Shown here: positions 1 through 64,000 of the stretch, one piece after another
How the letters are laid out: the number at the start of each line of letters is the position of its first letter
How positions within the stretch are numbered: position 1 is the stretch's first letter
Assembly (NCBI RefSeq): GCF_002723995.1
Contig: NZ_BEWP01000003.1
Coordinates: 1-64,000, forward strand
Direction: 5' to 3'
Length of the DNA: 64,000 bases
DNA from: Gluconobacter kondonii
GTDB taxonomy: Bacteria; Pseudomonadota; Alphaproteobacteria; Acetobacterales; Acetobacteraceae
Made by a program: the position numbers and the translations under genes
The notes under the pieces: generated by a model
Told to the model about the DNA's origin: nothing
The model's database searches: none
Seen by the model: the letters and a program-made list of their open reading frames with translations, nothing else

Positions 1-75
1 CCGTGGAACCGCTCTAGATCAGAAAAGGGTAATTTTCAAAAATTCGCTGTCTGGACAGTGAGAATACGGCAACCA

Positions 76-151
76 TGGTGGAGCTGAGGGGAATCGAACC
101 CCTGACCTCCTCATTGCGAACGAGGCGCTCTCCCATCTGAGCTACAGCCCC
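76..151 (-). tRNA. tRNA-Ala (anticodon CGC)
   Basis: On the minus strand the sequence folds as a complete tRNA. The acceptor stem GGGGCTG pairs with CAGCTCC and includes the G3:U70 pair that is the identity signature of alanine tRNAs. The D-arm, the T-arm (GGTTCGATTCC) and an encoded CCA end are present. The anticodon loop TTCGCAA places CGC at positions 34-36, reading GCG. Confidence 0.95.
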
Positions 152-162
152 ACGGTCGAGCG

Positions 163-191
163 ATAGTTCTCCTCTTCCCCCACGCTGTCAA
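163..191 (-). promoter_or_regulatory. Probable sigma-70 promoter of tRNA-Ala
   Basis: On the minus strand TTGACA (186-191) lies exactly 17 nt upstream of AACTAT (163-168), and the tRNA begins 12 nt after the latter. The -35 is perfect and the -10 is weak. Position directly upstream of a stable RNA gene supports the call. Confidence 0.5.
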
Positions 192-273
192 GCGGACCTG
201 CGCGCAGGATATTGTTCTGTGCTATTGCTATGGCTACAAGCGTTTCCTGACCGATATTCGACGAGGTTTTTGC

Positions 274-579
274 ATGGTTGCCCTGCACACCATTATCCTG
301 ATGCTGATCCAGGCTTTCGTATGGATTCTTCTGGCATATTGCATTCTGTCGATGCTGCTTGGTTTCGGAGTTCTCGATATCCGTAACCGTTTTTTTTATT
401 CCATCTTCAACACACTGGCCAAGATCGTCGAGCCTGTCATGGCACCGATCCGCAGTATCCTACCCAATACAGGAGGCGTGGATTTTGCACCCATGGTGGT
501 CCTGCTGCTGATCCAGTTTCTGGTCTATCCCGCCGTAAACCGGATCTTCTTCATGCTCGCAACCCAGAGCAGCTTTTAA
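274..579 (+). CDS. YggT family integral membrane protein
   Basis: A 101-residue protein with two hydrophobic segments (about residues 4-32 and 70-95) separated by a short loop containing EPVMAPIRSILP, the conserved YggT-family signature. Members are small inner-membrane proteins of poorly defined role, linked in other bacteria to osmotic tolerance, cell division or membrane-protein turnover. The ATG at 274 is preceded by a GACGAGG-like ribosome site. It is convergent with the small gene at 586-795, so the two do not share a transcript. The family call is firm; the function is not known. Confidence 0.85.
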   Translation: MVALHTIILMLIQAFVWILLAYCILSMLLGFGVLDIRNRFFYSIFNTLAKIVEPVMAPIRSILPNTGGVDFAPMVVLLLIQFLVYPAVNRIFFMLATQSSF

Positions 580-585
580 GAACTT

Positions 586-795
586 TTATCTCAGGGCGCG
601 CCACACCTCTTCCAACGCCTCAATGAGGCTATCAGCGGTTTCATGATGCTGCATCCCGTCCGGACGCTGCATCATGACGGACCATTTTTCTCCCCGCTGG
701 CGCTCCATTTTGATGTTCCAGTCCTCAGGAAGCCGGGAGAAAACCCGTTCCATGCGGGCCTCAGCCGTTAACGGCTTTGCGTAATTATGTCCCAT
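586..795 (-). CDS. Conserved hypothetical protein, 69 aa
   Basis: A small soluble protein with no signal peptide or membrane segment. It is charged, with two Trp-containing stretches (EDWNIKMER and GEKWSVMMQRPDG) and a C-terminal amphipathic helix. It starts 41 bp downstream of the tldD stop on the same strand and probably shares its transcript. I do not recognise the family. The ribosome-binding site is weak, and an internal Met at residue 15 is a possible alternative start. The coding call rests on the open frame, its position in the transcript and a protein-like composition. Confidence 0.55.
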   Translation of the reverse strand: MGHNYAKPLTAEARMERVFSRLPEDWNIKMERQRGEKWSVMMQRPDGMQHHETADSLIEALEEVWRALR

Positions 796-836
796 CGCTG
801 ATTGCTTTCGCCGTTCCGATCGAGATTTCCCGAGGG

Positions 837-2300
837 TCAGCCCGTACCACCTACCGTCAGACCCGAAATTTTCAAGGTCGGCTGACCAACGCCCACTGGC
901 ACGCCCTGACCAGCCTTGCCGCAGGTTCCAATCCCCGGATCAAGCGCCACATCGGACCCGATCATGGAGATCTGGTTCATAGCATCCGCACCATTCCCGA
1001 TCAGGGTCGCCCCCTTGACCGGACGGATGATTTTCCCGTCTTCCACAAGATACGCTTCCGAAGCCGCAAATACGAATTTCCCCGACGTGATATCAACCTG
1101 CCCGCCACCAAAATTCACGGCGTAGAGCCCCCGCTTAATCGAACGGATCATCTCGTCCGTCGTGGCACTCCCTTCCAGCATCAGCGTATTGGTCATGCGA
1201 GGCATCGGCGCATGGGCATAAGACTGACGACGCCCGTTTCCGGTCGATTTCGTCCCCATCAGACGGCCATTCAGACGATCCTGAAGATAACCCGTGAGAA
1301 TGCCATCCTCGATCAACACCGTCCGGGAAGTCGGCGTACCTTCGTCATCAACACTGAGCGATCCCCGGCATTCGGGCAGTGTTCCGTCGTCAACCACTGT
1401 CACACCCGGAGAGGCCACACGCTTGCCGATCATTCCCGAAAAAGATGACGTCCCTTTACGGTTAAAATCTCCTTCCAACCCGTGACCTACGGCTTCATGG
1501 AGCAGAATGCCCGGCCAACCCGGCCCAAGCACCACATCCATCTCGCCCGCAGGTGCCGGCGCGGCATCCAGCGTGATCAGGGCCTGTTTCAGCGCTTGAT
1601 CGACCGCATCCCGCCATGTTTCCGGAGCCAGCAGACGGTCCAGTTCGTACCGCCCACCCAAACCACAGCTTCCGCTCTCGCGCTGGCCATCCTTTTCCAC
1701 AACGACCGACACGTTCATCCGCACCAGAGGCCGCAGATCCGCAACATCGCCCCCTGCATCCGCCCGACGCATGATCTGCACCGCCTGCCATTCGGAACTC
1801 AGCACGGCACTGACCTGCACCACACGGGAATCCAGCCCCCGCGCATAGGCATCAATTTCGCTCAGAACCGCAGCCCGGGCCGCAAAATCCGTCCCTTCAA
1901 GCGGACGGGAGTCTCCGTAAAGCCGCTGGTTCGTCGCCTGTGGGCCCGGCGCCATCACACCACTTCGCCCCTGCCGCACAGCCCCCACCGTACTGACGGC
2001 CCGCGCCAGAGCATCACGGCTGATATCGTCAGCATGAGCAAACGCCGTCTCTGTTCCCAGAACAGCCCGCAAACCAAACCCTGAAGACGTATTGAAACTG
2101 GCGGAGCGGATCGTCCCGTCATCCAGACTAATGCTCTCGTTTTCCCGGTATTCCAGAAAAAGCTCACCGTCATCCACACCCTCAAGCCCCCGATTAACGA
2201 GCGCTTTGGCGTCATCACGGGTCAGCTTTGAATCAGGCCGCCCGAAAAACAGGGCATCGGTCGTCGCAAGAGCGCCCAGAGCATCAGCAGCAACAGACAT
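837..2300 (-). CDS. tldD: Metalloprotease TldD
   Basis: A 487-residue member of the TldD/PmbA (U62 peptidase) family, the usual length for TldD. The hallmark HEAVGHGLEGD (an HExxxH zinc site) lies in the middle of the protein, and the C-terminal half has the glycine-rich motifs typical of TldD. The family forms TldD/TldE heterodimers that degrade unfolded peptides and process modified peptides such as microcins or antitoxins. The TldE/PmbA partner is not in this window. A GGAG sequence lies just before the ATG at 2300. The conserved 69-residue gene follows on the same strand. Confidence 0.93.
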   Translation of the reverse strand: MSVAADALGALATTDALFFGRPDSKLTRDDAKALVNRGLEGVDDGELFLEYRENESISLDDGTIRSASFNTSSGFGLRAVLGTETAFAHADDISRDALARAVSTVGAVRQGRSGVMAPGPQATNQRLYGDSRPLEGTDFAARAAVLSEIDAYARGLDSRVVQVSAVLSSEWQAVQIMRRADAGGDVADLRPLVRMNVSVVVEKDGQRESGSCGLGGRYELDRLLAPETWRDAVDQALKQALITLDAAPAPAGEMDVVLGPGWPGILLHEAVGHGLEGDFNRKGTSSFSGMIGKRVASPGVTVVDDGTLPECRGSLSVDDEGTPTSRTVLIEDGILTGYLQDRLNGRLMGTKSTGNGRRQSYAHAPMPRMTNTLMLEGSATTDEMIRSIKRGLYAVNFGGGQVDITSGKFVFAASEAYLVEDGKIIRPVKGATLIGNGADAMNQISMIGSDVALDPGIGTCGKAGQGVPVGVGQPTLKISGLTVGGTG

Positions 2301-2341
2301 GAAAAATCTCCAGACAGAAAACGGGTGACAGAACCGAGCTT

Positions 2342-3505
2342 TTAAGAAAGGGCTTTTTCCAGCCGTTTCAAGGCTTCGGACAGGATCTCGGGCTTTTTGC
2401 AGAATGCGAACCGGATCAGATTCTGCGGAGGCGCATCGCCCTCAGGGTCATAGAAGGCTGAAACCGGGATCGTCGCGACCCCTGCATGCTCAACCAGCCA
2501 GCGCGCGAAGTCCACGTCGCTCCGCCCCTCCGCATGACGCGAGATATCCGCCACGATGAAATAGCTCCCATCGGCAGGCAATGTCTCAAAGCCCAGACGA
2601 TGCAGGCCATCGCGCAACAGGTCCCGCTGCGTTTCCATCTGCGCCGACAGAGCCTGATAATAGCTCTCGTCCTTGTTCAGCCCATAAGCCACAGCCCGCT
2701 GAAGGTTCGGCGCGGTCGCGAACACCAGAACCTGATGCGCCTTCGCCACCACCGATGCCAAAGCGGCCGGTGCGGTCACATAGCCAACTTTCCATCCCGT
2801 CAGGGAAAAACTCTTGCCCGCACTTCCGATCCGCATGCACCGCTCACGCATTCCCGGCAGCGTCATCAGAGGCATGTGTTTCACGTGAAACGTCAGATGC
2901 TCATAAACCTCATCGCAGATCGCATACGCATCATGCTCCCGCACCAGATCCGCAATCAGTTCAAGCTCCTCGCGGACAAAAACCTTCCCCGACGGATTCA
3001 TCGGCGAGTTAAGCATGATCGCCTTTGTCTTCGGCCCAAACGCCGCCCGAAGTTCCGCTTCCGGCAGCGACCAATGCGGCGGCTGAAGCCGCACACAGCG
3101 CGGAACGGCTCCCAGAAGCCTGAGCGCTGGCAGATAGGTGTCATAAAGCGGTTCGATCACCACCACCTCATCCCCTGGCTCCACCACAGCCATGAGGCAA
3201 GCCGCCAGCGCTTCGGTCGCCCCGGACGTTACGACAATTTCCGTCGCCGGATCGATTTCCAGCCCATAAAAGCGCCGGTTGGAAGATGCCACAGCCTCGC
3301 GCAACTCCGGCAGTCCCGTCAGCGGCGCATACTGGTTACGCCCGTCCTGAAGCGCCTCCGCAGCCACCTGAATGATATCCTGCGGCCCCTCTGTATCCGG
3401 GAATCCCTGCCCGAGATTGATCGCCCCATGTTTCACGGCCAACTGGGACATAATCGTGAAAATGGTCGTCGGAAGACCCGCAAGATACTGATTCGGAGTT
3501 TTCAT
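2342..3505 (-). CDS. PLP-dependent aminotransferase, class I/II (methionine/kynurenine aminotransferase-like)
   Basis: A fold-type I aminotransferase of 387 residues. The N-terminus contains the INLGQGFPD motif shared by methionine aminotransferase YbdL and kynurenine-oxoglutarate transaminases. The middle has NSPMNPSGKV, the region AICDEVYEHL with the PLP-binding Asp, and SAGKSFSLTGWKVGY with the Schiff-base Lys. The frame is open upstream to 3640, but homology starts at the Met at 3505 (MKTPNQYLAGLP), so that start is preferred although its ribosome site is weak. A parS-like 16-mer at 2877-2892 lies inside the gene and encodes TFHVKH. The exact amino-acid substrate cannot be decided from the sequence. 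Confidence 0.88.
   Translation of the reverse strand: MKTPNQYLAGLPTTIFTIMSQLAVKHGAINLGQGFPDTEGPQDIIQVAAEALQDGRNQYAPLTGLPELREAVASSNRRFYGLEIDPATEIVVTSGATEALAACLMAVVEPGDEVVVIEPLYDTYLPALRLLGAVPRCVRLQPPHWSLPEAELRAAFGPKTKAIMLNSPMNPSGKVFVREELELIADLVREHDAYAICDEVYEHLTFHVKHMPLMTLPGMRERCMRIGSAGKSFSLTGWKVGYVTAPAALASVVAKAHQVLVFATAPNLQRAVAYGLNKDESYYQALSAQMETQRDLLRDGLHRLGFETLPADGSYFIVADISRHAEGRSDVDFARWLVEHAGVATIPVSAFYDPEGDAPPQNLIRFAFCKKPEILSEALKRLEKALS
2877..2892. promoter_or_regulatory. parS-like centromere site 1
   Basis: TGTTTCACGTGAAACG differs from the widely conserved ParB-binding 16-mer TGTTTCACGTGAAACA at the last base only. It lies within the aminotransferase gene and is read there as FHVK. The ParA/ParB genes are in the same window at about 47-48.7 kb. 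Confidence 0.85.
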
Positions 3506-3821
3506 TGATGAGGTCCAGAGCACACGAAAAACACAAAGCCCCTCACCATTGCAGGCCAGCGCGGGACTGAAAAGCCTTTCAATCCTGCCTCCGCATTTTC
3601 CGACGCAGATCGCGCAGCAGGGGTCATGAGGATATTTCACAAAAAGAGTCCCGTTGCCCTCTTTGCTACGCAGGTTCCGGACCAGACGTGGAAAGCTTTG
3701 ATCCGCTTCCGCAAGATTCTACCTCAAATCCGCAGAATAGCGTAATTTCCCATACTCGACAGACGGGCATTTGTCGCTTAATCGTTTTGCAGCCGTTTAC
3801 ACGATGCAAGGCGACAGATCG
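3506..3821. other. Intergenic region between the divergent aminotransferase and glnA genes
   Basis: This 316-bp stretch must hold the promoters of both divergent genes. I looked for a sigma-54 -24/-12 element (TGGCAC-N5-TTGC), expected of many NtrC-controlled glnA genes, and found no convincing match. No glnB (PII) gene precedes glnA, unlike the glnBA arrangement common in alphaproteobacteria. Confidence 0.5.
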
Positions 3822-5354
3822 ATGGCCAAGAAAGCCCCCACTTCCTCTTCCGCGACACCGAAGGCCGCTCCGGCGCGCCGTACCTCGAAGGCCGCAGCGC
3901 CCAAGGCTGCTCCGGCAGCGTCAGGCAAGCCGCCCGCTCCGAACCCGCTGGCCGTGGCCCGCGTTTTCGAGATGATCCAGGAGCACGCGGCGGAATTCGT
4001 CGATCTGCGCTTCACGGACCCCAAGGGCAAGTGGCACCACACGACCCAGACGGTCTCGACCATTGAAGACGACACCTTCGTTGAAGGCTTCATGTTCGAC
4101 GGCTCCTCCATCCAGGGCTGGAAAGCCATCAACGAGTCCGACATGGTCCTGCTTCCGGACCCGGAAACGGCCGTCATGGACCCGTTCTCGGCCAAGCCGC
4201 AGTTGATCCTGTTCTGCGACATCATTGATCCGAAGACGGGCAATTTCTACAACCGCGACCCGCGCTCGACCGCCAAGCTCGCAGAAGCCTACCTTAAGGA
4301 AGCCGGTTTCGGCGACACGGCGTTCTTCGGTCCGGAAGCCGAGTTCTTCATCTTCGACAACGTACAGTTCGGCACAGGCCCGAACTTCGGCACGTACCAG
4401 CTCGACAGCATCGAAGGCCCCGGCGCCTCCATGAAGGCCTATCCGGAAGGCAACATGGGCCATCGCCCTGTCGTCAAGGGTGGCTACTTCCCGGTTCCGC
4501 CCGTGGACAGCGAGCATGACCTGCGCGCCGAAATGCTCTCGACGATGGGCGAAATGGGCCTGCCGATCGAAAAGCATCACCATGAAGTCGCACAGTCGCA
4601 GCACGAGCTCGGCACGAAGTTCGACACGCTCGTGAAGTCCGCTGATTTCATGCAGATCTACAAGTACTGCGTGCACAACGTCGCCCATTCCTACGGCAAG
4701 ACGGCCACGTTCATGCCGAAGCCGATCTCGGGCGACAACGGCTCGGGCATGCATGTCCACCAGTCCATCTGGAAGGACGGCAAGCCGACCTTCGCCGGTG
4801 ACAAGTATGCAGACCTGTCCGAAGACGCGCTGTTCTACATCGGTGGCATCATCAAGCATGCGAAGGCCCTGAACGCCTTCACGAACCCGTCCACCAACTC
4901 CTACAAGCGCCTGATCCCGGGCTTCGAAGCGCCCGTGCTTCTGGCCTACTCCGCAGCGAACCGTTCGGCGTCGTGTCGTATCCCGCATGCGACCAACCCG
5001 AAGGCCAAGCGCGTCGAAGTCCGCTTCCCGGACCCGATGGCAAACCCGTATCTCGCCTTCGCCGCCATGCTGATGGCCGGCCTTGACGGCATCCGCAACA
5101 AGATCCACCCAGGCGACGCCATGGACAAGGATCTGTACGAACTGCCGAAGGAAGAACTGGCCCAGATCCCGACGGTCTGCGGTTCGCTCCGTGAAGCGCT
5201 CGAAGCCCTCAAGGAAGACCACGCATTCCTTCTCGAAGGCGGCGTCTTCACCAAGGACCAGATCGAAAGCTACATCGACATCAAGTGGCCGGAAGTCTAC
5301 AAGTTCGAACACACGCCGCATCCGGTAGAGTTCGAGATGTACTACTCGGTCTGA
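3822..5354 (+). CDS. glnA: Glutamine synthetase type I with N-terminal Ala/Pro/Lys-rich extension
   Basis: A cytoplasmic ATP-dependent ligase that makes glutamine from glutamate and ammonia. Signatures include [10 protein letters not shown] near the N-terminus, the ATP/glutamate-binding regions ([19 protein letters not shown]) and [10 protein letters not shown] with Tyr439, the equivalent of the tyrosine adenylylated by GlnE in type I-beta enzymes. From the ATG at 3822 (AAGGCGA upstream) the protein is 510 residues against about 470 usual; the excess is a tail of about 40 residues rich in Ala, Pro, Lys and Ser before the first GS motif. A further upstream ATG at 3771 is possible but has no ribosome site. 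A strong terminator follows at once, so the gene is probably monocistronic. Confidence 0.95.
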
Positions 5355-5380
5355 TCCGGGTCACAACATCGCTTTAACGG

Positions 5381-5407
5381 AAAGCCCGGCCTTCGCGCCG
5401 GGCTTTT
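5381..5407 (+). terminator. Rho-independent terminator of glnA
   Basis: A 10-bp GC-rich stem, AAAGCCCGGC paired with GCCGGGCTTT, a 6-nt loop and a short T-run, 26 bp after the glnA stop. Confidence 0.85.
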
Positions 5408-5439
5408 CTGTTTTCAACACACCACTCCAAGACGCCCCG

Positions 5440-6069
5440 ATGATCCCTCCTGCCCTTGAGGCATTCTCTTCGTCCGCCCTGCCCGTCCTCGACATCGCAG
5501 GCACGATCGTCTTCGCGATTTCGGGGGCGATCGAAGCCGCCCGCGCGCGCCTGACCATCGTGACGTTCATGTTCTTTGCTGCCATCACGGGCGTTGGCGG
5601 CGGAACGGTGCGGGACCTGCTGATCGGCGCACCCGTCTTCTGGATGCACGCTTCCGTCCCCATTGCCGCCTGCCTGCTTTCAGCAATCGCCGTCTGGTTC
5701 ACCCCGGCCCGCTTCTGGCCAGCCCTCGCGGTGGAATGGTTCGACGGACTTGGAATCGCCGCCTATGGCGTTTTTGGTTCAGCCAAAGCACTGGCCTATG
5801 GCATTCCGCTGATTCCGGCGGCCCTCATGGGAATTGTCAGCGCCTGCATGGGCGGTATTTTCCGGGATGTCCTGGCAGGAGTGCCGTCCATCATCATCCG
5901 GCCGGAACTTTACGTCACGGCCGTCGCGTTGGCATCAGGAAGCTATGTCTCTCTGACGGCATTGGGCCTCAATACAAGCCTTGCGGCCGCAATTGCCGTC
6001 GTGGCTGGCTTCAGCCTGCGCGCCGTAGCCCTCATCAAAGGACTCGGCCTGCCGCATTACAGACGATAG
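5440..6069 (+). CDS. Trimeric intracellular cation (TRIC) channel family protein, YicG/UPF0126 type
   Basis: A 209-residue membrane protein with about seven predicted transmembrane segments in two related halves. Each half carries the glycine-rich UPF0126 signature: GVGGGTVRDLLIG in the first and ACMGGIFRDVLAG in the second. Prokaryotic TRIC proteins form trimeric monovalent-cation channels; older annotations linked some members to glycine uptake. The ATG at 5440 follows the glnA terminator closely, so the gene probably has its own promoter or receives read-through. The family is clear from the twin motifs; the ion carried is not determined. Confidence 0.88.
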   Translation: MIPPALEAFSSSALPVLDIAGTIVFAISGAIEAARARLTIVTFMFFAAITGVGGGTVRDLLIGAPVFWMHASVPIAACLLSAIAVWFTPARFWPALAVEWFDGLGIAAYGVFGSAKALAYGIPLIPAALMGIVSACMGGIFRDVLAGVPSIIIRPELYVTAVALASGSYVSLTALGLNTSLAAAIAVVAGFSLRAVALIKGLGLPHYRR

Positions 6070-6093
6070 GCGGCAGGCCCGTTCAGACGCCTC

Positions 6094-6306
6094 TCAGGCG
6101 ATAACGTCGAAACCAACATCTTCGACAACATGCTGCAACGCCACCGGCGTCACTTTCTGCTCATCGTACTGAATGGCAGCCTGCCCCGGATCGAGCGTTA
6201 CTTCCGCCGACGACACACCCGGAACCTTGGACAGGGCAGACTGCAACTTGCCCGAACATCCGTTGCACGACATTCCGTCAACCTTGAACGTCACCATCGA
6301 AACCAT
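6094..6306 (-). CDS. Heavy-metal-associated domain protein (CopZ-like copper chaperone)
   Basis: A single 70-residue HMA domain with the ferredoxin-like fold pattern and the metal-binding motif GMSCNGCSGK (CxxC) near the N-terminus. Such proteins carry Cu(I), or sometimes other soft metals, to P-type ATPases or regulators in the cytoplasm. The ATG at 6306 has AGGAG 8 nt upstream and is preferred over an in-frame ATG at 6327. No copper ATPase or CueR-like regulator is adjacent, so it may act on a partner elsewhere. Convergent with the TRIC gene. Confidence 0.88.
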   Translation of the reverse strand: MVSMVTFKVDGMSCNGCSGKLQSALSKVPGVSSAEVTLDPGQAAIQYDEQKVTPVALQHVVEDVGFDVIA

Positions 6307-6394
6307 AAGAGATTCTCCTGTCTTCAAAGGCTGCTCCGCAAAGCAGTCGATCCCCGAAATGGGGCATATTCCCGCAGAAATGAAAACTGCTTTT

Positions 6395-6706
6395 TCAGAC
6401 CGCGTCCGCAGCCTCGTCCAGCGGCCGGACTTTCATGATGTCGAGCTGCGCATCCAGTTTTCCAAGCGCCTCACCCAGAGCCTTGAAGTGCGGTGACGCC
6501 AGATGCGCCTCGAACCCGGCTTCCGAAGTCCAGACTTCGGAAACCACAAGCCGGCCAGTCTTTTCGATATCCCTGCTGACCACATACTGGCGGCAGGCTT
6601 CTTCCTTGCGCGAAGACACGATACAGGCCGCAAAAGCATGTTCTGCCGCCGCCGCATGGTCCGCCGCGACCGTGACAACAGCCGTGATGTGAACCGTCTG
6701 ACTCAT
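6395..6706 (-). CDS. Antibiotic biosynthesis monooxygenase (ABM) domain protein / putative quinol monooxygenase
   Basis: A 103-residue single-domain protein of the dimeric alpha/beta ferredoxin-like ABM fold, with the typical VSEVWTSEAGFEAHL and SPHFKAL region in its second half. Family members include YgiN-type quinol monooxygenases, but many have no known substrate. The ATG at 6706 has GAGGAA upstream and is favoured over the long upstream open frame, which overlaps gcvP. A related gene (11719-12021) lies on the other side of the gcv operon. A parS-like site lies 61 bp upstream. Confidence 0.82.
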   Translation of the reverse strand: MSQTVHITAVVTVAADHAAAAEHAFAACIVSSRKEEACRQYVVSRDIEKTGRLVVSEVWTSEAGFEAHLASPHFKALGEALGKLDAQLDIMKVRPLDEAADAV

Positions 6707-6766
6707 GGGGAAATTCCTCATCAACAATGGCAACTGCCCGGCCGCGACCTTTCCGAAGACGGGCAG

Positions 6767-6782
6767 TGTTTCACGTGAAACC
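6767..6782. promoter_or_regulatory. parS-like centromere site 2
   Basis: TGTTTCACGTGAAACC, 15 of 16 bases identical to the canonical ParB-binding site. It lies in the intergenic space between gcvP and the ABM-domain gene. Confidence 0.85.
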
Positions 6783-6846
6783 ATACCGCACACTTTTGTA
6801 AGAAAGAACCCGTACCGGGTATCACGATAAAAGAGCCCGGACAGTA

Positions 6847-6878
6847 AAAAGGCGCCTTCCCGAAGGAAGACGCCTTTT
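6847..6878 (-). terminator. Rho-independent terminator of the gcv operon
   Basis: AAAAGGCG and CGCCTTTT flank an inner stem CTTCC/GGAAG, with one internal mismatch. The hairpin lies 28 bp beyond the gcvP stop. The A- and T-runs on both sides allow bidirectional use, but the only nearby gene ending here is gcvP. Confidence 0.8.
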
Positions 6879-6905
6879 CTTTGAATACCAGACTGAAGAA
6901 GCTGT

Positions 6906-9761
6906 TCAGCCTTCAGCGTAGGTCGAAATATCCGGGCAGGAACAGACAAGATTCCGGTCCCCCCAGGCATTGTCCAGACGCCCGACCGGGGACCAGTATT
7001 TCGACGTGTCCACACCGCCGGGGAAGCACCCGGCCTCGCGGCTGTACAACCGATCCCACGCGCCAGCCAGATCCGCCGTGGTATGCGGCGCAAACCGCAG
7101 CGGGCTAGCCTCCATCGCCACACGCCCGGCTTCGACTTCGGCAATCTCCGCGCGAATAGCGATCATCGCATCGCAGAAGCGATCCAGCTCGCCCTTCCCT
7201 TCGGATTCCGTCGGCTCGATCATGAACGTCCCGGCCACCGGGAAGCTGACCGTCGGCGCATGGAAGCCATGATCGATCAGGCGCTTGGCGATATCGTCCA
7301 CCGTCACGCCGACCGTATCCTTCAACGGCCGCAGATCCACGATGCATTCATGCGCCGTAAAGCCGTTCGTGCCGCGATACAGAACCGGATAATGCCCTTC
7401 CAGACGCGACGCAATGTAGTTCGCATTCAGGATCGCCATCGTCGTCGCCTGACGCAGTCCCTCGTCGCCCATCATCATGATGTAAGCAGCGGAGATCGGC
7501 AGAATGGACGCTGACCCATAAGGAGCAGCAGACACCGCAATACCATGCTGCCCCGGCAGATACGGCGCGAGATGCTTGCCCACACCGATCGGCCCCATGC
7601 CCGGCCCGCCGCCACCATGCGGAATGCAGAACGTCTTGTGCAGGTTGAAGTGCGAGACATCCGCGCCATACAGCCCCGGCCGCGCCAGACCAACCTGCGC
7701 ATTGAGGTTCGCGCCATCCAGATAGACCTGCCCACCCGCTGCATGGACAAGCTCGCAGATCTCGACGATCCGCTCCTCAAACACGCCATGCGTGGACGGA
7801 TACGTAATCATGATGGCCGCCACGCGTCCATCATGCTGCGCGATCTTCGCCTTCAGATCCTCGACATCCACATTGCCGTTCTCATCGCAGGCCACCACGA
7901 CAACCCGCATCCCGACCATCTGGGCCGAAGCCGGGTTGGTCCCGTGCGCGGACGCCGGAATCAGGCAGACGTCCCGGTTCTCGTCCCCACGCGCGCGGTG
8001 ATAGCCACGGATCGCCAGAAGCCCGGCATACTCACCCTGCGCGCCGGAATTCGGCTGAAGCGACACGGCGTCATACCCCGAAATCGCACAGAGCGTGCGC
8101 TCCAGATACGTGAACAGCTCGGCATAACCCTGAACCTGATCGACAGGTGCGAACGGATGAATCCGCGAAAATTCAGGCCAAGTGATGGGGATCATCTCCG
8201 CCGTCGCATTGAGCTTCATCGTGCAGGAGCCCAGCGGGATCATCGTCCGGTCCAGCGCCAGATCCTTGTCCGCCAGCGCACGCATGTAGCGCAGCAGATC
8301 CGTCTCGGAACGATGGGCATGGAACACAGGATGCGTCAGCAGCGGGGCCGTCCGCGACAGCCCCTCCGGCAGCGTATCCGTCACATCAAGCGCCTGCTCG
8401 ACAGACGCCAGATCCGCACCCTCACCCGCAAACGCCGCCCAGACCGCACAGATCGTCTCCGGCGTCGTGGTCTCGTCACAGGACACGCCAATCCGGCCAT
8501 TCCCCGCATCACGCAGATTGATGTCGGACGCCACGGCCCGCGCCAGAACCTGCGGCGCAGAAGCACCAACCTGAACGGTGATCGTGTCGAAGAACACGTC
8601 CGTCTCGACGCGCGCGCCCAGAGTCTTCAGCCCAGCGGACAGGATCGCCGCCATCCGGTGCGTACGCGCGGCAATCGCCTTCAGCCCTTCCGGACCATGA
8701 TACACTGCATACATGGACGCGATGATCGCCAGCAGCGCCTGCGCCGTGCAGATGTTGGACGTCGCTTTCTCGCGGCGGATATGCTGCTCACGCGTCTGAA
8801 GCGCCAGACGATAGGCAGGCTTGCCCGCACTGTCGCGCGACACGCCAACCAGACGGCCCGGCATGTGCCGCTTGAACGCATCGCGCGTCGCCATGAACCC
8901 CGCATGCGGGCCACCAGCCCCCATCGGCACGCCATAACGCTGCATCGAGCCAATCGCGATGTCCGCGCCCAGCGCACCCGGACTTTCCAGCACCACGAGC
9001 GCCAGCGGATCACAGGCCAGAGCGGCAATCGCGCCCTTCTCATGCAGCGCCGCAATCACGCCGCGCAGATCCCGCACGCGCCCTGAAGAGCCCGGATAGG
9101 ATAGCAGCGCACCAAACACGGAGGACGCATCCAGATCCGTCTCCGGATCGCCAACCACAACATCCCAGCCCAGCGGCTCGGCGCGCGTGCGGATCACGGC
9201 AATCGTCTGCGGGTGCGTGTCGGCATCCACGAAGAATGCTGTCGCCTTGGACTTGCCCACACGCTGCGCCAGCGCCATGGCTTCCGCACAGGCCGTGCCC
9301 TCGTCCAGCAGGGACGCATTGGCAATATCCAGACCCGTCAGATCCGCCACCAGCGTCTGGAAGTTCAGCAGCGCCTCAAGACGACCCTGACTGATTTCGG
9401 GCTGATACGGCGTATAGGCCGTGTACCAGGCCGGATTTTCAAGAATGTTCCGCTGGATGACCGGCGGCAGAACCGTATCGTAATAACCCTGCCCGATCAT
9501 GGACGTCAGAACCTGATTGCGCGACGCAATCTGCCGCAGACGCACAAGCGCATCCTGCTCGGTCAGGGCTGCACCAATCCCGTGATCCCCGCGATCGAGA
9601 ATAGCGGCCGGAATGGTCCGGTCAATCAGGTCATCGAGACTGGACGCGCCAACGACCCGCAGCATCTCCCCGATTTCGGAAGGACGCGGGCCGATATGGC
9701 GGGAGCTGAAATCTTCGGTCTGGGCAGGCCACAAGGTCGTCACAGGCAGGTTCTCTGGCAT
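6906..9761 (-). CDS. gcvP: Glycine dehydrogenase (decarboxylating), P-protein
   Basis: A 951-residue P-protein of the glycine cleavage system. It decarboxylates glycine with PLP and passes the aminomethyl group to the lipoyl arm of GcvH. It is the full-length fused form (N- and C-domains in one chain). Near the N-terminus are FSSRHIGP and related motifs; the C-domain has the Schiff-base region [19 protein letters not shown]. It is the last gene of gcvT-gcvH-gcvP, 76 bp after gcvH on the same strand, and is followed by a terminator. Expression is expected to follow glycine through the riboswitch upstream of gcvT. Confidence 0.97.
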
Positions 9762-9837
9762 TTCATGAAAAGCGGAAGCAGAAATTTGGGGAAGGCTGAA
9801 AGAAAAACGGGGCCTGCCAGTGCAGACCCCGCAAGCC

Positions 9838-10197
9838 TCAGAGGCTCTTGTACTGCTCGGCTGTCAGCAGGCCCTTAAGGTCGTCCGGGTTAGAAACCGT
9901 CATGCGGAAAATCCAGCCCTCGCCTTCCGCATCGCGGCCCACCAGTGTCGGATCATCGGACAGCGCTTCGTTGAAGCCAGCCAGCGTCCCCGCAACCGGC
10001 GCATAGATGTCGGACGCCGCCTTCACGGACTCAACGACAGCCGCCGCATCACCGGCGGCAACTTCCGTGCCTTCGTCCTTGGCTTCAACGAACACCAGTT
10101 CGCCCAGCTCTTCCGAGGCATGCGTCGTGATGCCGACAGTGGCCTGACCGCCATCGACGCGGATCCATTCATGGGACTTCGTGTAATAGGTCGTCAT
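9838..10197 (-). CDS. gcvH: Glycine cleavage system H-protein
   Basis: A 119-residue lipoyl carrier protein. It opens with the typical YYTKSHEWI. The lipoylated Lys lies in [13 protein letters not shown] near residue 60, and the C-terminal region GEGWIFRM is conserved. It shuttles the methylamine group from GcvP to GcvT and electrons to dihydrolipoamide dehydrogenase, which is not in this window. It lies 36 bp downstream of gcvT. The length and motifs are standard for the family. Confidence 0.97.
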
Positions 10198-10233
10198 TGC
10201 TGCTTTTTCCTGATCTGAAAGTCTACTGTAAGT

Positions 10234-11379
10234 TCAGCGCTTGAAGCCGGGTGCCACGAACGGCATCGCCCGCACATGCAGCGGCACATACTTGCCCCGC
10301 AGTTCCGCGAAGACGGGTGTGTCCAGCGCCGCATGATCCGACGCGACATAACCCATCGCAACAGGAGCCTTCACGCTCGGACCAAACGCCCCGGACGTGA
10401 CCACCCCGATTTCCTTCTGCCCCTCGGCATCGGCAAAGAGCTTTGCTCCCGCCCGCACCGGAGCCCGACCTTCCGCCAGCAGCCCCACGCGCTTACGCGA
10501 CACGCCATCGCGCGTCTGCTTCAGCACGACTTCCGCCCCCGGATAGCCACCCTCGCGGGAACCACCCTCACGGCGCGCCTTCTGGATCGCCCAGCCCAGC
10601 GAGGCCTCGACCGGCGTGGTCGTGACATCAATGTCATTGCCATACAGGCACAGTCCGGCCTCCAGACGCAGCGAGTCCCGCGCGCCCAGACCAATCGGCA
10701 GCACATCCGGCTGCGCCAGAATCGCACGCGCGACTTTCTCGGAATCCGCGCCCGCACAGCCGATCTCGAACCCGTCCTCGCCCGTATAGCCTGACCGCGA
10801 CACCGTCACCTTCACGGGCCCAGTCGCAGTGGCCAGCTCGGTCTCGATCACATCCATGAAGCGCATGTTCTTCACGGCAGGGCAAAGCGGCACCAGAGCC
10901 GCTTCCGCAGCCGGGCCCTGAAGCGCCATGAGCCCCCGATCAAACTGACGCGTCACAACACACCGATCAGACAGCGCCTTCTCGATCCGGTCTGCGTCCT
11001 GAACCTTGCAACCCGCGTTCACGACCACCAGAAGATCATGGCCCATATTGGCGACCATCAGATCGTCCAGAATGCCACCCTCGTCATTGGTCAGAAGACC
11101 ATAACGCTGACGCCCGGCGGCAAGCCCGACATAATCGGCAGGGACCAGCGTCTCCAAAGCCGCAGCAGCGTCCTTCACGTCCCCGCTTTTCGCAGCAATG
11201 CGGATCTGTCCCATATGGGACACATCAAACAGACCGGCCTTCTCGCGCGTATGCAGATGCTCCGCCATCAGCCCCGCAGGGAACTGGATCGGCATTTCAA
11301 AGCCTGCGAACGGCACCATCTTCGCGCCAAGTTCCAGATTCAGATCGTAAAGGGGAGTACGCTGGAGGGAATCGCTCAT
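10234..11379 (-). CDS. gcvT: Aminomethyltransferase, glycine cleavage T-protein
   Basis: A 381-residue T-protein that transfers the methylene carbon from the H-protein lipoyl arm to tetrahydrofolate, releasing ammonia. Recognisable regions are MVPFAGFEMPIQF and GLFDVSHMGQI at the N-terminus and [13 protein letters not shown] in the middle. It is the first gene of gcvTHP, starting at the ATG at 11379 about 80 nt beyond the tandem glycine riboswitch. The ribosome site is weak (GAGAATGG some distance upstream), which would fit control at translation or by leader folding. Confidence 0.97.
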   Translation of the reverse strand: MSDSLQRTPLYDLNLELGAKMVPFAGFEMPIQFPAGLMAEHLHTREKAGLFDVSHMGQIRIAAKSGDVKDAAAALETLVPADYVGLAAGRQRYGLLTNDEGGILDDLMVANMGHDLLVVVNAGCKVQDADRIEKALSDRCVVTRQFDRGLMALQGPAAEAALVPLCPAVKNMRFMDVIETELATATGPVKVTVSRSGYTGEDGFEIGCAGADSEKVARAILAQPDVLPIGLGARDSLRLEAGLCLYGNDIDVTTTPVEASLGWAIQKARREGGSREGGYPGAEVVLKQTRDGVSRKRVGLLAEGRAPVRAGAKLFADAEGQKEIGVVTSGAFGPSVKAPVAMGYVASDHAALDTPVFAELRGKYVPLHVRAMPFVAPGFKR

Positions 11380-11459
11380 ACGAAAAAGCCCGGTCCATTC
11401 TCTCTAAAGACGTGAAGATGCAGACGCCCCCGGCACTCCGCAGAACGCGGCCGGAAAAA

Positions 11460-11620
11460 CGTCGCCCCTTCTGTCCTTTCGCCTGAGATCGCTATCCCGT
11501 CGGCGGATGCGTCAAGCGCACCTCTCTCCAGAATGTCCTGACCGCCTCGGTCCTTTGGCCTGAGAGTTTCCGGGGCGGTTGCTCCTTCGGCGCCAGCCTC
11601 TCGGCCAGTCTCTCCCGTGT
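11460..11620 (-). ncRNA. Tandem glycine riboswitch controlling gcvTHP
   Basis: On the minus strand two consecutive aptamers lie upstream of gcvT. The first (about 11530-11616) has GGGAGAG, GCCGAAGGAGCAA and CTCAGGCCAAAGGACCGA. The second (about 11463-11535) has CTGGAGAG and CTCAGGCGAAAGGACAGA, with a less canonical GCCGACGGGATAGC in place of GCCGAAGGGGCAA. Tandem glycine aptamers sharing one expression platform are well known upstream of gcv operons, where glycine turns expression on. The following roughly 80 nt contain a GC-rich hairpin candidate. Confidence 0.93.
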
Positions 11621-11718
11621 CGGTCGCTCCAATCCTGCCAGTTTCCGAAAAACTCCGCAATCGTTACGATCGCTCCCGCGTTGTGTCCCGAGACCTTAAA
11701 TGCACAAAGGAGACCTCC

Positions 11719-12021
11719 ATGGCTGGAGAACTGACGGTCATTGCCGAATTCGAGACCACACCCGCAACCTATGACAGATTTCTCAAGGTCTGCGCCTATG
11801 ACAGCGAACGCTCCGTGGCCGACGAATCCGGTTGCCACAGCTTCACGGTCCTCTCCCCCGAAACGGAAGCCGATACCGTCATTCTGGTGGAAGTCTATAC
11901 CGACCGCGCGGCTTTCGAAGAGCACCTCAGGACCCCGCATTTCGAGGTCTTCGCAAACGCTGTAAAAGAACTGGACATCAAGGAACGCAGCGTCCGCTTC
12001 CTGAAGAAAAGGACTCCCTGA
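11719..12021 (+). CDS. ABM-domain protein (putative quinol monooxygenase)
   Basis: A 100-residue single-domain ABM-fold protein with VILVEVYTDRAAFEEHL followed by RTPHFEVF, matching the same region of the gene at 6395-6706. The ATG at 11719 has a strong AAGGAGA 5 nt upstream, so the longer open frame to 11617 is rejected; that extension overlaps the riboswitch. It is divergent from gcvT and probably shares the intergenic promoter region. The substrate is unknown. Confidence 0.83.
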   Translation: MAGELTVIAEFETTPATYDRFLKVCAYDSERSVADESGCHSFTVLSPETEADTVILVEVYTDRAAFEEHLRTPHFEVFANAVKELDIKERSVRFLKKRTP

Positions 12022-12024
12022 ACA

Positions 12025-12306
12025 ATGCAGCTTTCAAGCACGAAACGCCTCCTCGCCATTACCCTCCTGTGCGGCACGGTGTCCGCCTGCGCGTCCCATC
12101 CGCAGCACAATCCGCGCACCCGCCTGATCGGCATCCCCAACCCCGCCAGCGTCTATTGCACGCAGCAGGGCGGCCGAAACGGCGACGTCCGGACGCCAGG
12201 CGGCGAAACCGGCACCTGCACCTTTCCCCCCAACCAGATCTGCGACGAATGGACGCTTTACCGCGAACACCGCTGCGTCGCGCCTCTGGCCAAGATGAAG
12301 CCCTGA
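12025..12306 (+). CDS. DUF333 domain lipoprotein
   Basis: A 93-residue protein with a lipoprotein signal peptide: hydrophobic segment at residues 8-20 and the lipobox VSAC with Cys around residue 21. The mature part matches DUF333: GIPNPASVYC, a glycine-rich turn, and a terminal WTLYREHRC. The domain holds paired cysteines and is found in small envelope proteins of unknown role, some annotated as putative hemolysins without direct evidence. It starts 3 bp after the ABM gene stop, so the two are probably co-transcribed. A terminator follows. Confidence 0.8.
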   Translation: MQLSSTKRLLAITLLCGTVSACASHPQHNPRTRLIGIPNPASVYCTQQGGRNGDVRTPGGETGTCTFPPNQICDEWTLYREHRCVAPLAKMKP

Positions 12307-12314
12307 TTTTCCAG

Positions 12315-12348
12315 CCCGGTCAGGCCCGAACGGGGCCGCCGGGTTTTT
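12315..12348 (+). terminator. Rho-independent terminator after the DUF333 lipoprotein gene
   Basis: CCCGG and CCGGG enclose an inner GGCCC/GGGGCC stem, followed by five T residues. Confidence 0.75.
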
Positions 12349-12356
12349 CATTTTCT

Positions 12357-12380
12357 AAATGCATAACATGTTATGCATTT
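12357..12380. promoter_or_regulatory. Perfect 24-bp palindrome, probable operator of the MarR-family gene
   Basis: Twelve-base half-sites read AAATGCATAACA and its exact complement with no spacer. It lies 26 bp upstream of the preferred start of the MarR-type gene. MarR proteins usually bind such near-perfect palindromes in their own promoters, so autoregulation is the natural inference. Confidence 0.75.
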
Positions 12381-12405
12381 CATCCACATGTTCCCCGGAA
12401 TCCGC

Positions 12406-12834
12406 ATGACCGCCCCGTCTCCTCTGAGCGCCCTGACCACACGCACCACCAGACTCTTCACGCTCCTGCTGGAACGCGATCTCAAAAAGACGGGCCTCCG
12501 GATCGGTCAGCTTCCCGTGCTGCAAGTCCTGCAGGACGGGAAGGCGCTCAATCAGAAAGCCCTCGCGGATTTTGCGGATATCGAACAGCCGGGCATGACG
12601 ACACTTCTCGCCCGGATGGAGCGCGACGGCCTGATCCAGCGCGAACCAGACCCAACAGACCGCCGCAGCACACTGGTCACACTGACGCCGGACGGCCAAC
12701 AGAAAAGCCGGAATATCGTTCCCATTATGGAACATTTAACCAACACAGCACTCAAGGGGTTTACACCCCTTGAACGCGATATTCTCGTAACACTTCTGGA
12801 ACGGATCAACAGCAACCTGAAAAGTCAGCTGTAA
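12406..12834 (+). CDS. MarR family transcriptional regulator
   Basis: A 142-residue winged-helix regulator. The recognition-helix region is QKALADFADIEQPGMTTLLARMERDGLI, followed by the wing PDPTDRRSTLVTLT, the MarR signature DxRxxxLxLT. It acts as a cytoplasmic dimer sensing small aromatic or oxidising ligands. The ATG at 12406 (GGAA 5 nt upstream) is preferred; upstream ATGs at 12373 and 12388 are in frame, but the first lies inside the 24-bp palindrome. No obvious efflux pump or dehydratase target is adjacent, so only self-regulation can be proposed. Confidence 0.88.
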   Translation: MTAPSPLSALTTRTTRLFTLLLERDLKKTGLRIGQLPVLQVLQDGKALNQKALADFADIEQPGMTTLLARMERDGLIQREPDPTDRRSTLVTLTPDGQQKSRNIVPIMEHLTNTALKGFTPLERDILVTLLERINSNLKSQL

Positions 12835-12869
12835 CCGCCTACCCCTTTAATAAAGAGGCAGGCGCAAGA

Positions 12870-13742
12870 TCATTTTCCGGTCTTCGGAAGATGCTCGGCA
12901 ATATAAGGCGGCAGGTTGAACGCCCCGACATGGATCTCCGGCGTCCAGTAGCGCGTCGTGCCCACGATCTTCGCAGCGTCCGCACGAGCACGGATCTGTT
13001 CAACCGTCTGCGTGTTCGGCGCCTGCCCCTTGGAGGCCACACCCAGCGTCATGAACCCACCAACATAGGTCGGAACAGCCGCCACATACGCACCGACATG
13101 CGGGAAGAACTTCGCACGACGCAGGCTCGTCTCATGCAGTTCATCCGCCTGCATGAACGGAACGCCACACTGGTTCACGATCAGACCTTCGTCCGAAAGA
13201 ATGCGCGCGCAGTTGCTATAGAATTCGTCCGTAAACAGCACTTCGCCCACACCGATCGGATCGGTGCTGTCGACGATGATCACGTCAAACGACCCATCAG
13301 CCGCCTTCAGAACGTAATCAATGCCGTCGCCGACAATGACCTCGGCCCGTGGGTCGTTCCAGGCATCTCCGGCAATGTTCGGCAGATACTGCTTGGACAG
13401 CTCGATCACCGCACCGTCAATCTCGACCATGACAGCCTTCTCGACCGTCTCATGCTGCAACACGCGACGCAGAACGCCACCGTCACCCGCACCGATGATC
13501 AGAACGCGCTTCGCACAGGGATGCGCCAGCAGCGGCACATGCGTCAGCATTTCCTGATAGACGAACTCGTCACGCTCGGTGATCTGGATGACGCCATCCA
13601 GAACCAGCACGCGACCGTGGCTGGAGCTTTCGAACACCACCACGTCCTGAAAATCGGATTTTACCCGTGCGAGTTCGCGCGTAACGAGAAAACGCTGTCC
13701 CCAGTCCGGGTACAGTGTCTCGTTGAGCCATGTTTCAGCCAT
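12870..13742 (-). CDS. speE: Spermidine synthase (polyamine aminopropyltransferase)
   Basis: A 290-residue cytoplasmic enzyme that transfers the aminopropyl group from decarboxylated SAM to putrescine. The Rossmann methyltransferase-like core is seen in VLIIGAGDGGVLRR, VEIDGAVIELSKQYLP and IIVDSTDPIGVGEVLF, which includes the catalytic Asp region. It follows speD on the same strand, which supplies the decarboxylated SAM. A terminator hairpin lies between them, so speE may be partly uncoupled from speD. AAGGAAAC lies upstream of the ATG at 13742. Confidence 0.96.
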   Translation of the reverse strand: MAETWLNETLYPDWGQRFLVTRELARVKSDFQDVVVFESSSHGRVLVLDGVIQITERDEFVYQEMLTHVPLLAHPCAKRVLIIGAGDGGVLRRVLQHETVEKAVMVEIDGAVIELSKQYLPNIAGDAWNDPRAEVIVGDGIDYVLKAADGSFDVIIVDSTDPIGVGEVLFTDEFYSNCARILSDEGLIVNQCGVPFMQADELHETSLRRAKFFPHVGAYVAAVPTYVGGFMTLGVASKGQAPNTQTVEQIRARADAAKIVGTTRYWTPEIHVGAFNLPPYIAEHLPKTGK

Positions 13743-13774
13743 GGATCATCGTTTCCTTGTCGGAGTATATTGAA

Positions 13775-13800
13775 AAAGGGCCGGTTTCACCCGGCCCTTT
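13775..13800 (-). terminator. Perfect hairpin between speD and speE
   Basis: AAAGGGCCGG and CCGGCCCTTT form a 10-bp perfect stem with a 6-nt loop, and an A-run lies on the far side that reads as U's on the minus-strand transcript. It lies directly after the speD stop, so it can end or attenuate speD transcription before speE. Confidence 0.75.
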
Positions 13801-13807
13801 CATCAGT

Positions 13808-14287
13808 TCAGACCGCTTTTGCGGCCTTGTCCTGCACGCGGCCGCGCCGCATGGCGTCAACCTCGATCCGGCCAGCCTGGAACAGGCGCTGCATCACCGG
13901 AATCGACAGGTTCGGATCACACACGCCGCACATGAACACGTCCACAGCGGCATAATTCCGTTCCGGCCACGTATGGATCGAAATATGGCTTTCTGCCAGC
14001 ACGATCACGCCCGACACGCCGCCATTGGGCGTGAAGTGGTGAAAATGGCTGTGCAGAATCGTCGCGCCAGCTGCAACCGCAGCTTCACACAGCGTTTCAT
14101 CGATCCGCATCGGATCATCGAGATTCCGGGCATCCCAGAAATCGATCAGCAGGTGATTGCCAGCAAAACGCTCGCCATCACGCTCAATGAAGTAATCTTT
14201 GCGCTCATCCTCGACGAAGTGAGCGGCGCTGTTCTGGATATCTCTCGGGAGTTCCGATACCATCCCCAGTTGAGCAAGTGCGTTCAT
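13808..14287 (-). CDS. speD: S-adenosylmethionine decarboxylase proenzyme
   Basis: A 159-residue prokaryotic SAM decarboxylase. It self-cleaves between Glu99 and Ser100 in LAESHISIHTWPE to make the pyruvoyl cofactor; the conserved His in IHTWPE and Cys in FMCGVCDP are also present. It supplies decarboxylated SAM to SpeE. The protein carries about 35 extra residues before the FAGNHLLIDF core, against the minimal form of about 120 residues. The ATG at 14287 has GGGGG 6 nt upstream; an overlapping GTG at 14290 is the alternative. Confidence 0.94.
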   Translation of the reverse strand: MNALAQLGMVSELPRDIQNSAAHFVEDERKDYFIERDGERFAGNHLLIDFWDARNLDDPMRIDETLCEAAVAAGATILHSHFHHFTPNGGVSGVIVLAESHISIHTWPERNYAAVDVFMCGVCDPNLSIPVMQRLFQAGRIEVDAMRRGRVQDKAAKAV

Positions 14288-14390
14288 CACGTACCCCCAA
14301 ACCAGTAGACAGCCTGTTGGGCAAAAAATGCCCCCTTGGGCCAGGAAGCGCGCTAGTTACCGGCCCCTCCCCCCTGATGCAAGCACTTTA

Positions 14391-14431
14391 TGGGGCGATT
14401 CCCCAATATGTCACATATCTTTTTCGCCCCA
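14391..14431. repeat. Compound inverted repeat in the speD upstream region
   Basis: The outer arms TGGGGCGA (14391-14398) and TCGCCCCA (14424-14431) are perfect complements. Nested inside is ATATGT-C-ACATAT (14406-14418), whose 1-base spacer suits a DNA operator better than an RNA loop. It could be a regulator site or a leader hairpin. Confidence 0.55.
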
Positions 14432-14595
14432 TGTCCCTGTTGCATGAGAAAGGGGTTTTCCCTTTCCTGCACACAGGGCTGAGACCAAAAATTTCACAAA
14501 TCCCCGAGCCCCGGAAACAGTTCGGGCGCCGGATCTGCGGGAAACGAATCCCCCCAAATCCCGACGCCCGACAGACGCTGATACGTCCCGGTCCC

Positions 14596-14617
14596 GAGAG
14601 GCCGAATCCGGCCCCTC
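14596..14617 (-). terminator. Possible weak terminator hairpin after ilvC
   Basis: GAG-A-GGCCG and CGGCC-C-CTC form a stem with a 4-nt loop 12 bp past the ilvC stop. No U-run follows, so Rho-independent termination is uncertain. Confidence 0.4.
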
Positions 14618-14629
14618 AGACTCGTTTGA

Positions 14630-16175
<1,546 letters not shown>

Positions 16176-16176
<1 letters not shown>

Positions 16177-17969
16177 CAGACCAGCATCTTCCCTTCTTCG
16201 GTCAGTCCCGCCGCTTCGGAATCCTGATCCGGACCCAGCAGCATCTGGTTATGCGCCGCACCCGATGGGATCATCGGATAGCAGTTCTCGCCCTCCGCCA
16301 CACAGATATCGGCCACGACCGGCCCATCATGCGCCAGCATCCGACGGATCACGTCATCCAGCTCGCCCACATGCGTCGCCCGCATCCCGGTCGCATGGAA
16401 CGCCTCGGCCAGCTTCACGAAATCCGGCAGCGCCTCGCTGTAGGACTGCGAATAGCGCGAGCCATGAAGCAGTTCCTGCCACTGACGAACCATACCCATA
16501 TAATGGTTGTTCAGGATGAAGATCTTCACCGGCAGGCGATACTGCGCGATCGTCCCCAGTTCCTGGATGTTCATAAGCGTGGACGCCTCACCGGCAATGT
16601 CGATCACCAGCGCATCCGGGTGCGCCACCTGCGCGCCCACGGCGGCTGGTAGACCATAGCCCATCGTCCCCAGACCACCCGACGTCAGCCAGCGGTTCGG
16701 CTTGTCGAACTGGAAATGCTGGGCCGCCCACATCTGGTGCTGCCCGACTTCGGTGGACACGAACGTATCGCGCCCCGTTTCCTTCGCCAGCTCATACAGA
16801 CGGCGAACCGCATGCTGCGGACGGATGATGGCAGACGGCGTCATGTCCTGCGTGAAGCCGAATCCGTCCACACTCCGCCAGGACGCGATCTGGTTCCACC
16901 AGGTCGACAGATCCCGCGCAGGCGTCTCCCCCCAGCCTTCGAGCAGCGCCTCAAGCGTATCGCGCACATCGCCTTCGATCCGCACATCCACCGGCACGAT
17001 CTTGTCGATCTGGCTCGGGTCGATATCGGCATGAACCTTGAACGAATTGGGCGAGAACGCATCCACACGCCCCGTCACGCGGTCATCGAAACGCGATCCC
17101 AGAGCGATCAACAGATCACAGCCATGCGTGGCCATGTTCGCCTCGACCGAACCGTGCATGCCCAGCATGCCCAGAAACTGCGGATCGGGAGACGGAAACG
17201 CCCCCAGCCCCATCAGCGTGGACGTCACCGGAAAACCGGTCTTGCGCGCCAGACGACGCAACAGGTCCGACGCTTCCGGCCCGGAATTGATGATGCCACC
17301 GCCCGTATAGAAGAGCGGACGCTTCGCCGTCTTCATGGCTTCGAGGGTCCGGGCGATCGCGCTCGCATCCGGTCCACCCTGATGACGCAGCCGCTGAAGG
17401 CGCGACAGTGCAGGCTTCGTCAGAGGCGCCTTGCCGACCGTGATGTCCTTGGGCAGATCGACCAGAACCGGCCCTGGACGTCCCGAACGCGCAACCTCGA
17501 ACGCCTCACGCACGGTCTGCGCCAGCGTTCCGGGCTCCCGGACGAGATAATTGTGCTTGGTCGCAGGGCGCGTGATGCCCGTCGTGTCGGCTTCCTGAAA
17601 CGCATCATTGCCGATCAGCTTCGTCGGCACCTGACCCGCCAGACAGACGAGCGGAATGGAATCCATCAGCGCGTCCACAAGCCCGGTCACGGCATTGGTC
17701 GCCCCCGGACCCGACGTCACCAGAACCACGCCAACCTTGCCCGTCGAGCGCGCATAGGCTTCCGCCGCATGAACGGCGGCCTGCTCGTGACGCACAAGAA
17801 TGTGTCGAATCCGGTCCTGCTTGAAAAGAGCATCGTAAATCGGAAGGACAGCCCCACCCGGATATCCGAATATGACCTCCACACCTTCTTCATCGAGAAC
17901 GCGCAGAAGCACTTCCGCGCCATTCAGCGCCTCGTTGCCTGTTCCTGCGTCTCTTTCAGCAGCCGTCAC
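16176..17969 (-). CDS. ilvI: Acetolactate synthase large (catalytic) subunit
   Basis: A 597-residue ThDP enzyme that condenses two pyruvates, or pyruvate and 2-oxobutyrate. GYPGGAVLPIYDAL and the ThDP-activating Glu region (RHEQAAVHAAEAYAR) are at the N-terminus. The C-terminal ThDP/Mg motif appears as DIAGEASTLMN...NNHYMGM, with GEA in place of the usual GDG start of the motif, followed by the standard spacing. The start is GTG at 17969 with GGAGGAA 5 nt upstream. It is the first ilv gene, 31 bp after miaA on the same strand. In a pdc-containing bacterium it competes for pyruvate. Confidence 0.95.
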
Positions 17970-17999
17970 CGTTTCCTCCCAAGGTATGAGCGGCGGGAT

Positions 18000-18992
18000 T
18001 TAGGACGACAACGCGGCGGCGTCAACTCGTTCCGATATAAAGTTCTCTATTTTTTCATAATCACTTTCCGAATCTTGCGTAAAATGGGTATATCTACGCA
18101 ACGAAATCATCGCGCCACCCTCTTTCCCCAACGCATGATGCCGGAACCACGTCGCCTGCCGCCGCGTATAGCGCCCGATGGCAAGGACCGCGGATTTCCG
18201 CGCTTCCTCAAGCGTTTCTTCTCCTCGCAGAACGGAGGCCAGTTCAGGCACGCCATGAGCACGCATGGCAGGTAGAACCGGATCAAGCCCTCTCTCCAGC
18301 AGACGGGACACTTCCTCCAGAGCCCCGGCCTCCAGCATCTGCCCGAATCTGACATCAATCGCCCGGCGCAACCCCTCCCGCTCAGGGTCAAGCTGCACGG
18401 ACACAAACCGGCACGGCGCAGGTGGCAAACCCGGCTGCGACCGCCACCAGGCCAGCCCATGCCCTGTCCCCGTCCAGACCTCCCAAGCCCGCGAAATCCG
18501 CTGCGTATCGTTCGGACGCAGACCAGACGCCGTTTCAGGGTCAACCTGCATCAGACGCCCATGCAGCGCCTCCGGCCCGATCCCTTCCGCCAGCCCCCGT
18601 GCTTCGGTCCGCGCAGCGTCTCCGGGGTCCGGCACCTCCACCAGACCATCCGTCAGCGCCCGCAGATACATCCCCGTCCCACCACACAGGATCGGCATGC
18701 GCCCCACGGCCCACGCCTCGTCCATTTCCCGCAGGGCTTCGGATCGCCACCAAGCCACACTTCCCGGCACAGCCGCATCCAGAACCCCGTAAAGCCGGTG
18801 CGGGACAGCAGCCTCATCCGCGTCATCAGGCCGGGCCGTCAGAATCCGCAGATCGCGGTAAACCTGCATGGAATCCGCGTTGATAACCGTACCGTCAAAG
18901 CGTCGCGCAAGATCGAGCGCCAGTGCTGACTTGCCGGAGCACGTCGGTCCGGCCACAATGATCGCAGTTTTTGTTGTCTTCGGGGCGTTCAT
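18000..18992 (-). CDS. miaA: tRNA dimethylallyltransferase
   Basis: A 330-residue enzyme adding the dimethylallyl group to A37 of tRNAs that read UNN codons. It has the P-loop GPTCSGKS, the following INADSMQVYRDL and the tRNA-binding region GGTGMYLRALTDGL. The ATG at 18992 has GGAGGGG just upstream and is preferred over the upstream in-frame Met at 19010. It is divergent from serB and lies directly upstream of the ilv operon, an order often seen in alphaproteobacteria. Confidence 0.95.
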   Translation of the reverse strand: MNAPKTTKTAIIVAGPTCSGKSALALDLARRFDGTVINADSMQVYRDLRILTARPDDADEAAVPHRLYGVLDAAVPGSVAWWRSEALREMDEAWAVGRMPILCGGTGMYLRALTDGLVEVPDPGDAARTEARGLAEGIGPEALHGRLMQVDPETASGLRPNDTQRISRAWEVWTGTGHGLAWWRSQPGLPPAPCRFVSVQLDPEREGLRRAIDVRFGQMLEAGALEEVSRLLERGLDPVLPAMRAHGVPELASVLRGEETLEEARKSAVLAIGRYTRRQATWFRHHALGKEGGAMISLRRYTHFTQDSESDYEKIENFISERVDAAALSS

Positions 18993-19033
18993 TCTCCCCT
19001 CCTGCCACACGTGCCGGACCGTTACGAGATCTC

Positions 19034-19927
19034 ATGTCCCTTCCTGCCGTCCTGACCCTCATCGCCGACCGGAAATCCGGCCCCCTCAAACCCGAGGCCA
19101 TCGACATGGCCCGCGCGCTCGTCAAGGGTAACGCGCCGATCGTCCTGTCTCCGGGCGAAGCGGTCGACATTCCCTGCCCGCCGCCGCGCCCCGGTTCGGC
19201 CAACATCGCCACGATCCGCGCAACGCTCGCGCCCTATCGTGTCGATGCGCTGCTTCTCAAAACGCGCGGTCGCCGCCGGGCTGTCCTCGTCGCGGACATG
19301 GACAGCACCATTGTCACGGGCGAAACGCTGGACGAACTGGCGGACCTTCTGGGCTGCGGGGAAGACGTCGCGGCCATCACCCGCGCCTCCATGAACGGCG
19401 AGCTGGATTTCGAAACCGCGCTCGAACAGCGCGTGGCCCTTCTGGCCGGAAAACCGGCTTCGGTTCTCGAACAGGTCTGGGAATCCGTCACCCTGACGGA
19501 AGGCGCCCGCGAACTCGTGCAGACCATGCGCAAGCATAATGGCCGCACGGCGCTCGTCTCAGGCGGCTTCACATGGTTCACCCAGCGCGTGGCCGAACTG
19601 TGCGGATTCGACGAGAATTACGGCAATGAACTGGAAATCGCAGACGGCAAAATCACCGGTCGTCTCGCTGGCCCGATCCTCGGACCCGACGCCAAGCGCG
19701 ATCATCTCGAACGCCTGACCTCAGAGCGCGGCGTGCAGCTTCGCGCAGCCCTGACAACCGGCGACGGCGCCAACGACATCCCCATGCTCGCCAGCGCGGG
19801 CCTCGGTCTGGCCTTCCATGCCAAACCGAATGTCCGCCGCATCATTCCCACCCAAATCAACTTCGCCAGCCTGCGCGCGCATCTTTTCGCACAGGGCTAT
19901 CATGCGAAGGATTTCGTCACGGACTGA
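19034..19927 (+). CDS. serB: Phosphoserine phosphatase
   Basis: A HAD-superfamily phosphatase of 297 residues that completes serine synthesis. HAD motif I is VADMDSTIV (nucleophile and acid/base Asp), motif II LVSGGFTWF, motif III a Lys near DAKRDHL, and motif IV GDGANDIPML. The first 75 residues form a degenerate ACT-like domain as in other alphaproteobacterial SerB. The start is the ATG at 19034, with only a weak GAGAT ribosome site; the upstream frame overlaps miaA and lacks support. Serine feeds glycine and the gcv system encoded earlier in the window. Confidence 0.94.
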   Translation: MSLPAVLTLIADRKSGPLKPEAIDMARALVKGNAPIVLSPGEAVDIPCPPPRPGSANIATIRATLAPYRVDALLLKTRGRRRAVLVADMDSTIVTGETLDELADLLGCGEDVAAITRASMNGELDFETALEQRVALLAGKPASVLEQVWESVTLTEGARELVQTMRKHNGRTALVSGGFTWFTQRVAELCGFDENYGNELEIADGKITGRLAGPILGPDAKRDHLERLTSERGVQLRAALTTGDGANDIPMLASAGLGLAFHAKPNVRRIIPTQINFASLRAHLFAQGYHAKDFVTD

Positions 19928-19951
19928 CCGGGCTCAAACCCGCAGAATACG

Positions 19952-19990
19952 AAAAAGCCGCCGGAGAGAGATTCTCCGGCGGCTTTTTTT
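19952..19990 (+). terminator. Bidirectional terminator between serB and the glycine-rich protein gene
   Basis: A perfect 16-bp stem, AAAAAGCCGCCGGAGA with TCTCCGGCGGCTTTTT, with a T-run on each strand. It sits between two convergent genes and can serve both. Confidence 0.9.
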
Positions 19991-19992
19991 GA

Positions 19993-20622
19993 TCAGTATC
20001 CCCAGGTGTAAGGCGGCACACCCGAATAGGACGGCGCGGCGTAATAACCGGGAGCATAACCCGGCGCATATCCGTATCCGCCGTACCCACCACCATAGCC
20101 ATAAGGCGAAGCCTCGATCGCCATGCCGGTCGCAACGCCGAGTCCGACACCCAGGCCCCAACCGCCCCAGCCCCAGCCGCCGCCCCAGCCCGGCATTCCC
20201 CAGCCATAGCCAAACCAGCCTGGTCCACCCCAGCCGTTCCAGCCACCCCAGCCCGGATAGCCCCAGCCGCCAAAGCGCGGGCCACCCCAGCCTCCGCCCC
20301 AGCCGCCACCACGGAATCCCCAGCCGGGACGGCCACCGCCATAGCCACCGCCGCCCCAACCTCCATGATATCCACCGCCGGGAGGGCGGAACCCACCACC
20401 GCCCGGACCATGAAAGCCACCTCCCATCCCGCCGGGTCCCATGCCACCACCGTGAAAGCCCCCACCGGGGCCTCCACCGCCATGAAATCCACCACCTCCG
20501 CCACCCGGACCTCCGCCCGGGCCGCCCGGGCCGCCCCCATGCTGCGCAAAGGCGGGAGCGGAAATCGTGGACGCCAGCAAGGCCAGCATCAGTGCAACGG
20601 CCGGTTTGTATGTGAGGGTCAT
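19993..20622 (-). CDS. Secreted glycine/aromatic-rich low-complexity protein
   Basis: A 209-residue protein. A clear signal peptide (hydrophobic core LMLALLASTIS, cleavage after APAFA) is followed by more than 100 residues dominated by Gly with regularly spaced Trp, Phe, Tyr, Pro and His, in units such as GGGGFHGG and GWGGPG. A more hydrophobic segment GLGVGLGVATGMAIEASP precedes a Tyr-rich tail GYAPGYAPGYY. The ATG at 20622 has AGGAGA 8 nt upstream. I do not know the function; comparable Gly-rich envelope proteins occur in Acetobacteraceae and Rhizobiales. The repeats are compositional, not a DNA repeat array. Confidence 0.75.
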   Translation of the reverse strand: MTLTYKPAVALMLALLASTISAPAFAQHGGGPGGPGGGPGGGGGGFHGGGGPGGGFHGGGMGPGGMGGGFHGPGGGGFRPPGGGYHGGWGGGGYGGGRPGWGFRGGGWGGGWGGPRFGGWGYPGWGGWNGWGGPGWFGYGWGMPGWGGGWGWGGWGLGVGLGVATGMAIEASPYGYGGGYGGYGYAPGYAPGYYAAPSYSGVPPYTWGY

Positions 20623-20713
20623 GGCAAGTCTCCTGCGGGAAAGCCCGATCATATGTCCCATATCGGCATTACCAGATCGTGTAGGAAGAGGGCCTTTCCA
20701 TGACGAAACAACT

Positions 20714-20729
20714 TGTTTCACGTGAAACA
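20714..20729. promoter_or_regulatory. parS site 3 (perfect match)
   Basis: TGTTTCACGTGAAACA, identical to the canonical ParB-binding 16-mer. It lies between the glycine-rich protein gene and the end of the DciA-like gene. Confidence 0.92.
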
Positions 20730-20735
20730 CTTCCG

Positions 20736-21281
20736 TCACCTTCGCTTCCGCTTCGCGCCCAGATGCCCCCCAAGGCTTTCCAGCGCCAGACGAAGCTCCT
20801 CGTCCTCGATATCCGGCACTTCGATCTGCAACGGTTTCGGACGCTTCGGCGTCGGCCGTTCGAACGCCACCAGATCCTGAACAATCTTCAGACGCTCGAT
20901 CCCATATTCGCCCCGCAGCCCACAGGCCACATTGATGCGCTCGATGATCTGCGGCGCCAGATGCTGAAGCTCCATGGCAATCGGTCCCGCACAGGCCAGC
21001 GTCAGCGTTCCCGCCGACAAACGGCGCGGTTCGGTCTGTTTGGACAGTCGCGGACCGACAAAATCCGCCCAGTCCATCATCAGACGCGCCAGAACCGGTG
21101 GCTTCTTCTTGAAGACAGGCTGTGTCAGCGCCTGCACGAAAGACCCGATCTGCTTCGTGCCCGAACGGCGCGGCGTCCAGTTGCGATCAGGCGCGGGAAC
21201 CCAGCCATCAGGCTCCTGCGCCGGTTTCTTTCGGGCCGTATTTCGCAACGGGCGCTTGTCCGAACCGCGATCCTTCGTCAT
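20736..21281 (-). CDS. DUF721 (DciA-like) protein
   Basis: A 181-residue protein with a basic N-terminus (RNTARKKPAQ) and a DUF721 domain around residues 45-130, containing WADFVGPRLSKQTEPRRLSAGTLTLACAG and AMELQHLAPQIIERINVACG. DUF721 includes DciA, the ancestral loader/operator of the replicative helicase DnaB in bacteria lacking DnaC. The gene is divergent from mutY, a frequent neighbour in alphaproteobacteria. The ATG at 21281 is chosen because the homology starts near it; the upstream frame overlaps mutY. The C-terminal tail is highly charged. Confidence 0.82.
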   Translation of the reverse strand: MTKDRGSDKRPLRNTARKKPAQEPDGWVPAPDRNWTPRRSGTKQIGSFVQALTQPVFKKKPPVLARLMMDWADFVGPRLSKQTEPRRLSAGTLTLACAGPIAMELQHLAPQIIERINVACGLRGEYGIERLKIVQDLVAFERPTPKRPKPLQIEVPDIEDEELRLALESLGGHLGAKRKRR

Positions 21282-21291
21282 ATCCGTTCCC

Positions 21292-22350
21292 GTGACTCCT
21301 GATGCATCCGCCCTGCTGCGCTGGTACGACCACCACCGCCGCGCCCTTCCCTGGCGCAGCCTGCCCGGCCAGCGTCCAGACCCGTATGCCGTCTGGCTGA
21401 GCGAGATCATGCTCCAGCAGACGACCGTCAAAGCCGTCATATCCTATTACGAGCGCTTTCTCACGCATTACCCTACAGTCCAGGATCTCGCAGCAGCCCC
21501 GCTCGAAGACGTCCTGCACCTCTGGGCCGGACTCGGCTACTATGCCCGTGCCCGCAATCTCCATGCCTGTGCGAAACGCGTCTTTGAACGCGGCGGTTTC
21601 CCAGACACGGTCACAGAGTTGCTGACCCTTCCCGGAATCGGTGCCTACACGGCACGCGCCATTGCCGCCATCGCCTTTGGGCGCCCCGTCGTCCCCGTTG
21701 ACGGCAATGTCGAACGCGTCACGGCCCGCCTCAACGCAACCGAAGAGCCGCTCCCGGCTGCGCGGCCCCTTCTGGCGAAACAGGCCGCATTCCTGAACGC
21801 CGATCCTGTCGCCCAAAGCCGTCCCTCCGACTTCGCACAGGCCCTGTTCGACCTCGGCGCAACGATCTGCACGCCCCGCAACCCTGCATGCCTGACCTGC
21901 CCCTGGCAGACCTCCTGCATCGCCCATACTCGCGGAATCGCAGCCCAACTCCCGGCCAAACAGCCCAAACAGACACGCCCCACCCGTTACGGCGTACATT
22001 TCCTCCTGCACGATTCCAGCGGTCAGATCCTGCTGCGAACCCGCCCTCCCACCGGCCTTCTGGGCGGCATGGACGAGCTTCCCGGAACGGACTGGCGCAG
22101 CGCACCCTGGAGCAAAGACGAAGCCCTTGGTCATGCGCCCTGCCTGACCGACTGGACCAACAGAGGCGAAATCCGCCACGTCTTCACCCATTTCACCCTG
22201 TTCCTCACGGTCTATGAGGCTTGCCTTCCACAGGGCCATAATGCAGGGATCGATTCCTCTTTCGGCACGTTCCGTTCAACGAAACGCGCCGCTCTGCCCG
22301 GCGTCATGAAGAAATGTCTGACTCTCACCCAACAGCCTTCGGAGACATGA
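21292..22350 (+). CDS. mutY: A/G-specific adenine glycosylase MutY
   Basis: A 352-residue base-excision enzyme that removes adenine opposite 8-oxoguanine. It has the helix-hairpin-helix LPGIGAYTARAIAAIAF with catalytic Asp in VPVDGNVERV, then a [4Fe-4S] cluster motif C-x6-C-x2-C-x5-C (CTPRNPACLTCPWQTSC). A NUDIX-like C-domain recognises 8-oxoG. The start is taken as the GTG at 21292 because homology begins there; no strong ribosome site is visible. Its last bases overlap the start of the next gene, suggesting coupling. Confidence 0.93.
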   Translation: MTPDASALLRWYDHHRRALPWRSLPGQRPDPYAVWLSEIMLQQTTVKAVISYYERFLTHYPTVQDLAAAPLEDVLHLWAGLGYYARARNLHACAKRVFERGGFPDTVTELLTLPGIGAYTARAIAAIAFGRPVVPVDGNVERVTARLNATEEPLPAARPLLAKQAAFLNADPVAQSRPSDFAQALFDLGATICTPRNPACLTCPWQTSCIAHTRGIAAQLPAKQPKQTRPTRYGVHFLLHDSSGQILLRTRPPTGLLGGMDELPGTDWRSAPWSKDEALGHAPCLTDWTNRGEIRHVFTHFTLFLTVYEACLPQGHNAGIDSSFGTFRSTKRAALPGVMKKCLTLTQQPSET

Positions 22351-22988
22351 TGACTGAGACCCCTCCGACACTCCGCCTCTGGTTCATGGACTGGTTCGGC
22401 TGGATGCTCGATCATAATTCCGTAAGGGACGCCCTCGACCGCACCCCCTTTCAGGAAGGCCGCCTTCCGGGCCTCAGCACCGCCGTTCCCTTACCTTTCC
22501 AGCTTCCCTGCCGTCCGGTTCTGGAAAAGCGGATTTCGATGCCACGCCCTTTTCCTGAAATGGAAATGCAGGAATTCCTCCCGAACCGCGTGGTCTTTTT
22601 CATCCCGCGGACCGGCACCTATCTGAGAAGCTCCCCTCTTGGTCCAGAGCCCGTAGATTTTTTGGCCCCGGAGCCAGGGGGATGGGAAATCTTCTTTCCC
22701 ATGACAGTCGAGATGCTGCGTGGGTTGTCCCTGATCCTCAAGCCCAACACCGTAAAGCTGCAAGACGATGCGGGGCACGACCTTCCTACACCCACGCTCC
22801 AACAGGGATTCATGCTCCAGTTTGGCGACAGGCATCTTCCATTGTTCCTGAATACGGCTGCCCTGATCCAGATCGGCCAGATCATGCCAGGAGCCACCGC
22901 CAAAATCGCACTGACGTGGGACACCAACGCCCAGCCCATCCATTTTAATGTATCCCGCGAAACACCCGCTTCATCAGCAATAATATAA
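22350..22988 (+). CDS. Hypothetical protein, about 212 aa, coupled to mutY
   Basis: A soluble protein without signal peptide, rich in Pro and hydrophobic residues, beginning with a Trp-rich stretch LRLWFMDWFGWML. I recognise no family. GGAGA at 22341 serves an ATG at 22347 or 22350, both overlapping the mutY stop, so translation is probably coupled. The C-terminus ends NVSRETPASSAII. VSRET is the peptide that a parS site encodes in this frame, but here the DNA has changed at three wobble positions. The region downstream becomes abruptly AT-rich. Confidence 0.6.
   Translation: MTETPPTLRLWFMDWFGWMLDHNSVRDALDRTPFQEGRLPGLSTAVPLPFQLPCRPVLEKRISMPRPFPEMEMQEFLPNRVVFFIPRTGTYLRSSPLGPEPVDFLAPEPGGWEIFFPMTVEMLRGLSLILKPNTVKLQDDAGHDLPTPTLQQGFMLQFGDRHLPLFLNTAALIQIGQIMPGATAKIALTWDTNAQPIHFNVSRETPASSAII
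22949..22964. other. Degenerate parS-like sequence
   Basis: TGTATCCCGCGAAACA matches the 16-bp parS at 13 positions. The three differences all fall at third codon positions of the overlapping gene, preserving VSRET. It is unlikely to bind ParB well. Confidence 0.5.
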
Positions 22989-23566
22989 AAACAGATCCAA
23001 TAACGAAATATATGAAAAGTTTTATCCCAGATATAAAACATACTATAATTATCCCTGTCGGATACAATACCTGAACAAGACCATTCCAGTCCTCATCATT
23101 TCCACAGAAATTGTCTGCCTGTATTCAATTCCCCCTCATGAGAAAGGGTTTTTTTCAATTAATTGTAATTTTTGATCGATGTCCTTCACAGACAGGATTT
23201 TTGTTCTAAACATTCATACGTCTGGAGCAGACAGGTATTTAATACTAAGCCGGTCTATTTTCCGGCTGTCATGGGAAGATATGTCAGTAACAGATTATTT
23301 TCTTGCCGCTTCAGGAGGCCACCTTAACGGAACGGACCGTCTCTTCTCTTACACTCCCGATGATTTAACGACAGACAATCGCTCTCCCGACTTTCACGAT
23401 TTTCCGCTCCTCCCTGACGGCACATCGCCCCTCACAACCCTGCTCCAGACATCAGCCAGCAACCCGCCATCCGCCTTGTCTCGGGTCGGATGACTGCATG
23501 ATCCTGTCAGCACGCCAGACCATCCAGTCATCTGATCGTCTCTATGGCTCCTGAGGTATCGAAATC
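22989..23566. other. AT-rich intergenic region upstream of pdc
   Basis: The first 250 bp are much more AT-rich than the flanking genes, with TATAAAACATACTATAATTAT-like stretches that could supply a strong promoter for pdc. A CCCTCATGAGAAAGGG-type weak stem followed by seven T's near 23131-23155 may end the upstream gene. A 104-codon open frame at 23179-23493 has no ribosome site and an odd composition, so I do not call it. Confidence 0.5.
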
Positions 23567-25258
23567 ATGACCTACACTGTCGGACATTATCTTGCCGAAC
23601 GCCTGACACAGATCGGCCTGAAGCATCATTTCGCCGTCGCGGGTGACTACAACCTCGTTCTGCTCGACCAGATGATCGAACAGGGCGGCACCAAGCAGAT
23701 CTATGACTGTAACGAGCTGAACTGCTCCTTCGCCGCCGAAGGCTATGCCCGCGCCAATGGTGCCGCAGCAGCCATCATCACTTTCAGCGTCGGCGCGATT
23801 TCCGCCATGAATGGCCTCGGCGGCGCTTATGCCGAAAACCTGCCGATCCTCGTCATTTCCGGAGCACCAAACTCCAACGATCACGGTTCGGGCCACGTCC
23901 TGCACCACACGATCGGCACGACAGAATACAGTTACCAGATGGAAATGGCCAAGCACGTCACCTGTGCGGCCGAAAGCATCACATGTGCTGAGACAGCCCC
24001 GGCAAAGATCGACCATGTCATCCGCACCATGCTTCGCGAGAAGAAGCCAGCCTATCTCGAAATAGCCTGTAACGTCTCGGCCGCACCCTGCGTCCATCCA
24101 GGTCCGGTGTCGTCCCTACACGCCCACCCGCGCCCTGACGAAGCCAGCCTCAAGGCCGCTCTGGACGAGAGCCTGAGCTTCCTCGACAAGGCCACCAAGG
24201 TCGCCATCCTCGTCGGCACCAAGCTGCGCGCCGCCGAAGCCCTTAAGGAAACGGTCGAACTGGCCGACAAGCTCGGTTGCCCCGTCACGGTCATGGCCGC
24301 GGGCAAGAGCTACTTCCCCGAAACGCATCCGGGCTTCCGTGGCGTGTACTGGGGCGATGTCAGCAGCCCGGGCGCACAGGAGATCATCGAAGGCGCGGAT
24401 GCCGTGATCTCCCTTGCACCGGTCTGGAACGATTACTCCTCGGGTGGCTGGCAGAGCGTCGTACGTGGCGAAAAGGTTCTCGAGGTCGATCCGGACCGCG
24501 TGACCGTCAACGGCAAAACCTTCAACGGCTTCCGCCTCAAGGAATTCGTCAAAGCACTGAGCGAGAAGGCCCCGAAGAAGTCCGCCGCCCTGACCGGCGC
24601 ATACAAGCCCGTCATCCTGCCGAAGGCCGATCCGTCCAAGGCACTGACCAACGACGAAATGACCCGCCAGATCAACGAACTGGTCGACGGCAACACCACC
24701 CTTTTCGCAGAGACCGGCGATTCATGGTTCAACGCCATGCGTATGCATCTTCCCGAAGGCGCGAAGCTTGAGACGGAAATGCAGTGGGGCCATATTGGCT
24801 GGTCCGTTCCGTCCATGTTCGGCAACGCCACCGGCTCGCCGGAGCGCAAACATGTTTTGATGGTCGGTGACGGCTCCTTCCAGCTCACCGCGCAGGAAGT
24901 GGCCCAGATGGTCCGCTACGAACTGCCGGTCATCATCTTCCTCGTGAACAACCACGGCTACGTCATCGAAATCGCCATCCATGACGGCCCGTACAACTAC
25001 ATCCAGAACTGGGACTACGCCGCTCTGATGCAGTGCTTCAATCAGGGCGTCCCCGGCGAGGAAAGCGGCAAGTACGGTCTCGGCCTGCATGCCACGACGG
25101 GCGAGGAACTGGCCGAAGCCATCGCCAAGGCCAAGAAGAACACCCGTGGCCCGACGCTCATCGAGTGCAAGCTCGACCGGACGGACTGCACCAAGACACT
25201 GGTCCAGTGGGGCAAGGCTGTTGCAGCCGCAAACTCCCGCAAGCCCCAGAACACCTGA
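23567..25258 (+). CDS. pdc: Pyruvate decarboxylase
   Basis: A 563-residue ThDP enzyme that makes acetaldehyde from pyruvate, rare in bacteria and characteristic of Zymomonas, Acetobacter and Gluconobacter. The N-terminal [23 protein letters not shown] and [18 protein letters not shown] carry the ThDP-activating Glu. The paired His of the active site is in GSGHVLHHT, and the C-terminal ThDP/Mg motif is [11 protein letters not shown]...NNHGY. The preceding AT-rich leader and the following strong terminator indicate a single-gene transcript. Acetaldehyde formed here can be oxidised to acetate. Confidence 0.97.
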
Positions 25259-25289
25259 TCAACACCTGATCATAATCAGGTCTCTAACG

Positions 25290-25322
25290 AAAAACCCCCG
25301 TGTCAGACACGGGGGTTTTTTC
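25290..25322 (+). terminator. Rho-independent terminator of pdc
   Basis: AAAAACCCCCGTGT and ACACGGGGGTTTTT form a near-perfect long stem followed by T's, about 30 bp after the stop. Confidence 0.92.
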
Positions 25323-25351
25323 TTGTGTACCACATGAAAACCTGACGACCG

Positions 25352-26416
25352 TCAGAGCAGACGCGCCACCTTCATGAACAGAAACGTCACGCTCATGAAG
25401 ACGAAACAGACAATGCCTGCCTCCACGGTCCCCAAAGACCCCTGAGCCAGAAACATCCCACCGGTATTCATGCCGAAGAACCCGGTTACGAATGTCGCGG
25501 GCAGCATCAACGTGGTCCCAACCGAAACGATATACAGCCGCCTGTTGGTCTCTTCCGCCTGATTGGACCCAAGCTCGTCCTGTAATGACCGCGCACGGTC
25601 CTGAAGCGCGATCAGATCGTCCAGCGCCGCATGAACCTGCCGCTCCGCACGGTCCCGGAGTTCGTCCTCCGCCCAGTCCGGAAGATCCAGATCCTCGTCT
25701 TTCAGAACGCGGTCAATTGGCGTCACAACCCGGCGCAGCTCGGTCGCACGACGACGCACCTTGCCCACAATACTACCCAGATGCCCCAGATCAGAGCGAT
25801 GCTCGATCAGCAGGAGCACATCTTCCGCCCGATCCAGCTCATCATCCAGATGCCCGAGCTGACGCCGAACAGTTCCGGTAAATTCCCGCAAGGCCCGGTC
25901 AATAATCCCCGCAGGCGTCCTGGGGATCTGATCCGGCCTCAGAGAGCGATAAGCCGCCCCCAGTACCGGAATGGGATTGCGTCGCGTCGTAATCAGCAGA
26001 TCCGGGCGCATCGCAAACCGCCAGGCACAGATCTCCCGGTCTTCTTCGGACAGCGCATCATCAAAAGCGGGCAGCGCACCCCAGATCAGATCCTCGAACG
26101 CCTCAAGCGCAATGCCATATTCCGTCTCGGCCAGCATGGCACAGACGTCTTCGGGCAGATCTGGCAGATGCGCGACATAGCCCCGCGCCGAACTGTGCAC
26201 CGTATCGAAATGCAGCCAGTACCAGCCTTCATTCTCAAGCGGACGTCCCGGCGCCAGAAGCGCCTCGACCTCAGCCGATCCCAGCGTCCGCAGTTCCTGT
26301 CCCGGAACGGCATGCACCGCCCAGACAAGCCCGTTTGCGAACGCAGGCGCGCCGGTTTCCTGATGCTGTGGGTCCAGAACCGTGAAGGGGAAGTTGTAGG
26401 CAGTGCTGTCTGACAC
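25352..26416 (-). CDS. CorA-family transporter, ZntB type
   Basis: A 354-residue protein with a large cytoplasmic N-domain, a long helical stalk rich in Arg, Asp and Glu (about residues 180-285) and two C-terminal membrane helices. The first is followed by the signature GFFGMNTGG, the GMN motif of CorA channels. Lack of the usual YGMNF-like context and the overall similarity point to the ZntB branch, which moves zinc; magnesium or other divalent cations cannot be excluded. It is convergent with pdc across the terminator. Confidence 0.86.
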   Translation of the reverse strand: MSDSTAYNFPFTVLDPQHQETGAPAFANGLVWAVHAVPGQELRTLGSAEVEALLAPGRPLENEGWYWLHFDTVHSSARGYVAHLPDLPEDVCAMLAETEYGIALEAFEDLIWGALPAFDDALSEEDREICAWRFAMRPDLLITTRRNPIPVLGAAYRSLRPDQIPRTPAGIIDRALREFTGTVRRQLGHLDDELDRAEDVLLLIEHRSDLGHLGSIVGKVRRRATELRRVVTPIDRVLKDEDLDLPDWAEDELRDRAERQVHAALDDLIALQDRARSLQDELGSNQAEETNRRLYIVSVGTTLMLPATFVTGFFGMNTGGMFLAQGSLGTVEAGIVCFVFMSVTFLFMKVARLL

Positions 26417-26658
26417 GACATCCTCCTGTTTTCAGGGGGTTCAGGACCGGCAGAACCGGCATGCAGGTTCAACAGAAACGACGGGGCAACACGCCCTCTC
26501 CGGCTTCTCGCATGCCCTGCATACAGACGCAATATACCCGCCTTTGCGCACCCAAACCGTCACAGAAATGCAACTCCACCCCAAACAGACAGTTAAAACA
26601 CCATATCGCAATGAGTCTGCCCCGACATACGGGCACGCTCCTCCGGAAAGGAATATCC

Positions 26659-27021
26659 ATGTCCATCCGCACAGCATTTTTCGCCACAAGCCTTCTGCTT
26701 GGCACCGCAATCGCCGCTCCTGCAATGGCTCAGGCTGTCAGCGCACCCAGCAACGATCAGCCACAGACCTCGACCTCCGCGATCCAGAAAGCGCAGAACT
26801 CCACAATCAGCCAGCCGAACAACGCCCTGCCAACCAACCCGCGCACCATCACGGAACAGCCGGACCAACCCGCTCCCGCCGCGCCCAGCCCCATGACCCG
26901 CAGCACGAACGAAACCGGTCCCGTCCCGTCAGACCAGAAGGACGTGCACACGCTCCCCGGCAAACACCATCACACGCACAAGAAGACGTCCGCCCCCAGC
27001 AAGACGTCTGCGCCGGAATAA
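26659..27021 (+). CDS. Secreted low-complexity protein, 120 aa
   Basis: A typical signal peptide (MSIRTAFFATSLLLG, cleavage after APAMA) is followed by a Ser/Thr/Gln/Asn/Pro-rich chain without predicted secondary structure. The C-terminus is basic and His-rich (KHHHTHKKTS), which could bind metal ions or anionic surface polymer. AAAGGAA lies just before the ATG at 26659. The family is not recognised. It lies upstream of ahcY on the same strand, separated by 94 bp. Confidence 0.65.
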   Translation: MSIRTAFFATSLLLGTAIAAPAMAQAVSAPSNDQPQTSTSAIQKAQNSTISQPNNALPTNPRTITEQPDQPAPAAPSPMTRSTNETGPVPSDQKDVHTLPGKHHHTHKKTSAPSKTSAPE

Positions 27022-27115
27022 GAGGTAAAAGCCTATTGCCGGGCCCGCCCTTTGCGCGGCTCCGCCAAGCCTTTATACAGGCAGCCATCCAAAGATGGGC
27101 AGCAAGGGCCATTTC

Positions 27116-28411
27116 ATGACGACGCAGGATTACAAGGTTCGCGACATTACTCTGGCAGACTGGGGCCGCAAGGAAATCTCCATCGCCGAAGGCGAAATGC
27201 CGGGCCTGATGGCTCTTCGCGAAGAGTACAAGGACACACAGCCGCTCAAGGGTGCACGCATCGCTGGCTGTCTGCACATGACCATCCAGACCGCCGTTCT
27301 GATCGAGACGCTGATCGACCTCGGCGCCACGGTCCGCTGGTCGTCGTGCAACATCTTCTCCACGCAGGATCACGCCGCCGCCGCCATCGCCGCAGCGAAC
27401 ATCCCCGTCTTCGCCTGGAAGGGTCTGACGGAAGAGGAGTTCAACTGGTGCATCGAGCAGACCATCCATGGTCCCGATGGCTGGACGCCGAACATGATCC
27501 TCGATGATGGTGGCGACCTCACCATCATGATGCACGACAAATACCCCGAAATGCTCAAGGACGTGCGCGGCATCTCCGAAGAGACGACAACGGGCGTGCA
27601 TCGTCTGTGGGAAATGTCCAAGAAGGGCACGCTGAAGGTTCCGGCCATCAACGTGAACGACAGCGTCACGAAGTCCAAGTTCGACAACCTGTATGGCTGC
27701 CGTGAGAGCCTCGTGGACGCGATCCGTCGCGGCACGGACGTCATGATGGCCGGCAAGGTCGCCGTGGTTGCCGGTTACGGTGACGTGGGCAAGGGCTCCG
27801 CTGCCTCCCTGCGCAACGCAGGCTGCCGCGTGCTCGTGACAGAAGTTGATCCGATCTGCGCCCTTCAGGCCGCCATGGAAGGCTATGAAGTCGTCACGAT
27901 GGAAAACGCAGCCCCGCGCGGCGACATCTTCGTCACCTGCACCGGCAACGTGGACATCATCACGATCGACCATGTGCGTGAGATGAAAGACCGTGCGATC
28001 GTCTGCAACATCGGTCACTTTGACAGCGAAATTCAGGTCGAAGCCCTGCGCAACTATCGCTGGAACAACATCAAGCCGCAGGTCGACGAAATCGAGCTGG
28101 CTCCGAACCGCCGCATCATCCTTCTGTCCGAAGGCCGTCTGGTGAATCTGGGCAACGCAACGGGCCACCCGTCCTTCGTGATGTCCGCATCCTTCACCAA
28201 CCAGACGCTCGCGCAGATCGAACTGTGGACGGCAAAGCCCGGTCAGTACGAAGTCAAGGTCTACACCTTGCCGAAGTCTCTGGACGAGAAGGTCGCTGCC
28301 CTGCACCTCGCAAAGGTCGGCGCAGAACTTTCCAAAATGTCACAGAAACAGGCGGACTACATCGACGTTCCCGTCAACGGTCCGTTCAAACACGAAGAAT
28401 ACCGCTACTAA
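27116..28411 (+). CDS. ahcY: Adenosylhomocysteinase
   Basis: A 431-residue NAD-dependent enzyme that hydrolyses S-adenosylhomocysteine to adenosine and homocysteine, recycling the product of SAM methylations. N-terminal motifs include [20 protein letters not shown]; the NAD-binding fold is [16 protein letters not shown]; the C-terminus ends in the conserved FKHEEYRY. The start is put at the ATG at 27116 (AAGGG upstream), since the alternative at 27095 adds seven non-conserved residues. A long hairpin follows the stop. I looked for an SAH riboswitch upstream and found none. Confidence 0.97.
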
Positions 28412-28422
28412 GACGAGGCCGG

Positions 28423-28457
28423 TCTGGAAGGGCGAAACCCGGTTGCGCCCTTCCAGA
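28423..28457 (+). terminator. Hairpin between ahcY and the DUF3597 gene
   Basis: TCTGGAAGGGCG and CGCCCTTCCAGA form a 12-bp perfect stem with an 11-nt loop, but only three T's follow. It may end or attenuate ahcY transcription, or stabilise its 3' end. Confidence 0.6.
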
Positions 28458-28484
28458 TTTCCTTAACCAGCAGGAGTTACACCC

Positions 28485-28847
28485 ATGGGTCTTTTCAGCA
28501 CGATCATGTCCAAGATCTTCGGACATGCAGAAGCCGCCACACCCTCCGCCACAGCCGCTCCGGCCGCAGCAGCAGCCCCGGCAGCAGCGCCCGTGGATGT
28601 GGACGCCGTCTTGTCCGGTCTGGCCGCAAATGCAGGCCAGCCGCTGAACTACAAGACTTCCATCGTGGACCTCCTGAAGCTGCTCGGCCTCGACAGCTCA
28701 CTCCAGTCCCGCAAGGAACTGGCAGGCGAACTGCATTATTCGGGCAGCACGGACGACACCGCGACGATGAACGTCTGGCTCATCAAGCAGGTCTATGCCG
28801 AGCTGGCCAAGAACGGCGGCAAGGTTCCGGCTGACTGGACGCACTGA
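28485..28847 (+). CDS. DUF3597 domain protein
   Basis: A 120-residue protein. It begins MGLFSTIMSKIFGHA, followed by an Ala/Pro-rich linker (about residues 15-36) and the compact DUF3597 domain (about 38-120) with VDAVLSGLAANAGQPLNYKTSIVDLLKLLGLDSSL and a conserved RKELAGELHYSG. The domain is common in proteobacteria; its role is unknown. A ribosome site AGGAG precedes the ATG. A strong terminator follows. Confidence 0.85.
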   Translation: MGLFSTIMSKIFGHAEAATPSATAAPAAAAAPAAAPVDVDAVLSGLAANAGQPLNYKTSIVDLLKLLGLDSSLQSRKELAGELHYSGSTDDTATMNVWLIKQVYAELAKNGGKVPADWTH

Positions 28848-28866
28848 TCCGCGCCCTCTCCATCAC

Positions 28867-28902
28867 GAAAAAAGCCCGGCTGGTGACAGCCGGGCTTTTT
28901 TT
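28867..28902 (+). terminator. Rho-independent terminator after the DUF3597 gene
   Basis: AAAAAAGCCCGGCTG and CAGCCGGGCTTTTTT pair over 15 bp with a 4-nt loop. The run of T's on both strands lets it also serve the convergent phosphatase gene. Confidence 0.9.
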
Positions 28903-28916
28903 ATGAAACGCTGACC

Positions 28917-30092
28917 TCAGAGAAGGATTGCCTTCCACGGCTCAAGCGTCTGCATCGAACGCTCCACACCGGACGCCTGCCCCGCACGCAGCTCCTCAAG
29001 AGACTGATGGAATATCCGCACTCTGACCACAACGTGCCGGTCCGGATAACGCCAGCGCTCGAACGCCAGAACCGTATCCGGCGCAGTGCTGTCCGGCTGA
29101 TCGTCAAACGTCCATGACAGCCCGAAAATCGCTGCCAGCGCATCCTGATTCGTATCGTGCCCCGCCAGAACCAGCAGACGCGTGGAGTCCGTCACACCCG
29201 GAATTTCCGTCACCGGACGGTCCGCCAGAAACGCCCGAATGCTCTCGGCCATCACCCCGTTACGCGCCGCCGCCACGACAGGCAGACGCCGCAACATCCG
29301 GCTCTCTGCTTCATGAACCGGCAGAACGGTTTTCAGCAGCCCCGGAACATCCACTTTGGCAGACCCGAAAACATCGAACGGAAAGCCCTCGGAATACAGC
29401 AGCAGCAGACTTTCAGCCGCCATGCCGCCCGTCGCCACCCCTCCCGAGAGACGCGGCGCGCCTTTCTTCCATTCAAGCACCGCATCATCGCGCAGACACC
29501 ACGCCGTAGACGCAATACCCTCACACGCGCCGGGCGCCATCAGTGTCTGCAAAGCCTGCAAACCACCCCGAACATCCGAATGCTTCGAGACAGGCAACAT
29601 GGAAGCAAACGCCTGCTCCGTCTCCTGCTTCGACGGCACCGCGCGACCAGCCGAAATGGCATTGAACACAGGGTCCGGCCCATGCTCCTGCCATTGCGCA
29701 GAAACATGACAGTCCAGAGCCAGATTGCGCGCCCAGACCTGCCCGGTCTGCTGCGTCCGATGATCCGCGCCATCCGCCCAGATCCGCACACCGTCGGAAC
29801 AGGATCGCAACGGATCAAATCCAAGATCCACATAATGCGTCCTGACAGCCTGAACCATGGCCCCAAGCGCCGCAGCCCCATGCGGCGTCATTTCTCCGGG
29901 CGCAACAGACCATTCCGGCCAGTCAAAACCGGTCTTCTCCCGCAAAGCCGTCGCAGAAGTCGTCGGACTGCGGATTCCGTGCCGCGACAGCAGCACGACT
30001 TTTTCCAGAACAGGTCCTGACGGCACGGAGGCATCGCCCGAACATCCCGTCAGGAACAAGGCCAGCAGAAAAACAGAGTGCGTCTTTTTCAC
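28917..30092 (-). CDS. Histidine acid phosphatase (phytase/glucose-1-phosphatase-like) lipoprotein
   Basis: A 391-residue secreted phosphatase of histidine-phosphatase clade 2. The N-terminus has a lipoprotein signal with lipobox LTGC at about residue 17, followed by the catalytic motif LLSRHGIRSP (RHGxRxP). The proton-donor motif is LAGHDTN near the C-terminus. Enzymes of this type release phosphate from phytate, sugar phosphates or similar esters in the periplasm. The start is GTG at 30092, overlapping the stop of the upstream TonB-dependent receptor as GTGA, so the two are translationally coupled. Substrate identity is inference. Confidence 0.85.
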   Translation of the reverse strand: MKKTHSVFLLALFLTGCSGDASVPSGPVLEKVVLLSRHGIRSPTTSATALREKTGFDWPEWSVAPGEMTPHGAAALGAMVQAVRTHYVDLGFDPLRSCSDGVRIWADGADHRTQQTGQVWARNLALDCHVSAQWQEHGPDPVFNAISAGRAVPSKQETEQAFASMLPVSKHSDVRGGLQALQTLMAPGACEGIASTAWCLRDDAVLEWKKGAPRLSGGVATGGMAAESLLLLYSEGFPFDVFGSAKVDVPGLLKTVLPVHEAESRMLRRLPVVAAARNGVMAESIRAFLADRPVTEIPGVTDSTRLLVLAGHDTNQDALAAIFGLSWTFDDQPDSTAPDTVLAFERWRYPDRHVVVRVRIFHQSLEELRAGQASGVERSMQTLEPWKAILL

Positions 30093-32041
30093 GGGAGGGT
30101 CGCGGTCATGTTGAAGAAGACGCTGCGGCCTGCCAGACGCCAGTAAAGCGGCGCATCGCCATAAGACTGGTTGCCCGCGAAATCGCTGATAGAGCGGTTA
30201 TTGAAGAGGTTGGAAATCTTGAGGCTCGGCGTCACGTCGCGCATGAAACCACCGATATTATGAATACGCCACCCCAGTGCCAGATCCGCCGTTACGTTGC
30301 TGTGGATTTTGTACTGGTTTTCAAACACCGCATTTCCAGCCGCATTCGTGGTGCTGTCCAGCCCCCAGTGATGCCCGACATATTTCCCCATCAGCGAGAA
30401 ATACGGCCCCTTCGGATTTTCATAAAACAGGCCGAACGATGCCAGTGAATCCGGCGTCGTCGCAACGCGCACGCTGCTATGTTTGTAGCGCGCATCATTG
30501 ACGCTGTAATTGCCGTAAAGTGAGAAGCCATATCCAATGACATACTGCCGCTCAAGCTCGATCCCCTTATAAATCGCGCCACCACTGTTCACATATGTAG
30601 ACGCGGTTCCGATCCCATCGACCTTGATCTGTGCGGAGGCGATATAATTGGAAAAATCGATATAATATACATCCAGTGACAGCATCCAGTTCTTGCCGTG
30701 ATAGACCGACCCCACCTGATAATTCAGCGTCGTTTCAGGCTTCACGTTTCCAACCGATTTCACCTGAAAAACCGACATCGGAGGCGCCAGAAAACCACGC
30801 GCGATCTGTGCATACGCGCTCCAGTTTTTCATAATCCGTTGATTGATCGCAATAGAAGACTGCCACGATCCATAATACTGCGTATCATTCAGCGGCATCT
30901 TCGTGGACTTGTTAATGGCTACATCATAATCCCTTGTGAACATGGAATATTTCACACCCGGCTTGATAACCGCACCTTTCCAGGGGTGAATATCCAGTTC
31001 GAGATAGGGCTGAATGGTCGTGTTCAGATCCGAAATATCATAGCTGTAAGCCGACCCTGTTTTAGACGGAACCGGTATCGAATTTTTACTCAGATCGAGT
31101 GCATAGGTGTACCGACGGTCCTTCTGCACCTCCGCCCACACACCAAACAGAACGTCAGCATAAGACGTATGCGCTTTGAATCGTAACGTATCGCCATAAG
31201 AACGGAATTTGGCGTCCGCATATTCCCGGGAATATCACTGGCATTCCTTGTTATAGGTCGTCTCCAATGTCAGCGTCGTCTCGGGCGCAAGGTCAATCAC
31301 GTCCTTGAACATCAGGTTGCTCCGGCGCTCTGCCGAATTGGTCAAATATCCCTTCGTCTCCTCATGCTGCATATCGAGAAATGCACGACCAAAACGCGTC
31401 TTGCCACTGTCGAACTCGATACCCCCAGCCCGCGTATTAAAACTGCCATAGGTCCCATACAGCGACACCCCCCTCTTTGCCGGAGGTGTCTTGGACGTAA
31501 AACCCATCGTGCCACCGAACGTGGCATTGCCAATCGTTGACCCCGTTCCCGGACCCCGATCAATCTGCGCCTCTCCAAGGAAATGCGAAATAAACAAAGA
31601 CGATGTCGTGTGATGCAGATCAGTGGCATCGCCAAACGGAATGCCGTCGAACGTCATGTTATACTGACCGTCCTGAAAACCACGAAGGCTCATCGCCTCT
31701 GCCTTACCCATTCCAGGACCGTTAGGATTTTGGGAATAAACGCTCGGCTGAAAGCGGATAATGTCGTCGATGCTGGCAAGCGGAATAATGTTGTTGCTCA
31801 GAAAGCCGGACTGAATTTTTGATGTCGGCTCCGTAATGTCCAGCGGAACTGTCGCAGGCGCAATTCGCGCGGCATGACCCAGAACGGTCAGATTTTCCAC
31901 ACCGGGCGTCGCGTCTTTTTCTTTTCCGACTTTGTGTTCCTCATGCTTCTTCTGTTTTGCGTCAGAAACATCAGCCTGGGCGCTTCCTCCCAGCAATAGG
32001 GCACCGGCAAAGCACCCGGAAGGCAGGGCATGGTTACGCAT
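30089..32041 (-). pseudogene. TonB-dependent receptor interrupted by an in-frame TGA
   Basis: The outer-membrane receptor spans 651 codons in one uninterrupted register, except for a single TGA at 31237-31235 (codon 269). The N-terminal part has a signal peptide from the ATG at 32041, a linker rich in Lys and His, and a plug domain with SIDDIIRFQPSVYSQN and DRGPGTGSTIG. After the TGA the frame continues directly into barrel strands and ends in a terminal aromatic-containing strand (RSVFFNMTATLP). The context (NKECQ-stop-YSREYADAKF) suggests TGG changed to TGA. It is coupled by overlap to the phosphatase gene, hinting at organophosphate uptake. It could be a recent pseudogene, a read-through gene or a sequencing error. 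Confidence 0.8.
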
Positions 32042-32196
32042 CTTGAACGTTATGGGGAGTGGGCTCCAGTGATTGGCGCGCACTCCATACGGAAGGCTTC
32101 AGATCAGGAAAACCGCTTTACCGCTCCTGAAATGAAACTTTCACACGTTTTAATTCAAATATTCATACTTATTTTGAAATATTCCTTATTTTATAT

Positions 32197-33207
32197 TTAC
32201 GGTAACGGTCTTTTATCTGCAATAGGGTCAATCTTCGGCTCAGTTAGTGGTCCTGAATCCACCACAACCACCAGATCTCCTGCAATCGGCGTGGGCTGAC
32301 GATCTTTTGGAAGCAGTGCTTGAAAGCGCGGATCGTAGCTCGCAGCCTGTTCATAGAGAGCATCAATCAAGCCATAATGATCCATGAACTTGTTCATGGT
32401 CGTCGGAATGCGAATGCAGCCTTCCGACGCCGGATGCCCCAGACGCCATTCAAGAAACTGCGGGTCCGTCGCATGGATCTCCAGCCGGATCTGTCCGGTT
32501 TCATGACGCGGCAGCCAGCCCTTCATCGCCGTCTGCCACCCCATGTCCCACACGCGCGATCCCTTCGCGCCGATGCCACGGATGCCGTTCTTGTTTTTGG
32601 TGCCTTCCGCCCGGTAGCCCAGACGGTCCGCCGTGTTCTGAAAAACACCGACCGGGGTAATGTAATAATATTTACGCCCCGTCGTCCCGGTCGAAACCGG
32701 CGTCCCCCCAAGAGACTCCCACGGCGCATCTGGTAATGCCAGAACGTAATCCAGATGCTGGATCTGCTCGTTGCGATCCACAACCATAATGAGCTGCGGC
32801 CGCGAAATCGGCATGTTCGCCTGCGTCACCTGCTCCTTTGCAAGCGTCAGGAACGCCCGGCGGCGCTCGGGCGTATAGGTGCTAAACCCCTTGATATTAT
32901 GCTTCATCAGCACAGAAAGACGCGACGCCTCCTCCCGCGCAGCCTCATCGGACACAACCGGCAGATCCGGAATATCCAGCGGCGGCGGTGCCAGATCGGG
33001 CCGTGGCGGTGTATCGGTCGGCGGATTGCTGGCTGGCGGCGGAACCGATACCCCCAGAGACGGCATCGTATCCGGCTGATGGCCGGACAGTTCGGGGCCC
33101 GCGCCATCCGGCCGCGCACAGGCCGCTAGCGGTGCCAACCCCACAATCATTGTTGTGGACGCACATAACAGAACTGCAAACCGCGTCAGTCTGGAAACAT
33201 CACGCAT
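32197..33207 (-). CDS. L,D-transpeptidase (YkuD domain) lipoprotein
   Basis: A 336-residue envelope protein with a signal peptide and lipobox LAAC (about residue 30), then a Pro-rich tether and a YkuD catalytic domain. The catalytic signature is seen in LEIHATDPQFLEWRLGHPASEGCIRIP: conserved His and the SxGCIR nucleophile Cys. Such enzymes make 3-3 crosslinks in peptidoglycan or anchor proteins to it. The ATG at 33207 is chosen because the signal peptide begins there; upstream Met codons at 33282 and 33315 are alternatives. It lies 7 nt beyond a possible long-frame overlap with the E2 gene. Confidence 0.88.
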   Translation of the reverse strand: MRDVSRLTRFAVLLCASTTMIVGLAPLAACARPDGAGPELSGHQPDTMPSLGVSVPPPASNPPTDTPPRPDLAPPPLDIPDLPVVSDEAAREEASRLSVLMKHNIKGFSTYTPERRRAFLTLAKEQVTQANMPISRPQLIMVVDRNEQIQHLDYVLALPDAPWESLGGTPVSTGTTGRKYYYITPVGVFQNTADRLGYRAEGTKNKNGIRGIGAKGSRVWDMGWQTAMKGWLPRHETGQIRLEIHATDPQFLEWRLGHPASEGCIRIPTTMNKFMDHYGLIDALYEQAASYDPRFQALLPKDRQPTPIAGDLVVVVDSGPLTEPKIDPIADKRPLP

Positions 33208-33321
33208 CTTCAGGGCACCATCCTCGGGTTCGGAACAACAGACAGAACGCGAGGGAACAGAGACCTGTCCGGCGTTCGGCATGACTGGAACGTCTTCAAC
33301 GCAGCAGCCACGCAAAAGGCA

Positions 33322-34422
33322 TCACAAATCCAGAAGCAGGCGCCTCGGATCTTCCACAAGCTGCTTGATTCGGACGAGGAAGCTTACCGCTTCCCGCCCG
33401 TCCACGATCCGGTGATCGTAGGACAGCGCAACATACATCATCGGCCGGATCACGATCTGCCCGTCCCGCACAACCGGACGGTCCTGAATGGCATGCATCC
33501 CCAAAATTCCCGACTGCGGCGTGTTCAGGATCGGCGTGGAAAGCAAAGACCCAAAAATTCCGCCATTCGTGATGGAGAACGTCCCGTGCGACAGTTCCTC
33601 CAGCTTCAGACCGCCCGTCCGCGCCCGCTTGCCATAATCGGCGATGCGACGCTCCAGCTCGGCAAAGCTCATCTGATCGGCATCATGCAGCACCGGCACC
33701 ACCAGTCCGCGCTCCGTGCCCACCGCAATGCCCAGATTGACGAAATCGCGATAGACGATCTCATCGCCTTCAATCTGCGCATTGATCGCCGGATAATCCT
33801 TCAGCGCACCCACCACGGCCCGCGCGAAAAAGGACATGAAGCCCAGACGCGCCCCGTCATGCTTCTTCTCGAACTCGTCCTTGTATTCCGCTCGCAGCGC
33901 CTTGGCGGCGGACATGTCGATCTCGTTGAACGTCGTCAGAATGGCCGCCGTGTTCTGCGCCGCCTTCAGATTCCGCGCGATCGTCTGGCGCAGACGGCTC
34001 ATGGGAACCCGACGCTCCCGCGCTTCATGCGACGACAGCTTCGGGGCCGGGGTAACGGAAACAGGCTTCGGCGCTTCAGGAGCGGGAGGCGTGACGCGCG
34101 CAGGCGATGCGACAGGTTCCGAAGCCGCAGCCTTGGGAGCAGGAGCCGGTTCAGCCGCGACAGGTTCAGGCGCAGCCGGTGCCTCCGCCGTTTCGTCCAC
34201 AGCCCCGAGTAGGCCGCCGATCTCGACTTCCGTGCCCACCGCCACACAATCTTCCAGACGCCCGGCGGAAGGCGCGGTCACTTCAACGCTGACCTTGTCC
34301 GTTTCCAGCTCCACGATGGTCTCGTCATGCTGCACATAGTCGCCGGAGTTTTTAAGCCACCGCGCGACAGTCGCAGTCGTCAGGCTTTCTCCAAGCGCCG
34401 GAACCCTGATTTCGACCGTCAT
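33322..34422 (-). CDS. 2-oxoacid dehydrogenase E2 (dihydrolipoyl succinyltransferase-type) lacking a visible peripheral-subunit-binding domain
   Basis: A 366-residue acyltransferase. A lipoyl domain occupies residues 1-78, with the lipoyl Lys at 43 in [11 protein letters not shown] as in SucB. A long Ala/Pro linker (79-127) leads straight to the catalytic domain, beginning around 137 with [16 protein letters not shown] and ending with [16 protein letters not shown]. The peripheral-subunit-binding domain normally between them, which holds E3 and E1, is not seen, and the protein is shorter than typical SucB (about 400). No sucA or lpd is adjacent. AGGGAAG precedes the ATG at 34422. Gluconobacter has an incomplete TCA cycle, which makes the role of this E2 less clear. 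Confidence 0.85.
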
Positions 34423-34589
34423 GCTGCTTCCCTGTCTTGCGTCCCGCCGCGAAGCGGGGAAATGTCTGTGCCGTACCCGGCACTCTGTCCGGAAAAGGTT
34501 AAGAATGCAGAATACTGCATCTTCGTTCCCAGTGGGAGGCGGAACCCTCCCCGTCGCCGGACTTTGAAACCAAAACACAGGAGGCCGCA

Positions 34590-35237
34590 ATGTCCCACCC
34601 GCCCGACCGTCCTGAAATTCTGGACTCCGACCATCTTTCCACCCGTACCCGCGAGATCCTGACATCGCGGCTTTCGGTCTCCACCGCACAGCCGCGCACC
34701 CTGTCGCTCCGGGCCTATGCCGTCCTCGACGCGCTGCTGCCCGTCCTGCTCCCGCTGGACGAAATCCTACCTCCCGCCACCGACATTGCCATGACAGCCC
34801 GGATCGACGCCGCGCTCTCTGGCCCCCGCGACGGTTGGCGTTTCGCGGACCTCCCGCCCGATGCCGAAGCCTGGGAATCCGCTCTCCTGACCCTCGACGA
34901 CGTCGCGGCCGAACAGCACGGACTCGCCTTCATCCACCTGGCCCCGGACCTGCGCGGCGCCCTGCTCGACGCCGTCATGGACGGGCAGATCGGTCTCGAA
35001 CGCGAAGGCCGTCTCACGGCATCCCAGATGAAACGCTGGGCCGGAGACCTGCGTGGCGAGGTCGTAGATTGCCTCATGAGCGACCCGCGCATCCAGCAGG
35101 CACTCGGCATTTCCTCCAGCCTCACCGGCGGCGACACTGTCTTTCAGGGCTTCACCGAAGTCGGCCCCGACAGCCGCGAGTCCTTTGAACCCAAAACCAC
35201 CGCTCCCCTTCTCCAGATGGCAGAGTCCAGCGAATGA
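34590..35237 (+). CDS. Small subunit of a GMC dehydrogenase (gluconate 2-dehydrogenase subunit 3-like)
   Basis: A 215-residue protein resembling the gamma subunit (subunit 3) of flavin dehydrogenases such as FAD-glucose or gluconate-2-dehydrogenases. It is immediately followed by the GMC subunit with a 4-base ATGA overlap. Unlike the classical gamma subunit, no Tat or Sec signal peptide is visible: the N-terminus [17 protein letters not shown] is polar and a hydrophobic stretch ([13 protein letters not shown]) begins only near residue 44. It would therefore be a cytoplasmic or atypically targeted partner that folds with the catalytic subunit. Confidence 0.75.
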
Positions 35238-36781
35238 GCAGTACGACCGTCATGAAGACATTCGCCGAAACGGACATCATCGATACCCTCATCATCGGCA
35301 GCGGTGCCGGTGGCGCGCCGCTGGCCGCAGAACTCGCCCGCAACGGCAAAAGCGTCGTGGTGCTGGAAGCCGGACCCGCTTTCTCCGCTACGGGACACAC
35401 GCCGGACGAAGTGGCTGCCCGCGAACTCTACTGGCTGCACGAACGCCTCTCCGCAGGCACAAACCCGCAGGCTTTCGGTGGCAATAACAGCGGCACCGGT
35501 CTTGGCGGCTCCATGCTCCATTACGGTGCCTTCATGCCGCGCATGGACGCCCGCGACTTTCACCTGCACACCGAAACCGGCAAGGGCGTGGACTGGCCCT
35601 TCGGTCTGGACGAACTGCTGCCCTATATCGAGCGCGTGGAATCCTTCATCGGCGTCTCCGGCCCGGCCTATTACCCATGGGACCCGGAGCGCCGCTATGC
35701 CTATGCGCCCCCGCCCGCCAATTCCGCCGCACTCAAGATGCGCGAAGGCTGTGACGCACTCGGCCTCCGCCACGCAGACGGCCCCGCTGCCCTCATCACA
35801 CGCGATATCGAACAGCCGCATTTCGGCACCCGCCACGCCTGCGCCAACTGCGGGGCCTGCCATCAGGGCTGCCGCAACGGCGCCAAGTCGGGCACGGACA
35901 ACACATGGCTCCCCATGGCCGTCGCCTATGGTGCGGAACTCCGCCCCGGCTGCTTCGCCCACACAATCGAACGCGACAGCTCCGGCCGCGTGACCGGCGT
36001 GGTCTATCGTCAGAACGGCGTCGAGCACCGCCAGAAATGCGCGACCCTCGTCCTCGCCGCCGGTGCCGTCGAAACCCCGCGCCTGCTCCTGACCAACGGC
36101 CTCGCCAACAGCTCCGGTCAGGTCGGCCAAAACTACATGACCCATGTCTCCACACAGGTCTGGGGCGAGTTCGACGAAGACATCCGTCCCAATCGCGGCT
36201 ACCCGTCCCTGACCATCACCGAAGACATGATGCGCCCCAAAGACGCGGATTTCGTCGGCGGCTACCTCGTGCAGTCGCTGGGCATGATGCCCGCGACATG
36301 GGGCCAGAACCTCGCCCGCAGCACCACGACACGCGGCCCGGCCTTCGCCCGGTCGCTGGCCGGATACAACCGCTCCGCAGGCATGGGCATCAACGGCGAA
36401 TGCCTACCCCGCCCCGAAAACCGCGTCACACTCTCGGACGAAAAAGACGCCTTCGGCATCCCCAAACCGCTGATCGAACATTCCTACGGCCCCAATGAAT
36501 GGGCCATGCACCACCATGCTGCCCGCCTGCTGACGCAGATGTGGGAGGCCGTGGGCGCAAAGGATATCCGCGTCATCGACCGCGCCGCCCACATGATCGG
36601 CACCTGCCGCATGGGCACTGACGCCGACAGCAATGTCATCAATCCGGTCGGTCGCAGTTTCGATATCGATAATCTGTGGATCTCCGATCATTCGATCTTC
36701 CCAAGCGCCGCCGCCGCCAACCCGGCTCTGGCGATCATGGCGCTCTCCCTCCGCACTGCGGAGGCCATGCTGAAGGCCTGA
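35234..36781 (+). CDS. GMC-family FAD-dependent dehydrogenase with iron-sulfur motif
   Basis: A 515-residue GMC oxidoreductase. The N-terminal FAD-binding GSGAGGAPLAAELARNG is at residues 22-38. Cys203, Cys209 and Cys213 form the C-x5-C-x3-C pattern that ligates a [3Fe-4S] cluster in membrane FAD-glucose/fructose dehydrogenases. The C-terminal GMC signature is HMIGTCRMGTDADSNVI plus NPALAIMALS. With the coupled small subunit it forms a two-component dehydrogenase; a cytochrome c subunit is not adjacent. The sugar or polyol substrate is unknown. Confidence 0.88.
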   Translation: MSSTTVMKTFAETDIIDTLIIGSGAGGAPLAAELARNGKSVVVLEAGPAFSATGHTPDEVAARELYWLHERLSAGTNPQAFGGNNSGTGLGGSMLHYGAFMPRMDARDFHLHTETGKGVDWPFGLDELLPYIERVESFIGVSGPAYYPWDPERRYAYAPPPANSAALKMREGCDALGLRHADGPAALITRDIEQPHFGTRHACANCGACHQGCRNGAKSGTDNTWLPMAVAYGAELRPGCFAHTIERDSSGRVTGVVYRQNGVEHRQKCATLVLAAGAVETPRLLLTNGLANSSGQVGQNYMTHVSTQVWGEFDEDIRPNRGYPSLTITEDMMRPKDADFVGGYLVQSLGMMPATWGQNLARSTTTRGPAFARSLAGYNRSAGMGINGECLPRPENRVTLSDEKDAFGIPKPLIEHSYGPNEWAMHHHAARLLTQMWEAVGAKDIRVIDRAAHMIGTCRMGTDADSNVINPVGRSFDIDNLWISDHSIFPSAAAANPALAIMALSLRTAEAMLKA

Positions 36782-36828
36782 TTGAAATCTGACATAGATC
36801 AAAGTGATCCGGAGCCTGCGCAGGAGTC

Positions 36829-36857
36829 TTGACACTGCTTCGCGCGCTCCGGTAAGC
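36829..36857 (+). promoter_or_regulatory. Possible promoter of rho
   Basis: TTGACA (36829-36834) with a 17-bp spacer to GTAAGC, a weak -10, in the 276-bp gap before rho. The long leader fits the known autoregulation of rho by early termination, but I see no specific attenuator. Confidence 0.35.
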
Positions 36858-37057
36858 GAAGGACGACTTTCCGGTGGCGTCCTGTCACCCGGTCTCCCTT
36901 TCCTTACGGATGCTTCCTGCTTCCCCCGTCCTGCGAAATCCTCACAGATCACCGCCTGACACAAGCAGTTCCCGTTCAGTAGCCCCGCCTTCTGTACGGT
37001 CGCGCATCCCTCCCCCTATCAGGTCTGCCACTACCGGCACATCAAGGCGCGTCTTTC

Positions 37058-38359
<1,302 letters not shown>

Positions 38360-38383
38360 TCCCGGATCAGCATGGCCGACATG

Positions 38384-38412
38384 AAAAAGGGGAGCTCCAG
38401 CTCCCCTTTTTT
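38384..38412 (+). terminator. Rho-independent terminator of rho
   Basis: AAAAAGGGGAGCT and AGCTCCCCTTTTT form a 13-bp perfect stem with T's after it; it can also serve the convergent ogt gene. Confidence 0.9.
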
Positions 38413-38452
38413 GTTGTCCGATCACCCGGAATGACGGGAAAAAACCTGCCTG

Positions 38453-38899
38453 TTACAGCACGCCTTCCAGATGCAGCATGGCATGCTTGTCCGCGATGCC
38501 TCCCAGTCCCGAATATCCGCCAAGTCCCGCCCGGCCAACAACACGGTGACAGGGGATCAGGATCGGAATCGGATTCGCCCCAACCGCCCCGCCAACCGAC
38601 CGCGCAGACCCGCCGACCTCGGCCGCGATATCCGCATAAGTCCGGGTCTTGCCGTAGGGAATCCGGCGCAGCGCGTCCCAGACCTTCTGGCGGTACGGAG
38701 TCCCGTAAGGGCGATAGGGCAGCGTGTCGAAATCGACCGATTCCCCATCAAAATAGCGCTCCAGAAGGTCGCGGGCCTTCAGAAGAAGTGGAGTCTCCTC
38801 CTGATCGCGCCCCCAACCCCAGTCCAGAGCGACGATCTGGCCCTCATCTTCACTGATGGTAAGGGCCCCGAAAGGTGAGTGGCAGGATAGCTGTGGCAT
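38453..38899 (-). CDS. ogt: Methylated-DNA-[protein]-cysteine S-methyltransferase
   Basis: A 148-residue suicide repair enzyme that accepts the methyl group from O6-methylguanine. The C-domain contains the helix-turn-helix TYADIAAEVGGSARSVGGAVGANPIP and the acceptor cysteine in IPCHRVVG. The short N-domain starts at MPQLSCHSPFGALTI, so the ATG at 38899 is used although no strong ribosome site precedes it; the longer open frame upstream is AT-rich and lacks homology. Convergent with rho across the terminator. Confidence 0.9.
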   Translation of the reverse strand: MPQLSCHSPFGALTISEDEGQIVALDWGWGRDQEETPLLLKARDLLERYFDGESVDFDTLPYRPYGTPYRQKVWDALRRIPYGKTRTYADIAAEVGGSARSVGGAVGANPIPILIPCHRVVGRAGLGGYSGLGGIADKHAMLHLEGVL

Positions 38900-39363
38900 G
38901 AACGACACGGTGCCCGAGCCGCTCAAAACCGTCAATCCGGCAGCGTTGCCATAAAGAGCGAGGCTTTTTAGCCATGCGAATATCGCATACCGCATGGCAC
39001 CAATATGCAAAATAAACATATTGTACCGCTTCAGTAGGCTTTCCAGCAATACTCTGTAATGTGTTGGAAAACTGCCCTTTTTTGTATCAGAAACGCGACA
39101 GGACGTTATCCGGAACGCCTCTGTAATCATTCCCTGAGCCACATCATAGCCCGTTTCAGGATCATCCTGCCCCGCCCCTCACGGAAACGTCAGAAGCCGT
39201 GTTTGTCTTAAACAATAAAATAGGGTCAGTAAGTTCTCATGCTGGCGGTATCTGGTACTGATCGTTGGATTGAGAGGATAGGATTTCCCCCTGCCCTTTT
39301 CAAGACTGCACAGGTCCAGAATATCACAGCGGAAACAGTCTTTACAAAAAGGACAGTTGGATC
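38900..39363. other. ogt-adhA intergenic region with nested palindromes
   Basis: This 464-bp region divides the divergent ogt and adhA genes. The ogt-proximal part is AT-rich with three inverted repeats: GCCATGCG/CGCATGGC (38971-38998), the nested ATGCGA-ATA-TCGCAT (38974-38988) and CAATATG/CATATTG (39001-39023). They may be regulator sites for ogt. The adhA-proximal part has no clear motif other than AAAAAGGAC before the adhA start. Confidence 0.5.
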
Positions 39364-41637
39364 ATGACTTCTGGTCTACTGACGCCGATCAAGGTTACGA
39401 AAAAGCGCCTTCTCAGCTGCGCGGCCGTATTGGCACTCTCAGCTGCTGTTCCCGTCGCTTTTGCGCAGGAAGATACGGGCGCAGCCATTACAAGTGCCGA
39501 TAACGGTGGCAATGTCGGAAACTGGATGTCCTACGGACGCTCCTATTCCGAGCAGCGCTTCAGCCCGCTCGACCAGATCAACAAGGACAATGTCGGCAAG
39601 CTGAAGCTCGCCTGGCACTATGATCTGGATACGAACCGCGGTCAGGAAGGCACGCCTCTGGTCGTAAACGGCGTCATGTACGCCACGACCAACTGGAGCA
39701 AGATGAAGGCGCTGGATGCAGCGACCGGCAAGCTCCTGTGGGCCTACGACCCCAAAGTTCCGGGCAACATCGCCGATCGCGGCTGCTGTGACACTGTCAA
39801 CCGTGGTGCTGCTTACTGGAACGGCAAAGTCTATTTCGGTACGTTCGACGGACGCCTGATCGCTCTCGACGCCAAAACCGGAAAACTGGTCTGGAGTGTC
39901 TACACGATCCCCAAGGAAGCCCAACTCGGCCACCAGCGCTCCTACACGGTTGATGGCGCACCGCGCATCGCCAAGGGCCGCGTCATAGTCGGCAACGGCG
40001 GCGCCGAGTTTGGTGCCCGTGGCTTCGTGACGGCCTATGATGCCGAAACCGGCAAGATGGACTGGCGCTTCTTCACGGTTCCGAACCCCGACAACAAGCC
40101 CGACGGCGCAGCCTCCGACGACGTCCTGATGTCCAAGGCCTATCCGACCTGGGGCAAGGGTGGAGCCTGGAAGCAGCAGGGCGGCGGCGGTACCGTCTGG
40201 GATTCGCTGGTCTATGACCCCGTGACGGACCTCGTCTATCTCGGCGTCGGCAACGGCTCGCCCTGGAACTACAAGTTCCGCTCCGAAGGCAAGGGTAACA
40301 ACCTCTTCCTCGGCAGCATCGTCGCGATCAACCCAGATACAGGCAAGTACGTCTGGCATTTCCAAGAAACGCCGATGGACCAGTGGGATTACACCTCGGT
40401 CCAGCAGATCATGACGCTCGACATGCCAGTCAACGGCGAAATGCGCCATGTAATCGTCCATGCCCCGAAGAACGGCTTCTTCTACATCATCGATGCGAAG
40501 ACCGGAAAATTCATCTCCGGCAAGCCCTACACCTACGAAAACTGGGCCAATGGTCTGGACCCTGTCACGGGCCGTCCGAACTACGTGCCTGACGCTCTGT
40601 GGACGCTGACGGGCAAGCCCTGGTACGGTATTCCGGGCGATCTGGGTGGCCACAACTTCGCCTCCATGGCCTACAGCCCCCAGACGAAGCTGGTCTATAT
40701 CCCCGCACAGCAGGTTCCGTTCGTCTATGATCCGCAGAAGGGGGGCTTCAAAGCCCACCATGACAGCTGGAATCTTGGGCTGGACATGAACAAGATCGGC
40801 CTGATCGACGATTCCGATCCGCAGCACAAAGCTGATAAGGCCCAGTTCCTAAAAGATCTGAAGGGCTGGATTCTGGCTTGGGATCCGGAAAAGCAGCAGG
40901 CAGCTTTTGCGGTTGACCACAAAGGTCCGTGGAACGGTGGTCTGCTTGCAACGGGCGGCGGTCTCCTTTTCCAGGGGCTCGCAACCGGCGATTTCCATGC
41001 CTATGACGCGACGAACGGCAAGGATCTCTTCAGCTTCCCGGCACAGAGCGCCATCATCGCGCCTCCCATCACTTATACCGCCAACGGCAAGCAGTATGTC
41101 GCGGTTGAAGTGGGCTGGGGCGGCATCTATCCGTTCTTCCTCGGTGGCGTGGCCCGGACCTCCGGCTGGACTGTCAACCATTCCCGCGTGATCGCTTTCG
41201 CGCTGGACGGCAAGGACGCATTGCCGCCGAAGAACGAACTCGGCTTCCTGCCGGTCAAGCCGCCTGAGAAGTGGGATGAAGCCCGTATCAAAAACGGCTA
41301 TTTCCAGTTCCAGACGTATTGCGCGGCCTGCCACGGCGACAACGGTATCTCGGGTGGCGTTCTGCCTGACCTGCGGTGGTCCGGTGCAATCCGCGGCCAG
41401 GAGAAATTCTACAACCTCGTCGGAAAGGGCGCTCTGACCGCCTACGGCATGGATCGTTTCGACACATCCATGTCCCCGGCCGAGATTGAAGATATCCGCA
41501 ACTACCTCGTGAAGCGGTCTAACGAGTCCTATGAGGGCGAAGTGAAAGCCCGTGAAAACAAGCAGGGCGTCCCTAACGATCAGTTCCTCGATGTCCCGCA
41601 GTCCTCGGCCGATATTCCGACCGCGGATCACCCCTGA
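39364..41637 (+). CDS. adhA: PQQ-dependent alcohol dehydrogenase, large quinohemoprotein subunit
   Basis: A 757-residue periplasmic enzyme that oxidises ethanol to acetaldehyde in the first step of acetic acid formation, passing electrons through cytochromes to ubiquinone. The signal peptide ends around residue 34 (VAFAQ). The PQQ beta-propeller carries the adjacent cysteines Cys141-Cys142 (RGCCDTVNRG) that form the cofactor-facing disulfide, plus repeated tryptophan-docking motifs. A C-terminal cytochrome c domain holds CAACH with Cys653. AAAAAGGACA precedes the ATG. adhB follows 29 bp after the stop. Length and sequence match Gluconobacter AdhA as I recall it. Confidence 0.97.
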   Translation: MTSGLLTPIKVTKKRLLSCAAVLALSAAVPVAFAQEDTGAAITSADNGGNVGNWMSYGRSYSEQRFSPLDQINKDNVGKLKLAWHYDLDTNRGQEGTPLVVNGVMYATTNWSKMKALDAATGKLLWAYDPKVPGNIADRGCCDTVNRGAAYWNGKVYFGTFDGRLIALDAKTGKLVWSVYTIPKEAQLGHQRSYTVDGAPRIAKGRVIVGNGGAEFGARGFVTAYDAETGKMDWRFFTVPNPDNKPDGAASDDVLMSKAYPTWGKGGAWKQQGGGGTVWDSLVYDPVTDLVYLGVGNGSPWNYKFRSEGKGNNLFLGSIVAINPDTGKYVWHFQETPMDQWDYTSVQQIMTLDMPVNGEMRHVIVHAPKNGFFYIIDAKTGKFISGKPYTYENWANGLDPVTGRPNYVPDALWTLTGKPWYGIPGDLGGHNFASMAYSPQTKLVYIPAQQVPFVYDPQKGGFKAHHDSWNLGLDMNKIGLIDDSDPQHKADKAQFLKDLKGWILAWDPEKQQAAFAVDHKGPWNGGLLATGGGLLFQGLATGDFHAYDATNGKDLFSFPAQSAIIAPPITYTANGKQYVAVEVGWGGIYPFFLGGVARTSGWTVNHSRVIAFALDGKDALPPKNELGFLPVKPPEKWDEARIKNGYFQFQTYCAACHGDNGISGGVLPDLRWSGAIRGQEKFYNLVGKGALTAYGMDRFDTSMSPAEIEDIRNYLVKRSNESYEGEVKARENKQGVPNDQFLDVPQSSADIPTADHP

Positions 41638-41666
41638 GACAGCGGTTTGCATAAGGAGCATGTGAC

Positions 41667-43103
41667 ATGCTGAACGCATTAACTCGGGATAGGCTGAGAT
41701 CTGAGATGAAACAGGGATGGAAATTCGCGGCCGCTATCGGCCTCATGGCGGTGTCTTTCGGCGCCGCTCATGCCCAGGATGCTGATGAAGCCCTGATCAA
41801 GCGTGGCGAATATGTTGCCCGCCTGTCAGACTGCATCGCCTGCCACACGGCTCTGCACGGACAGCCCTATGCGGGCGGTCTGGAAATCAAGAGCCCGATC
41901 GGCACGATCTATTCGACCAACATCACGCCGGACCCGGAACACGGGATCGGCAGCTACACCCTTGAGGACTTCACGAAGGCCGTCCGCAAGGGTATCCGCA
42001 AGGATGGCGCAACGCTTTACCCGGCAATGCCCTATCCTGAATTCGCGCGTCTGTCGGACGACGACATCCGCTCGATGTATGCCTACTTCATGCATGGCGT
42101 GAAGCCGGTCGCCCTTGCCAACAAGGCACCGGACATCAGCTGGCCGCTCTCCATGCGCTGGCCGCTGGCAGTGTGGCGCGCCATGTTCGTTCCGAGCATG
42201 ACGCCGGGTGAAGACAAGAGCATCAGCAACCCCGAAATCGCTCGCGGTGAATACCTCGTCGACGGACCGGGCCATTGCGGCGAATGTCATACGCCCCGTG
42301 GCTTCGCAATGCAGCTCAAGGCTTACGGAACGAGCGGCGGCAACGTCTATCTGTCCGGCGGTGCACCGATCGACAACTGGATCGCCCCGAGCCTGCGCAG
42401 CAACAGCGATACGGGTCTGGGTCGCTGGTCTGAAGATGACATCGTCACCTTCCTCAAGAGCGGCCGTATCGACCACTCCGCCGTCTTCGGTGGCATGGCC
42501 GACGTGGTGGCCTACAGCACGCAACATTGGACAGACGACGACCTGCGCGCCACGGCCAAGTACCTGAAGAGCATGCCGGCCGTTCCGGAAGGCAATAACC
42601 TCGGCCAGGATGACGGTCAGACGACCGCCCTGCTGGACAAGGGTGCTCAGGGGAATGCCGGTGCGGAAGTCTATCTGCACAACTGCGCCATCTGCCACAT
42701 GAATGATGGTACGGGCGTCAACCGCATGTTCCCGCCGCTAGCTGGCAACCCGGTCGTCCTGACGGATGATCCGACGTCGCTCGCCAATGTCGTGGCCTTC
42801 GGTGGCATTCTGCCCCCGACCAACACGGCACCCTCCGCCATCGCCATGCCCGGCTTCAAGAACCACCTCACCGACCAGCAGATGGCCGATGTCGTGAACT
42901 TCATGCGCAAGGGCTGGGGCAACAAGGCACCGGGAACCGTATCTGCTGCTGACATGCAGAAGCTGCGTACGACCGGAGCACCAGTTTCCACAGCTGGCTG
43001 GAACGTCTCCAGCCGCGGATGGATGGCCTATATGCCGCAGCCTTACGGCGAAGGCTGGACCTTCTCTCCGCAGACCCACACGGGCGTGGACAACGCACAG
43101 TAA
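41667..43103 (+). CDS. adhB: Alcohol dehydrogenase cytochrome c subunit (triheme)
   Basis: A 478-residue membrane-anchored cytochrome c that takes electrons from AdhA and reduces ubiquinone. Three CxxCH heme motifs are present at Cys56 (CIACH), Cys204 (CGECH) and Cys340 (CAICH). A signal peptide follows an unusual extended N-terminus (MLNALTRDRLRSEMKQGWKF...AHAQD), as in other Gluconobacter AdhB. AAGGAG precedes the ATG. The small third subunit AdhS is not encoded next to the pair, as is usual in this group. Confidence 0.97.
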   Translation: MLNALTRDRLRSEMKQGWKFAAAIGLMAVSFGAAHAQDADEALIKRGEYVARLSDCIACHTALHGQPYAGGLEIKSPIGTIYSTNITPDPEHGIGSYTLEDFTKAVRKGIRKDGATLYPAMPYPEFARLSDDDIRSMYAYFMHGVKPVALANKAPDISWPLSMRWPLAVWRAMFVPSMTPGEDKSISNPEIARGEYLVDGPGHCGECHTPRGFAMQLKAYGTSGGNVYLSGGAPIDNWIAPSLRSNSDTGLGRWSEDDIVTFLKSGRIDHSAVFGGMADVVAYSTQHWTDDDLRATAKYLKSMPAVPEGNNLGQDDGQTTALLDKGAQGNAGAEVYLHNCAICHMNDGTGVNRMFPPLAGNPVVLTDDPTSLANVVAFGGILPPTNTAPSAIAMPGFKNHLTDQQMADVVNFMRKGWGNKAPGTVSAADMQKLRTTGAPVSTAGWNVSSRGWMAYMPQPYGEGWTFSPQTHTGVDNAQ

Positions 43104-43131
43104 GCGTTTCTCACTCTCTGACAGTCTGAAC

Positions 43132-43164
43132 AAAAGGGCGGATCGGAAACGATCCGCCTTTTTT
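43132..43164 (+). terminator. Rho-independent terminator of adhAB
   Basis: AAAAGGGCGGATCG and CGATCCGCCTTTTT pair around a GAAA loop (one bulged G), ending in a T-run 29 bp after adhB. Confidence 0.9.
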
Positions 43165-43234
43165 CATGCCCACACGCGCCTCATTACAGCCTAAGCATTT
43201 TCACCACAGGCCCTCCTGCACTACATAGAACCCC

Positions 43235-44539
43235 ATGACGCGCTCCTCCCTCCCGGACCACACACCGCAGGTCATTTTCGCACTGGCAACCGGCCCCTCC
43301 CGCGCCGCCATCGCGATCATGCGCGCCAGCGGCCCCGGCAGCGATACGATCCTGCGCGCGCTGTGCAACGGACATCTCCCCGAACCCCGCCGCGCCAGCC
43401 TGCGAACCCTGCGCCATAACGCAGAGGTGCTCGACCATGCCGTCGCCCTCTGGCTCCCCGGCCCGAACTCCTACACTGGAGAAGACGGTTTCGAGTTGCA
43501 CCTCCATGCCGGCCCCGCCATCATCGCCCGCGTCGCCGACGCCCTGACCGATCTCGGAGCCCGCCCAGCCGAACCGGGCGAGTTCACCCGGCGCGCCGTC
43601 CAGAAAGGACGGCTGGACCTGCTTCAGGCCGAAGCCATTGCCGACCTCGTGGATTCTGAAACCGAAAGCCAGCGCAAACAGGCCCTGCGTCAGGCTGACG
43701 GCGCCCTGAGCCGCCTGTATGACGACTGGGCACAGCGCCTGCGCCTCGTCCTCGCCCATCAGGAAGCGCTGATTGACTTCCCGGACGAAGACCTCCCGCA
43801 GGACGTGGAAGACGGACTGGTCGAGGAACTCTCGAAGCTCCACACCGAAATGTCCGCCCACCTTCAGGACAATCGCGGCGAACTCCTGCGTCAGGGCCTG
43901 ACCGTCGTGATCGCAGGGTCGCCGAACGTCGGAAAGTCCAGCCTTCTCAATACGTTATCCGGAACAGATGCCGCAATCGTCACGCATCGTGCGGGCACGA
44001 CCCGCGATGCCATCGCACTCAACTGGATTCTGGACGGCGTCCGCCTGCGTCTGATCGACACGGCGGGCCTACGGGAGACGGAAGACGAAATCGAAGCCGA
44101 AGGCATCCGCCGCGCATTGTTTCACGTGAAACAGGCGGATGTCGTGCTGCATCTGATCGGCCCGGATGAGAGCCTTGAAACCCTCTCCGGACGGGAAATT
44201 CCCATCCGGACAAAAATCGACATCGCACCAGCCCCATCCGGTATGTTAGGGATCAGCACGCAGTCCGGCGAAGGACTTGGTGCGCTGCGTCAGGTCCTGT
44301 CCGAACGGGTGTCCGAACTCATGGCCGGTTCAGCTGCGCCCCCACTGACCCGCGCCAGACACCGCGCCGGAATTCAGGAGGCCGCAAACCATCTGGATCA
44401 TGCCCGGACCGCGACATGGCCGGAACTGCGGGGCGAGGAACTCCGGCTGTCCATGCTGGCTCTGGGGCGTCTGACCGGACGTGTTGATGTTGAATCCCTG
44501 CTCGATGCGATTTTCGGGCAGTTCTGTATCGGGAAGTAG
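43235..44539 (+). CDS. mnmE: tRNA modification GTPase MnmE
   Basis: A 434-residue GTPase that works with MnmG to place the (carboxymethyl)aminomethyl group on U34 of certain tRNAs. An N-terminal formyl-THF-binding domain is followed by a GTPase domain with G1 [10 protein letters not shown]3 DTAG and the effector loop GTTRD; the C-terminal FCIGK motif ends the protein. A perfect parS (44118-44133) lies inside the gene and is read as LFHVKQ. mnmG follows 3 bp later. Confidence 0.96.
44118..44133. promoter_or_regulatory. parS site 4 (perfect match)
   Basis: TGTTTCACGTGAAACA inside mnmE, 3.6 kb upstream of parB. It is identical to the canonical ParB-binding 16-mer. Confidence 0.93.
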
Positions 44540-44542
44540 GTT

Positions 44543-46399
44543 GTGAGCGATTTCGATGTCATCGTGATCGGCGGCGGTCATGCCGGATGTGAAGCTGCAG
44601 CGGCATCGGCCCGTTTCGGCGCGCGCACCCTGCTGCTCACCCATCGGCTGGAAACGATCGGTGCTATGTCCTGCAACCCGGCCATCGGCGGGATCGGCAA
44701 AGGTCATCTCGTGCGCGAAATCGACGCGCTCGACGGCCTGATGGGCAAAGCCGCAGACCGCGCGGGAATCCATTTCAAATTGCTCAACCGCTCCAAGGGA
44801 CCCGCCGTTCACGGCCCCCGCGCGCAGGCCGACCGTTCGCTCTACCGCGCCGCCATTCAGGATCTACTCGCCGCCACGCCGAACCTGACGATCCTCGAAG
44901 GCGCCGCCGGAGACCTGATCGAAGAGAACGGCCGCATCATAGGAGTCATCTGCGAAGACGGTCGGGAGTTCCGCTGCGGCGCCGTCGTCCTGACTGCCGG
45001 AACCTTCCTGCGCGGCGTCATCCATGTCGGCCACACCCAGACAGACGCCGGACGCATCGGCGAAGCGCCGGCCAAACGTCTGGGCGAACGCCTCTATGCG
45101 CTCGGTCTGCAAATGGGCCGCCTCAAGACCGGCACACCGCCGCGTCTGGCCAAAGATAGCATCGACTGGGAAAACCTCCCGGCCGATCCCGGCGATGCCG
45201 AACCCGAGGCTTTCAGCCCCATGACGACGGCCATCACCAACCCGCAAGTCGTCTGCCGCATTACCCAGACTACCGCCGAGACCCACAGGATCATCAACGA
45301 AAACCTGCACCGCTCGGCCATGTATGGCGGCGCCATCGCCGGGCGCGGCCCGCGCTACTGCCCGTCCATCGAGGACAAGGTCGTCCGGTTCGCCGATCGC
45401 AGTTCGCATCAGATCTTTCTCGAACCCGAAGCCCTTCCGGGAAATCCGGGCGGCGATCTGGTCTATCCCAACGGTATCAGCACCAGCCTACCCGCCGACG
45501 TGCAGGCCGCCATGATCGCCACCATGCCCGGTCTGGAAAACGCCCGCATCGTCACCGCAGGCTATGCCGTCGAATATGATTACGTGGACCCGCGCGAGCT
45601 TCTGCCGTCCCTGCAACTGCGCCGCCTGCCGGGCCTGTATCTTGCCGGACAGATCAACGGCACGACCGGCTACGAAGAAGCCGGCGCACAGGGCCTCCTC
45701 GCAGGCCTGAACGCCGCCCGCGCCACGGCTGGAAACGAGGCCCTCACGCTGGATCGCAGCGACGCCTATCTCGGCGTTATGATCGACGATCTGACACTGC
45801 ACGGCATCAGCGAACCCTATCGCATGTTCACATCCCGCGCCGAGTATCGTTTGACCCTGCGCGCCGATAACGCCGACCTGCGCCTGACGCCCAAAGGCAT
45901 CGCCGCAGGCTGCATCCTGTCCGAACGCAAAACTGCTTTCACAGCCCAGAAGGCCGAACTCGACGCCGCCATGGCCCGCGCCGCCGGAACAACCTTCTTG
46001 CCGCAGGCCCTCCGTGACGTCGGTTTCGAAGTCTCTCTGGATGGCCGCCGGCGTACGGTTCTGGACGTCCTCGCCAGCAACGGAGACCACACGATTCTGA
46101 ATGCTTTGGCCCCGTGGTTCGCCGACCTCCCCCTGCGCGTGCGCCGCCATGTCGAGACCGAAGCCCGCTATGGCGGCTATCTTCACCGGCAGGATCGTGA
46201 AATTCGACAGCTCGCATCGGAAAGTGCCATCGCCCTTCCGGCCGATCTGGATTACACTGCCATCGGTGGCCTGAGCAGCGAAATGCGCGAGCGTTTTTCC
46301 CAGGCCCGCCCGACCAGTTTCGCCGCAGCACAGCGCGTGCGCGGGGTCACACCTGCCGCGCTGGTCGCCCTGCTGGCCCATGTAAGGACCCTGTCATGA
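44543..46399 (+). CDS. mnmG: tRNA uridine-5-carboxymethylaminomethyl modification enzyme MnmG
   Basis: A 618-residue FAD enzyme, partner of MnmE. The N-terminal dinucleotide motif is [20 protein letters not shown]; the family motif [23 protein letters not shown] follows. The C-terminal region is the typical helical domain. The start is a GTG at 44543, 3 bp after the mnmE stop. It overlaps rsmG by 4 bp (ATGA), so mnmE-mnmG-rsmG form one translation-coupled unit. Confidence 0.96.
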
Positions 46400-46977
46400 C
46401 CACCGTTTCACGTGAAACACATGAGAGGCTGGAGCGCTTTGCCGACCTGCTCGTGCAGTGGAACGCGAAAATCAATCTCGTCAGCCCCCGTGACATCGCA
46501 CAGCTCTGGCCTCGCCATATCGAGGACAGCCTCCAGCTTGCGGAGCTGATCCCCGAAGGTGCCACCATCACCGATCTGGGTTCGGGCGGTGGTTTTCCGG
46601 GCATTATTCTGGCCATCGCCACAGGCAACCCGGTCACCCTGATCGAATCGGATCAGCGCAAATGCGCCTTCCTGCGGGAAGCGGGACGCATCTGCGAGGC
46701 GAAGGTCGCGGTCATCGCCAAGCGTATCGAAGCCGCCAGCCCCCCTCCGGCCGACATCATCACGGCCCGGGCGCTGGCCCCCCTCAACAGGCTCCTGGAC
46801 TGGGCACGGCCATTGCTGAAAGAAGACGGGTTCTGCCTGTTTCTGAAAGGTCAGAAGGCACAGGCTGAGTTGACCGAGGCCAGCGCCGACTGGCACATGA
46901 GCCACACCATTGTTCCCAGCCGCACCGACCCCGGCGGAGCCATCATCAAGGTCAGTGATTTCAAGCGTGTCGTCTAA
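46396..46977 (+). CDS. rsmG: 16S rRNA (guanine-N7-)-methyltransferase RsmG
   Basis: A 193-residue SAM-dependent methyltransferase acting on G527 of 16S rRNA. The glycine-rich SAM loop is [15 protein letters not shown], with the conserved [15 protein letters not shown] after it. Its N-terminus [12 protein letters not shown] is encoded by a parS-like site (46404-46419). parA starts within its last codons in another frame. Short length and motifs are standard for RsmG. Confidence 0.94.
46404..46419. promoter_or_regulatory. parS-like centromere site 5
   Basis: CGTTTCACGTGAAACA at the start of rsmG, read as TVSRET. It differs from the canonical site at the first base only and lies about 0.5 kb from parA. 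Confidence 0.88.
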
Positions 46978-47770
46978 AACCGAATCCCCCACCACCCGGA
47001 TCATTGCCGTCACCAACCAGAAGGGAGGCGTCGGCAAGACCACCACCACCATCAATCTGGCCGCAGGTCTGGCCCGTCAGGGACAGCGCGTCCTGCTCGT
47101 GGATCTGGACCCGCAGGGCAACGCCTCCACCGGTCTGGGCATCGACTACGACCAGCGCAACACCGGCACCTATGCCGCGCTGATGGTCGAAGCCGAACCC
47201 CACGCCCTGCCCCAGCCGACCGCGTTCGAGAATCTCTCGATCATCACGGCCAACAACGAACTGGCCGGTGCAGAGCTTGAAATGATCGGGGACGAGCGCC
47301 GAGAATACCGTCTGCGCGACGCTCTGCATGCGCTTGAAGGCGATTACGACACGATTCTGATCGACTGTCCGCCAAGCCTCGGTCTGCTGACGCTCAACGC
47401 GCTGGTCGCGTCCGACAGCGTAATTGTGCCGCTGCAATGCGAGTTCTTTGCGCTTGAAGGCATCAGCCAGCTCGTCCGCACCATCGACCGCGTCCGCCGC
47501 GCCTTCAACGCAGACCTGCATCTCGAAGGCATCATCCTGACGATGTACGACCGACGCAACAACCTGTCCGAACTCGTGGCGCAGGATGCGCGTGGCTTCT
47601 TCGGCGATCAGGTGTTCGAGACGATCATCCCGCGCAATATCCGCATTTCCGAAGCCCAGAGCCACGGCAGCCCGGTGCTGGATTACGACGCCCGCTCCAC
47701 AGGCGCCATCGCCTATCTGGCGCTGGCGGACGAGCTGATCAAACGCAACAAGAACAAGACAAAGGCGTAA
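46955..47770 (+). CDS. parA: Chromosome partitioning ATPase ParA (Soj)
   Basis: A 271-residue deviant Walker ATPase that binds nucleoid DNA and pulls ParB-parS complexes. The deviant P-loop is TNQKGGVGKTTTTIN, followed by the DLDPQGNAS and DCPPSLGLL motifs. The start is uncertain: GTG codons at 46955 and 46967 both lie in frame inside the end of rsmG; 46955 is chosen because AAGG lies just upstream, but the spacing is short. parB follows 6 bp after the stop. Confidence 0.93.
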   Translation: MISSVSSKTESPTTRIIAVTNQKGGVGKTTTTINLAAGLARQGQRVLLVDLDPQGNASTGLGIDYDQRNTGTYAALMVEAEPHALPQPTAFENLSIITANNELAGAELEMIGDERREYRLRDALHALEGDYDTILIDCPPSLGLLTLNALVASDSVIVPLQCEFFALEGISQLVRTIDRVRRAFNADLHLEGIILTMYDRRNNLSELVAQDARGFFGDQVFETIIPRNIRISEAQSHGSPVLDYDARSTGAIAYLALADELIKRNKNKTKA

Positions 47771-47776
47771 CCGGCG

Positions 47777-48652
47777 ATGGCCAAAAAGGACAGTTCCCCG
47801 CGTCTTGGTCGCGGCCTCGCAGCCCTTCTGGGCGATCAGGCGCCGCAACTGGCCCGCGCCACACGCGCAAACGCCACGCCACAACAACACTCGTCCCTGC
47901 CCGTGGATGTTCTGGCCCCAAGCCCCTTCCAGCCACGACAGGACATGAACCCCGAGCGCCTGTCCGAACTGGCCGATTCCATTCGCTCACGCGGCGTCCT
48001 GCAACCCCTGCTCGTCCGCCCCGATCCGGAAAAGCCTGGTCATTACCAGATCATTGCCGGTGAGCGCCGCTGGCGCGCCTCACAGCTCGCAGGCCTGCAC
48101 AGCGTTCCCGTCCATATCCGCGAACTGGACGACACGGACGCGATGGCCGCAGCCCTGGTCGAGAACCTTCAGCGCGCAGATCTCAACCCGATCGAAGAAG
48201 CCGAGGGCCTGCAACGCCTCGTTACGGACTACACCCTGACGCAGGAAGAACTGGCCGGTGCCGTTGGCAAGTCCCGCCCGCACATCACCAACACCATGCG
48301 CCTGCTGAACCTGCCGCCGGAAGTCCGCGCGCATGTCCGCAACGGCGACCTCACAGCCGGTCACGCCCGCGCCCTGCTCACCCATCCCGATCCGGTCGCT
48401 GCCGCCAAGCTCGTCATCGCCCGCGGCCTGAATGTCCGCCAGACGGAAGCCCTCACCAGCGGCAAAGAAACCACGACCCCGGCCAAAAAGGCGCGGGACG
48501 CGGAAATTCTCCAGATCGAAAACGACCTCTCCTCCCGTCTCGGCCTGAAAGTCCATATTTCCTATAACGGCAAAAAAGGCGGCTCCCTGAAGATCGACTA
48601 TACGTCTCTGGAGCAGTTCGAAAGCGTCATGCGCCTCCTCAACCGGAAATAA
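47777..48652 (+). CDS. parB: Chromosome partitioning protein ParB (Spo0J)
   Basis: A 291-residue CTP-dependent clamp. The N-terminal region has LGRGLAALLG (ParA-stimulating tail), then the CTP-binding domain with GERRWRAS and the ENLQRADLNPIEEAEG motif. A helix-turn-helix for parS binding is TQEELAGAVGKSRPHITNTMRLL, and the C-terminal dimerisation domain is present. The parS-like 16-mers in this window are its presumed loading sites. Confidence 0.96.
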   Translation: MAKKDSSPRLGRGLAALLGDQAPQLARATRANATPQQHSSLPVDVLAPSPFQPRQDMNPERLSELADSIRSRGVLQPLLVRPDPEKPGHYQIIAGERRWRASQLAGLHSVPVHIRELDDTDAMAAALVENLQRADLNPIEEAEGLQRLVTDYTLTQEELAGAVGKSRPHITNTMRLLNLPPEVRAHVRNGDLTAGHARALLTHPDPVAAAKLVIARGLNVRQTEALTSGKETTTPAKKARDAEILQIENDLSSRLGLKVHISYNGKKGGSLKIDYTSLEQFESVMRLLNRK

Positions 48653-48666
48653 CACACTGAAAAACA

Positions 48667-48715
48667 AGGTTTTTCTTCTTTTTCAGACCAGCCGCGAAGA
48701 AAAGAAGAAAAACCT
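48667..48715 (+). repeat. 16-bp inverted repeat between parB and tRNA-Lys
   Basis: The arms AGGTTTTTCTTCTTTT (48667-48682) and AAAAGAAGAAAAACCT (48700-48715) are perfect complements around a 17-nt spacer. The structure starts 15 bp after parB and ends just before the tRNA promoter. It lacks the GC-rich stem and T-run of a normal terminator, though it could serve as one. Confidence 0.7.
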
Positions 48716-48716
48716 C

Positions 48717-48746
48717 TTGCAGCTTCCCACCGAATCCCGCTATAAG
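48717..48746 (+). promoter_or_regulatory. Sigma-70 promoter of tRNA-Lys
   Basis: TTGCAG (-35) and TATAAG (-10) are separated by 18 bp; the tRNA starts 25 bp after the -10, with a GC-rich discriminator as expected for stringently controlled stable RNA. Confidence 0.7.
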
Positions 48747-48770
48747 CCGCTCCACCGGTAGACGGGGCAT

Positions 48771-48846
<76 letters not shown>

Positions 48847-48954
48847 TGCCCGTCTCCGGTTATTTCCAAAAATTCTATCTTTATCCGCTAAAGCCCGCTC
48901 CGGGTCTTTTCGTACGTCTGGACAGTCTCTGAAATCCAGAGACTGTCCCGCAGT

Positions 48955-49641
48955 TCAGCCCCGGAAATCAGGCAGTTCGTTAACCGTTACGACACGCCAC
49001 AGGCAGTCGATACGCTCCAGAATGGTGATGGACAGGTTTTGAATCGAAAACCGCAGAGCCGTATCAGGATGCACGCCCAGCGCATGCGCCAAAGCTGCGC
49101 GGATGGCCCCGCCGTGACTGACGACAACCATGTCCTCACCTTCATGGGCATTCGCCAGATCCTCTAGACCATGCGCCACACGCGCACAGACATCCAGCAT
49201 GCTCTCCCCGCCCGGCGGCAGTTCACATGCGGAAATGGACCAGAACGGATTAGGCGGCAGTCGCAGCAGAGACATGAACTCCGTATGCGGCGTGCCATGC
49301 CATTCCCCGATCGACTGTTCGATGAAACGGCCGTCAATCGTCACATCCTGCGAAAACGCCCCTGCCTTACGGATCTCGCTCGCCGTGTCACGCGCGCGCT
49401 GGAGCGGCGAACTATACCACAATGCATCGGTCGGCAGACGCCGCGCCAGCGTGGCATAGCCGCCCTGCTGGCTTGCCATCGCTTCCCGACATAGCGGCAC
49501 ATCAAGCGCCCCATACATCGTCTTGCGCGCACTGGCTTCCACGACCGCGTGGCGAATCATCCAGAACCGGGTCACGCCCTTCGGCAGTTCCGGCGTATCG
49601 AGAAAATGCCCGTGCGGGACCGCTTTATCTGTCTGGGTCAT
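48955..49641 (-). CDS. Histidine phosphatase family protein (phosphoglycerate mutase-like)
   Basis: A 228-residue cytoplasmic protein of histidine-phosphatase clade 1. The catalytic motif is FWMIRHAVVEAS, with Ala in place of the usual Gly of RHG, and the second His is in VVVSHGGAIRAAL. The SSPLQRARDTASEI and GEWHG regions are typical. Substrate is not evident; relatives include alpha-ribazole phosphatases and sugar-phosphate phosphatases. The ATG at 49641 overlaps the stop of the PLP-fold gene as ATGA, so the two are translated together. Confidence 0.87.
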   Translation of the reverse strand: MTQTDKAVPHGHFLDTPELPKGVTRFWMIRHAVVEASARKTMYGALDVPLCREAMASQQGGYATLARRLPTDALWYSSPLQRARDTASEIRKAGAFSQDVTIDGRFIEQSIGEWHGTPHTEFMSLLRLPPNPFWSISACELPPGGESMLDVCARVAHGLEDLANAHEGEDMVVVSHGGAIRAALAHALGVHPDTALRFSIQNLSITILERIDCLWRVVTVNELPDFRG

Positions 49642-51686
49642 GCTAATGGGGCGTAACGGGGGACGGGGTTCGCGTCCAGCAGAACATCCCAGTGTTTCAG
49701 GATCAGTTCCAGTTTTCCCAGCACCCGGCGCGCATCCGTGCATTCGCGCTGCAACCGGCGCTCCTCGTCCAGTCCTTCATGCGATGGCTCTCCCGACACC
49801 AGCCGCGCCCCCGCGCACAGACGCAGCGCGCCCGCGGGTCCATCCAGCATCGGATGCGGCACTGGAACGGGCTGCCCCAGAACACAGAGCAGACTGCCCT
49901 CCCCTTCCATAACCCAAGGCGACAGATCCGCATTCAGCCAGCGGTGCAACCGTCGCGCGTCTTCCAGCGCAAGCGGCTGGCCGGGTGCATGAGGGTCCTC
50001 CACCAGAAACGACAGAATGGTCGGAACCGCGTCCCAGCGCCCGTCATCAAAAGGCGTGCCCATAGGCAGCATGGTCAGGACCGGACGGGCGCGCACCATG
50101 GCAACGGCCTCCGTCATAAACCGCGTCAGACGACTGCGAATGACCCGGTCGGGCAACGCAAACAGCGCATCCATTTCGGCAAGGGCCGCATACCAGCGCA
50201 GGGCCAGCCCGATATTGTGACCGTTATTGAGCGCCGAAGCATCCGCACCTTCCGGCCACTCATCGCGGTTGCCATAGGCCCGCAAGCCTTTCGGAAGTGA
50301 CAGGGACGGCAGACGATTGCGGATTTGAGGGGGGAGGAGAATGGCCCCGCAAAACGGTGGGCCGGTAAAAAACTTGGAGCCGGTAATCATGACGATGATC
50401 CCCCGCTCCACCCAGTCCGCCACCCGCGACGGACTCAACCGCGCCTGACAGACATCGATAACGACGCTGAGCTGATCGCCCAGCCCGGTACACAATTCCC
50501 AGACAAGATCCATGTCCGGCGCAGCAAGCCCGGTCTTGGACTGGTCCAGCCGGTGCAACAGCACATGCCGCCCCTCGGCCGCTTCGCGTCGCACAAGGGC
50601 CGCACATTGTGCATTGATCTCCGCGACAGGCCGCGCCGTGCCATCAGCCGCACGGATATCGACACCAATCAACCGCGTGTCCGGCGAAAACCCTTCGATC
50701 ACCTCGCCCTTGCCCACCAGCGTGGAGCACGCACTATCCGTCGCAAAATGCCGACCGCAAGCCGCCAGAGGCACCCCGCTGCCCGTTTCATCCGGGGCCA
50801 GAAGGATGGACGTCACCGGACGCTGCGTTCCCGCCGCTACAAGCGCCAGAACCGCCAATTCACAGTCTGTCCCGGACGCCGATAGCAGAACCGCATCTTC
50901 CGGCAGACCATAATGAGCGCCAATCGCCGCCCGGGCCCGGCGCACAACACCTTCCTGAACCAGATCCGGGTCCTGCTTGGCCAGCAGCGCACTCATCATG
51001 GCACGTCGAGCGGATTCAGCCCCCCCAAAACCGCGTTCGGACAGCGAAGACGCCGTCGATGACCCAAAAGTGATCGCCCAAGGCCGAGGACGATGAGAGC
51101 TGGAATACCGGTTCAGCCCGGTATGTGGATCGACAGCCAGCCGTGAATCCCCGCCCCCGCTCATCAGGCTCTCGGCGGGTGCCAGAACAGGCCACAACCG
51201 GGTCAGAACGCCTTGCAGACGCTCGGCTTCAGGCTGTGTGAACAGCGGCAGATCCGGCAGAAACGCGCTCAGCGTCTCCCAACTCCGCAACAGGGCAGGA
51301 ACATCGGGCACGTCGCCTGCGAAAACCGCAAGCCAGAATGGAAGCGGCGCGACATCGCCGGTATCCAGCGCATGAAACAGCGCCGCCACGCGCGCCGCGG
51401 CAAAGCTGGCCAGAAATGGATTGGCGCCGGGCTCCAGCAGTCGCATGAGTTCAATCGCATGGCGCAGGAAGGTCGGCGCAAGACGCGGCGCTTCAAGACA
51501 TAACCCACCCAGCTTGAGCGTCGCCGTGGACAGGCAGAAAGCCTGCCCCGGCACCAGTTCTCCTTCGATCCGGAACGGAAGCGGCAGTGACACATCCAGG
51601 ATCGGAACCAATCCGTCCGCAATCACCCGCAGATCGGGTCGCTCCAGAACATCCGTCAAAGAGCGTGTCAAAGTATCAGCCAGCAT
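49638..51686 (-). CDS. Large PLP-fold (aminotransferase class V-like) protein of unknown function
   Basis: A 682-residue protein. The first 185 or so residues match nothing I recognise: a helical, Leu- and Pro-rich domain without signal peptide. From about 190 to 560 the protein looks like fold-type I: TFGSSTASSLSERGFGGAES (207-226), SASGTDCELAVL (269-280), the PLP ring-binding Asp411 in VVIDVCQAR, and the likely Schiff-base Lys438 in ITGSKFFTGPPF. The last 120 residues continue with the C-terminal domain and a Trp-rich tail. It is coupled to the histidine phosphatase by a 4-bp overlap. A phosphorylated-substrate pathway is a guess from that pairing only. Confidence 0.7.
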   Translation of the reverse strand: MLADTLTRSLTDVLERPDLRVIADGLVPILDVSLPLPFRIEGELVPGQAFCLSTATLKLGGLCLEAPRLAPTFLRHAIELMRLLEPGANPFLASFAAARVAALFHALDTGDVAPLPFWLAVFAGDVPDVPALLRSWETLSAFLPDLPLFTQPEAERLQGVLTRLWPVLAPAESLMSGGGDSRLAVDPHTGLNRYSSSHRPRPWAITFGSSTASSLSERGFGGAESARRAMMSALLAKQDPDLVQEGVVRRARAAIGAHYGLPEDAVLLSASGTDCELAVLALVAAGTQRPVTSILLAPDETGSGVPLAACGRHFATDSACSTLVGKGEVIEGFSPDTRLIGVDIRAADGTARPVAEINAQCAALVRREAAEGRHVLLHRLDQSKTGLAAPDMDLVWELCTGLGDQLSVVIDVCQARLSPSRVADWVERGIIVMITGSKFFTGPPFCGAILLPPQIRNRLPSLSLPKGLRAYGNRDEWPEGADASALNNGHNIGLALRWYAALAEMDALFALPDRVIRSRLTRFMTEAVAMVRARPVLTMLPMGTPFDDGRWDAVPTILSFLVEDPHAPGQPLALEDARRLHRWLNADLSPWVMEGEGSLLCVLGQPVPVPHPMLDGPAGALRLCAGARLVSGEPSHEGLDEERRLQRECTDARRVLGKLELILKHWDVLLDANPVPRYAPLA

Positions 51687-51882
51687 GCCTGCCTCTCCTG
51701 CCTCCGCACGACTGTGGGATTAGCCCATCAGCCCGGCCAGCGCGAGAGGCGAAAGCCGTCTTCAAAATCATCCATATGATGTTACAGAGAATGTCGCAGC
51801 GTTATTTGCGCTGTTCCAACAACACTGTAAGATAAAATGACTCTGCAGGGGTCCAGACCCTGATTTTAACCAAGAGGTTCAA

Positions 51883-52938
51883 ATGCGGATTTTGCTGACA
51901 GGCGGTTGCGGCTTCATAGGATCGGCCGTTATACGCCATCTGATCCGAAACACGGACCACTCGGTCCTGAATGTTGACTGCATGACTTATGCAGCCTCGG
52001 AAGACACCGTCAGCGAAGTCGCAGACGATCCCCGCTACTCCCACGCCCGTGCGAATATTGTGAACGGCGTGGAAATGCAGCGCCTGTTCGAGGAATACCG
52101 CCCCGACGCCGTGATGCATCTTGCGGCCGAAAGCCATGTGGACCGCTCGATCGACGGTCCTGGTATTTTCATCCAGACAAACGTCGTCGGCACCTACTCC
52201 CTTCTCGAAGCGGCCCGCAAATACTGGAACACGCTGGGAGATGCCGAAAAGAAGGTCTTCCGCTTCCACCATATTTCCACTGACGAAGTCTTCGGCCATC
52301 TGGAACCGAACGATCCCCCGTTCACGGAAACCACACCCTACGATCCCCGCAGCCCGTATTCGGCTTCCAAAGCGTCGTCCGACCATCTGGTCCGCGCCTG
52401 GTTCCACACCTACGGCCTGCCAACCTTCGTGACCAACACCACCAACAATTACGGCATCTGGCATTTCCCGGAAAAGCTGATCCCGCTGGTCACGATCAAT
52501 GCGATCGAAGGCCGCGACCTTCCGGTTTATGGCAAGGGCGAAAACGTCCGTGACTGGCTGTTCGTCGAAGACCATGCCGAGGCTCTGGTCAAGGCGGTCG
52601 AAACCGGCAAACCGGGCGAAACCTATGCCATTGGTGCGCGCCAGCCCCGCACCAATCTTGAAGTCGTCAAGAAGATCTGCGCCGTCCTCGATGAGCTTCA
52701 GCCCGATCCGGCTGGCCCGCGCGAACGTCTGATCCGCTTCGTCACCGACCGCCCCGGCCATGATTTCCGCTACGAGATCGATCCGTCACACGCCGAGAAG
52801 GAACTCGACTGGAAAGCGACGCATGATTTCGAAAGCGGCATCCGCAAAACGGTGCAGTGGTATCTCGACAACCGCGCCTGGTGGGAAGGAATCCGCTCCA
52901 AGCGCTATACAGGCCAGAGACTGGGAGCCAGCAAATGA
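51883..52938 (+). CDS. rmlB: dTDP-glucose 4,6-dehydratase
   Basis: A 351-residue extended SDR enzyme of dTDP-rhamnose synthesis. It has the NAD-binding motif [16 protein letters not shown], the catalytic region [11 protein letters not shown] with Asp-Glu, and the [15 protein letters not shown] Tyr-x3-Lys dyad. It is first in rmlB-rmlA-rmlC-rmlD, and rmlA begins inside its stop codon (ATGA). The order and the adjacent glycosyltransferase point to a rhamnose-containing surface polysaccharide. Confidence 0.96.
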
Positions 52939-53825
52939 GCACCATCGAGACCAAGCCCATGAAGGGCATCATCCTCGCCGGCGGTTCGGGCACACGCCTG
53001 TATCCGATGACGATGGCATCCTCCAAGCAGTTGCTGCCGGTCTATGACAAGCCGATGATCTATTATCCCCTTTCCACGCTGATGCTGGCGGGAATCCGGG
53101 ACATCATGATCATCACCACGCCGCATGACATGCCGCAGTTCCAACGCCTGCTGGGCGACGGTTCGCAGTTCGGCGTCACCTTCGAATACCGCGTCCAGCC
53201 CACGCCGGACGGTCTGGCACAGGCGTTCCTGATCGCCGAAGACTGGATCCAGGGTTCACCCTGCGCGCTGGCGCTGGGCGACAACCTGATTTTCTCCGAA
53301 CATCTCGGCGTCCTGCTGCGCGCGGCCTCCAACCGCCCCGAAGGTGCAACCGTCTTCGCCTATCAGGTCCGCGATCCGGAGCGTTACGGCGTGGTCTCCT
53401 TCGACGAGAGCGGTATCGCTCTCAAGGTCGAGGAAAAACCGACCCACCCCGAATCTCACTGGGCCATCACGGGCCTTTATTTCTACGATCACCGCGTCGT
53501 GGATTTCGCCAAGAAGGTGAAGCCAAGCCCGCGTGGCGAACTGGAAATCACCGACCTCAACCGCATGTATCTCGAAGAGGGCACCCTTCAGGTGGACCGT
53601 CTGGGTCGCGGCTGCGCCTGGCTCGACGCCGGTATGCCTGACAGCCTGATGCAGGCTGGAACCTTCGTTCAGACCATTCAGTCCCGTCAGGGCATGCTGG
53701 TTGGCTCCCCTGCCGAGGTCGCTTTCCGCAACAAGTTCATCAACGCCGACCAGCTTCGTGATCACGCAAAGAAGATGGGCAAAACCGAACTCGGCCGCCT
53801 GCTTCTGGAACTGGCTGACAGCTGA
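52935..53825 (+). CDS. rmlA: Glucose-1-phosphate thymidylyltransferase
   Basis: A 296-residue nucleotidyltransferase making dTDP-glucose. The N-terminal signature is [18 protein letters not shown], followed by [21 protein letters not shown] and the [12 protein letters not shown] region. The ATG at 52935 overlaps the rmlB stop; a later ATG starting MKGIILAGG is the alternative. A terminator-like hairpin follows before rmlC, so the downstream pair may be less expressed. Confidence 0.96.
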
Positions 53826-53837
53826 TTTTGTTTTCAG

Positions 53838-53878
53838 GGTTCCGGTCTGCTGAAATACGCAACCGGAACCATTTTTTT
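53838..53878 (+). terminator. Hairpin and T-run between rmlA and rmlC
   Basis: GGTTCCGGT and ACCGGAACC pair over 9 bp across a 15-nt loop, followed by seven T's. It sits inside a pathway operon, so partial termination is likely. Confidence 0.65.
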
Positions 53879-53907
53879 ATAAGAAATTTTCACGGCAGGA
53901 TTTCAGC

Positions 53908-54471
53908 ATGAAGGTCGAACGTCTTTCCATTCCAGAGGTCATTCTCGTTACGCCTCCCCGTTTTGGTGACAATCGCGGCTTCTTCTCCGAGACCTATAAT
54001 GTTGATCGTATGAACGACGCTGGCATTACCCTGCCCTTCGTTCAGGACAATCAGAGCCTGTCGCGCCAGAAAGGCGTCGTCCGCGGCCTGCACTGCCAGT
54101 TGGCCCCCTACGAACAGGGCAAGCTGGTGCGCGTCACACGCGGTGCGATCTGGGACGTTGCTGTCGATGCCCGCACGGGATCGCCGACCTATGGCAAATG
54201 GGTGGGTGCCGAACTGTCCGCCGAAAACTGGTCGCAGCTCTGGGTGCCGCCGGGCTTCCTGCACGGCTTTGTCACGCTCGAGGAAAATACCGAAGTCCAG
54301 TACAAATGCACCTCGCTCTACAGCAAGGTCTCCGAACGCGCGGTCATCTGGAACTGCCCGGAACTGAAGATCGACTGGCCCGTTTCCGAAGCTGATGCCG
54401 TCCTGTCCGACAAGGATCTGGTCGCACCGCATTTCTCGGAATCCAAAGGCTGGTTCCAGTACGAAAAGTGA
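53908..54471 (+). CDS. rmlC: dTDP-4-dehydrorhamnose 3,5-epimerase
   Basis: A 187-residue cupin enzyme. The conserved region QDNQSLSRQKGVVRGLHCQ holds the catalytic His, and the WVPPGFLHGFVTLEENTEVQYKC stretch is typical. It is the third step of dTDP-rhamnose synthesis. rmlD begins at its 3' end (GTGA or the ATG 3 bp on), so the two are coupled. Confidence 0.95.
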   Translation: MKVERLSIPEVILVTPPRFGDNRGFFSETYNVDRMNDAGITLPFVQDNQSLSRQKGVVRGLHCQLAPYEQGKLVRVTRGAIWDVAVDARTGSPTYGKWVGAELSAENWSQLWVPPGFLHGFVTLEENTEVQYKCTSLYSKVSERAVIWNCPELKIDWPVSEADAVLSDKDLVAPHFSESKGWFQYEK

Positions 54472-54473
54472 GC

Positions 54474-55370
54474 ATGACCATGCCCGGCACAGGTCCCATT
54501 CTCGTCACAGGTGGCAACGGTCAGCTTGCAACCTCCCTCCAAAATCTCGGAGATGAACGTATCATCCGGGTTGGACGGCCGGAATTCGATTTCGACCATC
54601 CGGAAACGATCGCCACCATCGTCGAAAAATACAAACCATCGGTCGTCGTGAACGCGGCCGCCTGGACAGCCGTCGATCTGGCGGAAACAGAAAAAGACGG
54701 AGCCGAACGCGCGAACAATTCCGGTCCCGCAGCGCTCGCTGCGGCCTGCGCACAGGCGGATATTCCGTTCATCCACGTCTCAACAGACTATGTCTTCTCC
54801 GGCGACAAAGGCACGCCTTACACCGAAGACGACGCCACCTCTCCCGAGACCGTCTATGGCAGCACAAAGGCGGAAGGCGAACAGGCCGTCCTGAGTGCCA
54901 ATATCAAGAGCATCATCCTGCGCACGTCATGGGTCTATTCCGCCCATGGCAAAAACTTCGTCCGCACCATGATCAATGTGGGTGCCAAAAACCCCGTGCT
55001 CAAGGTCGTAGGAGACCAGAGCGGCAATCCGACCAGTTCAGACGATCTGGCAGAGGCTATTCTCGCCATCATTGCCCTGATCGGGCGCGATGGCTGGAAA
55101 CCGCAATACAGGGGCATTTTCCATGCCAGCGGCTCCGGCGAAACCACATGGTACGGTCTTGCCGTCGCCGCTCTGGAAGAAGCCGCAAAGCATGGCCAGA
55201 CCATGCCGCAGGTCAACGCAATCCGCACCGAGGACTGGCCCACTCCGGCCAAACGTCCGCAGGACTCCCGGATGGACAATTCAAAGCTCCATCGCGTTTT
55301 CGGCTTAAAGATGCCAGAGTGGCGCCACAGCGTGACGCGTATTGTTCACAAGCTGTTTTCTGAAGCCTGA
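54474..55370 (+). CDS. rmlD: dTDP-4-dehydrorhamnose reductase
   Basis: A 298-residue SDR enzyme completing dTDP-L-rhamnose with NAD(P)H. It has the TGGNGQLATSL nucleotide motif, the VVNAAAWTAVDLAE motif typical of RmlD and the catalytic VYGSTKAEGEQAV. The ATG at 54474 is preferred over an overlapping GTG at 54468. A strong hairpin (55377-55403) follows the stop. Confidence 0.95.
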   Translation: MTMPGTGPILVTGGNGQLATSLQNLGDERIIRVGRPEFDFDHPETIATIVEKYKPSVVVNAAAWTAVDLAETEKDGAERANNSGPAALAAACAQADIPFIHVSTDYVFSGDKGTPYTEDDATSPETVYGSTKAEGEQAVLSANIKSIILRTSWVYSAHGKNFVRTMINVGAKNPVLKVVGDQSGNPTSSDDLAEAILAIIALIGRDGWKPQYRGIFHASGSGETTWYGLAVAALEEAAKHGQTMPQVNAIRTEDWPTPAKRPQDSRMDNSKLHRVFGLKMPEWRHSVTRIVHKLFSEA

Positions 55371-55376
55371 CCGGCT

Positions 55377-55403
55377 GTTGCCCTCTCCCGGCGGGAGGGC
55401 AAC
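55377..55403 (+). terminator. Hairpin after rmlD
   Basis: GTTGCCCTC and GAGGGCAAC form a 9-bp perfect stem with a 9-nt loop, lacking a T-run. It may protect the 3' end or cause weak termination before the glycosyltransferase gene. Confidence 0.5.
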
Positions 55404-55481
55404 CGACTGTCTCTCTCCTTGGCGTTGCGTTTGAATGATTCCCTTTCTCCGTCTTTCGGCCTTAAGCCCGGGTGCCGAAAT

Positions 55482-56420
55482 ATGACACAGAAAAGGACAG
55501 AACCTTCCAGCCAGGTCGCCATTCTCCTGTCACTGTATAATGGAGAAGCCTATCTCGATGCGCAGCTCACGAGCATCCTGGCCCAAACACACCCAGACTG
55601 GACACTATACTGGCGAGACGACGCTTCCTCTGATTTCTCAAGAAGCCGGATGCAGGCTTTTGCCCAAGGCCCCGGACAGGGAAGATGTATCGAGATTACC
55701 AGCCGTCAGGAACGTCTCGGCGTTGCGGGCTCCTATGCCCATCTGCTCGATGTCGTCCCGTCCACACCCTATGTCGCTTTCGCCGATCAGGACGACATCT
55801 GGGAGCCACAAAAGCTGGAATGGGCGCTAGACACCGTCGCACGCTGCCCATCCCACAAGCCGACGCTATATTGTGCCCGGCAATACCTGACGAACGCAGA
55901 TCTCGTAATTTTTCAGGAATCTGCTCCCCTTCGCCGCAAACCCAATTTTCCCACGGCCCTGACGCAGAACATCGCAACTGGCCACACAGTGCTACTGAAT
56001 GCAGCAACACACACCCTCCTGCGCAACAATCCGCCACCCCCTTCCATCCTACATGACTGGTGGGCCTATCTCCTGACGGCCGCAGCGGGAGGGGAGGTCA
56101 TTTTCGACAGCCGCTGCGTCAGCTATTATCGCCAGCACGCGCACAACACCATCGGTGCAACCGACTCTTTCATCAAACGCGGTTGGGCGGCCTGCCGCCG
56201 TGGACCAAAAGTCTTCATGACGATCTTCCGCTCCAACGTGACGCATCTTCTGAACCAGCCGGAAAACCTGTCCCCCCCAGCCCTGCGCCTGCTTAAGGCC
56301 ATCGCCGCGGCTCGGACGTTCCCCGCCCGGCTCCGTACCCTTTTCAGATACTCGTCCCTCCGACGACAGCGCTTCTCCGAAACTGTAGTTTTTCGGCTCT
56401 GGTTCCTGTTCTCACGTTAG
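55482..56420 (+). CDS. Glycosyltransferase family 2 (rhamnosyltransferase-like)
   Basis: A 312-residue GT-A-fold enzyme. The donor-binding start is VAILLSLYNGEAYLDAQLTSILAQTH; WRDDASSD and FADQDDIWEPQKLEWAL hold the DxD and acceptor-base motifs as in dTDP-rhamnosyl transferases such as RfbN/WbbL-like proteins. A basic C-terminal region with hydrophobic stretches may bind the membrane. It directly follows rmlD, which suits a rhamnosyltransferase. The start at 55482 is the first Met before homology; an earlier TTG at 55419 is possible. Confidence 0.85.
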   Translation: MTQKRTEPSSQVAILLSLYNGEAYLDAQLTSILAQTHPDWTLYWRDDASSDFSRSRMQAFAQGPGQGRCIEITSRQERLGVAGSYAHLLDVVPSTPYVAFADQDDIWEPQKLEWALDTVARCPSHKPTLYCARQYLTNADLVIFQESAPLRRKPNFPTALTQNIATGHTVLLNAATHTLLRNNPPPPSILHDWWAYLLTAAAGGEVIFDSRCVSYYRQHAHNTIGATDSFIKRGWAACRRGPKVFMTIFRSNVTHLLNQPENLSPPALRLLKAIAAARTFPARLRTLFRYSSLRRQRFSETVVFRLWFLFSR

Positions 56421-56520
56421 ATGTCTATTTCCGAAATGTAATGGCGCGTACCTTCGCATGAATAATAAATTCTGATAATAAAACAAAATAATTATAATTT
56501 ACATATGGAATATTTTGCTT

Positions 56521-57423
56521 TTACTTACACCCAGGAAATAATCTTTTTACTTCTTTCATTATCCCATAACAAGGTGTATACTTATAAACTGTAGGCCTAG
56601 ATATGGGATAAAGACCAAATCCAGCCAAAAATTTAGCGCTTGAAACACTTCCATAGCAATCAAAGTCCAAAATTTTTCCCATTGAAGAAGCCAATTTCAT
56701 ACATTCCCACAGCAATAATGAATTTGCTCCTGCATAAGAAAAATTTGTATCTCTTGCTGATTGCCAGAAGTACATAATATTTTCTCCCCATATTACAATT
56801 GATGCTGCAACCGGAATATGTCCTTTATACGCGACAACCGTTACCAATTGATCTCTAAGCAGACATTGCCTACAAATTTCTTCCAATAATTTATAATTAT
56901 GTGTGCTTTCCTCATTTCTTTGTTTTTTTGACAAATAAAAGAAGGAATCTATTGAGTTCTCAATTCGAATTTCCAACAATTTACCAGTAGTTCGAATTAA
57001 ATTTCGAGTTTTTTGATCGAGATTATTCCACACATCTTCTAAATCAACATTAAAATCATATTGAAATGTAGATTGATTGGATATGTTAAATCCCTCTAAT
57101 TCGAATGCGAAAAGAGTTTCATCGTGAGGATCAAATGACAATCTAAAATTACTATAGTTCGGTATATTTTGAACCACCCCTTCCACCAGACGTCGTATGT
57201 TCTGTCCTTTTTTAAAGGGCTTTGACTCTGGAATATCGAACTGGGGAGAGAGAGTTCTTGTATATGGAGGCATCGAAATACTTGTCATGCCCAGATTTTT
57301 TATTTTGTATATTGGAAGTTTTATATTTAATTTATTGCTATGAGTATAATTTATAAACTCTATTTTTCCTTCCGTTACACAATCAAGCCACCATTCCTCC
57401 ATGAAAATACTGTTCTTTTTCAT
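56521..57423 (-). CDS. FemAB/GNAT-like acyltransferase in an AT-rich insert
   Basis: A 300-residue protein with two GNAT-like halves. The second half is most family-like: VAYKGHIPVAASIVIWGENIMYFWQSARD, then LLLWECMKLASSMGKILDFDCYG and FLAGFGLYP, the pattern of FemAB-related or BioF2-like acyltransferases that modify peptidoglycan, polysaccharides or amino acids. Codon use is markedly AT-rich (AAT, ATA, TTT, AAA), unlike all neighbours. AGGACA precedes the ATG at 57423; an alternative ATG at 57444 is possible. It lies opposite the glycosyltransferase. Confidence 0.75.
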   Translation of the reverse strand: MKKNSIFMEEWWLDCVTEGKIEFINYTHSNKLNIKLPIYKIKNLGMTSISMPPYTRTLSPQFDIPESKPFKKGQNIRRLVEGVVQNIPNYSNFRLSFDPHDETLFAFELEGFNISNQSTFQYDFNVDLEDVWNNLDQKTRNLIRTTGKLLEIRIENSIDSFFYLSKKQRNEESTHNYKLLEEICRQCLLRDQLVTVVAYKGHIPVAASIVIWGENIMYFWQSARDTNFSYAGANSLLLWECMKLASSMGKILDFDCYGSVSSAKFLAGFGLYPISRPTVYKYTPCYGIMKEVKRLFPGCK

Positions 57424-57641
57424 TGTCCTGTTCCCGAAATGCATTATTCATCGTCTCTAGATATTGGTACACAACTCTAAACAAATTGTAGTGTGATAAT
57501 TTTCATACTTTTCGTTAAAAATTAGTTATTATAATTTCTATACTGTCTATTCAATATTTTCCAGAGTGGGTTTTGAGAAAATGGCTGCAGACGGCCCCGT
57601 CCGCTCATCTGCCAGCCGATACGATTTCTATTTTATTAATC

Positions 57642-58085
57642 TCAGACCTTTAACTTCAAATACTGACGGATGATTTCCATAAACGCACCATCCTGCTCCA
57701 AGCTGAACGGTCGCGCCGCATCGTAATCATAGACCGTCCCCGCCGGGCGCGTGGCCTTTTCAGGATCTTCGGACGCATAGCGCGGCACGATATGGGTATG
57801 CAGGGACGGTGCCAGATTACACCAGGTCTCGTAATTGATCCGCACTGCGTCAGTGACCGCCAGCAACGCATCCCCGACCGCCGCCATATCGGCCAGATAC
57901 TGCGCCCGCGCCTCGCCGTGCAGGTCATTGATCGTCGGCACGACCGGATCAGCCAGAAGCTGGCAGTATCCCGGCAAAGGCTGCGTCCCCCCGATCACCA
58001 GCCAGCCCGATTTCATCCGCCCGATAACAGAAGGGTTGCTGCCACGTCGTGCGGCAGCAACCCTCTGTGCGATAACATCCGTCAT
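57642..58085 (-). CDS. HIT family protein
   Basis: A 147-residue protein of the histidine-triad superfamily. The active-site region LAPSLHTHIVPRY shows H-x-H-x(4), a shortened form of HxHxHxx, so hydrolase activity on nucleotide phosphates is plausible but not assured. The upstream region GWLVIGGTQPLPGYCQLLADPVV is typical of HIT proteins. GAAGGGGAA precedes the ATG at 58085. It follows the MFS transporter on the same strand by 35 bp and may be co-transcribed. Confidence 0.83.
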   Translation of the reverse strand: MTDVIAQRVAAARRGSNPSVIGRMKSGWLVIGGTQPLPGYCQLLADPVVPTINDLHGEARAQYLADMAAVGDALLAVTDAVRINYETWCNLAPSLHTHIVPRYASEDPEKATRPAGTVYDYDAARPFSLEQDGAFMEIIRQYLKLKV

Positions 58086-58120
58086 GGTCGGTTCCCCTTC
58101 TGCGTGAAGGGGAAAGCGTA

Positions 58121-59605
58121 TCATGCAGCGGCTTCGACGTCCTCGTCTTCGCTCTGCACGATCCGCGTATTCCCGCGCGTGGGGCGAAAGCGCTTTTCAA
58201 CCAGCGCCTCTTCAATATCTTCAAGCGAAGCCCCGGCCGTTTCCGGCACGAAGAAGAACACGAAGACTACGGAAGCAATATTGACGAACGCATAGAACCA
58301 CATCGTCCAGCTCAGCCCGATGGCTTCGGCCATGCTCAGCGCCGTGCTGGTCACCAGAAGATCAGCCCCCCACAGCGTCGCGGCATGAAGCGATGTCGCC
58401 TGTCCACGCATCGAGAGCGGGAACATTTCCGCCCCCAGCAGCCAGCCACACACCTGGATACCGCCGGAATTGAACATCATGAACAGCAGCAGGAACACCA
58501 CGATCAGATAAGCCCCCGTGCTGCCCGGAGCCGGATGGCTCAGGAACATCACGCCAAGCCCGACGAGCGACAGCGCAGCCCCCGGCCCCATGATGAGCAT
58601 CAGGCGACGACGGCCGATCCGGTCCACGAACATGCAGCCCAGAAATGTCATGATGCAGTAAATCACCGCCACACCCAGCGACGCCAGAAGGGCGGAAGAC
58701 GTGCCGAAACCCGCATCATTCAGGAAGGTCGGGGTATAGTAGATCATCATCTCCAGCCCGCCGCATTGCGTAAAGAACGCAACACCAAGGGCGGCGACAA
58801 GCGCAGGACGCACCCACGGCTGGAACAGACCGCGCCAACCCCGGTTCTGCGGCTCGATCCCTTCCGCATTTTCGCGAATGGTCTGGACTTCCCGGCGGAT
58901 GGCCCGCTTGGTCGTGCGGATGCGCCCAAGCTGAATGATGGCACTCTTCATGCCTTCATTTTCAGCCACCCAGCGTGGGCTCTTGGGCATGAAGAACATG
59001 GAAACGAACACGATCGCCGCCGGAATGGCCGCAATACCCACCATCGGGCGCCAGCCCCAGGCCACACGCTGGGTAAAGCCGATGATGTTGGCAATCAGAA
59101 TGCCCAGACCGATCGCCACATTAAACAGCGTCACCAGCGTGCCGCGACGTTCCTGCGGCGCCAGTTCGGAAATATACATCGGCACGACCTGCGTCGAACC
59201 GCCAACCGCCAGCCCCAGCACAAACCGTGCCGCAATCAGGCTCCAGACATCCGGCGCTAGCGAGCAGGCCGTCGCCCCCGCCACAAACACGCCGCTGACC
59301 AAACAGGTGGTGTTCCGCCGTCCGAACTTCTCCGACAGACTTCCTGCACCAAAGGCCCCGAAAATCGCCCCCAGAAGGATCGCGGACGCCACCCATTCCT
59401 TCATGGTGGCATTCAGATGGAAATCATCCCCGATCAGAGGCAGCGTTCCCGAGATGATGCCGGTGTCATAACCATACAGACCACCGCAGATCGCAGCGAC
59501 TACAGCCGCCAGAATCAGCATCAGCTTGGCATTGGGAGAAACTTCGATGGACGCGGGATCAATATGCTCCCGTCCGGTTCGGACTGTTTTCGTATCGTTT
59601 TCCAT
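58121..59605 (-). CDS. MFS sugar transporter (sugar porter family)
   Basis: A 494-residue protein with 12 predicted membrane helices and the sugar-porter signatures: GYDTGIISG near the N-terminus, ARFVLGLAVGGSTQVVPMYISELAPQERRG, MPKSPRW before the central loop, GRRRLM and VPETAG near the C-terminus. It carries sugars with protons into the cytoplasm, as XylE or GalP do; substrate unknown. The ATG at 59605 is used; an upstream TTG at 59674 would add 23 non-conserved residues. No clear ribosome site precedes the ATG. Confidence 0.92.
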   Translation of the reverse strand: MENDTKTVRTGREHIDPASIEVSPNAKLMLILAAVVAAICGGLYGYDTGIISGTLPLIGDDFHLNATMKEWVASAILLGAIFGAFGAGSLSEKFGRRNTTCLVSGVFVAGATACSLAPDVWSLIAARFVLGLAVGGSTQVVPMYISELAPQERRGTLVTLFNVAIGLGILIANIIGFTQRVAWGWRPMVGIAAIPAAIVFVSMFFMPKSPRWVAENEGMKSAIIQLGRIRTTKRAIRREVQTIRENAEGIEPQNRGWRGLFQPWVRPALVAALGVAFFTQCGGLEMMIYYTPTFLNDAGFGTSSALLASLGVAVIYCIMTFLGCMFVDRIGRRRLMLIMGPGAALSLVGLGVMFLSHPAPGSTGAYLIVVFLLLFMMFNSGGIQVCGWLLGAEMFPLSMRGQATSLHAATLWGADLLVTSTALSMAEAIGLSWTMWFYAFVNIASVVFVFFFVPETAGASLEDIEEALVEKRFRPTRGNTRIVQSEDEDVEAAA

Positions 59606-59724
59606 AGGAGGATAACATATCACGAAACGATTGGTTTTTCGGGTTCGGCGGAAAACAGCCGAAAATACACTCAAAATACGTTCAGGATTGACTATCGTCC
59701 CACAAAACCGTCAGGATACGCATT

Positions 59725-59853
59725 ATGCAGACACCCGATACAACCAACGATGTTCCCGTTATTGGCACAAAAGCGCTGATCATCATGCATGTGATGCTGG
59801 TTGCATTCATCGCTCTGGTGCATTTCAAGCTGACGAGCGCTACGGACTTCTGA
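59725..59853 (+). CDS. Possible 42-residue single-span membrane protein
   Basis: A short frame with AGGATA 8 nt before the ATG. The residues ALIIMHVMLVAFIALV form a convincing transmembrane helix preceded by a polar N-terminus (MQTPDTTNDVPVIG) and a short polar tail (KLTSATDF). Its 3' end overlaps the 3' end of znuB by 14 bp in the opposite direction. TTGACT lies 33 bp upstream as a possible -35. I do not recognise it; evidence is the ribosome site and hydrophobic pattern only. Confidence 0.4.
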   Translation: MQTPDTTNDVPVIGTKALIIMHVMLVAFIALVHFKLTSATDF

Positions 59854-60646
59854 ACCGCCGCCACAGATCGGCCAACGCATAGGAGAGGGCAGCCCCAAGC
59901 CCGATCCAAAACGGAACCGGCGCATCCGTCACCCAGGACAGCATTAGTCCACCCCACGACAATCCCAGCGCCAGCCCGACCGAAACGGCAATCCCGGCGA
60001 GCGGCCCAAGCCCAAGCTTCAACGCTGTCGCAGCAGGCCCGATCATCAGGCTGAACGCCAGAAGCGCGCCCGCCACTTCCGCACAGGCCGCACAGGCCAG
60101 CGCCGCCACGACCATGAACACCACCGACACCAGCCGCGCCGGCACACCCCGCGCCCGCGCCACTTCCGGCGCCAGACTGGCAAACAGCAGCCGACGTCCC
60201 AGAAACGCCAGCAGTCCAAGACACAGCACGGCCACCCCACACAGCGCCTCCAGCGTCGGCACATCAATGCCTAGAACGTCACCGAACAGCAGCGTGGTCG
60301 CAAGGCTGGAGCCCCGGTTGCTCATGTGCAGGAACCATGCCCCAAGACCAAGACTGGCCGCGAGCACAAGCCCGATCGTGCTGTCCCGCTGAGCGGGAAC
60401 ACCGCGCTCCCCTTCGCGCTCAGCCCCGATGACGAACCCCGCCATCAGACTGAACACCACCATTCCCGAAAGCGGCGGAAAGCCAAGCCAAACCGCCCCG
60501 GCCGCCCCGCTGAATCCGATATGCGACAGCGCATGGGCCGCAAACGCCTGACGCCGCAGCATCAGGAACCAGCCCACCGTCCCCGCCAGAACAGAAACAA
60601 CCGCCGCGCCCACAAAGGCATGGCGCATGAAATCAAACTCGAACAT
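59840..60646 (-). CDS. znuB: Zinc ABC transporter permease
   Basis: A 268-residue ABC-3 type metal permease with about eight membrane helices. The family signature appears in [21 protein letters not shown] and the later ALLAFSLMIGPAATALKLG. It partners ZnuC (61322) and ZnuA (62184) in the same operon. GGGGGG precedes the ATG at 60646, which overlaps the znuC end by 14 bp. Zinc is favoured because of the Zur-like box upstream of znuA; manganese is the main alternative. Confidence 0.92.
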   Translation of the reverse strand: MFEFDFMRHAFVGAAVVSVLAGTVGWFLMLRRQAFAAHALSHIGFSGAAGAVWLGFPPLSGMVVFSLMAGFVIGAEREGERGVPAQRDSTIGLVLAASLGLGAWFLHMSNRGSSLATTLLFGDVLGIDVPTLEALCGVAVLCLGLLAFLGRRLLFASLAPEVARARGVPARLVSVVFMVVAALACAACAEVAGALLAFSLMIGPAATALKLGLGPLAGIAVSVGLALGLSWGGLMLSWVTDAPVPFWIGLGAALSYALADLWRRFRSP

Positions 60647-61322
60647 GCAGCCCCCCGTCCGCAAGCTGCACAACTCGCGTCACGGCTCCCGACAGTGCCT
60701 CGGTTTCATGAGACGTCAGAACAATCCCAATCCCCAGACGCTCCGTCAGATCCCGCAACAGACGCACCGTCCGCTCCTGCCCCGCCTGATCAAGCGCCGC
60801 CAGCGGCTCATCCAGCAACAGCAGATCCGGGCTGCCCGCCAGAGCCTGCGCCAGCCCAACCCGCTGACGCTCCCCGCCGGACAGCAATCCCAGAGGACGG
60901 TGCGCAAATGACGCAGCCCCCGTCAGCGCCAGAAGCCGGTCCGCTTCCTCCCGCCGAGCCCACAGACGCAACGGGAGTCCCCAACGCACACCGTCCACCG
61001 CCGCCCGCACATGACTGACCGCCGGAAGCAGCAGCGCCGCATCCGTCACACTCTGCGGCATGTAACCGATATGCTGCCGGGCCTGCGCCGGCGACAGACC
61101 ATGCGTGAGAATTTCGCCCGCCTGAAGTGGAATCAGCCCCAACATCGCCCGCAGCAGCGTGGACTTCCCCGCCCCGTTCCGCCCGGACAGAAGCGTCATG
61201 CCCGAAAGCGGCACCGTCAGAGACGCCTCCCGCAACACACAGGTCGATCCCGCCGTGAGCGTCACATCCCGCAAAACCAACCCACGCTCCGGCTGACAGC
61301 AGACCCGTTTATTTTCCGCCAT
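60633..61322 (-). CDS. znuC: Zinc ABC transporter ATP-binding protein
   Basis: A 229-residue ABC ATPase with Walker A SGRNGAGKST, Q-loop YMPQSVTD, signature LLSGGERQRVGLAQAL, Walker B LLLLDEPLAALD and switch His in LTSHETEAL. The ATG at 61322 lies inside the last codons of znuA, so it is translation-coupled to it. It energises ZnuB in the inner membrane. Confidence 0.94.
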   Translation of the reverse strand: MAENKRVCCQPERGLVLRDVTLTAGSTCVLREASLTVPLSGMTLLSGRNGAGKSTLLRAMLGLIPLQAGEILTHGLSPAQARQHIGYMPQSVTDAALLLPAVSHVRAAVDGVRWGLPLRLWARREEADRLLALTGAASFAHRPLGLLSGGERQRVGLAQALAGSPDLLLLDEPLAALDQAGQERTVRLLRDLTERLGIGIVLTSHETEALSGAVTRVVQLADGGLHVRV

Positions 61323-62184
61323 CACCCAGCGCCTGCTCCACCGTCTGAAGAATGCCATGAACCCAGCCCTGCCAGGACTGCCCCGGTGGCAAAGTCTCCC
61401 CAATCGCCACGACCGGCAAGCCCACAGCCCGCGCCCGATCCACCAGCCGGTCGATCTGCGGCGAATGAATGGCCGGATTGGTCATCAGCATCCGCACCTT
61501 ACGCCCGTCAATCAACATATCGACCTGCGCCACATCGCGCGGCGAGGGCTCCGCATGGTTCATGATCGACAGCGCAAAATTCTCATCCAAAACCGCCAGC
61601 CCCGCATCCCGAAGCAACGTCTCCCCAACCGGCTCCACCGCCGCCACGGGCACGGCCTCATGACGCGCCTTCATCGCCGCCAGACGATCCGTCACGCCGT
61701 CCAGTTCCTTCCGGAATATCGCCAGCCTCTCCGCCACGGCCGGTGCGGAAATTCCCGGCTGATGCGACAGCCTGTCCGCAAAAACCTGCGCGACTTTCCC
61801 CACCGCCGCCGGATCGAGAAAGAGATGCGGATTGTCGCCGGGCCGCCACCCCGCGAGAGATGCCACCACGATCCGCTCCGGCACGGAAGCCGTAAAGGGA
61901 AGCGCCCAGTCGTCATAGGTCGCACCATTCACGACCGCGATGGTCGCCCCCGCCATAGCGCGCGCCATGGAGGGCGAGGGCGTCAAATCATGCGGATCAA
62001 TCCCCGGCGTCGCCAGAAGGGCCTGCGTCTGCACATCCGCTCCCCCGATCTGCGCCGCCACATCGCACCAGGCCGCTTCAACGCACACCACACGCACAGG
62101 GGGCTGCGACGGCTCGGCCTGAGCAGCGGCTGCACCTCCTGAAATCAGTGCAGCCAGCAACAAAGCTGGAAAAAAACGCATCAT
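61309..62184 (-). CDS. znuA: Zinc ABC transporter periplasmic binding protein
   Basis: A 291-residue cluster A-I binding protein. Signal peptide MMRFFPALLLAALISGGAAAAQA; metal ligands likely come from DPHDLTPSPSM and DNPHLFLDP, the latter in place of the more usual DPHxW. It lacks the His-rich loop found in many ZnuA proteins. GAGGACC precedes the ATG at 62184. A Zur-like site lies directly upstream. It is the first gene of znuA-znuC-znuB. Confidence 0.9.
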   Translation of the reverse strand: MMRFFPALLLAALISGGAAAAQAEPSQPPVRVVCVEAAWCDVAAQIGGADVQTQALLATPGIDPHDLTPSPSMARAMAGATIAVVNGATYDDWALPFTASVPERIVVASLAGWRPGDNPHLFLDPAAVGKVAQVFADRLSHQPGISAPAVAERLAIFRKELDGVTDRLAAMKARHEAVPVAAVEPVGETLLRDAGLAVLDENFALSIMNHAEPSPRDVAQVDMLIDGRKVRMLMTNPAIHSPQIDRLVDRARAVGLPVVAIGETLPPGQSWQGWVHGILQTVEQALGDGGK

Positions 62185-62213
62185 GGTCCTCGGGGCAGGG
62201 GTCAAGGATCAGG

Positions 62214-62228
62214 TGTTATAAAGTAACA
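62214..62228. promoter_or_regulatory. Probable Zur box upstream of znuA
   Basis: TGTTA-TAAAG-TAACA is an inverted repeat 30 bp upstream of the znuA start and resembles the alphaproteobacterial Zur-binding palindrome (ATGTTATANNATAACAT). It supports zinc-dependent repression of the operon. Confidence 0.7.
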
Positions 62229-62259
62229 TTTACGACCTGACCATCCTCCCCGGAACGCC

Positions 62260-62667
62260 TTATCCCTGACGCAGATAAAGTGCCGCCGCCGCGGCCACAA
62301 CCCTGCGCTGGTAATCCAGATTGAGCGGCAGTGTGCGGGAATGATAATCCCCGATCGCCTTCATCAGATTGCCATGCTCCTCATTCAGCGCCCTGCGCAG
62401 GATCATCGCCGCCGCCGCGATATTGAAACACGGCTCCAGCGCCAGACGCGCCGCAACCTGCGACACCGGCTGATGGGTCATGGAGGCGATCGGCAAAATC
62501 CAGCGCGAATTGATCTGCATGAGCCCAATATCCACCGAACCGTCCGTATTGGTGCTGACATGCCCCATCGTCCCGCCCTCGACCCGCTGGATTGCAGGCA
62601 GGATGCGCGGCGGCAGATGGTAATGTAAAGCCGAAGCCAGCATGCAGGCCAGCAGACCGCCAGCCAT
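62260..62667 (-). CDS. Lytic transglycosylase-like protein (VirB1/IpgF type)
   Basis: A 135-residue protein with the lysozyme-like SLT core: catalytic Glu in AIQRVEGGTMG, DIGLMQINSRW, and the Asn-containing FNIAAAAMILRRAL. A short hydrophobic N-terminus (GGLLACMLASAL) can serve as a signal peptide. Small transglycosylases of this type open peptidoglycan for secretion or pilus assembly, but no such machinery is nearby. The start at 62667 has no strong ribosome site. Confidence 0.8.
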   Translation of the reverse strand: MAGGLLACMLASALHYHLPPRILPAIQRVEGGTMGHVSTNTDGSVDIGLMQINSRWILPIASMTHQPVSQVAARLALEPCFNIAAAAMILRRALNEEHGNLMKAIGDYHSRTLPLNLDYQRRVVAAAAALYLRQG

Positions 62668-62773
62668 GGTTATGAACGGACCACAGGGTGAATCATGCCC
62701 CGGACCCTAGCATCAGACGCGCCTGCCTGCCATCCTGAACCCCTCGTGATGACCGCAAAGGACAGGAGGACAC

Positions 62774-63250
62774 GTGCAGGACACATCCGCGACCCTGACA
62801 CTGGACGCTCTCGGCATTTCCTATGAACGCCATGTCTATGAGTATGACCCCTCAGCAGGAAAACTTGGCGTGGCCGCCGCCGCAGCGCTGGGCCTGTCGC
62901 CGGATCACGTCCTCAAGACCCTGATGGTGCAGATCGACGGACGCCCCGCCTGCGTGGTGCTGCCTGCGGATCGCGAACTGGATTTCGCCCGCGTGGCACA
63001 GGCCTTCGGAGGCCGGAAAGCCAAGATGCTCTCCCGCCCCGATGCCGAACAGCGCACCGGCTACCGCATCGGCGGCGTGAGCCCCTTCGGACAGCGCAGC
63101 GCCGTCCCCACGGCCTTCGAGCAATGCGGCATGGACGGCCCACCCGTGGTCATCAATGGCGGAAGCCAGGGCCTCCTGATCGAACTGTCCCCGCAGGACG
63201 CCCTGACCGCCACCGGTGGCCTTGTGGCCGATCTGGTCAAACCCCTTTAA
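62774..63250 (+). CDS. ybaK: Cys-tRNA(Pro)/Cys-tRNA(Cys) deacylase YbaK
   Basis: A 158-residue trans-editing enzyme of the YbaK/ProX family that hydrolyses mischarged Cys-tRNA(Pro). Typical motifs are the early LGVAAAAALGLSPDHVLKTLMV with its Lys, ADRELDFARVAQAFGGRKAKM and GGVSPFGQR. The start is a GTG at 62774 with AGGAGG 5 nt upstream. It converges with galE. Confidence 0.92.
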   Translation: MQDTSATLTLDALGISYERHVYEYDPSAGKLGVAAAAALGLSPDHVLKTLMVQIDGRPACVVLPADRELDFARVAQAFGGRKAKMLSRPDAEQRTGYRIGGVSPFGQRSAVPTAFEQCGMDGPPVVINGGSQGLLIELSPQDALTATGGLVADLVKPL

Positions 63251-64000
63251 GCAGCGCCGTATCCGTCGGGATGGTCCACACGCCAGCGCAGGGCCGTCTC
63301 GACGATATCATCAAGCTGACTGAACTTCGGGTCCCAGCCCGTTTCCTTGCGGATCTGCGAGGAATCCGCCACCAGAACCGCCGGGTCTCCCCCACGGCGC
63401 GGCGCCCATTCCCAAGGCACTTTCCGGCCGCTGACACGCTCGACACTCTGGACGACTTCCAGATTGGTAAAGCCCAGCCCATTGCCCAGATTATACGTCA
63501 CGGACCGCTCATCGAGCTGCCCCATGGCGCGGATATGCGCATCGGCCAGATCCGTCACATGGATATAGTCGCGCACACAGGTGCCATCGCGCGTCGGATA
63601 GTCATTCCCGAACAGCTTCAGCCCAGTTCGACGTCCCAGCGCCGCGTCGATCGTCAACGGAATGAGATGCGTCTCCGGCCGATGATCCTCACCCAGACGT
63701 CCCTGTGCATCCGCACCCGCCGCATTGAAATAACGCAGGCACGCGCTCTTCATACCGCAGATCCGGTCCGCCCAGACCAGCGCCCGCTCGATCAGATATT
63801 TGCTCTCGCCATAAGGCGACCCCGGATCAACCGGCGCATCCGCCGAAATCAGCGGCGGACGATCATCGCCACCAAACAAAGCCGCCGTCGAGGAGAACAC
63901 GAAGCGCTTTACGCCATGCCGCGTGCAGGCCTCGATCAGGTTCAGAGCCGTGATGTAGTTCCGGCGCAGATAGAGGAAAGGCTGGCTCATGCTTTCGCCC
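63247..64000 (-). CDS. galE: UDP-glucose 4-epimerase, truncated by the window end
   Basis: The C-terminal 250 residues of GalE lie in the window; the first Met seen (MSQPFLYLRRNY) is internal because codons for GES continue to the edge, matching the conserved VGES motif, so the true start is outside. Motifs include the SSTAALFG region, the YGESKYLIERAL Tyr-x3-Lys dyad and the RYFNAAGAD motif. The enzyme interconverts UDP-glucose and UDP-galactose for surface polysaccharides, together with the rhamnose genes nearby. Confidence 0.93.
   Translation of the reverse strand, partial: GESMSQPFLYLRRNYITALNLIEACTRHGVKRFVFSSTAALFGGDDRPPLISADAPVDPGSPYGESKYLIERALVWADRICGMKSACLRYFNAAGADAQGRLGEDHRPETHLIPLTIDAALGRRTGLKLFGNDYPTRDGTCVRDYIHVTDLADAHIRAMGQLDERSVTYNLGNGLGFTNLEVVQSVERVSGRKVPWEWAPRRGGDPAVLVADSSQIRKETGWDPKFSQLDDIVETALRWRVDHPDGYGAA

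Follow-up and report, generated by a model that had tools for sequence, protein, structure and literature searches.

The closest described systems to the locus examined here are PLP enzymes of class V with the NifS-like fold, among them the C-S lyase C-DES, the desulfurase SufS, AGXT and 2-aminoethylphosphonate transaminase, which carry an Asp-x-x-Gln motif, a Schiff-base lysine and a C-terminal arginine. Group II PLP decarboxylases, which comprise the tryptophan, tyrosine and DOPA decarboxylases and L-2,4-diaminobutyrate (DABA) decarboxylase, are kin of a likely partner of the protein discussed below and not of that protein itself, and ATP-grasp ligases such as RimK and D-Ala-D-Ala ligase show a profile-level likeness to a second partner found outside the acetic acid bacteria. 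Minimal gluzincins (selecase, jannalysin, IrrE, SprT and MATCAP), which carry an HExxH motif and a distal glutamate, resemble its N-terminal domain weakly in fold.

The window analysed here is a stretch of 64,000 nucleotides from Gluconobacter kondonii (contig NZ_BEWP01000003.1, positions 1 to 64,000). It encodes a 682-aa protein that shares the fold-type I core of the class V enzymes (Z of ~22 over ~355 residues) and has the three class V features in the expected places. However, it is only 10–14% identical to these enzymes, matches no Pfam class V family, has invariants of its own (ETG at residues 300–302 and Lys384-Thr385) and, in its long form, bears an extra N-terminal domain of 185 residues. 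A literature search, judged by titles and the beginnings of abstracts, found no paper describing this PLP enzyme system among those listed. The best explanation, to which we assign a probability of roughly 0.55, is that this class V PLP enzyme shares a pathway with an unlinked group II decarboxylase, the adjoining phosphatase being a positional neighbour.

Table 1 Features of the PLP locus and its partner gene
Feature	Position	Strand	Basis or remark
PLP-fold protein gene, 682 aa	49638..51686	minus	ATG 51686, TGA 49640-49638
N-terminal domain, residues 1-185, mostly helical	51132..51686	minus	weak zincin-like resemblance
Class V fold-type I core, residues 190-640	49767..51119	minus	model and fold matches
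Asp411, predicted partner of PLP pyridine nitrogen	50454..50456	minus	invariant; role predicted from class V enzymes
Lys438, predicted Schiff-base lysine in TGSKF	50373..50375	minus	invariant; role by analogy
Arg622, predicted substrate carboxylate binder	49821..49823	minus	invariant; predicted role
Histidine phosphatase, 228 aa, branch 1, RHA motif	48955..49641	minus	PF00300, homologues
ATGA stop/start overlap, 4 nt, of PLP gene and phosphatase	49638..49641	minus	sequence
Partner decarboxylase (same Gluconobacter assembly, other locus)	G000 C5:81110-82519		PF00282

A predicted class V fold in an unnamed family

The original prediction of a 682-aa PLP-type protein followed by a histidine phosphatase holds, as both reading frames were located on the minus strand between 48955 and 51686, joined by a short overlap (Table 1). 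The larger frame is not a chance one, since homologues with 45–59% identity over nearly its whole length are conserved across many genera, with shorter or weaker matches below these; a scan of one genome collection confirmed at least 583 places for the family. A frameshift considered for the PLP gene of small-genome loci (L212–L214) was rejected, as both profile pieces share one frame. The phosphatase frame, called at 262 aa, is probably ~34 residues too long, because the Met at 49641 forms the ATGA junction with the PLP stop and because two genomes of the same genus lacking the PLP gene match the frame only from residues 42 and 39. A Met also stands at this position in Gluconobacter relatives, although the script had picked their starts close to it.

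No Pfam family, Aminotran_5 included, matched the PLP frame up to E 1, which makes it class V-like but outside the curated family. The NCBIfam search gave a single chance row (E 0.19), and in the PDB phmmer returned two chance aldolase rows and hmmsearch with the family profile none at 0.1. With the structure model (pLDDT 92.1, pTM 0.92), the best Foldseek rows were class V C-S lyases (carbon-sulfoxide lyases; E 4.6e-13), then desulfurases (SufS), and VIA gave a Z of 22.6 to 1elq (rmsd 3.8 over 357 residues), a score tied with those of NifS, AGXT and 2-aminoethylphosphonate transaminase. Lys438, Asp411, Gln414, Arg622, Ser271, Gly272 and Asp274 are invariant in 26 of 26 diverse relatives, down to ~30% identity, in agreement with the class V placement proposed for Asp411 and Lys438. 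Judged by the model, the 682-aa protein is a fold-type I, class V enzyme of an unnamed family, predicted to bind PLP; as the original prediction had anticipated, the fold search recovered a class V core, and Pfam and NCBIfam assigned no named family.

Known class V chemistries suggest two readings of its function. One would make the protein an epimerase or racemase feeding a D-amino acid to a ligase or NRPS; isopenicillin N epimerase is such a class V epimerase. A Neorhizobium copy lies by genes annotated as D-aminopeptidase and D-alanine aminotransferase, Sinorhizobium medicae copies stand directly 3' of an NRPS or AMP-binding-protein gene, and three further loci (L208, L209 and L211) adjoin a gene of one cluster, in which PF07478 (the C-terminus of D-Ala-D-Ala ligase) was detected in the one member tested, that of L209. 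However, these loci have no adjacent decarboxylase, the annotations are the depositors', and the fold rows single out no epimerase, so that we consider this role unlikely; among the fold matches listed there is no named epimerase, racemase or kynureninase, general class V enzymes aside, which excludes nothing. A cysteine desulfurase or C-S lyase is a slightly poorer prospect: the top Foldseek rows and the top VIA row, the cystine C-S lyase C-DES, point that way, but rows within Z 1 are tied with aminotransferases in a model that contains no ligand, the lysine motif is TGSKF where desulfurases have S-x-H-K, and no sulfur-acceptor gene was noticed in passing in the neighbourhoods read.

The first 185 residues, said at the outset to hold no recognisable domain, indeed yielded no named one. 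Arg75 and Arg99 are invariant in this region and Glu79 nearly so. Foldseek returned only E values above 1 for the isolated domain, whereas VIA gave a best Z of 6.8 (2ejq) and otherwise 4.5–5.5, values that may be due to chance below 8; zincin-like proteins make up most of the first 16 rows. In contrast to the gluzincins, the domain has no HExxH, and the conserved Arg75, Glu79 and Arg99 take the would-be metal-ligand positions. On this faint structural likeness, the N-terminal extension of the long form would probably be a domain of zincin origin that serves in binding or docking and not in catalysis.

The phosphatase as a probable positional neighbour

The phosphatase matches PF00300 with an E value of 4.5e-44 and 150.9 bits (cut-off 21.7) and belongs to branch 1 of the histidine phosphatase superfamily, with the catalytic His and the RH pair kept. 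Its translation reads RHA in place of RHG, as first noted, and phosphatases of this group usually carry RHA, which was found in 88 of 91 copies beside the PLP gene and in 16 of 17 at loci without it. The closest NCBIfam model is the alpha-ribazole phosphatase CobC (E 7.7e-30), but the 103.6 bits scored against TIGR03162 fall below its cut-off of 162.9, and the RHA motif differs.

The two genes had been put forward as a functional pair. In a two-step pathway following the logic of SerC and SerB, the PLP enzyme would make a phosphorylated amino acid and the phosphatase would then dephosphorylate it. Gene order agrees with this, as the phosphatase lies immediately 3' of the PLP gene in the same orientation at 71 of 80 loci in acetic acid bacteria, with a 4-nt overlap in 22 of these 71 pairs, and translational coupling is plausible. 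However, the phosphatase (E<1e-20) is found both with and without the PLP gene, occurring in 37 of 41 and 95 of 109 Acetobacteraceae genomes, respectively (132 of 150 in total). This cut was set after viewing the results; relaxing it to E≤0.001, which may let in other phosphatases through weak rows, brings the matching genomes to 147 of 150, 15 of them only more weakly than the cut, four of these with the PLP gene. At six PLP-less loci examined the phosphatase still stands beside rfbB, and one of them preserves a 15-codon fossil of the PLP gene next to the retained phosphatase. The pairing thus persists within the acetic acid bacteria, with nine of the 80 loci excepted, and is absent at all 23 loci read outside the Acetobacteraceae. 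The idea of a coupled function is not supported by these counts, and a two-step pathway appears improbable; the phosphatase is probably a family-wide neighbour, co-expressed by position only and outside the PLP pathway.

An unlinked decarboxylase tracks the PLP gene

Co-occurrence with the PLP gene is shown by an unlinked decarboxylase and not by the phosphatase. In Gluconobacter, this protein scores 194.3 bits against PF00282 (cut-off 27), its best PDB relative is 4obu (E 2.4e-61), and its alignments keep the residues that we take to act as PLP lysine, stacking histidine and loop tyrosine. A strong decarboxylase match was present in 38 of 41 Acetobacteraceae genomes with the PLP gene vs. 14 of 109 without it (Fisher 2e-20, a value that ignores common descent), while the control FlgI was found in 33 of 41 and 84 of 109 of the same 150 genomes (p 0.83). 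Strong matches were separated from weak ones at a gap between 1.1e-161 and 3.1e-94 that had first been noticed in the results; with a limit of 1e-50, the counts are 39 of 41 and 25 of 109. As the 14 PLP-less genomes with a strong match indicate, the decarboxylase family extends beyond the PLP family. In the counts, G009 is treated as PLP-less although one of its contigs probably ends in a PLP fragment (E 2.5e-11), the PLP match of G099 (E 3.4e-5) looks like chance, and 26 of the 109 PLP-less genomes were retested for the gene.

Among the 31 genomes whose phosphatase is of the closest type (rows of at least 230 bits, a limit set after viewing the results), the decarboxylase occurs in 21 of 21 with and none of 10 without the PLP gene. 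On a poorly resolved MnmG tree of 30 genomes (29 of the 31, with G085 and G126 out and G068 added), absence of the PLP gene needs three changes, so that these counts reflect only about three independent changes, and gene loss with genome reduction could explain part of the co-occurrence. The PLP gene occurs without a decarboxylase match in two genomes outside the family, G454 and G618. A passage of PMC2765452 names gene GDI1891 as an aromatic-L-amino-acid decarboxylase and ties it to a possible auxin route; it may or may not be the partner discussed here.

The decarboxylase is unlinked to the PLP gene in acetic acid bacteria, whereas outside the Acetobacteraceae it lies beside or within 2.5 kb of it at 16 of 23 loci, and in 10 of 14 genera among 20 of the distant loci. 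It adjoins the PLP gene at one of 10 diverged Acetobacteraceae loci and at none of three Rhizobiaceae plasmid loci read. The decarboxylase of L215 scored 184 bits against the NCBIfam equivalog for DABA decarboxylase, below the cut-off of 900. The neighbourhoods were read in the 25 matching genomes except five outside the family (G405, G427, G478, G518 and G537), with two loci added from another search; four of 33 plasmid records were read, two of them near-identical and counted once, and two of 40 stretches (L073 and L074), in which tblastn with the PLP protein matched nothing, were left uncounted.

At 14 of the 23 loci outside the Acetobacteraceae an ATP-grasp-like gene joins the PLP gene and the decarboxylase, and at L216 decarboxylase and ATP-grasp-like protein share one frame. 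In a PDB profile search this protein matched ribosomal protein S6 modification protein (E 2.9e-5) and D-Ala-D-Ala ligase (0.0027); no Pfam family was found for two members and no NCBIfam family for one, and the N-terminal part resembles TPRs only on visual inspection and in one row at chance level. The Gluconobacter genome contains no match, and matches at E<1e-40 occur in only 13 of the 40 PLP-carrying Acetobacteraceae genomes searched, which did not include G110.

Modification of flagellin or another flagellar protein would fit six of the 20 distant loci (L199–L202, L204 and L215), whose surroundings are flagellar genes, identified on inspection at L201 and L215 and via shared gene clusters at the other four. 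In Gluconobacter and G025 the decarboxylase follows a gene of one cluster, identified by Pfam as DUF1217 in Gluconobacter, and one listed paper contains both 'flagellin' and 'DUF1217'. This role is unlikely, and it is rejected as a general one because FlgI is not associated over the 150 genomes; eight of the 41 PLP-carrying genomes have no FlgI match, and both same-genus genomes that lack the PLP gene as well as the decarboxylase retain FlgI.

A candidate amino-acid and amine pathway

We return to a pathway shared by the PLP enzyme and the decarboxylase. Lys438 would carry the internal aldimine, Asp411 would pair with the pyridine nitrogen and Arg622 would hold a substrate carboxylate, an arrangement from which we infer that the enzyme probably converts an alpha-amino acid or a close derivative. 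It would act in the same pathway as the group II, aromatic-amino-acid-decarboxylase-like enzyme on contig C5; the PLP enzyme may make or trim an unusual amino acid, the decarboxylase may turn one into an amine, and a ligase, in lineages that have it, could link a piece to an acceptor through an amide bond. A PLP step, a decarboxylation and a ligation are the likeliest chemistry because the genes often stand side by side in other Pseudomonadota, mostly with the ATP-grasp-like gene. Since the PLP gene travels with the decarboxylase and, in other bacteria, often also with a ligase-like gene, an undescribed amino-acid-processing pathway is probable, and the PLP enzyme is most likely one step of such an amino-acid/amine pathway. 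The family, its invariant residues, the predicted fold, the co-occurrence and the gene neighbourhoods are shown here, whereas any substrate, reaction, order of steps or role of the N-terminal domain is a proposal.

More tentatively, the PLP enzyme and decarboxylase, with the ATP-grasp-like ligase in many lineages, might constitute a widespread undescribed amine/amide pathway of Pseudomonadota, in which a dead zincin domain of the new-family PLP enzyme, its metal site replaced by an Arg/Glu/Arg triad, captures the substrate or a carrier. In the members tested, neither Pfam nor NCBIfam recognises the PLP family, which adjoins a misleading neighbour; its co-inheritance with the decarboxylase makes a shared role cheaply testable.

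A class V core behind a separate N-terminal domain

The PLP protein matched no Pfam family up to E 1, and an NCBIfam search returned a single chance-level row. The class V, fold-type I core assigned to it in the original prediction is nonetheless right, as judged from invariant residues, the structural model and fold matches. Ser271, Gly272, Asp274, Asp411, Gln414, Lys438 and Arg622, expected of fold-type I class V, are invariant in 26 diverse members, which also share invariant positions of their own: ETG (300-302), Lys384-Thr385 and TGSKF (435-439). The AlphaFold2 model (pLDDT 92.1, pTM 0.92) had carbon-sulfoxide lyases as top Foldseek rows (E 4.6e-13), and in structural comparisons C-DES, NifS, AGXT and 2-aminoethylphosphonate transaminase were tied at Z of about 22. 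The fold alone does not specify the reaction.

Homologues occur in 41 of 150 Acetobacteraceae genomes. Among the named genomes listed, the nearest are Gluconobacter species, with values across the PLP protein of 98% for G. cadivus and 96% for G. albidus. Phylum-wide, the profile matched 25/398 genomes, including that of the window and one more from Acetobacteraceae, and in a 190-genome sample of the class it matched three, the window's genome among them. Further homologues lie on 33 plasmid records (Rhizobium, Sinorhizobium, Neorhizobium), none reaching 80% query coverage; the rows shown span the core.

The N-terminal 185 residues are found in acetic acid bacteria, Acidisoma, Acidiphilium and G363, a genome of another family (profile span 13-658; locus L206 read), and are absent from the Rhizobiaceae plasmid copies read and from several shorter Acetobacteraceae forms. 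The earlier statement that they hold no recognisable domain was borne out. Foldseek with the isolated domain, modelled alone at pLDDT 90.0 and pTM 0.85, gave no match below E 1. VIA gave a best Z of 6.8 (2ejq) followed by mostly zincin-like proteins at 4.5-5.5 (MATCAP, SprT, selecase, jannalysin, IrrE); these values alone are compatible with chance. Arg75 and Arg99 are invariant in 43/43 aligned domains, and Glu79 is present in 42/43; residues 75 and 79 are separated by one helical turn, with 99 on the next long helix. These positions presumably correspond to the two His and the distal Glu of the gluzincin HExxH arrangement, and we read the modelled domain as metal-free and zincin-derived.

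Features in the window, its genome and related loci
Feature	Location	Strand	Size	Match
PLP gene	51686-49638	minus	682 residues	
Histidine phosphatase gene	49641-48955	minus	228 residues	
Low-G+C stretch	56001-58000			
ORF within low-G+C stretch	56521-57444		307 aa	
Decarboxylase in the window's genome (G000)	contig C5:81110-82519			E 6e-208
PLP-gene fossil in G101	L179:8394-8438		15 codons	26.6 bits
Decarboxylase/ATP-grasp-like fusion in G226	L216:10127-12778		884 residues	
Tandem ATP-grasp protein	L206:3942-6773		944 residues	

The phosphatase as a neighbour

The PLP-gene stop and the phosphatase start share ATGA. In the ORF list the phosphatase frame is 262 residues long and probably starts 34 residues too early: matches in two same-genus genomes that lack the PLP gene begin only at residues 42 and 39. 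The pair is flanked by tRNA-Lys and a parB-like gene on one side and by divergent genes resembling a dTDP-sugar cluster on the other (protein-gene names by reading). Beside the sugar cluster, G+C falls to 0.435 vs about 0.58-0.59 on both sides, possibly a recent import.

The phosphatase matches PF00300 strongly and the alpha-ribazole phosphatase model under that family's cut-off. Its RHA motif is present in 88/91 phosphatases at PLP-gene loci and 16/17 at loci without the gene. The proposed two-gene unit held in part: the phosphatase lies directly downstream of the PLP gene at 71/80 named loci (4-nt overlap in 22), and in 19/38 plus the window in a second set, of family loci, that partly repeats species of the first, but it is also kept where the PLP gene is missing. 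At E<1e-20 it was found in 132/150 family genomes, namely 37/41 with and 95/109 without the PLP gene; at E<=0.001 the count is 147/150, in which weak rows may represent other phosphatases.

At six PLP-less loci read, the phosphatase has one and the same rfbB-like neighbour, at a distance of 154-378 bases. One such gap, in the acetic acid bacterium G101, holds upstream of the phosphatase a stretch matching the C-terminal end of the PLP protein, with a score above the best of 1000 shuffles (22.7 bits); no trace of a PLP-gene remnant was found in the other five. On the sequence of this fossil, the PLP gene has been deleted in G101 and the phosphatase retained.

A decarboxylase that accompanies the PLP gene

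Two genes recur near distant PLP genes (20 loci of 14 genera outside Acetobacteraceae): a group II PLP decarboxylase (PF00282, E 7.3e-61 at locus L215) and an ATP-grasp-like protein of about 410 residues, the latter recognized by a remote profile match. Counting three Rhizobiaceae plasmid loci, which have neither gene nearby (0/3 each), the decarboxylase is adjacent to or <=2.5 kb from the PLP gene at 16/23 loci and the ATP-grasp-like gene at 14/23. By genus, the decarboxylase is near in 10/14; at diverged Acetobacteraceae loci, in 1/10. In G226, a genome of the same class, both partners are fused in a single open frame. The decarboxylase is also present at L206 and L207. Near it and the PLP gene, L206 encodes a protein in which two ATP-grasp units are followed by an acylphosphatase domain at the C-terminus; this protein has a homologue in L207.

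In the window's genome the decarboxylase adjoins cobS/cobT and a DUF1217 gene, and a search for the ATP-grasp-like gene gave no match. That search, which recovered all four known-positive genomes (three had supplied model rows), found matches at E<1e-40 in 13 of 40 PLP-positive family genomes. The decarboxylase gave strong matches in 38/41 genomes with the PLP gene vs 14/109 without (Fisher 2e-20). Within the 31 genomes whose phosphatase is of the closest type, the figures are 21/21 vs 0/10, two of these ten being of the window's own genus. Such Fisher values overstate the independent evidence, because on a poorly resolved MnmG tree of 30 genomes only three changes explain nine PLP-negative members (bootstrap 3-4). 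The flagellar control FlgI was found in 33/41 vs 84/109 of the same 150 genomes (p 0.83) and in 15/21 vs 4/10 of the 31 (p 0.13). The decarboxylase of the window's genome is probably active, as three residues are retained in its alignment, namely PLP lysine, stacking histidine and loop tyrosine, the last of which distinguishes decarboxylases from aldehyde synthases.

Genomic settings and a proposed pathway

No description of a PLP/decarboxylase system was found in the portions of open-licence PubMed Central texts available. At six loci (L199-L202, L204, L215) the PLP, ATP-grasp-like and decarboxylase genes lie within flagellar-like clusters (hook, hook-associated, flagellin, FlbT-like; by reading), which suggests flagellin modification in those lineages. 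A flagellar role in general, to which these loci and the DUF1217 neighbour might point, was rejected because flagella, as judged by FlgI, do not track the PLP gene.

On Sinorhizobium medicae plasmids the PLP gene lies directly behind an NRPS or AMP-binding-protein gene with a 4-nt overlap (L032:13127-16554, L034:15019-16554), making these loci candidate natural-product clusters. Genes for a phosphopantetheinyl transferase and a nitroreductase/SagB-type dehydrogenase are also nearby. A Neorhizobium copy sits among genes annotated for D-amino-acid metabolism. These NRPS/AMP-binding and D-amino-acid neighbours fit amino-acid chemistry and do not fix which. These observations are most economically explained by a pathway that unites the class V enzyme with the decarboxylase; the two would act on related amino acids, with the ATP-grasp-like ligase, where present, attaching the product.
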